In this document: in pieces, positions 1-38,505 of the stretch
Layout of the letters: each line of letters opens with the position of its first letter
Numbering within the stretch: the first letter of the stretch is position 1
Virus record (IMG/VR): IMGVR_UViG_3300008116_000471
Span: 1 to 38,505 of that record
DNA from: a virus
DNA: 38,505 bases
Strand: one strand, 5' to 3'
Notes under the pieces: generated by a model
Told to the model about the DNA's origin: nothing
Seen by the model: the letters and a program-made list of their open reading frames with translations, nothing else
Database searches by the model: none
Program-made: the position numbers and the translations under genes

Positions 1-1
1 T

Positions 2-469
2 GGAAGTGGAGGAATTGGATTGGCCTCATCTACTTCTGGAACTCCAATAACATATGCTGGTGGTGGAGGAGGGGGAGGCAATTCAGTTGCTCCAGCATCA
101 AACACACTCGTAGGAAAAGGAGGATCTTTTCCTAGTACCGCACCCGCACAATCGCCCGCACCTGGTGGCGGAGGTAACGGAGCTCATTCAAACCAACCTG
201 GATTTCTCGTAGCTGGTCCTGGAGGAGATAATACTGGTGGAGGTGGTGGGGGCGCTGCTTGGTCCGATGCTCCTGGCGGAGCAAGCCTTCCTCTGGTTGG
301 CGCCAGCGGAGGTAAAGGTATTGTAATAATTCGTTATGGTGATAATTTTGGCCAACAAGCTGGTGGCGGCACAATAACTACTCCTGCTGGTTATATTGTT
401 CATACTTTTACTGGTGATGGTACTTTTACCACAAATGCTAATTTTAGAACCGTTTTTTCTGTAAACTAA
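2..469 (+). CDS. Glycine-rich tail-fibre adhesin-like protein, 5' truncated
   Basis: The gene enters the window from the left: the frame is open from base 2, and the first start-like codon (TTG at 20) lies inside the glycine-rich part, so it is not a real start. The visible 155 residues consist of poly-Gly stretches alternating with Ser/Asn/Pro-rich loops. They end in a conserved cap, VIIRYG followed by GYIVHTFTGDGTFT. The same architecture and cap occur in the protein at 3697-4680, so the two are paralogues. Poly-Gly loops held by short variable segments resemble the receptor-binding region of T-even gp38-type adhesins; that functional link is inference. It is followed by a partner gene at 520-909, an arrangement repeated at 2326-3657. 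Confidence 0.75.
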   Translation, partial: GSGGIGLASSTSGTPITYAGGGGGGGNSVAPASNTLVGKGGSFPSTAPAQSPAPGGGGNGAHSNQPGFLVAGPGGDNTGGGGGGAAWSDAPGGASLPLVGASGGKGIVIIRYGDNFGQQAGGGTITTPAGYIVHTFTGDGTFTTNANFRTVFSVN

Positions 470-473
470 TTCA

Positions 474-481
474 TATAAATA
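474..481 (+). promoter_or_regulatory. Late promoter, TATAAATA
   Basis: This is an exact match to the T4 late promoter core TATAAATA, which is recognised by gp55-type sigma. It lies just after the stop of the glycine-rich gene and 38 bases before the next ATG. A gp55 homologue is encoded at 36239-36781. Confidence 0.75.
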
Positions 482-509
482 CTCCTGTCATTTTTCATCA
501 TTGAAGGAG
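482..509 (+). promoter_or_regulatory. Possible hairpin covering the ribosome binding site of the 520 gene
   Basis: CTCCT at 482-486 can pair with AGGAG at 505-509, and TCA (488-490) with TGA (502-504), with one bulged G. The left arm lies between the late promoter core and its expected start point. Only transcripts reading through from upstream would therefore contain both arms and hide the ribosome binding site. The stem is short, so this is tentative. Confidence 0.35.
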
Positions 510-519
510 AAAAACAAAC

Positions 520-909
520 ATGGCACATTTCGCTAAAATCAGAAAATCAGATAACATTGTCGTTCATGTATCCGGTGTAGATAACTGGAACATTGTTGAC
601 GGCGCAGGTAATGAAGTAGAATCAATTGGTATTGCTTATCTAGAGCAAGTTCATGGTGTTGACCCTGACCATATCTGGCGTCAAACATCATACAATCACA
701 ATATGCGTAAAAACTATGCAGGTATTGGTATGACATGGGATGCTGGTCGTGATGCATTTATCTCACCAAAACCATACAACTCTTGGGTTCTGAATGAAGC
801 CACTTGCCGCTGGGAAGCACCAACACCAATGCCAACAGATGCAGGTGCAGGTGAATACTATCGCTGGGATGAACCAACCACTTCTTGGGTAAAAGAAACA
901 CGAGCTTAA
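520..909 (+). CDS. Small conserved phage structural or fibre-associated protein, copy 1
   Basis: This 129-residue protein has a strong ribosome binding site (GAAGGAG) upstream. It opens with MAHFAKI and carries the conserved core KNYAGIGMTWDAGRDAFISP, then KPYNSWVLNE and a C-terminal WDEPTTSWV. The family is common in T4-like cyanophages and in marine podoviruses beside fibre genes. I know of no proven function. The protein at 3295-3657 is a diverged copy sharing KNYAGIG, RDAFI, KPYNSW and the SWV ending. Both copies directly follow a glycine-rich adhesin gene, suggesting a partner, capping or assembly role (inference). Confidence 0.75.
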   Translation: MAHFAKIRKSDNIVVHVSGVDNWNIVDGAGNEVESIGIAYLEQVHGVDPDHIWRQTSYNHNMRKNYAGIGMTWDAGRDAFISPKPYNSWVLNEATCRWEAPTPMPTDAGAGEYYRWDEPTTSWVKETRA

Positions 910-934
910 TTATTTTTAACTGAGGACTAATGAT

Positions 935-1342
935 ATGGATGTGAATAATGTTGTTGAAGTAATGAATAATTTTAAAGGTGAAGGTGTCATGCCCGTAGGT
1001 GTTGACACCGCCATCAAAGCGCTCAGACCAGGTGCAAGATGGGAAATCACCGTAGCAGGTGGTGAATATATTTACCACAAATGGTGGCATCCAGATGGAT
1101 TAAAGCCGCCGACAAAGAAAGAAATTGATGATGAATTGGAGTTTCAAACAAGGCTTCAAAAGTATTATCAATATGCTTACAGTCGGTGTGCTGAATATCC
1201 AGATGGATTTGAACAATTAGATATGTTATGGCACGCTGTAAACAATGGTCAGGAATTAAAGAACTCTGATTGGTTTCAGAGTGTTAAAGCAGTAAAAGAA
1301 AAATATCCAAAACCAGAGGGACCACCTCCAGTTAAAGAGTAA
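935..1342 (+). CDS. Hypothetical protein in the fibre region
   Basis: This 135-residue soluble protein is preceded by GAGGA. There are no membrane segments or recognised catalytic motifs. It starts with an acidic, hydrophobic-patterned region, has an aromatic stretch YIYHKWWHPDG near residue 50, and a helical second half containing LDMLWHAVNNGQ and SDWFQSVKAVKEKYPKP. The second half resembles small phage proteins that accompany tail fibres, but I cannot assign a family. It lies between a fibre-associated gene and a run of small beta-rich proteins, so a tail role is likely only by context. Confidence 0.6.
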   Translation: MDVNNVVEVMNNFKGEGVMPVGVDTAIKALRPGARWEITVAGGEYIYHKWWHPDGLKPPTKKEIDDELEFQTRLQKYYQYAYSRCAEYPDGFEQLDMLWHAVNNGQELKNSDWFQSVKAVKEKYPKPEGPPPVKE

Positions 1343-1345
1343 AGA

Positions 1346-1621
1346 ATGCCATTAAATAAAATTACCGTAGATTCAATTGCCGCCAATGCGGTAACCAATG
1401 TTGGAATTGCTAACGGCACAATTGTTACGGTAGATTTAGCTGATAATTCTGTTACTACTGCAAAACTTAGCACAACAGGAGTTTCAACTGGAACTTACGG
1501 CGGTACAACCAATGTATCTGTTATTACTATTGGCGCCGATGGTCGGATTACAAGTGCATCTAATACCGCCGTGAGTGGTATTGATGCACATCCATTTGTA
1601 TTTACTGCAATAGGATCATAA
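1346..1621 (+). CDS. Short beta-rich fibre-like protein
   Basis: This 91-residue protein is rich in Thr, Val, Ala and Ile. Its pattern VDLADNSVTTAKLSTTGVSTGTYG is followed by VSVITIGADGRITSASN. Elements of this type (NSVTTAKL, GTYG, DGRI) are typical of the repeated beta-structured shafts and domain linkers of phage fibre proteins. Similar wording, ANGRISQANTTSI, occurs near the end of the 584-residue protein at 5979-7733. The TAA stop overlaps the next ATG by one base, so the two are translationally linked. It could be a remnant or a detached domain of a longer fibre. Confidence 0.6.
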   Translation: MPLNKITVDSIAANAVTNVGIANGTIVTVDLADNSVTTAKLSTTGVSTGTYGGTTNVSVITIGADGRITSASNTAVSGIDAHPFVFTAIGS

Positions 1622-1983
1622 TGCCAACTTCATATAAAATTTTAGGACAAACACTTCCAACTCAAAATGTATTGAGCAATGTTTATGTTGTTCCAGCAGC
1701 AACATCTACAATTCTGAATACGATTACAATTTGCAATCAATCAACAGCAAACGCTAATGTGGATATTATTGTTCGCCCAATCAATGAAGCTTTAGCAAAC
1801 AAGCATTATGTTTTAAGACAAGTTTTAGTGCCTCAAGCAGATTCTTTAATTTTTTCACCAGGTATTACGCTTAATGCTTCAGTAATTGTTGCAGTCAATA
1901 ACGCTTCAGTTGCTGGTGAATCCAATGCGGCACTTTCTGGTGCTAATGTATCATTCAATGTTTATGGCGTGGAGTTAACATAA
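1621..1983 (+). CDS. Small beta-sandwich-like virion protein, paralogue A
   Basis: This 120-residue protein begins MPTSYKILGQTLPTQNVLSNVYVVPAA. It is a clear paralogue of the next gene: both share YKILGQ, NVYVVPAAT, a hydrophobic core TITI, and an ending VYGVELT/AFGVEIT. Its stop overlaps the next start (TAATG). The pattern suggests a small all-beta domain. The family is not one I can name functionally; neighbouring fibre genes suggest a surface or tail-associated component. Confidence 0.65.
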   Translation: MPTSYKILGQTLPTQNVLSNVYVVPAATSTILNTITICNQSTANANVDIIVRPINEALANKHYVLRQVLVPQADSLIFSPGITLNASVIVAVNNASVAGESNAALSGANVSFNVYGVELT

Positions 1984-2324
1984 TGCCAAATACATACAAA
2001 ATTTTAGGGCAAGTTAATCCTACAGCCAATACACAATCAAATGTGTATGTTGTTCCAGCAGCAACAGAATCAGTTGTAAATTCTATTACTATTGCTAACT
2101 ATGGAACATCTAACTCTTCTTATAGTTTAATTGTAATGCCTTCAGCTAGTTTTGCAAGCCCAGCATCAAATGGAAGATTTTTTCTTATTCGTGGCGGTGT
2201 AATGCCTTTTGCTGACTCTGCAACACTTACTCTTTCTTTAACACTACCAGCTGGCACAATCGTAGCCGCTAACACTAACTCATCTAGCTTATCATTCTCA
2301 GCATTTGGTGTGGAGATAACTTAA
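1983..2324 (+). CDS. Small beta-sandwich-like virion protein, paralogue B
   Basis: This 113-residue protein is a tandem duplicate of the preceding gene, with the same N-terminus (MPNTYKILGQVNPTANTQSN), the same VYVVPAAT strand and a similar end. The middle has diverged, consistent with duplication followed by change of an exposed region. It sits one base upstream of a large glycine-rich adhesin gene. No catalytic motif or signal peptide is visible. Confidence 0.65.
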   Translation: MPNTYKILGQVNPTANTQSNVYVVPAATESVVNSITIANYGTSNSSYSLIVMPSASFASPASNGRFFLIRGGVMPFADSATLTLSLTLPAGTIVAANTNSSSLSFSAFGVEIT

Positions 2325-2325
2325 C

Positions 2326-3291
2326 ATGGGCATTCGGTATATTAAAGCCGACCCAAATGTTAAGTTAGTCCGGCCAATCGGTTTTAAATTTCCTGTTGGA
2401 CTATCTGGAATATCTTCATTTACTGCTGATTTTCTTGTTGTAGCTGGTGGTGGTGGTGGAAATGGAACTGGATCACCAGGAGCAAGTGGCTATCCACCTA
2501 CCGGCGCCGGCGGCGGAGGCGGTTATCGTGAATTATCAGCACAAACTTTTTTAATTGGAACTGCTTATACAGTAACCGTAGGTGGAGGTGGAAATGGCGC
2601 AGGCGGAATCGGTGGCGCCGCAGCTAATGGATCAAATTCGGTATTTAGCACATTCACTTCTAACGGAGGTGGCGCTGGCGGCACATATTCATCCGGCAAT
2701 GGAAGAAGCGGAGGTTCTGGCGGTGGTGCTTCAAGTGGCGGCACTGGCGGTTCTGGTAACACCCCATCCACATCTCCATCACAAGGAAATAATGGCGGGT
2801 CATCTACTGGAAATGGTTCTGCCGGTGGAGGTGGAGCAAGCGCAGTAGGAGCAAACACATCTACCGGAGCCGGTTCTAACGGTGGTGCTGGAACCACATC
2901 AAGTATTTCTGGATCTAGCGTAGGTCGGGCCGGCGGCGGCGGTGGCGGAGGATATAATGCTGGCGCCGGCAGCGCTACTGACGGCGGCGGTGCCGGCGGC
3001 GCTAATGGACCAGGAGGAGTGGCCAGTGGTACTACTGGAACAACTAATACTGGTGGTGGAGGTGGTGCTGGTAGTGGAACTGCTTTTTTCGCCACCACAA
3101 CTTCTGGTGGTAACGGTGGATCTGGTATTGTCATTATCAAAGTTCCTAATACTATAACTGCAACATTTTCGGGTGGTGTTACATCCTCGTTGTCAACTTC
3201 TGTTGCTGGTTTTAACATATATTCCATAACTGCTGCTGGCGTATCAGATACGGTAACTTTTTCTGGTGCTACAGGATATCTTATTAATTAA
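2326..3291 (+). CDS. Glycine-rich tail-fibre adhesin-like protein
   Basis: This 321-residue protein has a short N-terminal head (MGIRYIKADPNVKLVRPIG), an entry motif FLVVAGGGGG near residue 40, about 200 residues of Gly/Ser/Ala-rich loops, and an exit strand SGIVIIKVPN. The beta-rich cap differs from the paralogues at 2-469 and 3697-4680, so it is the most diverged of the three. The head is shared with 3697-4680 (SIQYLKTNINGQFVRPRG). Dense poly-Gly with variable spacers resembles T-even gp38-type adhesins. The GGN/GGC-rich DNA creates long spurious open frames on both strands. Confidence 0.75.
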   Translation: MGIRYIKADPNVKLVRPIGFKFPVGLSGISSFTADFLVVAGGGGGNGTGSPGASGYPPTGAGGGGGYRELSAQTFLIGTAYTVTVGGGGNGAGGIGGAAANGSNSVFSTFTSNGGGAGGTYSSGNGRSGGSGGGASSGGTGGSGNTPSTSPSQGNNGGSSTGNGSAGGGGASAVGANTSTGAGSNGGAGTTSSISGSSVGRAGGGGGGGYNAGAGSATDGGGAGGANGPGGVASGTTGTTNTGGGGGAGSGTAFFATTTSGGNGGSGIVIIKVPNTITATFSGGVTSSLSTSVAGFNIYSITAAGVSDTVTFSGATGYLIN

Positions 3292-3294
3292 ACT

Positions 3295-3657
3295 ATGGCA
3301 CATTACGCAATTCTCAACGAAAACAATATTGTAACACAAGTTATTGTAGGTAAAAATGAAGATGAAACCTACAATGGGCAAGCTGTAAATTGGGAAGAAT
3401 ATTATAGTGGAAAAAGAACATCATATAACACTCACGGAAATGTTCACAATAATGGTGGCACACCCTTTCGTAAAAATTATGCTGGTATAGGTTATACCTA
3501 TGATTTGGAAAGAGATGCATTTATACCACCAAAACCATACAATTCTTGGATATTAAATGAAACAACTTGTCTTTGGGATTCACCAATACCTTTTCCAAAT
3601 GATGGCAAACTTTATATTTGGAATGAAGAAACAATATCTTGGGTTGAATTAAATTAA
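3295..3657 (+). CDS. Small conserved phage structural or fibre-associated protein, copy 2
   Basis: This 120-residue paralogue of the gene at 520-909 shares KNYAGIGYTYD, RDAFIPPKPYNSW and a closing WNEETISWVEL. Its N-terminus (MAHYAILNENNIVTQVIVG) is the form most typical of the family, with a small beta domain. It starts three bases after the adhesin gene's stop, again pairing one such protein with one glycine-rich protein. Function is unproven; a fibre accessory role is inferred from context. Confidence 0.75.
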   Translation: MAHYAILNENNIVTQVIVGKNEDETYNGQAVNWEEYYSGKRTSYNTHGNVHNNGGTPFRKNYAGIGYTYDLERDAFIPPKPYNSWILNETTCLWDSPIPFPNDGKLYIWNEETISWVELN

Positions 3658-3696
3658 TTAAAATAACAGAATAAAAATATCAACTAAATAATCATC

Positions 3697-4680
3697 ATGT
3701 CTATTCAATACCTCAAAACAAACATCAATGGTCAATTTGTAAGGCCACGAGGATTTACATTTCCAACTGGTTTAACCAGTTTTGCTATAGCAAATACAAC
3801 AGTAGATTATCTTGTAGTTGCTGGTGGTGGCGGCGGTAATGGTGGATTCGCTGGAGCTGGTGGTGCTGGAGGATTTCGCCAAGGATCTAATTTTCCTGTT
3901 ATTGCATCTACTCCTTATAGCATTCTTGTTGGTGGCGGAGGTCCTGGCATTGACGGAACTCCAGCCGTTTCAGCAAAAGGATCAAATTCTTCTTTTAGCA
4001 CAATAATAAGTGAGGGTGGAGGTGGAGGTGGTGGAGCTACAGGAGGTTCACAAAATGCGCCTGGCAGTTCTGGCGGCTCTGGTGGTGGTTCAGGAGGAGA
4101 TAGTTCTACCGTAGGCGGATTAGCTAACACTTCTGTTCCTCAAGGAAGTAATGGTTCTTTTACTAGCGGTTCAACTGGAGGAGCTGGAGGTGGAGCAGGA
4201 GCTGTAGGTGGAACTCCTGTTACTGGTAAAGGAGGAATTGGGTCTACCAATTCTTTTTTAAACACTACTCAAGCTACTACATTATCAGTAGGTCAAGTTT
4301 CTGGTCCACTTGTATATTATTCAGGAGGTGGTTCTGGTGCTACTGCTGGTGACAATCCTGCCTATTCATCACCAGGATTAAGTGGTGGTTTAGGCGGCGG
4401 CGGCACTGGTGCAAAATCGCCTGCGGGAGGTGGTCCTGGAGGAAATAATACTGGTGGAGGTGGTGGCGCTACATTCGGATATGTTGAAGGAGCTGGTGCT
4501 GGAGGAGGTAAAGGTGTTGTGATTATTCGTTATTTTGGTAGTCAAGCTGCAACTGGAGGAGCAAATGTAACTTCTTCTGGCGGTTATACTGTTCATACAT
4601 TTACTGGTGATGGTACTTTTGCTACAAACTCAAACTTTGGTCTTTTAGAATCTGCTACAACTAACTATTTTATCAACTAA
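3697..4680 (+). CDS. Glycine-rich tail-fibre adhesin-like protein
   Basis: This 327-residue paralogue of the adhesins at 2-469 and 2326-3291 has an N-terminal head MSIQYLKTNINGQFVRPRG, an entry motif YLVVAGGGGGNGG and a long poly-Gly/Ser domain. The exit strand is GVVIIRYFG and the cap GYTVHTFTGDGTFATNSNF is nearly the same as in the truncated protein at the window's left end. No ribosome binding site is obvious before the ATG. A CTAAATA sequence at 3684-3690 is too close to the start to serve as its late promoter. It probably determines host-receptor specificity (inference). Confidence 0.75.
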   Translation: MSIQYLKTNINGQFVRPRGFTFPTGLTSFAIANTTVDYLVVAGGGGGNGGFAGAGGAGGFRQGSNFPVIASTPYSILVGGGGPGIDGTPAVSAKGSNSSFSTIISEGGGGGGGATGGSQNAPGSSGGSGGGSGGDSSTVGGLANTSVPQGSNGSFTSGSTGGAGGGAGAVGGTPVTGKGGIGSTNSFLNTTQATTLSVGQVSGPLVYYSGGGSGATAGDNPAYSSPGLSGGLGGGGTGAKSPAGGGPGGNNTGGGGGATFGYVEGAGAGGGKGVVIIRYFGSQAATGGANVTSSGGYTVHTFTGDGTFATNSNFGLLESATTNYFIN

Positions 4681-4683
4681 ATA
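4676..4683 (+). promoter_or_regulatory. Late promoter, ACTAAATA
   Basis: This CTAAATA-type variant of the T4 late promoter spans the stop codon of the adhesin gene and lies 32 bases before the oxygenase ATG. The same ACTAAATA octamer occurs before the genes at 5401, 22076 and 30094. Confidence 0.5.
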
Positions 4684-4715
4684 ACTATATCATTCTTTGA
4701 CTGAGGTTTTACAAT

Positions 4716-5342
4716 ATGAATCCACAATTTACCATTAATGGTGTTTTTCCAACACCGGTCATCTTTTCAAATATTGGTCGTTCTTGGACCGAAAAAGAAA
4801 TAACTCTCTTTAATTACCACAGAGATTTCACTCATAACAATCAAGGTAATACAACATCCAATGACCGATATGTTCTCAATGCTCCTGAATCCAAAGGGCT
4901 CCTAGAATATATTGGCAAAGGTATTCAGTATTATGTTGACAATATAATTTGCCCAAAAAATCCTGTTGAGTTTTACATTACACAATCTTGGTTAAATTAT
5001 ACCAAACCAGGCGAATATCATCACACCCATGAGCATCCCAATTCAATTATTTCTGGTGTTCTTTACATTGATTGTGACCGTGAGCATGATAAGATAATTT
5101 TTCATAGAGCCAATCGGTATCAACAAATCAAATTTCCTCAAACAGAATTTAATCACTTTAATTCTGAATCTTGGTTTTTCAATGTAGGCACAGGAGACCT
5201 AGTTCTTTTTCCATCACATTTTACACATGGAGTGGAACAGAAAAAAGGTGACAACATTCGGTGCTCTTTGGCATTCAATGTGTTTGCCAAAGGTTACATT
5301 GGGCAAGAAGAAGAACTCACAGCCCTCCATCTTCGTATGTAA
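4716..5342 (+). CDS. 2OG-Fe(II) oxygenase-like protein (TIGR02466-type)
   Basis: This 208-residue protein has a double-stranded beta-helix oxygenase pattern. YHHTHEHPNSIISGVLYI (about residues 101-118) supplies the H105-x-H107 metal ligands, and LFPSHFTHGVE supplies the distal His171. Arg182 in NIRCSLAFN is placed to bind the 2-oxoglutarate carboxylate. The H-P-N-S-x-x-S-G signature is typical of the putative oxygenases widespread in marine T4-like phages. The substrate is unknown. It has GAGG upstream and a late promoter, and lies among fibre genes, so it is expressed with virion proteins. It may hydroxylate a virion or host component (inference). Confidence 0.75.
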   Translation: MNPQFTINGVFPTPVIFSNIGRSWTEKEITLFNYHRDFTHNNQGNTTSNDRYVLNAPESKGLLEYIGKGIQYYVDNIICPKNPVEFYITQSWLNYTKPGEYHHTHEHPNSIISGVLYIDCDREHDKIIFHRANRYQQIKFPQTEFNHFNSESWFFNVGTGDLVLFPSHFTHGVEQKKGDNIRCSLAFNVFAKGYIGQEEELTALHLRM

Positions 5343-5353
5343 TTGCCTCTTAA

Positions 5354-5393
5354 CTCCCGTTTTGACTAAATAGACGATAAGTTAAAACGGGAG
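5354..5393 (+). promoter_or_regulatory. 13-bp hairpin hiding a ribosome binding site, with a late promoter at its apex
   Basis: Bases 5354-5366 pair with 5381-5393 over 13 bp: CTCCCGTTTT against AAAACGGGAG, one G-U, then AC/GT. The right arm contains the GGGAG ribosome binding site of the next gene. The late promoter CTAAATA (5366-5372) begins at the apex, so late transcripts should start near the end of the loop and lack the left arm. No T-run follows, arguing against a terminator. T4 genes e, soc and 49 are known to use this scheme to block translation from early readthrough RNA. Confidence 0.65.
5365..5372 (+). promoter_or_regulatory. Late promoter, ACTAAATA
   Basis: This late promoter octamer lies at the top of the hairpin 5354-5393 and 28 bases before the ATC start at 5401. 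It is identical to the octamers upstream of 4716, 22076 and 30094. Confidence 0.55.
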
Positions 5394-5400
5394 AATCAAA

Positions 5401-5733
5401 ATCGCAGCTTATACGGAATTAGTGGTAGAGCAATATGCTTCTTTTTCCACTACTGTCAATGTAGAAGATTCAAACGGAGATGCCATAAATCTTTCTGGTT
5501 ACACGGCAGCTTCGCAGATTCGTAAGTCGTATTATTCTTCCATCGCAAATAGTTTTACTACAACCATTACTGGCATAGCAAATGGTGAAATTACTTTAGC
5601 TATGACGGCGGCAAATACCGCACTTTTAACACCTGGTCGCTCTCTATTTGATTTGGTTATTACTGCACCAAATGGAACAAAAACGAGAGTAGTTGAAGGA
5701 ATTGTTACTATTACTCCAGGAGTAACGCAGTAA
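5401..5733 (+). CDS. Conserved phage structural protein with apparent ATC start
   Basis: This protein has 110 residues if started at ATC 5401, or 103 from GTG 5422. The ribosome binding site GGGAG (5389-5393) is seven bases from the ATC but 28 from the GTG. The residues between (AAYTELVVEQ) match the usual family N-terminus of the form MATYKELVVEQ. No ATG, GTG or TTG lies between the upstream in-frame stop (5383) and 5422. The rest reads as a small beta protein with QIRKSYYSS and an ending RVVEGIVTITPGVTQ, a family found next to fibre genes in T4-like marine phages. Function is unknown. The next gene overlaps the stop by one base. Confidence 0.7.
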   Translation: MAAYTELVVEQYASFSTTVNVEDSNGDAINLSGYTAASQIRKSYYSSIANSFTTTITGIANGEITLAMTAANTALLTPGRSLFDLVITAPNGTKTRVVEGIVTITPGVTQ

Positions 5734-5978
5734 TGGGTATTATAGCAAGAATTAACACTGGTGGTTCAATTAGCCGAGCAACAATAAAGTCAACAAAGGC
5801 CACAATTGTAGCACCAGATTTTAGACCAAAACCAAATATTGCTTTATCTGAAATTACTGATGTGACAGTAACGGGTGTTCAAGATGGTGATGGATTGGTT
5901 TATAATTCAATAACAGGAAAATTTGAAGCAAACACAATAACCGCAACCGTAACAGAAATAACCGGAGGCACATTTTAA
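5733..5978 (+). CDS. Small hypothetical protein upstream of the repetitive fibre
   Basis: This 81-residue protein overlaps the previous stop (TAATG) and ends directly at the next ATG. It has a basic N-terminal half (INTGGSISRATIKSTKATIV), a Pro/Lys linker, and a beta-patterned second half DVTVTGVQDGDGLVYNSITGKFEA. The latter phrase is typical of short phage fibre or baseplate modules. Its end EITGGTF resembles the HLQGGTF end of the next protein. It may be a detached fibre domain. No enzymatic motif is present. Confidence 0.6.
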   Translation: MGIIARINTGGSISRATIKSTKATIVAPDFRPKPNIALSEITDVTVTGVQDGDGLVYNSITGKFEANTITATVTEITGGTF

Positions 5979-7733
5979 ATGGCTAACACAGTAATTCAGT
6001 TAAAATATAGCACGACAACTGCAACGCCGGTTTCGTTGAATGTTGGGGAACCAGCATACAGCTATACAAGTAACACACTTTTTATAGGAACAGCAGGTAG
6101 TGATGGTTCTATTGCGATTGGCGGTCAATTCTACATGGACAAGTTCCAGCGTGGATATAATCATGCTAATGCTGCTTTTGATGCTGCAAATACTGGAGCA
6201 AGTTCACAAGGCGCATACAATACTGCAAATGCTGCATTTATAACTGCAAATGCGGCCTTTATTGCAGCTAATTCTGCTGGTGTTTATGCTAACGGTGCTT
6301 TTGCTGCGGCTAATGCTGCAAATGCCACAGACACTACGCAAAACAATAGCATTACTGCGGCCTTTACCGCTGCAAATAGTGCTGGTGTTTATGCCAACGG
6401 TGCCTTTGCAACAGCAAATACTGCAAATGACCGAGGCCTTTCGGCAGGCATTTACGCTAACGGCGCTTTTGCTGCAGCTAACTCGGCAGGTTCTTATGCT
6501 AACTCAGCATTTGCTGTAGCTAATAGCACAGCTGCTTATTCAAATACAGTAAACAATACACAAAACACTAGCATTACCGCAGCTTTTACTGCTGCAAATT
6601 CAGCTGGCGTTTATGCTAACGGTGCTTTTGCTCGTGCTAATAATTCAGTTAATGCAAATACTGGTGGTATTATTACTGGTGATATTACAATTACTGGTAA
6701 CCTTATAATTCAAGGTAATACTATTACTGCAAACGCTGGTGTTCTTGTATCAAATGACACATTAATTATTCTTGGTTCAGGAAATTATACAGCTGACGCA
6801 TTAGACATTGGTATTGTTGGGCACTATAATGCTGGTGTAAATGCTCATACGGGTATTATTCGTGATGTTGGAGCAAAAGAATGGTACTTATTCAAAAATT
6901 ACACTCCAGAAGTTGGTGCAAATAATAACATCAATGTTAATGACCCATCTTTTACAATTGATACACTTAATGCAAATTTAAGAACTCAAGTAATTACATT
7001 AAACAACCAAGATTTAAGTGGGTATGTTAATAATGCGTTTAATACAGCCAATGCAGCCTTCACATATGCTAATGGCACATTTGCTTTTGCTAACAATGTA
7101 AACACCACACAAAATAATAGTATTACCGCAGCTTTTACTGCAGCTAACTCTGCTGGTGTATACGCCAACGGTGCCTTTGCAACAGCAAATACAGCAAATG
7201 ATAGAGGTCTTTCTGCTGGTATCTACGCTAACGGTGCTTTTGCGGCTGCTAACTCGGCAGGTTCTTATGCTAACTCGGCATTTTTAGTTGCCAATAGTGC
7301 TGCAGCTTACTCTAATACTGTAAATAATACACAAAACAATAGCATTGCAGCTGCGTTTACTGCTGCTAATAGTGCCGGTGTTTATGCTAACGGTGCCTTT
7401 GCTCAGGCAAATACTGACTTTACAAATATATCAACAACAGCAGGGTTCTATGGAAACACCTCTGCGGTCATACAATTTACTCTTGCTGCAAATGGTCGTA
7501 TCTCGCAGGCCAATACAACATCTATTGCAATTGCTGCCTCGCAAATTACATCAGGCACATTAGGTGTTGCAAGAGGTGGTACCGGTGCTACAACATTTAC
7601 AACAAATGGTGTTCTGTTAGGCCAAGGTACAGGTGCAATTACAACCGCATCTTCGTCAACTGAAGGGCATTTATTGACAATTAATCCGTCTGGAGTTCCA
7701 ACCTTTATGCACCTACAAGGTGGAACATTTTAA
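5979..7733 (+). CDS. Repetitive tail-fibre protein (AANSAGVYANGAF repeats)
   Basis: This 584-residue protein has an N-terminal module (about 1-60) of the form MANTVIQLKYS...GEPAYSYTSNTLFIGTAG, like the head domain of phage receptor-binding proteins. About 170 residues follow of an Ala/Asn-rich repeat centred on NSAGVYANGAF, with seven G(V/I)YANGAF units over the whole protein. A globular insert (about 225-340) contains SNDTLIILGSGNY, GHYNAGVNAHTGIIRDVG and EWYLFKNYTPE. A second repeat block and a beta-rich C-terminus with GTLGVARGGTGATTF follow. The insert recurs in the protein at 8238-12052. It is probably a long trimeric shaft or whisker-like fibre (inference). Confidence 0.8.
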   Translation: MANTVIQLKYSTTTATPVSLNVGEPAYSYTSNTLFIGTAGSDGSIAIGGQFYMDKFQRGYNHANAAFDAANTGASSQGAYNTANAAFITANAAFIAANSAGVYANGAFAAANAANATDTTQNNSITAAFTAANSAGVYANGAFATANTANDRGLSAGIYANGAFAAANSAGSYANSAFAVANSTAAYSNTVNNTQNTSITAAFTAANSAGVYANGAFARANNSVNANTGGIITGDITITGNLIIQGNTITANAGVLVSNDTLIILGSGNYTADALDIGIVGHYNAGVNAHTGIIRDVGAKEWYLFKNYTPEVGANNNINVNDPSFTIDTLNANLRTQVITLNNQDLSGYVNNAFNTANAAFTYANGTFAFANNVNTTQNNSITAAFTAANSAGVYANGAFATANTANDRGLSAGIYANGAFAAANSAGSYANSAFLVANSAAAYSNTVNNTQNNSIAAAFTAANSAGVYANGAFAQANTDFTNISTTAGFYGNTSAVIQFTLAANGRISQANTTSIAIAASQITSGTLGVARGGTGATTFTTNGVLLGQGTGAITTASSSTEGHLLTINPSGVPTFMHLQGGTF

Positions 7734-7752
7734 AATATGAAAAGGAGTCGTT

Positions 7753-8238
7753 ATGAGTGTGGAGTTTTCAAATGCTTACCAAGAGATTCTGCTTGAAAAT
7801 GTTTATGCAATTATCAAGCAGAACTTTATCTTTCAAACTCAGCTAAAATTAGCAGAAGAATCAGGTAAAGCAAAAGAACAATTACAGGCAAAATATGATG
7901 AATTGGCCAAAATGTATGAAATGGCCAAAGGCCAGGTAATAGAGGCCGCAAAGTTTAAAGTTGAATTAGAAGGTACGGCACCTTTACATGAGGAAAAAAG
8001 TCGGCTTCAATCAGCTTTAAATGACAGTATGAAAAAGTATACGGCATTACAAAAAGATTTAGAAGCAAAAGATACGGAGATTGCAAGTTTGAAAGATTAC
8101 ATAGAAAAACTAGAAAACATTGCAACTCCTTCAAAGCTGAAGAAGTTAAATCCTGAAAAATTTGCCGAAGAAAAGCCTCTAGAACAGCCCACCTCTGACC
8201 TCTTTGCAATTAAGGTAAATGACGGCAGCTCGTTCTAA
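7753..8238 (+). CDS. Coiled-coil protein between two fibre genes
   Basis: This 161-residue protein has an excellent ribosome binding site (AAAAGGAG). The N-terminus MSVEFSNAYQEILLENVYAI is followed by about 100 residues of Lys/Glu-rich heptads (residues 30-125) typical of a long coiled coil. It ends in the conserved tail KVNDGSSF, and a similar N- and C-terminus is seen in proteins at this location in related T4-like phages. No function is established. Position suggests a whisker/fibre connector or a chaperone (inference). The stop overlaps the next ATG. Confidence 0.7.
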   Translation: MSVEFSNAYQEILLENVYAIIKQNFIFQTQLKLAEESGKAKEQLQAKYDELAKMYEMAKGQVIEAAKFKVELEGTAPLHEEKSRLQSALNDSMKKYTALQKDLEAKDTEIASLKDYIEKLENIATPSKLKKLNPEKFAEEKPLEQPTSDLFAIKVNDGSSF

Positions 8239-9092
8239 TGGCCAATACAGTAATTGAATTACGCCACAGTTATGTTACAGGTAATGTACCTAGTAGCTTA
8301 GCTAATGGCGAAATTGCAATCAACACCTACGATGGAAAATTATTCTATCGTGGCGGTGCCTCTAATACAATTCAAACAATTGAACGATACCAGGGGCCAT
8401 CGGGCCTCAATGGTGAAATTCAGTTCAATGATTCTGGTGTTCTTGGTGCCAACTCAGGCCTTACCTTTGACAAAATAACCGGCGCTTTAACTGTATCAGG
8501 TAATGTAAGCACTACACAGTATTTTATTGGTGATGGTAGTAAGCTTACCGGTCTTGCTCCAGCGCTTCAAATTTATTCTCTTGCCAATACCGCTTCTGGT
8601 GTTAGCGACTACATGGTTCTAAAATCATTAGACGCTTATACAGTAGGTACACAAAATACCACAACAACAACGGTTACTACAACACCAACAATTTTAACAT
8701 CTTTTATAACTGATGTTGGATTTCCAAATATTACCAGTATTCCATCTGGTGATATTGTAGTAGAATTTGATACACAAAAAGCATCTGGTGTTGGAGGATA
8801 TTATTGCTACGCTGAAATTTATAAGAGAACAACTGGTGGAACTGAAACACTTATAGCAACAACTGGAAATTCTTCCAGTTCTACTCTGAATACTCAAATT
8901 CAACAAAGAGTAAATGTGTATATTTCTACACCGGTTTCATTGGTTGTAACAGATAGAATTGTAGTAAAAATATATGCAGTAATGCTTACCACTTCGGCTA
9001 GTATTAGTATATTGTTTGATGGTGCAGCTGATGGTGCTTTAACATTACCTGTTTTACCCCTTATATTAATGCTACGGCAAATGTTCAGTTAA
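8238..9092 (+). CDS. Large repetitive fibre protein, N-terminal part before a frame break
   Basis: This is the first 284-residue frame of what appears to be one long fibre gene ending at 12052. It begins MANTVIELRHSYVTGNVPSSLANGEIAINTYDGKLFYRGG, a head module like that of 5979-7733. A linker DKITGALTVSGNVSTTQYFIGDGSKLTG and a beta-sandwich region (about 115-275) follow. After GALTLPV (residue about 271) the sequence becomes unrelated and stops at 9092. The fibre-like sequence continues without a stop in the -1 frame from about 9056. One added T in the T4 run at 9052-9055 would join them. Confidence 0.75.
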   Translation: MANTVIELRHSYVTGNVPSSLANGEIAINTYDGKLFYRGGASNTIQTIERYQGPSGLNGEIQFNDSGVLGANSGLTFDKITGALTVSGNVSTTQYFIGDGSKLTGLAPALQIYSLANTASGVSDYMVLKSLDAYTVGTQNTTTTTVTTTPTILTSFITDVGFPNITSIPSGDIVVEFDTQKASGVGGYYCYAEIYKRTTGGTETLIATTGNSSSSTLNTQIQQRVNVYISTPVSLVVTDRIVVKIYAVMLTTSASISILFDGAADGALTLPVLPLILMLRQMFS

Positions 9093-12052
9093 ACTCATAT
9101 AGTTTAATAACTCAAACCGTTTCTGCCAATTCTATTGTTGTATTAGGTAGGGATTTAAATGCATATGCAAATGCAGCCTTTGCTAGAGCCAATAATTCTC
9201 TCAATGCAAATACAGGCGGTACAATAACTGGCAATTTAACTGTTACTGGTAATATAACAACAAGCAATATAAGTGCTAATGTTATTTCTATCAAAACAGA
9301 TGGCCTTACTCCGATACAGTTATTATCTGATAATACTGTTAGTTCTTTTCGTTATACCGGCAAATCATTTAGTGTATCAACACAAGAAACTGCTCCAACA
9401 GGTATTCATTTTAAACCAGATGGCACTAAAATGTTTGTTGTTGGTTCTACTGGTGATGATATTAATGAATATGCTTTATCCACGCCTTGGGAAATAACAA
9501 CAGCCACCTTCACAAGAGTAACCGCAGCACTTACTGACACTTCACCACAAGCACTTCGTTTTAGTGCAGACGGCCTTTCAGCATATGTTTTAGGTGATAC
9601 AAATGATACAATTTATCAACACACTCTTACCGAAGCTTGGAATGTAGCAACACTTAATACAACTGCTACAAATACTTTTAGTGTAACATCACAAGAAACT
9701 GCTCCAACTGGTTTATGGTTTAAACCAGATGGCACTAAAATGTTTGTTGTTGGTTCTACTGGTGATGATATTAATGAATACAATTTGTCATCTGCTGGTA
9801 ATGTGGCTACCGCAACATTTGTTCAAACTGGTTCTTTAGCGAGCCCAACAGGATCAACAGCTGATGGTGCACCAGGTTCTGTAGCATTTAATGACGATGG
9901 AACAAGATTATTTGTATCTGGTACAAATGGTGAAGAAATTAATGAATATGTTTTATCTACTCCTTATGATGTTTCTACGATTAGGTGGGTTTCTTACAAA
10001 TATACTGGTTTTGAATCAGCGGATCCAACAGGAATTTTTCCGGCACTATCAAATAATTTCTTTTACATTATTTCATCTTCTGGTGATGCGGTTTATCAAT
10101 ACGCAACAAACGCTAATTCTTTAATTGCAAATACCCATAATTTTAATGTTAAAGGTAATGTTACACTTGATTATGACCAAACTATTATGGGCCAACAAAC
10201 TGTGCAAAGCACTGCTACATTTCTTGGTGCTATTAGTGGTTTATCTACTGCAACTTTTTCTTCTACACTTACAGGTTCTTCTACACTTTCACTAACCGGT
10301 GCAACAAACAGCGTCACAGTAATTGGAACAGCTGCAACAACAGGTACCACAAGAATTGGCGGCTCAACTCAAACAGGTGAAATAACAATTGGTTTTTCAA
10401 CACAAAACCAAACACTTAATATTGCTAACGGTGCAACAACCTCCACCAATACAAAAACTGTTTACATTGGTGCTGCAGGTCTTTCTGGTTCACAAACAAA
10501 TGTAATTATTGGTTCTACATTAACAGGTAGTCGTGGTAATACAAACATTTACACTCCTAATGTTATAATTACTGCCGCAAATACTGCTCAAACAGTTGTA
10601 AGAATTTTTGGTGGTGCACCTTCTATATCAAATTCAACAGGAACTTTAATTGTTAATGGTGGTATTGCTGCTAATGGTAATGTTTTTGCTAATGCAGTTT
10701 ATGATGGTGGCATTGAAGTAATATTATTTGCTAATAATGCTTTTAATACTGCTAATGCAGCTTTTACAGCTGCTAATGCGGCTACAGCTACCGATACAAC
10801 TCAAAATAATAGTATTACTGCGGCCTTTGTTGCGGCTAATTCTGCTGGTGTTTATGCTAATGGCGCTTTCTTGGTAGCTAATAGTGCCGCAGCTTACTCC
10901 AATACCGTAGATGCTACTCAAAACACCAGCATTACAGCTGCATTTGTAGCTGCTAATAGTGCTGGAGTATATGCCAACGGTGCCTTTGCTGCGGCTAATT
11001 CGGCCGGCTCTTATGCTAACTCAGCATTTGCGGCGGCCAATAATTCTGCTGGTGTAAATCTAACACAAAATAATTCTATAACGGCTGCCTTTATTGCAGC
11101 TAATTCAGCTGGTGTGTATGCTAATGGTGCTTTTGCAAGAGCTAATAACTCAATTGATGCAAACAATGGCGGTACGATTACTGGTAGTTTAACCATCACA
11201 CAGAATCTTTCTGTTGGTAATCTTTTTGTTTCAGGCCAAACATTTAGTGTAAATGCTGGAACAATTGTAGCCAATGACACTCTTTTAATTCTTGGTTCTG
11301 GTAATTATTTTTCCGACACAAAAGATATTGGATTTGCTGGGCACTATAATGATGGAATAAACGCACACTCAGGATTTATTCGTGATATTGGAACAAAAGA
11401 ATGGTATCTGTTTAAAGGATACACGCCAGAGGTTGATGCAAATAATAATGTAATTATTACTGACCCTTCATTTACAATCGATACATTAAACGCAAATGTT
11501 AAATCTACAACAATTACAATTAGAGGCATTGATGTATTACCAAGAACAAACATAATTTTTGACCTTGTAAATGCTGCCTTTACTGCGGCAAATAGTGGTG
11601 GTTCTTACGCAAATTCAGCATTTTTAGTTGCCAATAGTGTTGCAGCTTATTCCAATACTGTTGATGCTACACAGAATACTAGCATTACCGCAGCATTTGT
11701 AGCTGCTAATAGTGCCGGTGTATATGCCAACGGTGCTTTTTTAGTAGCTAATAGTGTTGCTGCCTACTCTAATACTGTTGATTCTACGCAGAACACTAGT
11801 ATTACCGCAGCATTTACCGCAGCCAATTCTGCTGGCGTTTATGCTAATGCTGCATTTGCAAAAGCAAATACTGCTAGCGGAGCTTCTTCTTCTGGTTACT
11901 TAGCAAATACTATTATTTTTGCAAACTCTACTGGTGTATTAAGCAATACAAACAATTTACAATTCTTTACAAGCAATAATACTGTTGTTGTTGCAGGAAG
12001 TGCAGTTGCCACAATAGGCGATGCAATGGCAATGGCTATCGCACTAGGATAA
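9056..12052 (+). CDS. Large repetitive fibre protein, C-terminal part with propeller-like and YANGAF repeats
   Basis: This frame is open from 9056, with its first ATG at 9431 inside a conserved repeat, so it is a continuation of 8238-9092 and not a separate start. In order it contains an ANAAFARANNS linker and a propeller-like region with blades such as APTGIHFKPDGTKMFVVG and DDINEY (about 9361-10110). A Thr/Ser-rich beta region to about 10700 comes next. NSAGVYANGAF repeats follow, then a globular insert shared with 5979-7733 (about 11150-11560), and more repeats. The joined protein would have about 1,271 residues. It ends just before gp13. Confidence 0.75.
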   Translation, partial: TPYINATANVQLNSYSLITQTVSANSIVVLGRDLNAYANAAFARANNSLNANTGGTITGNLTVTGNITTSNISANVISIKTDGLTPIQLLSDNTVSSFRYTGKSFSVSTQETAPTGIHFKPDGTKMFVVGSTGDDINEYALSTPWEITTATFTRVTAALTDTSPQALRFSADGLSAYVLGDTNDTIYQHTLTEAWNVATLNTTATNTFSVTSQETAPTGLWFKPDGTKMFVVGSTGDDINEYNLSSAGNVATATFVQTGSLASPTGSTADGAPGSVAFNDDGTRLFVSGTNGEEINEYVLSTPYDVSTIRWVSYKYTGFESADPTGIFPALSNNFFYIISSSGDAVYQYATNANSLIANTHNFNVKGNVTLDYDQTIMGQQTVQSTATFLGAISGLSTATFSSTLTGSSTLSLTGATNSVTVIGTAATTGTTRIGGSTQTGEITIGFSTQNQTLNIANGATTSTNTKTVYIGAAGLSGSQTNVIIGSTLTGSRGNTNIYTPNVIITAANTAQTVVRIFGGAPSISNSTGTLIVNGGIAANGNVFANAVYDGGIEVILFANNAFNTANAAFTAANAATATDTTQNNSITAAFVAANSAGVYANGAFLVANSAAAYSNTVDATQNTSITAAFVAANSAGVYANGAFAAANSAGSYANSAFAAANNSAGVNLTQNNSITAAFIAANSAGVYANGAFARANNSIDANNGGTITGSLTITQNLSVGNLFVSGQTFSVNAGTIVANDTLLILGSGNYFSDTKDIGFAGHYNDGINAHSGFIRDIGTKEWYLFKGYTPEVDANNNVIITDPSFTIDTLNANVKSTTITIRGIDVLPRTNIIFDLVNAAFTAANSGGSYANSAFLVANSVAAYSNTVDATQNTSITAAFVAANSAGVYANGAFLVANSVAAYSNTVDSTQNTSITAAFTAANSAGVYANAAFAKANTASGASSSGYLANTIIFANSTGVLSNTNNLQFFTSNNTVVVAGSAVATIGDAMAMAIALG
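9410..9471 (+). repeat. 62-bp direct repeat, copy 1, coding
   Basis: These bases are identical to 9719-9780 and encode the propeller-blade phrase KPDGTKMFVVGSTGDDINEY. The copies are 309 bp (103 codons) apart and in the same frame. The exact identity suggests recent duplication or gene conversion within the fibre gene. Confidence 0.85.
9719..9780 (+). repeat. 62-bp direct repeat, copy 2, coding
   Basis: Second copy of the repeat at 9410-9471. It diverges at once on both sides (preceded by G here, T in copy 1; followed by C here, T in copy 1). Confidence 0.85.
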
Positions 12053-12062
12053 ATAAACGATT

Positions 12063-13016
12063 ATGGCTAAACCAACTACAAGAGCAACATTTAAAAATTA
12101 CTGCCTACGGCGACTAGGTTTTCCTGTCATTGACATTAATGTGGATGACGACCAAGTAGATGACCGGATTGACGATGCCCTTCAGTTTTTTGAAGATTAC
12201 CACTTTGATGGTGTAGAAGAAATGTTTTTAAAGCATCAAATTACGGCCGCAGATATTAACCGTGGTTGGATATATTGCCCTGATTCTGTTATCTTTGTGA
12301 CCGCAGTTTTTCCGTTTGATGATTCTAATTCATCAATCAATATGTTTGATTTGCGGTATCAATTGCGATTACACGACCTATATGACTTTACATCGGTATC
12401 ATATGTGTCGTATGAAATTACCATGCAACACCTTCGGTCATTAAATCTATTATTTTCTGGCACACCACAATTTCGTTTCAATCGTAAACAAAATAAAATA
12501 TTTTTAGACATTGATTGGTCTCGTGACCTTTTAGTTGGTGAATATGTAATTGTAAAATGCTATCGTGCTTTAAGACCCGAAACAATTACTCTTACAGGTA
12601 CCGTAGCCGCAGCGCCAGGTTCAAATACTGTTACGGGAACAGGCACAATTTTTGACCAAGAATTGTTAGAAAATGATTTTATTAATATCAATAATGAAAG
12701 TATACAGGTTAAAAAAATTACTTCACCAACAACATTAGAGTTGCAAACGCCGGTTTCATCTGTCGTTTCTGGTGGTTCTGTAACCGTAACTGGTGTTTCA
12801 GATGTTTGGAACGACCGATTCCTTAAAAAATATGCTACTGCTTTAATTAAACTTCAATGGGGTAATAACTTATCTAAATTTTCTGGTATACAAATGCCTG
12901 GTGGTGTAACACTAGATGGTGTTCGTATTGCAGAAGAAGCCCGAGAAGAAATTGCAAAAGTAGAAGAAGATTTATTCCAATTCAACAGCTTGCCAAGTGA
13001 GATTATTACAGGTTAA
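12063..13016 (+). CDS. gp13: Neck protein gp13
   Basis: This 317-residue protein (T4 gp13: 309) is the first gene of the T4-type neck/packaging block. Motifs include the N-terminal YCLRRLGFPVIDINVDDDQV and DRIDDALQFFEDYHFDGVEE, then an aromatic-rich middle, a beta insertion around residues 178-250, and a helical C-terminus DGVRIAEEAREEIAKVEEDL. gp13 with gp14 completes the filled head and forms the neck to which the tail joins. The ribosome binding site is weak, and a GATAAATA at 12048-12055 is too close to the start to be a convincing promoter for it. The assignment rests on position and motifs. Confidence 0.85.
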   Translation: MAKPTTRATFKNYCLRRLGFPVIDINVDDDQVDDRIDDALQFFEDYHFDGVEEMFLKHQITAADINRGWIYCPDSVIFVTAVFPFDDSNSSINMFDLRYQLRLHDLYDFTSVSYVSYEITMQHLRSLNLLFSGTPQFRFNRKQNKIFLDIDWSRDLLVGEYVIVKCYRALRPETITLTGTVAAAPGSNTVTGTGTIFDQELLENDFININNESIQVKKITSPTTLELQTPVSSVVSGGSVTVTGVSDVWNDRFLKKYATALIKLQWGNNLSKFSGIQMPGGVTLDGVRIAEEAREEIAKVEEDLFQFNSLPSEIITG

Positions 13017-13021
13017 AATGA

Positions 13022-13912
13022 ATGGCAACCAACAACTATTTCAATAATTATCCATCAAGTCAGATAACCAGCGAACAATTGCTGGTTGAAGATTTGGTCA
13101 TTGAGGCCATGCAAATCTATGGCATGGATTGTTGGTATTTGCCAAGAACAACTCGTGACCAAGTAGATTATTTGTTTGGTGAAGATACTCTTAAACAATA
13201 CATTACTGCTTATCCAATTGAAATGTATTTAGAAAATGTTACAGGTATGGATGGTGAGCAAGATTTTATTTCTAAATTTGGTTTAGAAATTCGTGATGAA
13301 ATGCAGTTTCTTGTTTCTCGCCGCAGATTTAAAGCAACAATACCACTTGAGCGCCCATTGGAAGGTGATTTGGTTTATGTTCCTTTGGTTAAAAACTTTT
13401 TTGAAATTACTTTTGTGGAACATGAGAATGACCAAGCCATGTTTTATACACTAGGTCGTGGTCGTGGTGGTAATGTTTATGTCTATGCATTAAAGCTTAA
13501 ACAATTTGTATTCTCTAACGAAATTGTAAAAGTTGGTGTATCTGAAATTGATGACCAAATTCGCAATTACTATTCTCGTACCAGAATAGCATTAGATGCT
13601 GGTGGTTCCGGTAAGTTTGTAAATGATGAAGTAGTTTACCAAGGTGCTAACTTAGCCTCAGCAACAGCACAGGCTCTTGTTTACGATTTTTCTCCAAACA
13701 CTTCCATTGAAATATACAGAACAATAGGTACTTTTGCTTCTGGTAGCTCAGTTAAAGGCAATACAAGTAATGCAAATTGGAATATTGCATCTACCTCAGA
13801 TTTAATACCAATGGATAATGCATTTGAAGATATAAGAGATAATAACCGCATTGAAACGGAAGCAGATTCAATTATTGATTTCACGGAGACCAACCCGTTT
13901 GGTGAGCCATAA
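13022..13912 (+). CDS. gp14: Neck protein gp14
   Basis: This 296-residue protein (T4 gp14: 256) has a typical N-terminal ITSEQLLVEDLVIEAMQIYG and CWYLPRTTRDQVDYLFGEDT. A conserved core (EMYLENVTGMDGEQDFISKFGLEIRDE) is followed by a C-terminus ending in acidic ETNPFGEP. It works with gp13 as the collar or head-completion protein. Its stop overlaps the gp15 ATG (TAATG), so the two are translationally coupled. The start could also be the ATG at 13018, but that is in another frame; 13022 gives MATNNYFNNYP. Confidence 0.85.
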   Translation: MATNNYFNNYPSSQITSEQLLVEDLVIEAMQIYGMDCWYLPRTTRDQVDYLFGEDTLKQYITAYPIEMYLENVTGMDGEQDFISKFGLEIRDEMQFLVSRRRFKATIPLERPLEGDLVYVPLVKNFFEITFVEHENDQAMFYTLGRGRGGNVYVYALKLKQFVFSNEIVKVGVSEIDDQIRNYYSRTRIALDAGGSGKFVNDEVVYQGANLASATAQALVYDFSPNTSIEIYRTIGTFASGSSVKGNTSNANWNIASTSDLIPMDNAFEDIRDNNRIETEADSIIDFTETNPFGEP

Positions 13913-14961
13913 TGTTAGGCAAAGCTCAATATTACAATCGGTCAATTCGTAAAGTAGTCGTTGCTTTTGGCACACTCTTTAATGACATACAAGTTCAAAG
14001 ATACACTAAAGATGGTCTTACTAAAAAAGAAATCTTTCGTGTACCACTTTCTTATGCCTCAAAAGAAAGATATCTAACGCAAATTACTTCCGATCCAACT
14101 CTTACCAAATCAATTAATGTTTTTGTTCCACGCATTACATTTGAATTGATAGGAATGAGTTATGATAGTTCACGGAAGCAACAATCACTTATACAAAATT
14201 TTGCTAAAAGTGCATCTGGTGGTTTAAACACACAATATGCTCCTGTGCCATATGATTTTACTTTTTCCATGTCCATTTTTGTAAGAAATACGGAAGATGG
14301 CACACAAATTGTAGAACAAATTTTACCATTTTTTAAACCAGATTTTACAGTAACTGTTGATATGATTCCTAAAATGGATCAAAAATATGATATGCCAGTT
14401 ATTTTAAATTCTGTTAACACTACAACAGATTATGAGGGTTCTTTAGGTGATGGTACCACTCGTTTAATTATTTGGGATTTAGAGTTTACGGTTAAAGGTT
14501 ATTTGTGGCCAGCCGTTAATGAAGATGCTAAAGGACTTATTGGTGCTTATAGTGATGTATCTGGCCGCTATGGGCAAGCAAATACAAATATCTACATTGA
14601 TACTCAAAATCGTGACGCACAAAAAGTTTATGTTGATATGGCAAATGGTAACAACTACTTTACCACATCAGAAACAATTCGTGTTGACCGAGATGGCAAC
14701 AATGAAATAACCGGTAAAGTGGTTTATTTCAGTAACTCAGCATCAGGCATTTTAATTGTTGGAGAATTAGATTCTTTATTACAAGCAAACGATGTGGTAT
14801 CAGGAGATTATTCTGGCGCAGTATACACAGTTACCTCTGTTGATATTTCACCACTTAAAGCAGTTCATATTGTCACACAAGCTGTTCCTGCAAATACAGC
14901 ACCAGATGATAATTTTGGATTTTTAGATACAATTACAGAATGGCCTGAAACATTAATATGA
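13912..14961 (+). CDS. gp15: Tail sheath stabilizer / tail terminator gp15
   Basis: This 349-residue protein (T4 gp15: 272) begins MLGKAQYYNRSIRKVVVAFGTLFNDI, followed by PRITFELIGMSYDSSRKQQS, PYDFTFSMSIFVRN and IWDLEFTVKGYLWP, all typical of gp15 proteins in T4-like phages. In T4, gp15 caps the finished tail as a hexamer and connects it to the neck. The C-terminal extension (about 230-349) is a beta-rich addition absent from T4. The end overlaps gp16 by four bases (ATGA). Confidence 0.85.
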   Translation: MLGKAQYYNRSIRKVVVAFGTLFNDIQVQRYTKDGLTKKEIFRVPLSYASKERYLTQITSDPTLTKSINVFVPRITFELIGMSYDSSRKQQSLIQNFAKSASGGLNTQYAPVPYDFTFSMSIFVRNTEDGTQIVEQILPFFKPDFTVTVDMIPKMDQKYDMPVILNSVNTTTDYEGSLGDGTTRLIIWDLEFTVKGYLWPAVNEDAKGLIGAYSDVSGRYGQANTNIYIDTQNRDAQKVYVDMANGNNYFTTSETIRVDRDGNNEITGKVVYFSNSASGILIVGELDSLLQANDVVSGDYSGAVYTVTSVDISPLKAVHIVTQAVPANTAPDDNFGFLDTITEWPETLI

Positions 14962-15344
14962 AAAAATTAAATGAAAAATTGTCTGAAGCTTTACAAATAG
15001 AACCAATACCTATTGCAACTGAAGTTATTGAATTAAAAGATCCGGTTGAAGATGATGCTGAGTTTGCTCGTCAAAACCTGCGTGATTTAATTGAAAAAGG
15101 TAATGATGCGGCAGACCATATTATCTCTGTGGCAAAGCAATCAGACCACCCAAGAGCATTTGAAGTCGTTGCAGGTATGTTAAAGAACCTTGCAGATATG
15201 AACAAAGACCTGCTAGAAGTGCAGAAACGCAAACAAGACCTACAACCAAAAGTGACCAATAATACACAAAATCTTACGATAGATAAGGCAGTATTTGTTG
15301 GTTCTACGGCAGAATTACTTAAACAATTGAAAGAAAATAAATAA
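14958..15344 (+). CDS. gp16: Small terminase subunit gp16
   Basis: This 128-residue protein (T4 gp16: 164) overlaps gp15 by four bases. It is mostly helical, with an acidic N-terminal linker, a central conserved helix pair FARQNLRDLIEKGNDAADHI and ARFEV-like AFEVVAGMLKNLADMNKDLL, and a Lys-rich C-terminus. The size, helical pattern and position before gp17 identify it. It should bind the phage DNA concatemer and regulate gp17 cutting and packaging. It is separated from gp17 by a Dps-like gene. Confidence 0.8.
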   Translation: MKKLNEKLSEALQIEPIPIATEVIELKDPVEDDAEFARQNLRDLIEKGNDAADHIISVAKQSDHPRAFEVVAGMLKNLADMNKDLLEVQKRKQDLQPKVTNNTQNLTIDKAVFVGSTAELLKQLKENK

Positions 15345-15348
15345 AACC

Positions 15349-15783
15349 ATGGAAACATTACAAGAAATAATGAAGAAAGTCCTTGCAGATACATTTGCTT
15401 TGTATTTGAAGGCCCACCAGTACCATTGGAATGTAGAAGGTCAAAACTTTCCACAATACCACGAATTTTTTGGTAATCTTTATGAGGAAATTCATGGTGC
15501 GGTAGATCCAATTGCTGAACACATTCGTTCACTAGATGCCTATGCACCTGGCTCTTTTACTCGCTTCATGGAACTGACCGACATTGAAGATGAAACAACG
15601 GTTCCGGCCGGTGTAGAAATGGCCCGGCGTTTAATGACCGATAACGAAAGAGTTCTTGCCACTTTAAATGTTGCTTTTAAATTAGCAACAACAATGGACA
15701 AACAAGGGCTTGCAGATTTTATTGCAGGTCGCATAGACATTCATAACAAACACGGTTGGATGCTTCGTAGCATCACAAAGTAA
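15349..15783 (+). CDS. Dps-like ferritin-family protein
   Basis: This 144-residue protein has the four-helix Dps pattern. Its iron-site residues fall at E. coli Dps spacing: H26 in YHWNVEG, H38 twelve residues on, D53 fifteen further, E57 four further. The equivalent of Asp67 is Gly42. The second half has helices with TVPAGVEMARRLMTDNER and a closing RIDIHNKHGWMLRS. Dps proteins store iron using peroxide and can shield DNA. It has no Lys-rich N-terminal DNA-binding tail. It lies five bases after gp16 and its stop abuts the gp17 start, so it is expressed with packaging genes; whether it enters the head is unknown. Confidence 0.8.
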   Translation: METLQEIMKKVLADTFALYLKAHQYHWNVEGQNFPQYHEFFGNLYEEIHGAVDPIAEHIRSLDAYAPGSFTRFMELTDIEDETTVPAGVEMARRLMTDNERVLATLNVAFKLATTMDKQGLADFIAGRIDIHNKHGWMLRSITK

Positions 15784-17406
<1,623 letters not shown>

Positions 17407-17409
17407 AAA

Positions 17410-17417
17410 CATAAATA
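17410..17417 (+). promoter_or_regulatory. Late promoter, CATAAATA
   Basis: This close match to TATAAATA lies three bases after gp17 and 46 before the gp18 ATG. A second AT-rich element, TATAAATT, follows at 17421. The leader ends in a strong AAAGGAG ribosome binding site, as expected for the abundant sheath protein. Confidence 0.65.
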
Positions 17418-17463
17418 GAATATAAATTTGAAAGAATTGACCCGATAACAAAAGGAGAAATCC

Positions 17464-19149
17464 ATGGCATTTCAATTATCCGCTGGGGTAAATGTATCAG
17501 AAGTTGACCTGACTACAATTGTCCCTTCAGTCGCCACCTCAATTGGCGCATTTGCCGGTCCGTTCGCCTGGGGTCCAGCTGGTGAAATCATCACTATTTC
17601 CGATGAAGTCCGTCTTGCTTCTACATTTGGCAATCCGGATTCTACAAATTATGAATACTGGTTCTCTGCCGCAAACTTCTTGGCCTATGCAAATAACCTT
17701 AAAATTGTTCGTGCGTTTAGCGTAGCAGACACTCGCAACGCAACCGCAAACGGTTCTAACAATGTAGTGTTAATTAAAAACGATGATGACTGGTTTAACA
17801 ATCGGTCAACAGGCTCTTCTAATACATACGGCGAATTTGCTGCTCGTTATGCTGGTGCTTTAGGTAATTCACTTAAAGTTTCTTTGGCAGATGCTGCAAC
17901 ATTTTCTACTTGGGTATACAATAATAACTTTACTTCTGCTCCAAATACTTCTACCTATGTTTCAAATGTAGGTGGTGGATTTGACGAAGTTCACGCTGTT
18001 GTTATTGACGAAGATGGTAAAGTTACAGGTACCGCAAACACGGTGCTAGAAGTGTTTCCGTTTATGTCTAAAGCTTCCGATGCAAAAGATGATAGCGGCA
18101 ACTCTAGTTACTACAAAAATGTGATTGAAGCTCAGTCACGATATATTCATTGGATGGATCATCCATCAACTGGTGCTGGCACAGGTTGGGGTTCTTCTGC
18201 TAACAACTCCAATTTTGCAAACCTCACTTCTGTTGTTACTCGCTCACTTTCTGGTGGTGCTGACGGTACAATTTCTACCGCCAATGTGGTAACAGCATAC
18301 GATTCTTTTGATCCTGCCGAATCAGTTGATATTTCTCTGGTTGTTTCTGGCCCAGCAAATCAAACCATTGCAGATTCTTTGATTACAATGTGCGGCACTC
18401 GTAAAGATTGCCTCGTATTCTTGTCGCCAGAGAAAGCAGATGTTGTAAACAATGCTGGTTCTGAAGTTACTGATATGGTTGCTTATCGCAACACACTTAC
18501 CTCTTCCTCATATGCAGTTCTAGATGGTAACTGGAAATATCAATACGACAAATATAACGATGTATACCGCTGGGTTCCATGTAACGGTGATGTTGCTGGT
18601 CTCTGCGCTAGAACAGACCTTGAGCGTGACCCATGGTTCTCGCCAGGTGGACTGAATCGTGGTGTTCTGAAAAATGTCATTAAGTTGGCCTTTAATCCAA
18701 CAAAAACAAATCGTGACGATATGTATGTAAAAGGAATTAACCCAATCGTTTCTTTCCAAGGCGAAGGTACAGTTCTATTTGGCGATAAGACAATGCTAAG
18801 CAAGCCATCTGCGTTTGACCGCATCAATGTTCGCCGCCTGTTTATTGTTCTGGAGAAAGCAATTAGCCGTGCGGCCCGATTCTCTCTCTTTGAATTCAAT
18901 GACCAGTTTACCCGTGCTCAGTTTGTAGCACTTGTAGAACCATTCCTCCGTGATGTGCAAGGTCGCCGTGGTATTACTGACTTCCGTGTTGTGTGTGACG
19001 AAACAAACAATACAGGTGAAGTAATTGACCGCAACGAATTTGTTGGTGACATTTATATTAAACCTGCTCGTTCAATCAACTTCATTCAGCTTAACTTTGT
19101 TGCCGTTCGGACAGGTGTTTCGTTTGATGAGGTTGTAGGACAGTTCTAA
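17464..19149 (+). CDS. gp18: Tail sheath protein gp18
   Basis: This 561-residue protein (T4 gp18: 659) forms the contractile sheath. Typical features are the N-terminal GVNVSEVDLTTIVPSVATSIGAF, GPFAWGPAGE, a variable beta region in the middle (about 95-260), and a conserved C-terminal block. That block includes RWVPCNGDVAGLCARTD, NPIVSFQGEGTVLFGDKTM, INVRRLFIVLEKAI and the terminal strand FIQLNFVAVRTGVSFDEVVG, which links neighbouring sheath subunits. It has its own late promoter and ribosome binding site. Confidence 0.95.
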   Translation: MAFQLSAGVNVSEVDLTTIVPSVATSIGAFAGPFAWGPAGEIITISDEVRLASTFGNPDSTNYEYWFSAANFLAYANNLKIVRAFSVADTRNATANGSNNVVLIKNDDDWFNNRSTGSSNTYGEFAARYAGALGNSLKVSLADAATFSTWVYNNNFTSAPNTSTYVSNVGGGFDEVHAVVIDEDGKVTGTANTVLEVFPFMSKASDAKDDSGNSSYYKNVIEAQSRYIHWMDHPSTGAGTGWGSSANNSNFANLTSVVTRSLSGGADGTISTANVVTAYDSFDPAESVDISLVVSGPANQTIADSLITMCGTRKDCLVFLSPEKADVVNNAGSEVTDMVAYRNTLTSSSYAVLDGNWKYQYDKYNDVYRWVPCNGDVAGLCARTDLERDPWFSPGGLNRGVLKNVIKLAFNPTKTNRDDMYVKGINPIVSFQGEGTVLFGDKTMLSKPSAFDRINVRRLFIVLEKAISRAARFSLFEFNDQFTRAQFVALVEPFLRDVQGRRGITDFRVVCDETNNTGEVIDRNEFVGDIYIKPARSINFIQLNFVAVRTGVSFDEVVGQF

Positions 19150-19152
19150 ATA
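19145..19152 (+). promoter_or_regulatory. Late promoter, TCTAAATA
   Basis: This CTAAATA element overlaps the end of gp18, 20 bases before the gp19 ATG. The ribosome binding site ACGGGAG lies between. It allows separate late expression of the abundant tube protein. Confidence 0.5.
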
Positions 19153-19172
19153 GAGAAACGGGAGAAAATTAA

Positions 19173-19718
19173 ATGGCTTTTTCAGTAAACGAATTTAGAA
19201 GTCAAATGGTTGGTGACGGTGCCCGTCCTAATCTATTTGAAGTTTCTATGCCATTTCCTGCGTTCTCTGCACCAGGAAATGCACAAACAAAACTAACATT
19301 CATGTGCAAGACAGCACAACTACCTGGCGCAACGCTAGGTGTTGTGCCTGTTCAATACTTTGGTCGTGAGCTCAAATTTGTAGGTAACAGAACATTTGCT
19401 GACTGGACAATCACAGTTATCAATGATGAAGATTTCATTATTCGTAACGCCTTTGAGCGTTGGATGAATGGTATCAACTCACATAATCTGAATGTCCGTA
19501 ACCCAGCTGCACTTTCACCACTTGGCTATACCGTTGATGGTGATGTTACGCAGTTTGGCAAACAAGGCAACACTCTGAAGAAATACAAGTTTGTTGGACT
19601 CTTCCCAAGTGATGTAACTCCAATTGATGTTGATTGGGGTTCAAACGATACAATTGAGGAGTTTTCAGTTACTCTCACCTACCAGTGGTGGGAAGCAGTA
19701 GCAGACGGTGTAGTGTAA
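19173..19718 (+). CDS. gp19: Tail tube protein gp19
   Basis: This 181-residue protein (T4 gp19: 163) has the typical start MAFSVNEFRSQMVGDGARPN. It continues with FMCKTAQLPGATLGVVPVQYFGRELKFVG, TFADWTITVINDEDFIIRNAFERWMNGIN and a C-terminal beta strand with SVTLTYQWWEA. It polymerises as hexameric rings to form the inner tail tube. A terminator follows directly, and then a homing-endonuclease-like gene separates it from gp20, to which it is normally adjacent. Confidence 0.93.
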   Translation: MAFSVNEFRSQMVGDGARPNLFEVSMPFPAFSAPGNAQTKLTFMCKTAQLPGATLGVVPVQYFGRELKFVGNRTFADWTITVINDEDFIIRNAFERWMNGINSHNLNVRNPAALSPLGYTVDGDVTQFGKQGNTLKKYKFVGLFPSDVTPIDVDWGSNDTIEEFSVTLTYQWWEAVADGVV

Positions 19719-19720
19719 GA

Positions 19721-19745
19721 AGAAAGGCTTCGGCCTTTTTCTTTA
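19721..19745 (+). terminator. Rho-independent terminator after gp19
   Basis: AAAGGC (19723-19728), loop TTCG, and GCCTTT (19733-19738) form a UUCG-capped stem, followed by T-rich sequence TTCTTTATTTTT. It ends the gp18-gp19 late unit just before the inserted endonuclease gene. Confidence 0.8.
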
Positions 19746-19763
19746 TTTTTAGGATGTTTTGAC

Positions 19764-20417
19764 ATGGCGATATATCTTCTTGTTAAAGAACACCTTGACA
19801 CAGGTATGAAGTACCTGTGCAAGCGTGTTGCATCTTCTTTTTCAGCCTGTGAAAAATACAAAGGTTCTGGTGTTTATTGGAAAAAACATATAAAAAAATA
19901 TGGTAATAATGTAAAAACAACTTGCCTTTTTGTTACAGAAGATAAAGATGAATTCCGTAAAGTTGCTAAAAAATATTCTTTAGAATTTAATGTAACTAAA
20001 TCTAAAGAGTGGGCTAATTTATGTGATGAACAAGGAGAAGGCGGTAATACGGTTACTGATACTAAAGAACATGGTAAAAAAACAAAACAAGCATTACATA
20101 AACCAGAGATTAGAGAAAAACATCTTAAACATTTAATTAAACACATAAAAAGTATTCAACCTTTGGCAGCAAAAGCAGCTAAAGAAAAATTAACTGGTGT
20201 TTTAAAATCAGAAAAACATAAAGAAAATATGCGTGGTAAAAGACCACATATAAATCAAACTGGCAGTAACAATAATAATTCTAAAGGTATTGTGACTCCC
20301 TATGGTATTTTTGGGAGTATTAGTGAAGCATCCCGCCAAATTAACGGCTATACATATAAGATGGTTTGGGATAGATTACAAAATGATAAAGAATGGAGGT
20401 ACCTAAAATCGCAATAA
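19764..20417 (+). CDS. GIY-YIG-like homing endonuclease with C-terminal NUMOD-like motif
   Basis: This 217-residue, strongly basic protein starts MAIYLLVKEHLDTGMKYLCK, a degenerate GIY-YIG-type entry. KYKGSGVYWKKHIKKYGNNV and EWANLCDEQGEGGNT follow, signatures of a family of phage endonuclease-like proteins. A Lys/His-rich middle (about 100-170) looks like a DNA-binding linker. The C-terminus, YGIFGSISEASRQINGYTYK, resembles a NUMOD1 helix-turn-helix. It is a free-standing insertion between gp19 and gp20, typical of mobile endonucleases in T4-like phages. Its last eight codons overlap the start of the portal gene. Confidence 0.75.
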   Translation: MAIYLLVKEHLDTGMKYLCKRVASSFSACEKYKGSGVYWKKHIKKYGNNVKTTCLFVTEDKDEFRKVAKKYSLEFNVTKSKEWANLCDEQGEGGNTVTDTKEHGKKTKQALHKPEIREKHLKHLIKHIKSIQPLAAKAAKEKLTGVLKSEKHKENMRGKRPHINQTGSNNNNSKGIVTPYGIFGSISEASRQINGYTYKMVWDRLQNDKEWRYLKSQ

Positions 20418-22063
20418 AATTGTTTGGATTCACCCTAGGTTCAAAAGATGTTGTTCAGGCACAGAAACCTGAGCAACCATCTTTTGCACTTCCAACTCCT
20501 GCACTTGATGATGGTGCAGTCACAATCACACAAAACGCTTACTACGGCACATATGTTGACCTAGAAGGTGCTGTTCGCAACGAATTAGAATTAGTTACCC
20601 GCTATCGTGAAATGTCAAATCATCCAGAATTGGAAATGGCAATTGATGACATTGTAAACGAAGCTATTTCACACGATGATTCTGGTCGCACAGTTAATCT
20701 CGTATTAGATAAACTTAAACAACCAGAAGCCGTAAAGAAAAAAATACTAGAAGAGTTTGAAAATATTCTTCGTATGTTAAACTTTGGTAATCTTTCAGAT
20801 GACCTGTTTAAGCGTTGGTATATTGATGGTCGCATTTATTACCATGTTGTGGTAAATGATAAAGACCCAAAATCAGGTATACAAGAACTACGCTACATTG
20901 ACCCACGCAAGATTCGTAAGGTAAGAGAAGTTAAAAAAGAGCGTGACCCAAAAACTGGCGCTGATATTATCAAATCAATTGCTGAATACTATGTCTATAC
21001 TGACCGTGGTATTGCAACACAAACATTTGGTGCATCAGTAAACTCCGGCCTTCGTATTGCACCTGATTCAATTATTAATGTGAACTCTGGTTTAATGGAT
21101 GCCAAAAATACATTTGTCATTTCTTATCTGCATAAGGCGATAAAACCACTTAATCAGTTAAGAATGATTGAAGATGCGGTTGTCATCTATCGCCTATCAC
21201 GAGCACCAGAACGCCGTATATTTTACATTGATGTAGGTAATTTGCCAAGAGGTAAAGCCGAACAATACATTCAATCAATCATGGTCAAGTATCGTAACAA
21301 AATGGTTTACGATGCAAACACCGGTGAACTGCGTGATGACCGTAAACACTTATCAATGCTTGAAGATTTTTGGTTACCACGCCGTGAAGGTGGTAAAGGC
21401 ACCGAAATTACTACATTGCCAGCTGGTCAAAATCTTGGCGAGTTAGAAGATGTAAAGTATTTCAGAAACAAACTTCTTCAGTCACTCAATGTTCCAATTT
21501 CTCGTTTAGAACCACAACAAGGTGGTATGATTGGTCTTGGTCGCACAACTGAAGTGACCCGTGATGAAGTTAAGTTTTTAAAGTTTATTATTCGCCTACG
21601 CAACAAATTCTCACAGATTTTTGACCATGCTTTAGAAAAACAATTGGTGCTCAAAGGTATTTGTACCAGAGATGAATGGCAAGTATTTAAAGAACAAATC
21701 TATTACGACTATGTAAAAGACAACAACTTCACAGAATTGCGTGATGCAGAACTTTTACAGAGCCGTGTTCAAACATTGGCTTTTGTTGACCCATATGTTG
21801 GTCGTTACTATTCTGCTGAGTGGGTTCGCAAACACATTCTTCAACAAACCGATGAAGATATATTGGCAATTGATAAACAAATTAAACAAGAATCTGATAA
21901 TGGTACTGGTGGCCCAACAATGCCACCACAAGACCAAGCAAATCAGCAAGCTATGGCAGACCAGTATCCTCCAGAAGATAATACTGGTGCCGCAAACGAA
22001 TCAATGACACCAATGCTGGATGCAGAAGTAGAAAAATATTCAGCATTACTAAATAGGCGATAA
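20393..22063 (+). CDS. gp20: Portal vertex protein gp20
   Basis: This 556-residue protein (T4 gp20: 524) forms the dodecameric portal through which DNA enters the head and on which the prohead assembles. Conserved blocks include YGTYVDLEGAVRNELELVTR, MAIDDIVNEAI, a clip/stem region around RKIRKVREVKKERD and VIYRLSRAPERRIFYIDVGN. PISRLEPQQGGMIGLGRTTE lies in the crown. The ATG at 20393 has only a weak ribosome binding site. GGAGG (20395-20399) instead points to ATC at 20408, giving (M)AIKLFGFTLG, which looks like a natural N-terminus. I keep the outer ATG here and flag the alternative. Confidence 0.93.
   Translation: MEVPKIAIKLFGFTLGSKDVVQAQKPEQPSFALPTPALDDGAVTITQNAYYGTYVDLEGAVRNELELVTRYREMSNHPELEMAIDDIVNEAISHDDSGRTVNLVLDKLKQPEAVKKKILEEFENILRMLNFGNLSDDLFKRWYIDGRIYYHVVVNDKDPKSGIQELRYIDPRKIRKVREVKKERDPKTGADIIKSIAEYYVYTDRGIATQTFGASVNSGLRIAPDSIINVNSGLMDAKNTFVISYLHKAIKPLNQLRMIEDAVVIYRLSRAPERRIFYIDVGNLPRGKAEQYIQSIMVKYRNKMVYDANTGELRDDRKHLSMLEDFWLPRREGGKGTEITTLPAGQNLGELEDVKYFRNKLLQSLNVPISRLEPQQGGMIGLGRTTEVTRDEVKFLKFIIRLRNKFSQIFDHALEKQLVLKGICTRDEWQVFKEQIYYDYVKDNNFTELRDAELLQSRVQTLAFVDPYVGRYYSAEWVRKHILQQTDEDILAIDKQIKQESDNGTGGPTMPPQDQANQQAMADQYPPEDNTGAANESMTPMLDAEVEKYSALLNRR
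22048..22055 (+). promoter_or_regulatory. Late promoter, ACTAAATA
   Basis: This octamer covers the last codons of gp20, 20 bases before the gp67-like ATG, with AACGGAG between as ribosome binding site. Sequence and spacing match those upstream of 30094. Confidence 0.55.
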
Positions 22064-22075
22064 ACGGAGATTACT

Positions 22076-22273
22076 ATGGATACGCAAACTTTTATTAATC
22101 AAGTTGCAGCAGGTGACGCAGTTGGTGCTAAAGACCTTCTGAATGACCTTTTATCTGCTAAAGCTTTTGAAGCACTTGATGCAAAAAAAGTTGAAATGGC
22201 ACAGTCACTTTATACAGGCAAACAAGAAGAGCCTGAAGTGCAAGAAACAGAAGAAGCTGCAACGGAAGAATGA
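22076..22273 (+). CDS. gp67: Prohead core protein gp67-like
   Basis: This 65-residue acidic protein begins MDTQTFINQVAAGDAVGAKDLL and ends in a Glu-rich tail. In T4, gp67 (80 residues) is a small acidic prohead core protein encoded between gp20 and gp68 and is degraded by gp21 during maturation. Size, acidity and position fit; sequence alone is too short for certainty. It overlaps the next gene by four bases. Confidence 0.7.
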   Translation: MDTQTFINQVAAGDAVGAKDLLNDLLSAKAFEALDAKKVEMAQSLYTGKQEEPEVQETEEAATEE

Positions 22274-23070
22274 AACAATTACAAGAGTTTAGGAATAATC
22301 TTGTAGAAGAAGAAAAATCGGACTATAAACAGTTTGATATGTTGGTGCGTGCTGGTCTTGCTAATAAGGCACAACTAGCAAGAATACATCGCATTTTGGA
22401 TAAGATGGGTGAAGAACGCCCACAATTCAATAATGCTGACAGAGAAATTCTGCGTAATTTGTTTAATCGTATGGTAGATTTAGTTGCCAACAATAAACAA
22501 ATTTTTATGCGTGCTAGGCAGGCAGTAAAAGAAGAATTAGAAGAAGGTATTTTAGACACTTCTGATTTTAAGGTTGGACCTTCTGGTCGTAAAGTAAGAG
22601 CACATCGCCTTAAAATAGGTGATGTTGGTGAAGTAAAAGAAGATTTTGAATTAGTTGAAGCACCAATAGATTTTGACAATGACCCACCTTTTGTTTTGGT
22701 TCTGAAACGCAGAGCTATAAGGATGTATCCAGATAAAACAAAAGTTGCGTTGTATTATAGCAAAACGCTAGATAAGTATTTTTCTGTGCCATATGGTGGT
22801 CCATTAGGTGCAGTTGTTCAGGCAGAAGAAACGCAGATTGATGAAGCTGTCATGGACCAATTACATAAGATTGTTGCTGGTAAACAAGCACAGTCAGTAA
22901 AATTTGGCAATGGTAAATCACAAAAGGTTGACCATTATACAGCATCTGCTGTTACGCAAGTTCATAATGCTTTGAATGATGAAAATAAAAAGAAGTTTGC
23001 AGACATGGTACACAAATCACCTGCACACTTGGCCAAAGCGGCTGACTTTGCTTTCAGTAGAGCAAAATGA
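22270..23070 (+). CDS. Conserved hypothetical protein in the prohead block
   Basis: This 266-residue protein overlaps its neighbours by four bases on each side, so it belongs to the head operon. The N-terminal half is helical (KQLQEFRNNLVEEEKSDYKQ, then two helices with Arg/Lys). The middle contains HRLKIGDVGEVKEDFELVE and PPFVLVLKRRAIRMYPDKTK, a beta-rich stretch, then DKYFSVPYGGPLGAVVQAEE. The last 60 residues are helical and Lys/His-rich. It has no counterpart in the T4 gp67-gp68 interval that I can name. Its stable translation context suggests a core or DNA-associated head protein (inference). Confidence 0.6.
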   Translation: MKQLQEFRNNLVEEEKSDYKQFDMLVRAGLANKAQLARIHRILDKMGEERPQFNNADREILRNLFNRMVDLVANNKQIFMRARQAVKEELEEGILDTSDFKVGPSGRKVRAHRLKIGDVGEVKEDFELVEAPIDFDNDPPFVLVLKRRAIRMYPDKTKVALYYSKTLDKYFSVPYGGPLGAVVQAEETQIDEAVMDQLHKIVAGKQAQSVKFGNGKSQKVDHYTASAVTQVHNALNDENKKKFADMVHKSPAHLAKAADFAFSRAK

Positions 23071-23504
23071 ACTTTATAGATTTAATTGTATCTGGTAAAT
23101 TAGACGAAGCAAGAGAGGCATTAACTCAGCGTCTAAATGAAATTACCGCTAAGCGCCTGCAAGAAGCAAAGCGTTATGTGCAGGCAAATAGTTTTGAAGA
23201 ACTTGATGAAGCAATTAGGAGAAATCCAAATATCATTCGTCAAGGTAGAATACAAAAAATACGCCGGCGTATTCGGCGTAATGCAAAAGGCCGTATTGTA
23301 ATTCAAAAGAATAAAAGACGGTCAGGAATTAAAGGTTATAGAATTGTTGGTAATACGGTTCGCCGAATACCAGCAGCTGCAAGATTAAGAAAGGCTCGCT
23401 TATTAAAGCGTTCATGGAAAACAACACGAAGAGCTAAACTTCGCCGGTCATTGCTGAAAAGAAAAATGTCAATGCGTAGGCGAGCATCAATAGGACTAAG
23501 GTAA
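23067..23504 (+). CDS. gp68: Prohead core protein gp68-like with very basic tail
   Basis: This 145-residue protein (T4 gp68: 141) has an N-terminal helix MNFIDLIVSGKLDEAREALT and RLNEITAKRLQEAKRYVQ that fits gp67/gp68-type core proteins. After about residue 55 it becomes extremely Arg/Lys-rich, with clusters such as KIRRRIRRNAKGR and RRSLLKRKMSMRRRA. Such a tail probably contacts DNA or the acidic scaffold. It overlaps the preceding gene (ATGA) and sits before the protease operon. The C-terminal half could release basic internal peptides after cleavage (inference). Confidence 0.65.
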   Translation: MNFIDLIVSGKLDEAREALTQRLNEITAKRLQEAKRYVQANSFEELDEAIRRNPNIIRQGRIQKIRRRIRRNAKGRIVIQKNKRRSGIKGYRIVGNTVRRIPAAARLRKARLLKRSWKTTRRAKLRRSLLKRKMSMRRRASIGLR

Positions 23505-23505
23505 A

Positions 23506-23874
23506 ATGCCATTTGAAATTATAAACGCCGTTAGGGCCAAATCAGTTATAAGAATTGTTGGTGGTGTTGCAAACACACACATCAACCTTTCAACACTTTC
23601 AGCGCAATCGGATGAAACGGTATCTGCTGCTGCAATTGCACAAGTGTCAGCATCAACAAATGGCATTTATAGAATTTACAGAGGAAATAACTCAGCAGGT
23701 ACACTCATTTTAGAAATATCAACACCATTTAATTTGGTATTATATGAACATGATATTACTTTTGCGAATAGTGCAACATCAAATATTTGGGTTGAACATA
23801 CGGGAACAGCAGGCAGTTTAATTATGCAAGTTACAAAAACAGCCTCTTACAACCCAGCACTCACAGGAATGTAA
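23506..23874 (+). CDS. Hypothetical beta-rich protein between gp68 and gp21
   Basis: This 122-residue protein is dominated by beta-strand-forming, Ser/Thr/Ala-rich sequence with few charged residues. It begins MPFEIINAVRAKSVIRIVGG and includes TNGIYRIYRGNNSAGTLILE and SNIWVEHTGTAGSLIMQVTK. The composition resembles small capsid-surface or fibre domains more than a core protein. It lies one base before the gp21 ATG and is translated with it. A head decoration role would fit but is not shown by any motif. Confidence 0.6.
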   Translation: MPFEIINAVRAKSVIRIVGGVANTHINLSTLSAQSDETVSAAAIAQVSASTNGIYRIYRGNNSAGTLILEISTPFNLVLYEHDITFANSATSNIWVEHTGTAGSLIMQVTKTASYNPALTGM

Positions 23875-23875
23875 T

Positions 23876-24526
23876 ATGAAACTCATTACCGAAATGATAG
23901 ACAATGTAAAGTATCTTACCGAAAAAACGGAAGACGGTAAGAAAAAACTTTATATTGAAGGAACTTTTCTTGTTGGCGATACAGTCAATAAAAACAATCG
24001 TATGTATAAAATGGATACACTTCGTAATGAAGTAAACCGTTATACAGAAGAGTTTATTAATACCAATCGTGCTCTTGGTGAACTAGGTCATCCAGACACC
24101 CCATCAATTAATCTTGAGCGTGTATCACACAAGATTGTATCTCTCAAAGAAGATGGTAATACCTTTTATGGTAAAGCATTAATTCTTGGTACACCATATG
24201 GTCAGATTGTTGAGAACTTTATCAATAATGACATTCAAGTTGGTGTATCTTCCCGTGCTCTTGGTTCTCTACAACAGACCAGAGAGGGTTACAATTTGGT
24301 GCAGGATGACCTAAAACTGGCCACCGCAGCTGACATTGTTGCTGACCCATCAGCGCCAGGTGCATTTGTTCAAGGTATCATGGAAAACAAAGAATGGATG
24401 ATGATTGACGGCAAGTTTGTAGAAGCTGATTTTGACCGCACAAAGAAAACAATTCAGAGGGTTTCCAAGGCACAACTAGAGGAAACCGCTCTAAAATTAT
24501 TTGAAAACTACCTCAGAAAACTTTAA
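23876..24526 (+). CDS. gp21: Prohead core protease gp21
   Basis: This 216-residue serine protease (T4 gp21: 212, peptidase family S77) matures the head by cleaving core and capsid proteins. The catalytic candidates are visible: His72 in GELGHPD, Ser125 in GVSSRALG (123-130), and an acidic residue in TAADIVADPSAPGAF (Asp153 or Asp157). The substrate rule in T4 is L/I-x-E. A matching site ILSE lies at residue 52 of the capsid precursor encoded at 25667. The frame is intact. Confidence 0.93.
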   Translation: MKLITEMIDNVKYLTEKTEDGKKKLYIEGTFLVGDTVNKNNRMYKMDTLRNEVNRYTEEFINTNRALGELGHPDTPSINLERVSHKIVSLKEDGNTFYGKALILGTPYGQIVENFINNDIQVGVSSRALGSLQQTREGYNLVQDDLKLATAADIVADPSAPGAFVQGIMENKEWMMIDGKFVEADFDRTKKTIQRVSKAQLEETALKLFENYLRKL

Positions 24527-24529
24527 TTT

Positions 24530-24537
24530 TATAAATA
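24530..24537 (+). promoter_or_regulatory. Late promoter, TATAAATA
   Basis: This is an exact T4-type late promoter core, 22 bases before the gp22 ATG, with ATAAGGAG as ribosome binding site. It probably drives gp22 and gp23. Confidence 0.75.
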
Positions 24538-24559
24538 AGAAATCATAAGGAGATTCCTA

Positions 24560-25642
24560 ATGGCAACATCAAAACTCATGGAAGCCGCAGCAGAGATTCT
24601 TGCAGGAAGCAAGAAATCAGCTCCTGCTATGCCGGCTGAGAAACTACCAGCAGAGATTCACGATGCTGGTGGCCCAACCCCACAAAATTATAAAAACGAT
24701 GATAATTCTGCAAAGATTACTCCATCGTCAAAGAGTGCTGCGGCACCAACAACAAAGCCATCGGCTGCTTCTCCTGACAAGCAAGAAATGCTTGGCGGCG
24801 GTAAAAAAGAAATGAAGGAAGAAGAGCAGAAGGAAGAAGAAGTCATTGCTGAAAAGTCCCATGAAATGGAAGACGAAAAAGAAGATGACAAAGAAGATAA
24901 GAAAGAAGAAATGAAGAAGAAGATGAAAGAGGATATCAATTCTCTTTTTGCTGACGATTCTACCATTTCTGAAGAATTCAAATCTAAAGCTGCTACAATT
25001 TTTGAAGCTCGTGTCATGGACCGTGTTACTCAAATTGAAGAAGAGATTGAGGCAAAATATGCTGATATGCTCTCTGAAGCAGTTGACCAAATTAAATCTG
25101 ACCTGACCAATAAAGTAGATGACTACCTCAACTATGTTGTTGAGCAGTGGTTGGCAGATAACGAAATTGCTATTGAATCCGGCCTGCGTGCTGAGATTAC
25201 CGAAGAATTCATTGCTGGTCTGCGTAACCTCTTTGCTGAGCATTATATTGATGTTCCTGCTGAGAAGGTTGACCTCGTTGACGAGCTTGCTGGTAAAGTT
25301 GAAGAACTTGAGAGCAAACTCAACGAAGAGATTGAGCGTGGCATTGGTTTTGCCAAAGCTCTCGTAGAGTCCCGCAAGAGTGAAATTACCCGTGAAGTTA
25401 CTGAAGGCCTCACAACCACCCAAGCTGAAAAAGTAAAATCACTCGCAGAGAGTGTTGAGTTTTCCACAGAGGAAGAATACAAAGAGAAGCTTGAGACAAT
25501 TCGTGAGAACTACTTCCCATCTGGCGTTAAAAAGGCCGATGAGACACAACTGCACGAACAGGTAGAAGAAACTGGCGAACAAAAGGTTGTTGACCCATTT
25601 GTAGCTGCCGTTTCTAAAGCAATTTCTAAAACCAAAGTTTAA
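24560..25642 (+). CDS. gp22: Prohead scaffold protein gp22
   Basis: This 360-residue protein (T4 gp22: 269) has an Ala/Pro/Ser-rich N-terminus and a highly charged Lys/Glu tract (about 80-130, with EDEKEDDKEDKKEEMKKKMK). A long predicted coiled-coil region (about 135-330) follows, with ARVMDRVTQIEEEIEAKYAD and DELAGKVEELESKLNEEIER. The conserved end is DPFVAAVSKAISKTK. It forms the core around which gp23 assembles and is then digested by gp21. Position between gp21 and gp23, composition and ending support the call. Confidence 0.92.
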   Translation: MATSKLMEAAAEILAGSKKSAPAMPAEKLPAEIHDAGGPTPQNYKNDDNSAKITPSSKSAAAPTTKPSAASPDKQEMLGGGKKEMKEEEQKEEEVIAEKSHEMEDEKEDDKEDKKEEMKKKMKEDINSLFADDSTISEEFKSKAATIFEARVMDRVTQIEEEIEAKYADMLSEAVDQIKSDLTNKVDDYLNYVVEQWLADNEIAIESGLRAEITEEFIAGLRNLFAEHYIDVPAEKVDLVDELAGKVEELESKLNEEIERGIGFAKALVESRKSEITREVTEGLTTTQAEKVKSLAESVEFSTEEEYKEKLETIRENYFPSGVKKADETQLHEQVEETGEQKVVDPFVAAVSKAISKTKV

Positions 25643-25667
25643 GTAATAATTATAGGAGAAACTTAAA
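25638..25667 (+). promoter_or_regulatory. Hairpin presenting the gp23 ribosome binding site in its loop
   Basis: TTTAAGT (25638-25644), overlapping the end of gp22, can pair with ACTTAAA (25661-25667), which runs into the ATG. The ribosome binding site AGGAG (25653-25657) would lie in the loop. All seven pairs but two are A-U, so stability is modest. Confidence 0.35.
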
Positions 25668-26539
25668 TGTATTTGTCCGAACAACTACAAAAGAAATGGG
25701 AAGGCGTTCTGGATCATCCGGATCTGCCAAAGATTTCTGACCCATATCGTAAAGCCGTTACGGCTGTTATCCTTGAGAATCAAGCTCAAGAGATGACCAA
25801 GGCTACCGAGATCCTGAGTGAGACCGGTTCGCCAACAAACTTTGCTGGTACAGGTGGTTTTGGTGGCGGCGCAGCTGCTGCTGGTCCTGTTGCCGGTTTT
25901 GACCCGATCCTGATTTCGCTGGTTCGCCGTTCGCTGCCAAACCTCATTGCTTATGATGTTTGCGGTGTTCAGCCAATGACTGGCCCAACAGGTCTTATTT
26001 TCGCAATGCGTTCCCGTTACAGCTCACAAGGCGGTACAGAGGCATTCTACAATGAGGCTAACACTCAATTTGGTGGTGCTAACACTGCTCTCGCAGCTGC
26101 AATTCAAAATCAATTGACCGCTCTGGCAATTGCTGCTAACACAACTGAAACCTTTGTTTCTAACGCTGCACCAGGTGCTGCAATGACCACAGGTTCGGCT
26201 GAAGCTCTTGGTGACGGCGCTGCAGGTAACACATTCCAAGAAATGGCATTCTCTATTGAGAAAGTTACCGTTACGGCTAAGACCCGTGCTCTGAAGGCTG
26301 AGTATTCTATGGAACTGGCACAAGACCTGAAAGCAGTTCATGGTCTGGATTTCGTACCATCTACGGTGTTGCTAAACTTGGCGCACAAGTCGGCACGACA
26401 ACTCGTGGTACATTTGACCTTGACACCGATTCTAACGGTCGCTGGATGGTTGAAAAAGTTAAAGGTCTGGCTTTCCAGATTGAGCGTGAAGCTAACACCA
26501 TCGCCAAAACGACTCGTAGAGGCAAAGGTAACATTATGA
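25667..26539 (+). CDS. gp23: Major capsid protein gp23, N-terminal part before a frame break
   Basis: The first about 228 residues are a normal T4-type major capsid precursor. They include a propeptide with the gp21-type site ILSE (residues 49-52), DPILISLVRRSLPNLIAYDV, CGVQPMTGPTGLIFAMRSRY and a conserved EYSMELAQDLKAVHGLD. After that Asp (codon at 26348) the frame is wrong and runs into unrelated sequence ending at 26539. The family normally continues with about 22 residues of the type AETELANIL...EINREVV and then RTIYGVAK, and that latter part is found in another frame at 26353. About 64 bases are therefore absent. The capsid protein is essential, so this is a defect or an assembly error. 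Confidence 0.88.
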   Translation: MYLSEQLQKKWEGVLDHPDLPKISDPYRKAVTAVILENQAQEMTKATEILSETGSPTNFAGTGGFGGGAAAAGPVAGFDPILISLVRRSLPNLIAYDVCGVQPMTGPTGLIFAMRSRYSSQGGTEAFYNEANTQFGGANTALAAAIQNQLTALAIAANTTETFVSNAAPGAAMTTGSAEALGDGAAGNTFQEMAFSIEKVTVTAKTRALKAEYSMELAQDLKAVHGLDFVPSTVLLNLAHKSARQLVVHLTLTPILTVAGWLKKLKVWLSRLSVKLTPSPKRLVEAKVTL

Positions 26540-26961
26540 TTTGTTCGTCTGATGTTGCTTCTGCTCTCGCAATGGCAGGCATTCTGGACTATCAATCGGC
26601 TCTGCAAGGCCAAGTTAACCTGACAGTTGACGATACTGGCAACACATTTGCTGGTACTCTGTTCGGCCGTATCAAGGTTTACATTGACCCGTATTTCCCG
26701 GCTGGTTCTACAAACGAATTCGCAGTTGTTGGTTACAAAGGTTCCAACGCCTATGACGCAGGTATCTTCTACTGCCCATATGTTCCGCTGCAAATGGTTC
26801 GTGCTGTTGATACTGGCACCTTCCAGCCAAAGATTGGCTTCAAAACTCGTTACGGCCTCGTTGCTAACCCGTTTGCTCAGGGTACCGACCAAGGTCTTGG
26901 CGCTTTGACAGCACAATCCAACAACTACTATCGTGGTTTTGCAATCAAGAACCTGATGTAA
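26353..26961 (+). CDS. gp23: Major capsid protein gp23, C-terminal part after the frame break
   Basis: This frame is open from 26353 (RTIYGVAKLGAQVG) to the stop; the first ATG at 26446 is internal, so it has no start of its own. It carries the conserved second half of gp23: TFDLDTDSNGRWMVEKVKGL, FQIEREANTIAKTTRRGKGN, ALAMAGILDYQSAL, FAGTLFGRIKVYIDPYF, YKGSNAYDAGIFYCPYVPLQ and FQPKIGFKTRYGLVANPF. With the missing segment restored, the protein would have about 453 residues, a usual size for marine T4-like gp23. A strong terminator follows. Confidence 0.88.
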   Translation, partial: RTIYGVAKLGAQVGTTTRGTFDLDTDSNGRWMVEKVKGLAFQIEREANTIAKTTRRGKGNIMICSSDVASALAMAGILDYQSALQGQVNLTVDDTGNTFAGTLFGRIKVYIDPYFPAGSTNEFAVVGYKGSNAYDAGIFYCPYVPLQMVRAVDTGTFQPKIGFKTRYGLVANPFAQGTDQGLGALTAQSNNYYRGFAIKNLM

Positions 26962-27005
26962 TTGTTAAAGGTCTTATAAGAATAATTATAAAAAGAGACC
27001 TCCTT

Positions 27006-27038
27006 AAAAGACCTGCCCTAAAAAGCAGGTCTTTTTTT
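27006..27038 (+). terminator. Rho-independent terminator after gp23
   Basis: AAAAGACCTGC (27006-27016) pairs perfectly with GCAGGTCTTTT (27025-27035) around the loop CCTAAAAA, and a run of seven T follows. It closes the head-gene transcription unit. A second imperfect pairing, AGGTCTTATAAG upstream, does not compete strongly. Confidence 0.93.
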
Positions 27039-27041
27039 ATT

Positions 27042-27049
27042 CATAAATA
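27042..27049 (+). promoter_or_regulatory. Late promoter-like CATAAATA
   Basis: This octamer is the same as that before gp18, placed right after the terminator. It is only five bases from the ATG at 27055, so a transcript from it would start at or after that codon. It would suit the internal ATG at 27073 or the gene at 27258. Confidence 0.5.
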
Positions 27050-27054
27050 AGCCT

Positions 27055-27261
27055 ATGACTGATATTATAGTAATGTCTGACTTGCTAGATATACGGGCAA
27101 GAAAATTAAAAGAATTGGAATTCTACAATCAGCAGTTAAAAGAACTCCAGTTAAAGATGGTTTTTATTCAACAAGAAATAACTTTGACAAATAAGATTAT
27201 CAATATGATTGAAAGAGAACAAATCATTGATATTGGTCTGCACATTAAGAAAACTACATGA
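27055..27261 (+). CDS. Small coiled-coil hypothetical protein
   Basis: This 68-residue protein has a heptad pattern over most of its length (LLDIRARKLKELEFYNQQLK and LQLKMVFIQQEITLTNKIIN). It overlaps the next gene by four bases (ATGA). If the late promoter at 27042 is used, translation more likely begins at ATG 27073, giving 62 residues; neither start has a clear ribosome binding site. Its function is unknown, but the coupling suggests it works with the tail-tube-fold protein downstream. Confidence 0.55.
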   Translation: MTDIIVMSDLLDIRARKLKELEFYNQQLKELQLKMVFIQQEITLTNKIINMIEREQIIDIGLHIKKTT

Positions 27262-27806
27262 CGGCACTTACACGCAATCCAAGTAATCCTAATCCATTAC
27301 AACCAAATAAATTTCTATTGACATTTGGCCGTGTTCCAAATATGCAATACTTTTGCCAAAATGTTACGGTGCCTGGCATTTCTTTGTCTGAAGCAGTCAT
27401 TACAAACCCATTTGTTGATTTGTATTCTCCAGGCGAAAAAGCAATTTATGACTTATTAAATGTTACCTTTATTGTTGATGAAGAACTAAAAGGTTGGTTA
27501 GAGATACACGATTGGATTCGTGCAATGACCTTTCCTGTTTCGTTTACAGAATATCAAAAATTGCCTTCATTAAACAAATATCAGTCAGCAAAAAATGATA
27601 TCAACAAAAAGTTTCCACAATTTAGTGATGCCTCTTTATCTTTATTTTCATCATCAAATAAAGAATATTACCGCTTTAAATTCCACGAAGTATTTCCAAC
27701 CACACTTTCAACCTTCATTATGAATAGCCAAGATGGGCCTGATACGATAATAACTGCCGATGCCACATTTAGGTATAGTTATTATGATGTTGAAAAATTA
27801 TTCTAA
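27258..27806 (+). CDS. Tail-tube-fold protein, probably tail completion gp3-like
   Basis: This 182-residue protein has motifs of the gp19 tail-tube family: PNKFLLTFGRVPNMQYFCQN, VTVPGISLSEAVITNPFVDL, LNVTFIVDEELKGWLEIHDW and IRAMTFPVSFTEYQKL. It is distinct from the main tube protein at 19173-19718. In marine T4-like phages the gene between gp23 and uvsY is usually called gp3, a tail-tube terminator of about 180 residues. Position and size support that call; sequence alone supports only the fold. A sigma70-type promoter for uvsY starts seven bases after its stop. Confidence 0.7.
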   Translation: MTALTRNPSNPNPLQPNKFLLTFGRVPNMQYFCQNVTVPGISLSEAVITNPFVDLYSPGEKAIYDLLNVTFIVDEELKGWLEIHDWIRAMTFPVSFTEYQKLPSLNKYQSAKNDINKKFPQFSDASLSLFSSSNKEYYRFKFHEVFPTTLSTFIMNSQDGPDTIITADATFRYSYYDVEKLF

Positions 27807-27812
27807 AACAGC

Positions 27813-27841
27813 TTGACATTTTAACCTTTCTTTGATATACT
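27813..27841 (+). promoter_or_regulatory. Sigma70-type promoter for uvsY
   Basis: A perfect -35 TTGACA (27813-27818), 17-base spacer and TATACT (27836-27841), with an extended -10 TG two bases upstream. The transcript would start near 27848, just before AGGAGGT (27850-27856) and the ATG at 27865. It fits early or host-polymerase transcription of recombination genes. Confidence 0.85.
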
Positions 27842-27864
27842 CCTATAACAGGAGGTTTATTGGC

Positions 27865-28767
27865 ATGAAAAATCTGGATGAAGTGTTAGAAGAATGGCGT
27901 AAAGATTCCGACATTGACCGTACCGAACCAGGTAAGGCATTGTTAGATATACCAAAACTTCACAGCAAATACCTAAATGTTTTATCCCAACATCGTATGC
28001 TTGCCAAGCAAGCAGAATTCAACTATAATAAATGGAAAAAGATTAAGTGGGAGTATTACACAGGTAAGTTAGATGATGATGAATTACAGAAATACGGATG
28101 GGAACCATTTCCGTTTGTAATTAAATCTGACCTATCTACATATTTGGAAAGTGATGAAGATTTAAACAAGTATATGGCTAAAAAAGCCATACATGAAGAA
28201 ATAGTGGAAGTTTGCTTAGCAATTATGAAAGAGCTAAATAGTAGGACATATCAGTTAAGGTCATGGATTGATTGGGAAAATTTATACAAGGTGTTTGATT
28301 TAGTATTACATAAAAAGAATGAAGCGTTTATACAGTTTGAATGTGAAAGAAGTATAGCACAAGAACTGTCGGACTACTTTACATTTTTTGTTCCAGGTTA
28401 TCAATTTACTCCTGCATACAAGAGCCGTATATGGGATGGTCGCATAAGGCTCGCAGATTTACGAACATTTACCATATATCATGGTCTTATTCCTTACATA
28501 GAAAAATTTTGTGCCGAAAGAAATTATAGCTTAGAGATTGCTGATGCTATCAAGCTTACACAAGAATTCTCAGGTGTTGAGGCATTAGAGTTTGTAAAGA
28601 CCTTAAATTTGCCACATGAATTGCGTGAGTATCAATGGAAAAGTTTTCTTCAGGCTGTTCGCAATAAACGCCAACTCATACTATCACCAACTGCATCAGG
28701 TAAATCACTTATCATTTATTTGATTGTTCGTTGGCTACAAGAAGCTGATTTCAAAACAAATGTATAG
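27865..28767 (+). CDS. uvsY: UvsY recombination mediator fused in frame to the N-terminal part of UvsW
   Basis: The start is set by the promoter at 27813 and AGGAGGT eight bases before the ATG. Residues 1 to about 138 resemble UvsY (T4: 137), the loader of UvsX recombinase, with YNKWKKIKWEYYTGKLDDDE and a C-terminal WIDWEN. The frame then runs on into UvsW: FECERSIAQELSDYFTFFVP, YKSRIWDGRIRLADLR and Walker A SPTASGKS, before stopping at 28767. Adding one T in 28281-28283 would give the expected UvsY ending WIDWENFIQGV with TGA at 28296, and UvsW could start at GTG 28291. Natural fusion or one-base loss are both possible. Confidence 0.8.
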   Translation: MKNLDEVLEEWRKDSDIDRTEPGKALLDIPKLHSKYLNVLSQHRMLAKQAEFNYNKWKKIKWEYYTGKLDDDELQKYGWEPFPFVIKSDLSTYLESDEDLNKYMAKKAIHEEIVEVCLAIMKELNSRTYQLRSWIDWENLYKVFDLVLHKKNEAFIQFECERSIAQELSDYFTFFVPGYQFTPAYKSRIWDGRIRLADLRTFTIYHGLIPYIEKFCAERNYSLEIADAIKLTQEFSGVEALEFVKTLNLPHELREYQWKSFLQAVRNKRQLILSPTASGKSLIIYLIVRWLQEADFKTNV

Positions 28768-29728
28768 TGACTTTGCTTCATATGGTTATGATTCAGACAA
28801 ATACTGTCACCGCCAATACTCTGGTAAAGAGAAACACACAAACAAATTTCTTACCATAACCACATGGCAATCAATTTATAAAAATGAAAAAGATTATTTT
28901 GAACAATTTGATTATGTATTAGGTGATGAAGCACACCAGTTTAAAGCCAAATCACTTACAACGATTCTATCTGGTTGCACAAACGCTAAATATAGAATAG
29001 GTACCACAGGAACATTAGACGGTACACAAACACATCGCCTTGTATTAGAAGGTTTGTTTGGACCAGTTTATAAGGCAACGACCACCTCAGAATTAATTGA
29101 GAAAGGTCAATTAGCAGATTTCAATATTAAATGCCTTGTGTTGAAGTATCCTGACCCACTTTGTAAAATGGCTCGTGATTGGGATTACAATACAGAAATG
29201 GACTTTATCGTGCAAAATAAAGCACGAAACGAATTTATTAAAAACTTGGTGTTGTCATTAGAAGGCAATACACTTATATTATTTCAATTTGTGGAGAAAC
29301 ATGGAAAAGATTTACACAACATTATCAAAGCTGATGCTGGTAAGCGTCATGTATTTTTCGTATTTGGTGGTACAGATGTTGAGGTGCGGGAATCAGTTCG
29401 TTCAATTACTGAAAAGGAAAATGATGCTATCATTGTTGCTTCTTATGGCACTTTTAGCACTGGTGTCAATATCCGTAACCTTCACAATATTATATTTGCC
29501 AGTCCATCCAAATCCCGCATCCGTAATCTTCAGTCAATAGGTCGTGGTTTAAGAATTGGTGATAACAAAACACAAGCAACACTTTTTGATATTGCAGATG
29601 ATTTTCGTGTTGGTAAATTTGTTAATTATACACTCAAGCATTTTATTGAAAGAGTTAAGATATACGATGAAGAAAAGTTCAACTATAAATTTTACAACAT
29701 AGAGCTTAAAAATGCAAACAACACCTAA
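28757..29728 (+). CDS. uvsW: UvsW helicase, C-terminal part after a deletion
   Basis: This frame continues the UvsW SF2 helicase from QMYSDFASYG. It contains the TTWQS motif, DEAH box (GDEAHQF), GTTGTLDG (motif III region), ILFQFVEKHGK (motif IV), VASYGTFSTGVNIRNLHNII (motif V) and QSIGRGLRIGD (motif VI). The segment joining it to the Walker A half, normally LLIVPTTSLV (motif Ia), is absent, and the two halves are out of frame. UvsW unwinds branched DNA and R-loops. The next gene overlaps its 3' end by 17 bases. Confidence 0.82.
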   Translation, partial: QMYSDFASYGYDSDKYCHRQYSGKEKHTNKFLTITTWQSIYKNEKDYFEQFDYVLGDEAHQFKAKSLTTILSGCTNAKYRIGTTGTLDGTQTHRLVLEGLFGPVYKATTTSELIEKGQLADFNIKCLVLKYPDPLCKMARDWDYNTEMDFIVQNKARNEFIKNLVLSLEGNTLILFQFVEKHGKDLHNIIKADAGKRHVFFVFGGTDVEVRESVRSITEKENDAIIVASYGTFSTGVNIRNLHNIIFASPSKSRIRNLQSIGRGLRIGDNKTQATLFDIADDFRVGKFVNYTLKHFIERVKIYDEEKFNYKFYNIELKNANNT

Positions 29729-30083
29729 TAATAATATTAAAATTATTCGTTTGCATGGTGGCGAGGATATCATAGCAGATTATATTCAATCAGAAGATGA
29801 AGAAACTGCCATATTACATAACCCAATGCAGGTCATATTTAAAAGAATACCAACAGGTCAAACTGTAATGATGATGATGCCTTGGTTGCCAATTGAAATC
29901 ATTAAAGACAATCACGCTATTCTTTATACATCAGATATTCTTACCATAATTGACCCAAAAGATTCTGCCATTAAACATTATGGTGAAGTAGTTATGGAAG
30001 CACAACAAAGAATGGAAGAAATAGATGTAATGTCAGAAGAAGATGATGACGATGAAGAAGTTACACTAAATATTTTATTATAA
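29712..30083 (+). CDS. Small acidic Sm-like phage protein
   Basis: This 123-residue protein has IKIIRLHGGEDIIADYIQSE at its N-terminus, followed by LHNPMQVIFKRI, MMMMPWLPIEI and TIIDPKDSAIKHYGE. It ends in an acidic tail of Asp/Glu. Proteins with this K-x-x-x-G-E-x-I-I-A-D start and PWLP motif are common beside uvsW in marine T4-like phages and have been likened to Sm-like folds. I am recalling that comparison and have not tested it. RNA binding is possible but unproven. It overlaps the end of uvsW. Confidence 0.65.
   Translation: MQTTPNNNIKIIRLHGGEDIIADYIQSEDEETAILHNPMQVIFKRIPTGQTVMMMMPWLPIEIIKDNHAILYTSDILTIIDPKDSAIKHYGEVVMEAQQRMEEIDVMSEEDDDDEEVTLNILL
30065..30072 (+). promoter_or_regulatory. 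Late promoter, ACTAAATA, before the sugar operon
   Basis: This octamer lies in the last codons of the Sm-like gene, 21 bases before the ATG of the radical SAM gene. The same octamer and nearly the same spacing occur before the gp67-like gene (22048). It suggests the sugar operon is expressed late. Confidence 0.5.
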
Positions 30084-30093
30084 TGAGGTTGTT

Positions 30094-31608
30094 ATGGCAA
30101 ATGTGTGTTTCGTGGTGCCAAGTAGTGCCGCAAAAGCCTATCAAGATTTAGCAAAAACATATTCAGCAATTGAAATGCCTACATGGGCAGCTTTGTTAGC
30201 GCAGGCTGTCCGTGTAAAAGGTCATAATCCCTGCATTTTAGATTTTGATGCTTGCCATGTAAATGATGAAGATGCTGCGGAAGAAATAGCGGCAACAAAA
30301 CCTAAACTTGTGGTCTTTGTTCTTTATGGGCAAAATCCAAATTCAGGCACCACGATGATGATTGGTGCCAAATCTCTCGCAACTCAACTCAAACTATCAC
30401 ATCCAAATCTAAAGACCGCATTTATTGGTTCTCACACTTCAGCATTGCCGCATGAAGTCATTCAATACTCTTATGTTGATTTTGCTTTCATTAACGAAGG
30501 TGTATATGGTCTGCTAGATTTGTTAGAGACAGATTTAGAAAATCATTTAGATAATGTTCGTGGTATGTGGTATAAAAAACATGGGCTTCCAAGGCCTACA
30601 ATTGGTGGTTGTATTGTTAAGACAGACGATATGGATGTTGTAATGCCTGGTTATGCATGGGACTTATTGCCAAAAGACAAATACTTGCTAGACAAATATA
30701 GAGCTCACTATTGGCACACTAACTTTTTAGAAGAAGGTCGCACACCATTTGCGGCAATTTATACATCATTAGGTTGCCAATTTGGTTGTAACTTCTGTAT
30801 GATTAACATTGTAAACAGAACAGAATATGATAATGATATAGTTTCTGCTGATAGCCGTGGTATGAGATTTTGGTCACCAGAATTAATGTTGAAAGAATTG
30901 GAATATCTGTATGAAAATGGTGTTAGAACCGTTCGCCTTACTGATGAAATGTTTTTTCTGAATAAAAAATATTATGTGCCTATTCTACAAGGGTTAGTTG
31001 ACAGAGGAATGAAGTTCAATTTTTGGGCATATGCTCGTGTGGATTCTGTGCGTGAGGATCAATTAAAACTATTTAAAGATGCTGGTGTAAATTGGTTGGC
31101 ATTAGGTATTGAATCTGGTAATCAACAAGTGCGATTAGAGATTGATAAAGGCCGATTCAAACAAGTAAATATTCGTGAGGTGGTAAAACAAATCAAAGAT
31201 GCAGATATCAATGTTCTTGGTAATTATATGTTTGGATTTCCAGAAGATACAAAAGAAACCATGCAAGAGACATTAGATTTAGCATTAGAACTTAATTGTG
31301 AACACGCAAACTTTTATGCAGCGATGGCATTACCAGGTAGCCCATTGTATATGGAAGCCAAAAATAATAATTGGGAATTGCCACAAACATTTGAAGAGTT
31401 TGCTTTTTTATCATATGACTGTAAACCATTGAGAACCAAAACATTGTCTGGTGCTGAAGTATTAAAGTTTCGTGATGATGCATGGCATACCTATTTCTCT
31501 CATAAACCATTTTTACAATTGGTAGAAAATAAATTTGGCATACAATCACGGCTAAATGTAGAAGAAATGTCAAAGATTCGTTTAAAAAGGAAAATATTAG
31601 GTGACTAA
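30094..31608 (+). CDS. B12-binding-type radical SAM enzyme
   Basis: This 504-residue protein has an N-terminal domain (about 1-150) that reads as a cobalamin-binding-type Rossmann fold (VCFVVPSSAA, PKLVVFVLYGQ, KTAFIGSHTSALPHE). The radical SAM domain follows, with the CxxxCxxC cluster motif at C228, C232 and C235 (LGCQFGCNFCM). The remaining landmarks RTVRLTDEMFF, WLALGIESGN and GNYMFGFPEDT fit the BchE/P-methylase class. Such enzymes do radical methylation, cyclisation or rearrangement. The substrate is unknown. It is the first gene of a six-gene operon of sugar enzymes and overlaps the next by eight bases. Confidence 0.85.
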   Translation: MANVCFVVPSSAAKAYQDLAKTYSAIEMPTWAALLAQAVRVKGHNPCILDFDACHVNDEDAAEEIAATKPKLVVFVLYGQNPNSGTTMMIGAKSLATQLKLSHPNLKTAFIGSHTSALPHEVIQYSYVDFAFINEGVYGLLDLLETDLENHLDNVRGMWYKKHGLPRPTIGGCIVKTDDMDVVMPGYAWDLLPKDKYLLDKYRAHYWHTNFLEEGRTPFAAIYTSLGCQFGCNFCMINIVNRTEYDNDIVSADSRGMRFWSPELMLKELEYLYENGVRTVRLTDEMFFLNKKYYVPILQGLVDRGMKFNFWAYARVDSVREDQLKLFKDAGVNWLALGIESGNQQVRLEIDKGRFKQVNIREVVKQIKDADINVLGNYMFGFPEDTKETMQETLDLALELNCEHANFYAAMALPGSPLYMEAKNNNWELPQTFEEFAFLSYDCKPLRTKTLSGAEVLKFRDDAWHTYFSHKPFLQLVENKFGIQSRLNVEEMSKIRLKRKILGD

Positions 31609-32200
31609 ACAAGACCTTATTGATTTTGAAACTCGTGTCGCAGACCAGTTTAATGCGGGTAAAATACGGGCACCAGTTCATCTTTATTATGGTAACGAAG
31701 ATGAGATGATTGCAATTTTTCAAAACATTCGCCAACAAGATTGGGTGTTTTGTTCTTGGCGTTCACATTATCAATGTTTACTTAAAGGTGTGCCACCTGA
31801 TGAAATTGAAAAAGAAATTTTAGAAGGTCGTTCTATCTCTCTATGCTTTCCAAGCCATAGAATATATTCATCAGCAATTGTTGGCGGCATTTTACCAATT
31901 GCAGTCGGCACGGCCATGTCAATAAAAAGAAGTGACGGTGATGCAAAAGTTTTTTGTTTTATGGGTGATATGACTTCAGAAACAGGCATTGCTTACGAAT
32001 CAATGAAATATGCCATTCAACATGAATTACCTATACAATTTATTATTGAAGATAATGGTAAATCAGTTTGCACAGATACAAGAGAAGTATGGAATGATGA
32101 ACAATTAACCTATGAAAATTTCCGTAATAATGTAATTTTTCATTACAAATATGAAACCAAATATCCACACGCTGGAGCTGGAACGAGGGTGCAATTTTGA
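31601..32200 (+). CDS. TPP-dependent enzyme, E1 alpha/transketolase-N-like half
   Basis: This 199-residue protein starts at GTG, with AAAAAGG as ribosome binding site. It matches the TPP-binding half of E1-alpha or transketolase: SWRSHYQCLLKG (52-63), SHRIYSSAIVGGILPIAVGTA, and a diphosphate site FMGDMTSETG (120-129) followed by Asn152, at the GDG-x27-N spacing. The third motif residue is Met and not Gly. It is about 130 residues shorter than a usual E1-alpha. It overlaps the partner gene by four bases (ATGA), consistent with a two-subunit enzyme that transfers a two-carbon or acyl unit. Confidence 0.82.
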   Translation: MTKQDLIDFETRVADQFNAGKIRAPVHLYYGNEDEMIAIFQNIRQQDWVFCSWRSHYQCLLKGVPPDEIEKEILEGRSISLCFPSHRIYSSAIVGGILPIAVGTAMSIKRSDGDAKVFCFMGDMTSETGIAYESMKYAIQHELPIQFIIEDNGKSVCTDTREVWNDEQLTYENFRNNVIFHYKYETKYPHAGAGTRVQF

Positions 32201-32727
32201 AATACTTTGATGAACTTAAACGGTCAATGGATTATTTGGCTCAAGACGAAAGAACATTATTTTTAGGTCAAGCTGTTGCTGTACCAGGAACAGGAATGTC
32301 TAACACACTCAAAGACATTTCAAAAGATAAATTAATTGAATTGCCTGTTGCAGAAGAAATGCAAATGGGTATGGCACTAGGTATGTCTCTTCATGGTCGT
32401 GTGCCTATTTCAATTTATCCACGATGGAATTTTTTGTTGTGTGCGGTTAGTCAATTGGTCAACCATGTTGATAAGTTGCCAATTATGTCAAAGTATAAAT
32501 CAAAAGTAATTATACGAACAAGTATTGGCTCTGAAAGACCATTAAATCCACAATGCCAACACATAGGTGATTTTACTGATGCATTTCGTTTGATGTGCAA
32601 AACAATTGAAGTAATTCGCTTAGATGAACCAGAAGATATATTTCCTGCATATGAGAAAGCTTTGTTGCGTGATGATAATCGTTCAACAATTCTTGTAGAG
32701 TGGGGTGATTACTATAACGAAAAATGA
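32197..32727 (+). CDS. TPP-dependent enzyme, E1 beta/transketolase-Pyr-like half
   Basis: This 176-residue protein has LFLGQAVAVPGTGMSNTLKD and the pyrimidine-domain motif IELPVAEEMQMGMALGMSLH, in which Glu53/54 would activate TPP. It then has YPRWNFLLCAVSQLVNHVDK and PQCQHIGDF. It covers only the Pyr domain; the C-terminal transketolase domain of normal E1-beta (about 320 residues) is absent. Paired with the upstream half it would form a minimal TPP enzyme. Four-base overlaps on both sides show tight co-translation. Confidence 0.8.
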   Translation: MKYFDELKRSMDYLAQDERTLFLGQAVAVPGTGMSNTLKDISKDKLIELPVAEEMQMGMALGMSLHGRVPISIYPRWNFLLCAVSQLVNHVDKLPIMSKYKSKVIIRTSIGSERPLNPQCQHIGDFTDAFRLMCKTIEVIRLDEPEDIFPAYEKALLRDDNRSTILVEWGDYYNEK

Positions 32728-33713
32728 TTATAACAAAAACACCATTTAGATTATCTTTGTTTGGTGGCGGTACCGATTATCCTGCTTGGTATGAAAAACA
32801 TCCAAGTAAATGCTTGTCTGCGGCCATGGGTCATTATTGTTATCTTACTGTAAAAAAACTGCCGCCATTTTTTGAATACCGCAATCGTATTGTATATTCA
32901 AAGACAGAAGATGTAAATGACATTTCTGCGATTGACCATCCTTCTGTTCGGGCCTGTTTGCAATATCTAAACATACCTGAAGGTATTTCTATTACACATG
33001 ATGGTGATTTACCTGCAAGGTCTGGTATTGGATCATCTTCTTCGTTTACAGTTGGTTTGTTAAATGCTTTGTATCAATTAAACAAAAAAACTATTAATCA
33101 AAAAGAATTAGCACAAGAAGCAATTCATGTAGAACAAAATATAATTGGTGAAAATGTTGGCATACAAGACCAAATTATGGCTGCGCATGGTGGTATTCAA
33201 ATCATAACTATGTCAGACCAAGGTTGGAGTTCTGAAAAATTTTCTATAACAGAAGATTACAAGAATCATTTAGAATCACATATTATGCTTGGTTTTTCAG
33301 GTGTATCTCGCCATGCTGAAACACAGGCAAAGAAAAAAGTAGATAACATTAAAGAAGGTAAAACAAACGAACAGCTGTTACAAACGGCAAATTTAGCAAA
33401 TGAAGCTATTGATATGCTTGCCAAAGAAAAAGAAATGTTTATAATTGGAGACCTGCTAGATAAAGCATGGAATATAAAAAGAAATTTGGCAGATGGCGTC
33501 ACTCAACCTTGGATTGATGACATTTATTATTCTGCCATAGAACATGGTGCTTATGGTGGTAAATTAATGGGCGCAGGTGGTGGTGGTTTCTTTATGTTTC
33601 TCGTGCCGCCAAATCACCAAAAAGAATTTAAGCGAAGAATGGAACAAATTAAAGTTTGGGTGCCATTTAGATTTGACAACGATGGTTCACAAGTTATATT
33701 AAACAATTCGTGA
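32724..33713 (+). CDS. GHMP-family sugar kinase, heptose-7-phosphate kinase-like
   Basis: This 329-residue protein opens with ITKTPFRLSLFGGGTDYPAW, the signature of the HddA/D-glycero-D-manno-heptose 7-phosphate kinase group. The GHMP phosphate-binding motif is LPARSGIGSSSSF (96-108), and a C-terminal motif GGKLMGAGGGGFFMFLVP completes the fold. Members phosphorylate a sugar, usually at the anomeric position before nucleotide activation. The exact sugar cannot be read from the sequence. It overlaps the TPP gene by four bases and is six bases from the PLP-enzyme gene. Confidence 0.83.
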   Translation: MIITKTPFRLSLFGGGTDYPAWYEKHPSKCLSAAMGHYCYLTVKKLPPFFEYRNRIVYSKTEDVNDISAIDHPSVRACLQYLNIPEGISITHDGDLPARSGIGSSSSFTVGLLNALYQLNKKTINQKELAQEAIHVEQNIIGENVGIQDQIMAAHGGIQIITMSDQGWSSEKFSITEDYKNHLESHIMLGFSGVSRHAETQAKKKVDNIKEGKTNEQLLQTANLANEAIDMLAKEKEMFIIGDLLDKAWNIKRNLADGVTQPWIDDIYYSAIEHGAYGGKLMGAGGGGFFMFLVPPNHQKEFKRRMEQIKVWVPFRFDNDGSQVILNNS

Positions 33714-33719
33714 GGTAAT

Positions 33720-34889
33720 ATGAAATATCCCTTAATGCGTAATAATATATCACGGCGTGATTTAGATGCCATGATTCAACATTTAAAACAAGATGACCCA
33801 ATTCTCACAAACGGACCTAAGTGTAAGCAGTTTGAAGAAGCCTGGTCAAAGTGGCTTGGAGTTAAATATTCGGTGTTTGTTAATTCAGGTGCTTCGGCCA
33901 ATTTGTTATCAATGACAATGCTGAAGATTAAATATCCTGAAGGTGGTGAAGTAATCGTGCCGCCTCTTACCTGGATATCAGATGTTGCCTCAGTAATACA
34001 ATGCGGTTTTACACCTGTATTTGTGGATGTGGACATGGATACTTTAGGTATGAATAGTGATGCAATTATTCGTGCCATTACTCCAAATACCCGTGCTGTG
34101 TTTTTATCACATATTCAAGGCTTTAATGCATTAAGTGATGATTTGATATCAACTTTGGCTAGAAGTAACATTCCATTGATTGAAGATGTTTGCGAGTCGC
34201 ATGGAGCAATGCACGGACAGAAGCTTTGCGGCAGTATTGGATGGATGTCCAATTTCTCTTTCTATTATGCACACCATATGACAACAATTGAAGGCGGTAT
34301 GGTTTGCACAAATGATGAAGAAGTTTACCACACAATTCGTATGCTTCGTTCACACGGCATGGTTCGTGAATGTGGTAATGATAAATTGAAGTTAGCTTAT
34401 AAGCTTCAGAATCCAGAATTGAATCCAGATTTTATTTTTGCTCATGCAGCCTACAATATGAGAAACACCGAACTAGGCGGTATACTTGGTCTTTCACAGT
34501 TGCCAAGTTTAACAGGAAATGTTAAAATAAGAAATCTAAACCATGAGAGGTTCTTATCAAAATTAAATCAGAAAAAATATTACATTGGTTTTAAATTGCT
34601 TGGTGCAAGTAATTATGCTTTCAATTTAATTGTAAATGAAAAAGATCCTGAGTTTGTAGAAAGATTAATGAAACGAATGAAAGATGAAGGCATTGAGTTT
34701 CGCCGTGGTAGTGCAGGTGGTGGTAATCAATTACGACAACCATATTTAAAAAATATTGTGCCTGAAAATTATCACTTAAACTTTCCAATAACTGAACATA
34801 TTCATTTCTATGGTTTTTACATTGGTAATTTTCCATCTATGGAGATAAATGAAATAGATGAAATTACAAAGATACTAAATGAGGTTTAA
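33720..34889 (+). CDS. ColD-like DegT-family PLP enzyme with His replacing Lys (sugar 3-dehydrase type)
   Basis: This 389-residue member of the DegT/DnrJ/EryC1/StrS fold has GxTxxL-type start TNGPKCKQFEEAWSKWLGVK and substrate/PLP residues NSGASANLL and LIEDVCESHGA (Asp156 should hold the pyridine nitrogen). At the position of the PLP-binding lysine it has NFSFYYAHHMTTIEGGM, with His185/His186. The same His replacement defines ColD, a GDP-4-keto-6-deoxymannose 3-dehydrase that removes the C3 hydroxyl. It is therefore more likely a deoxygenase or dehydrase than an aminotransferase. It has GAGG before the ATG, and the next gene starts directly after its stop. Confidence 0.83.
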   Translation: MKYPLMRNNISRRDLDAMIQHLKQDDPILTNGPKCKQFEEAWSKWLGVKYSVFVNSGASANLLSMTMLKIKYPEGGEVIVPPLTWISDVASVIQCGFTPVFVDVDMDTLGMNSDAIIRAITPNTRAVFLSHIQGFNALSDDLISTLARSNIPLIEDVCESHGAMHGQKLCGSIGWMSNFSFYYAHHMTTIEGGMVCTNDEEVYHTIRMLRSHGMVRECGNDKLKLAYKLQNPELNPDFIFAHAAYNMRNTELGGILGLSQLPSLTGNVKIRNLNHERFLSKLNQKKYYIGFKLLGASNYAFNLIVNEKDPEFVERLMKRMKDEGIEFRRGSAGGGNQLRQPYLKNIVPENYHLNFPITEHIHFYGFYIGNFPSMEINEIDEITKILNEV

Positions 34890-35813
34890 ATGGCAAACAT
34901 ATTAGTTACAGGCGGTGCAGGTTACATTGGTTCTGTTCTTGTGCCAGAGTTATTAAAAGATGGTCATAATGTTACGGTATTAGATAATTTTCTTTTTGGC
35001 CAATCATCATTAAATCATGTTTGTCACCTATCAAACTTCAGAGTGTATCGTGGTGATGTTCGTATATTAGCAGACATGGCACCGTTGTTGAAAGAGGCCG
35101 ATATTATCATACCTCTTGCAGCTTATGTTGGCGCACCTTTTTGTGATAAAGATCCAATTGGTGCCACAACAACAAACAAAGATGCCGTGTTTATGATGAT
35201 GAAATACTTAAATAAAGACCAAGTTGTAATTATGCCTACAACAAATAGTGCATATGGAACAGGAGATTTTTGTAATGAAGATTCACCTTTGAATCCTATC
35301 TCCCGTTATGCAATAGATAAGGTAGAAGTAGAAAAAGTTTTAATGGATCATCCAAATGCCACAAGTTTAAGGCTCGCAACCGTATTTGGTATGTCGCCAA
35401 GAATGAGAATAGATTTGTTAGTAAATGATATGACTTATCGTTCTATTTATGATGGATTTGTTGTGTTATTTGAATCACATTTTAAACGCAATTATATCCA
35501 TGTTCGTGATGTTGTTCAAGCATTTAAAATGGCAATACAAAAAGAAACTATGAGAGGCCAAGTATACAATGTAGGCCTTTCAACTGCCAATGTATCAAAG
35601 CGTGAACTCTGTGAAAACATTAAAAAATATGTACCACGGTTTGAAATTATTGATGCAGAAATTGGTAAAGATAAAGACCAACGCAACTACATGGTTTCCA
35701 ACGAAAAGATTGAGAAAGAAGGATTTACACCATTTTATAACCTTGATATGGGTATTCAAGAGCTCTTAAAAGGTTTTACAATGATTAAAAATACCAAATA
35801 TGGAAATGTTTGA
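34890..35813 (+). CDS. NAD-dependent sugar-nucleotide epimerase/dehydratase (extended SDR)
   Basis: This 307-residue protein has the NAD(P) motif VTGGAGYIG (6-14), the Ser120 region TTNSAYGTGD, and the catalytic pair Tyr140/Lys144 (RYAIDK). It also has IIIPLAAYVGAPFC, where epimerases read HLAA, and a substrate-binding region NYIHVRDVVQAFKMAI and GQVYNVG. These show the GalE/RmlB-type SDR fold. As the last enzyme of the operon it could reduce, epimerise or isomerise a 4-keto sugar made upstream. It overlaps the next gene by 14 bases, possibly linking accessory and core genes. Confidence 0.85.
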   Translation: MANILVTGGAGYIGSVLVPELLKDGHNVTVLDNFLFGQSSLNHVCHLSNFRVYRGDVRILADMAPLLKEADIIIPLAAYVGAPFCDKDPIGATTTNKDAVFMMMKYLNKDQVVIMPTTNSAYGTGDFCNEDSPLNPISRYAIDKVEVEKVLMDHPNATSLRLATVFGMSPRMRIDLLVNDMTYRSIYDGFVVLFESHFKRNYIHVRDVVQAFKMAIQKETMRGQVYNVGLSTANVSKRELCENIKKYVPRFEIIDAEIGKDKDQRNYMVSNEKIEKEGFTPFYNLDMGIQELLKGFTMIKNTKYGNV

Positions 35814-36255
35814 ATATAACCGCTTGCTTTTAAATAAGGCTTGTGTTATAATTACCAAACACTTAACACCAGACCTTTTACCTAAGAAATGGGTGGAAAG
35901 AAACTCTATGAACCCTATGTTTGGTCATTGTCATACCGCTTCTGCTTGTTTACAGAAATTGTTTGGCAGTCAAAACATTAAATTGTATAGAGCATTAGAT
36001 GATGAAGGTATTTGGCACTGGTGGGCAGTAACAAAAGAAAAGGAAATAATTGACATTACGGCGGATCAATACTACTCACAACAAAGAACACCTCCTTATG
36101 GTACAGGAGAAAAAGCTTCTATGTTAGGATTTGATTATAGAAAAAGAGTTTTAAAGCTCCTGGATATAGTTAGTAAAGAATTACTTGCAACCGGAACACC
36201 GCCATTATCTCATGTGTCAAGCGTAAAAAGAGGCAAAGATGACAAAAGCAACTAA
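35800..36255 (+). CDS. Conserved phage protein with Cys-His-Asp pattern
   Basis: This 151-residue protein has ITKHLTPDLLPKKW near its N-terminus, NPMFGHCHTASACLQKLFG (Cys44), GIWHWWAVT (His73) and EIIDITADQYYS (Asp85), and ends in a basic tail. A family with NPMxGHCYVAS and HWFL/LDxTAxQF motifs is common in marine T4-like phages with no proven function. The Cys/His/Asp order resembles papain-like or NlpC/P60-type enzymes, but that is inference. A sigma70-type promoter lies inside its 5' end. It overlaps gp55 by 17 bases. Confidence 0.65.
   Translation: MEMFEYNRLLLNKACVIITKHLTPDLLPKKWVERNSMNPMFGHCHTASACLQKLFGSQNIKLYRALDDEGIWHWWAVTKEKEIIDITADQYYSQQRTPPYGTGEKASMLGFDYRKRVLKLLDIVSKELLATGTPPLSHVSSVKRGKDDKSN
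35824..35852 (+). promoter_or_regulatory. Sigma70-type extended -10 promoter, copy 1 of shared motif
   Basis: TTGCTT (35824-35829), a 17-base spacer and consensus TATAAT (35847-35852) with TGT directly before it. The pattern GCTTGCTT-N11-TTGTGTTAYAAT recurs at 36785-36815. It would transcribe gp55 and the genes after it. Confidence 0.75.
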
Positions 36256-36781
36256 ACATTATGTGAATAACGCCGATTTTCTGGCTGCGTTAATTGAATA
36301 CAAAAAGGCTTGTGATGAGGCCAAAAAGAAAAACAAACCAGATCCACAAATACCAAATTACATTGGAGAGTGTTTTCTAAAGATTGCAGACCATCTATCA
36401 CGCAAGCCAAATTTCATATCATATTCTTTCCGTGATGAAATGATTGCAGATGGCATTGAAAACTGCCTTATGTATTTTCGTAACTTTGACCCCGATAAGT
36501 CCAAGAATCCATTTGCCTACTTTACACAGATTATTTACTATGCCTTTCTTCGCCGCATTATGAAAGAGAAGAAACAATTATATGTTAAGTATAAGGCAAC
36601 AGAACAGTTTGGCATATTAGACGAGTTTGAAATGTATGAAGATTCGGATGGTAATATGAGGCCATTTGAATTGTATGAAAACATTTCCGAGTTTATTTAC
36701 AATTTTGAAGAAAATAAACGCAAGAAAAAAGAAGGCAAAACAAAAGGATTAGAAAAGTTTTTAGAAGAAGATTTGCCTTGA
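36239..36781 (+). CDS. gp55: Late sigma factor gp55
   Basis: This 180-residue protein (T4 gp55: 185) has a start like T4's (HYVNNADFLAALIEYKKACD). FISYSFRDEMIADGIENCLM, then FDPDKSKNPFAYFTQIIYYA, FLRRIMKEKKQLYVKY and a short C-terminus are the usual gp55 sigma region 2-like elements. The protein recruits RNA polymerase to TATAAATA promoters, many of which are seen in this window. Its stop overlaps the putative TTG start of a tiny lipoprotein gene by two bases. Confidence 0.93.
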   Translation: MTKATKHYVNNADFLAALIEYKKACDEAKKKNKPDPQIPNYIGECFLKIADHLSRKPNFISYSFRDEMIADGIENCLMYFRNFDPDKSKNPFAYFTQIIYYAFLRRIMKEKKQLYVKYKATEQFGILDEFEMYEDSDGNMRPFELYENISEFIYNFEENKRKKKEGKTKGLEKFLEEDLP

Positions 36782-36909
36782 AAAGCTTGCTTATCATAAT
36801 CATTTGTGTTACAATGACAGCTTGCGCACCTTTGATGTATTTGGCATACAAAAATTGTAGTAAAGAAGAGCCGTGCGATATTTCAAATATAAAAGTTTTG
36901 GAGTGGTAG
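36778..36909 (+). CDS. Possible 43-residue lipoprotein, TTG start
   Basis: This frame begins with TTG overlapping the gp55 stop and reads (M)KSLLIIIICVTMTACAPLMY. It has a hydrophobic signal segment followed by a weak lipobox (M-T-A-C, Cys16), then two more Cys and an acidic end. Its stop abuts the next ATG. The predicted product would be a small membrane-anchored lipoprotein. Doubt comes from the TTG start, the short length and a promoter embedded in the same sequence. Confidence 0.4.
   Translation: MKSLLIIIICVTMTACAPLMYLAYKNCSKEEPCDISNIKVLEW
36787..36815 (+). promoter_or_regulatory. Sigma70-type extended -10 promoter, copy 2 of shared motif
   Basis: TTGCTT (36787-36792), 17-base spacer, TACAAT (36810-36815) with TGT before it. 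It shares GCTTGCTT-N11-TTGTGTTAYAAT with 35822-35852, too close a match to be chance. It reads toward gp47/gp46. Confidence 0.6.
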
Positions 36910-37089
36910 ATGGACAAAATAAAAATTGAACATCATATTAAACATTTACAAGAATTACATGATGGCCTTGACAAAGAAATACAAATGCAGTATAATCGCC
37001 ATGGTGATGATAGATTAGTAACAGAGTTAAAGAAAAAGAAACTTAAACTGAAAGATGAAATAGAAGCTTTCAAAAATCAAATTATATGA
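36910..37089 (+). CDS. YdcH/DUF465-like small helical protein
   Basis: This 59-residue protein begins MDKIKIEHHIKHLQELHDGL and continues DDRLVTELKKKKLKLKDEIE. The pattern H-x-x-L-x-x-x-H-x-x-L-D-x-x-I followed by L-K-K-x-K-L-x-L-K-D-E-I is that of the short DUF465 helical hairpin family. Function is not established. It starts right after the preceding stop and overlaps the gp47 start by four bases (ATGA). A perfect sigma70 promoter is embedded in its coding sequence. Confidence 0.7.
   Translation: MDKIKIEHHIKHLQELHDGLDKEIQMQYNRHGDDRLVTELKKKKLKLKDEIEAFKNQII
36968..36996 (+). promoter_or_regulatory. Perfect consensus sigma70 promoter for gp47/gp46
   Basis: TTGACA (36968-36973), exactly 17 bases, TATAAT (36991-36996): consensus on both elements. 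The start point would be near 37003, about 83 bases before the gp47 ATG. It lies inside the DUF465-like gene. Confidence 0.85.
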
Positions 37090-38156
37090 AAATATGTATT
37101 CTTGGTGACACACATTTTGGTGCTCGTGGTGATTCTTTAGATTTTCACAAATATTTTGAACGCTTCTATGATGAAGTGTTTTTTCCATATTTGGTTGAAA
37201 ATAAAATCAATGTAGTTTTTCAAATGGGTGATTTGTTTGATAGGCGGAAGTTTATCAATTTCAACTCACTCTATCTATGCCGCAAATACTTCTTTGACAA
37301 ATGTAAAAAATTAAACATCAAAGTTCATACTCTTCTTGGCAACCACGATGTAGCTTTTAAGAACACATTAGAAGTCAATTCAACCGGCTTACTTCTCAAT
37401 GAATATAACAATGTGGAACACTATGATGATTTTGTTACCATAGAATTTAATGGTGTTCCAATTGATGTTATACCTTGGATGTGTGATGACAATGCCGAAG
37501 AAATATTACAAAAGATAAAAGATTCTAAATCACAAATTGCCTTTGGGCATTTTGAGATTCGTGGTTTTGAAATGGATCGTGGCAATGTTTCAGAGGTAGG
37601 TATTGACAAAGACCTATTAAAGAGTTATGATATCGTTTTGTCTGGCCATTTTCATCACAAATCGTCAGACCACAACATTGTATATGTGGGCACACCATAT
37701 GAAATGACTTGGGCTGATTATAATGACCCAAAAGGTTTTCATATATTTGACACAGACACACGGCACTTGGAGTTTATTCGTAACCCATTTACAATGTTTA
37801 ACAAGGTAACATATGATGATACCGCACATGACTTTGAATGGTGGAAAACATATGACTTTGATGTATTAAAAGATACCTATGTAAAGGTTGTGGTATTAAA
37901 CAAACAAAATCCATATCTGTTTGACCATGTCGTAGACAACCTATACAAAACTGGTGTGGCTGATTTGTCAATTGTTGAAGATTTTACTGATACAATGATA
38001 GACGATGACCAAGATATTATTGACCAGGCAGAAGATACAATGACAATTCTTTCCAAATATATTGATAATTTGGAATTAGAAGTTGAACCCGATAAATTAA
38101 AAACTCTCATGCGAGAGCTCTATGTTGAGGCATTGAATACAGAAGTTGCTGAATGA
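37086..38156 (+). CDS. gp47: Recombination nuclease subunit gp47 (Mre11-like)
   Basis: This 356-residue protein (T4 gp47: 339) has the metallophosphoesterase motifs GDTHFG (residues 7-12), GDLFDRR, LLGNHD and SGHFHHKSS, followed by YVGTPYEMTWADYNDPKGFH. These are the signatures of SbcD/Mre11 nucleases. With gp46 it resects DNA ends during recombination-dependent replication. It overlaps gp46 by four bases. Confidence 0.95.
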   Translation: MKICILGDTHFGARGDSLDFHKYFERFYDEVFFPYLVENKINVVFQMGDLFDRRKFINFNSLYLCRKYFFDKCKKLNIKVHTLLGNHDVAFKNTLEVNSTGLLLNEYNNVEHYDDFVTIEFNGVPIDVIPWMCDDNAEEILQKIKDSKSQIAFGHFEIRGFEMDRGNVSEVGIDKDLLKSYDIVLSGHFHHKSSDHNIVYVGTPYEMTWADYNDPKGFHIFDTDTRHLEFIRNPFTMFNKVTYDDTAHDFEWWKTYDFDVLKDTYVKVVVLNKQNPYLFDHVVDNLYKTGVADLSIVEDFTDTMIDDDQDIIDQAEDTMTILSKYIDNLELEVEPDKLKTLMRELYVEALNTEVAE

Positions 38157-38505
38157 TTATATTTCGTAATGTTAAGTGGAAAAATCTGTTAAGTACCGGT
38201 AATCACTTCACAGAAATCAAACTAGACGGCACACCAAACACTCTTGTTGTTGGTGAAAATGGTTCTGGAAAAAGCACGATGCTTGATGCATTGTGTTTTG
38301 CTTTATTTGGCAAACCATTTCGGTCAATTAATAAACCACAACTTGTAAACTCAATCAATGGTAAAGATTGTGTGGTTGAAGTCACCTTAGATACTAACAA
38401 TAAAAACTATCGTATTGTTCGTGGTATCAAACCAAATATCTTTGAAATATATTGTAATGGCGAACTTCTAAACCAAGAAGCTGCAAGTAGAGATTATCAG
38501 GAACA
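38153..38505 (+). CDS. gp46: Recombination nuclease subunit gp46 (Rad50-like), 3' truncated
   Basis: The first 117 residues are visible before the window ends. It starts MIIFRNVKWKNLLSTGNHFT and has Walker A VGENGSGKST, then ALCFALFGKPFRSI and LVNSINGKDCVVEV, typical of SbcC/Rad50 N-terminal ATPase halves. The ATG overlaps the gp47 stop (ATGA), as usual for this pair. Confidence 0.93.
   Translation, partial: MIIFRNVKWKNLLSTGNHFTEIKLDGTPNTLVVGENGSGKSTMLDALCFALFGKPFRSINKPQLVNSINGKDCVVEVTLDTNNKNYRIVRGIKPNIFEIYCNGELLNQEAASRDYQE

Follow-up and report, generated by a model that had tools for sequence, protein, structure and literature searches.

Probable coupling of a tail-fibre attachment gene to its own late promoter by a Shine-Dalgarno-covering hairpin in an uncultured T4-like phage

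The window analysed here, 38,505 nucleotides of IMG/VR record IMGVR_UViG_3300008116_000471, is a strand-coherent stretch of a T4-like phage, and homologs of neck, sheath, tube, portal, protease, capsid, UvsY, UvsW, gp55, gp47 and gp46 were found on its + strand. The genes upstream of the locus under study look structural or late and are themselves preceded by late-type promoters. Two genes, those for the major capsid protein (25667-26961) and UvsW (about 28285-29722), are broken into two frames apiece and lack residues 229-249 of the capsid protein and 174-183 of UvsW, numbered on the relative; these frame breaks are probably assembly errors in the contig. Despite these breaks elsewhere in the window, the leader described below was itself confirmed by relatives. 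The features are as follows.

4677-4683, + strand: CTAAATA late-promoter-like site at the end of the gene preceding the oxygenase gene (motif; promoter survey)
4716-5342, + strand: upstream 2OG-Fe(II) oxygenase gene (PF13759, E 7e-22; phrog_81)
5354-5367, + strand: left arm of the hairpin, the putative masking strand, CTCCCGTTTTGACT (sequence, fold, inverted-repeat scan, covariation)
5366-5372, + strand: putative late promoter CTAAATA, Aeh1-type, -12 to -6 (position, homologs, PMC1524935)
5378-5380, + strand: predicted start of the late transcript (-12 rule, PMC1524935)
5380-5393, + strand: right arm of the hairpin, AGTTAAAACGGGAG (fold, inverted-repeat scan, covariation)
5389-5393, + strand: Shine-Dalgarno (SD) sequence GGGAG, wholly paired in the predicted fold of read-through RNA
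5401-5403, + strand: probable ATC start codon, 7 nt past the SD, with an in-frame TAA upstream (5383-5385)
5401-5733, + strand: gene for a tail-fibre attachment/assembly protein of 110 aa (phrog_1084/phrog_3304; profile match to T5 p132)
36236-36628, + strand: matched part of a gp55-type late sigma factor gene (63% identity to the HTVC008M late sigma factor)

The protein encoded at 5401-5733 matched phrog_3304 in a profile search with an E value of 5e-20. The family profile matched the T5 L-shaped tail fibre protein p132 (7qg9) with an E value of 0.003 and the L-shaped tail fibre assembly chain 8hqz with an E value of 5e-5. LtfC (PF23926) was matched in four of ten family members, and the window member was without a match. 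In tblastn and profile searches the 110-aa product grouped with proteins annotated for L-shaped tail fibre assembly in cyanophages, pelagiphages and Methylophilales phages.

No ATG, GTG or TTG was found between the in-frame TAA and the conserved N-terminus, and all homolog alignments start at window position 5401. At the same place in the 60 near relatives, the start codon is ATC in 13 (the window and 12 others: L008, L025, L036, L038, L048, L055, L057, L060, L190, L194, L195 and L196), ATA in two (L032 and L035) and ATT in one (L125). Each of these relatives has an SD 6-8 nt upstream of the start, and in at least six of them the next canonical start is found only at codon 66-68. Non-ATG starts of any kind occur in 49 of the 60. 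Because the alignments begin at 5401, no canonical start is available and ATC, ATA or ATT recurs together with an SD, it is very likely that the gene initiates at AUC. GTG 5422, the first start listed for the open reading frame, was replaced by ATC 5401-5403. Gene callers would misplace the start of the tail-fibre attachment gene or miss its N-terminus.

The sequence-only reading had described a 13-bp inverted repeat before this gene. The repeat is real, but its arms form 14 pairs, one of them a G-U wobble (G5364-U5383), around a 12-nt loop (5368-5379). When both strands of the whole window were scanned for stems with 13 or more pairs, no more than one G-U and a loop no longer than 20, this was the sole stem found, and ten block-shuffled windows contained none. 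The folding z-score of a 121-nt region with the hairpin was -4.2, and none of 200 shuffles folded as well. GGGAG lies entirely inside the right arm, and CTAAATA straddles the border of the left arm, covering its final two nucleotides and then extending into the loop, both as had been read from the sequence. The arrangement of hairpin, late promoter and SD at 5354-5393 is thus confirmed.

For phage Aeh1, CTAAATA has been reported as the consensus of late promoters, beginning at -12 (PMC1524935; for the consensus, also PMC2988020). By this rule the late RNA would have its 5' end at 5378, downstream of the left arm, which ends at 5367, and this agrees with the earlier proposal that such an RNA contains the right arm only. 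Any transcript start from 5368 onward excludes the entire left arm. CTAAATA was not enriched in the window (11 seen vs 8.8 expected), and matches to sigma-70-like promoters were at chance level. We regard the motif as a promoter because of its position, its conservation before this and other genes and its strand bias, not because of counts in the window. Nearly every homolog, whether close or distant, has [CA]TAAATA upstream of the tail-fibre attachment gene, and in the window and three related genomes the motif also precedes the genes for tail sheath, tail tube and scaffold, among others. The coding-strand bias of CTAAATA was 12:1, 18:2 and 19:1 in the longer relatives. On the non-coding strand of G001-G003, CTAAATA is nearly absent (1-2 copies per 80-158 kb vs 7-20 for a reversed control), a pattern as though antisense late promoters were selected against. 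The gp55-type factor at 36236-36628 is the one expected to read CTAAATA; it was located via the HTVC008M record, and phrog_226, a family guessed to be the late sigma factor, gave no match. Homologs of the gp45 clamp are present in relatives.

Folding predictions were made for RNAs with and without the left arm. Read-through RNA was folded at three lengths, and in each the probability that the five SD bases were paired was at least 0.99 (unpaired 0.00). In late RNA starting at 5375-5381 the predicted SD accessibility was about 0.5 on average, so that in the model the SD is about half open, and the AUC codon is partly paired. The contrast expected by the earlier reading, in which the helix holds the SD of read-through RNA but not that of late RNA, was therefore borne out by the predictions. 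Nearly all hairpin-bearing relatives showed the same predicted contrast as the window, whereas in hairpin-less relatives the SD was similarly open in both RNAs.

A survey of late promoters in four genomes, namely the window and three related genomes of 80, 120 and 158 kb, served as an unbiased control. Among 40-odd [CA]TAAATA sites followed by an SD and an open reading frame, a significant stem masking the SD was found at four, all of them before the tail-fibre attachment gene. Sites outside the family with strong promoter-centred stems were excluded as a control, as these loci had mostly been picked by the same pattern. A separate hairpin of 14-15 pairs was seen near position 5253 of the reverse complement of L114, with CTAAATA in its loop, masking the SD of a small open reading frame (MQCKFCGREGLSLNSNIQHE...) that adjoins or overlaps a tRNA-Asn gene. 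By eye this frame is possibly zinc-finger/HNH-like, and its hairpin resembles the masking seen at homing endonuclease genes of T4 and Aeh1, unless it is just a tRNA arm. At the locus under study, the oxygenase stop codon (5340-5342) sits 11 nt before the hairpin. In relatives the hairpin follows a wide range of unrelated upstream genes (oxygenase, glycine-rich protein and others), and since the upstream genes vary in this way, the hairpin belongs to the downstream gene.

Homologs were taken from IMG/VR by protein and by leader pattern, and 25 of 60 non-redundant relatives were hairpin-bearing by score. Covariation was analysed in 20 distinct sites, four of them with partial pairing only. The arms were aligned in register after removal of the variable loop, because MAFFT alignment of whole leaders placed the SD wrongly in three rows. 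Relative to the promoter the left arm stays in one register, as does the right arm relative to the SD, and the loop alone varies. Paired cells made up 91.5% of the total, compared with 84.9% in shuffled sets; 14 cells were changed on both sides, compared with 5.4 in shuffles, and the covariation score was 0.283, compared with 0.168. None of 500 shuffles matched any of these values. The shuffle counts make no correction for relatedness, but on the protein tree the changes belong to three or more separate lineages. When the partner was slid by 1-3 nt, pairing fell to 47-66% (60-66% by one base).

Individual pairs show the same behaviour. Pair 8-30 was seen as G-C, A-U, C-G and G-U, and pair 7-31 as C-G, U-A and U-G. 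The paired arms are CTCCCAGTTTG/CAAATTGGGAG in L020 and L023, CTCCTGTTT/AAACAGGAG in L055 and CTCCTCTTT/AAAGAGGAG in L122, the protein of which is only 41% identical. Over 10 pairs, the non-Watson-Crick changes comprised about 17 G-U and 2 A-C, both of the latter in the non-hairpin row L008, and because G-U changes so outnumber A-C, the pairing molecule appears to be the + strand RNA. The alignment of related phages suggested by the sequence-only reading thus revealed compensatory and wobble changes in the arms. The losses and uncompensated changes that it had named as counter-evidence were seen at the edges only: in L008 (82% identical protein) the leader has been replaced and is without the hairpin, and of the two outermost pairs in L019, L024 and L025, one is unpaired and the other is a U-G. 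On this comparative evidence, the helix is under selection.

No comparable hairpin was found in the cultured relatives checked, and the hairpin is absent from most distant homologs. Given these absences and that in L008, the hairpin is not essential to the gene. Two distant homologs, L210 and L220, have unrelated stems of their own around TATAAATA, which cover the purine-rich SD region (CCCCTTATAAATATTCCTTATAGGGG; CCCTCAGCTTATAAATAAAGAAGTAAACTGAGGG) and are possibly independent gains.

We propose, with good confidence, a cis-acting RNA switch that makes translation of the tail-fibre attachment gene dependent on its own late promoter. RNA initiated upstream would carry both arms and form the 14-pair hairpin, which would bury GGGAG so that ribosomes could not start. 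A late polymerase with the gp55-type factor at CTAAATA would produce RNA from about 5378 in which the left arm is missing and the SD is free. Because AUC is a weak start, initiation would depend strongly on the SD, which should sharpen the switch. In this proposal we infer the transcript start, the block to translation and the identity of the read-through RNA. Masking of read-through RNA is, in our judgement, quite probably the function of the hairpin. Late read-through is at least as likely as early, given the structural look of the upstream genes and the late-type promoter at 4677, from which late RNA might run into the locus. A general insulator that guards the gene from upstream transcription, late read-through from sites such as 4677 included, seems to us more likely than a strict early-versus-late timer.

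The observations were weighed against other explanations of the hairpin. In one of them, to which we give slightly less than an even chance, the same masking stops translation of late polycistronic read-through RNA and takes the place of an upstream intrinsic terminator, so that it sets dosage and not timing. The structural appearance of the upstream genes and the late-type promoter at 4677 fit this, and the weak starts (49 of 60 near relatives without ATG) fit tuning to a low dose. In the leaders of near relatives, 20 had the hairpin only, 25 had only a terminator, which lies just upstream of the promoter, five had both and ten had neither; a terminator was thus present in 5 of 25 hairpin leaders vs 25 of 35 hairpin-less leaders (Fisher p about 0.0005). 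However, five leaders have both elements, the tree contains only four gains or losses of the hairpin, and tree-aware pairing gave no significance. The counts suggest an exchange of hairpin and terminator as a lead, not as a result. It is also conceivable, though very improbable, that the arms are a by-product of promoter and SD constraints, with a T-rich upstream part, an A-rich spacer and a GGGAG that is complementary by chance. TTTGACTAAATA and an A-rich spacer are indeed common in hairpin-less relatives as well, so the inner U-A pairs weigh little, but the outer CTCCC/GGGAG part has no such cause for its conservation. Other late promoters in the same genomes, which are under equal constraints, form no such stem, and the paired changes in the arms largely refute this origin.

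An element at the 3' end of the oxygenase gene, either a terminator or an RNA-stabilising hairpin, would suit the short distance of 11 nt between the stop codon and the stem. We consider it even less probable: the hairpin keeps with the downstream gene despite differing upstream genes, and several relatives additionally have a true terminator upstream. The stem was also considered as an intrinsic terminator and rejected, since the right arm at 5380-5393 is followed by AATCAAAATC and not by the U run that accompanies a GC stem in such elements; it has no T run and is absent from the list of the terminator scan. The least probable explanation is a DNA operator, in which a regulator of the late promoter would bind the inverted repeat as a dimer. 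Operators usually take the form of a palindrome around a promoter, but the many G-U and hardly any A-C changes keep RNA pairing and break DNA symmetry, and the arm spacing differs by 6 nt among relatives, unlike the operator of a fixed dimer.

Masking of read-through RNA by the hairpin therefore remains the preferred reading. One extension of it, which we offer as speculation and think rather unlikely, is a double lock on a single virion gene, in which the SD-masking hairpin, opened solely when transcription starts at the promoter within it, is combined with a near-cognate AUC, AUA or AUU start and is exchanged during evolution with an upstream terminator, the two being interchangeable insulators of a dosage-critical protein.

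If the proposal is correct, a switch of the T4 lysozyme type also operates on a tail-fibre gene in phages beyond the cultured T4 relatives, and selection on it is strong enough for paired changes to be seen. The locus would also be a compact, sequence-defined example of how T4-like phages insulate single genes within long co-directional late regions. In addition, the switch would be coupled to a non-canonical start of a rare kind, which recurs in the family and which standard gene callers would misplace.

The encoded protein has weak profile similarity to T5 p132 (7qg9), LtfC and BppU_N, and the regulation of these is unrelated. T5 is not known to have gp55-type late promoters. The nearest parallels are instead found in T4-like phages. 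In T4, RNA from upstream is masked at genes e, soc, 49 and I-TevI and the late RNA is not, and for gene e the masking was shown experimentally to be 100-fold (PMC3014915). As in those genes, the late promoter is within the 5' strand of a hairpin or beside it and the 3' strand contains the SD, whereas here the gene is one for tail-fibre attachment, the promoter is of the CTAAATA type, the start is AUC and the phages are uncultured. Masking at T4 e is known by experiment, and here it is predicted from sequence. Phage Aeh1 shares the CTAAATA consensus (PMC1524935), and according to its citation in PMC3014915, Aeh1 mobE also has an SD-sequestering hairpin in a T4-like phage, although mobE is a homing endonuclease gene and the gene here encodes a virion protein. 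The earlier reading knew of no such report for this gene family, and none was found in the open-access literature, the scope of the search. Its claim that the locus follows the logic of T4 e, soc and 49 is well supported by the promoter position, the predicted SD pairing, the gp55 homolog and the paired changes. Hence, sequence comparison gives good support to a known T4-type switch in a new place, before a T5 p132-like tail-fibre attachment gene.
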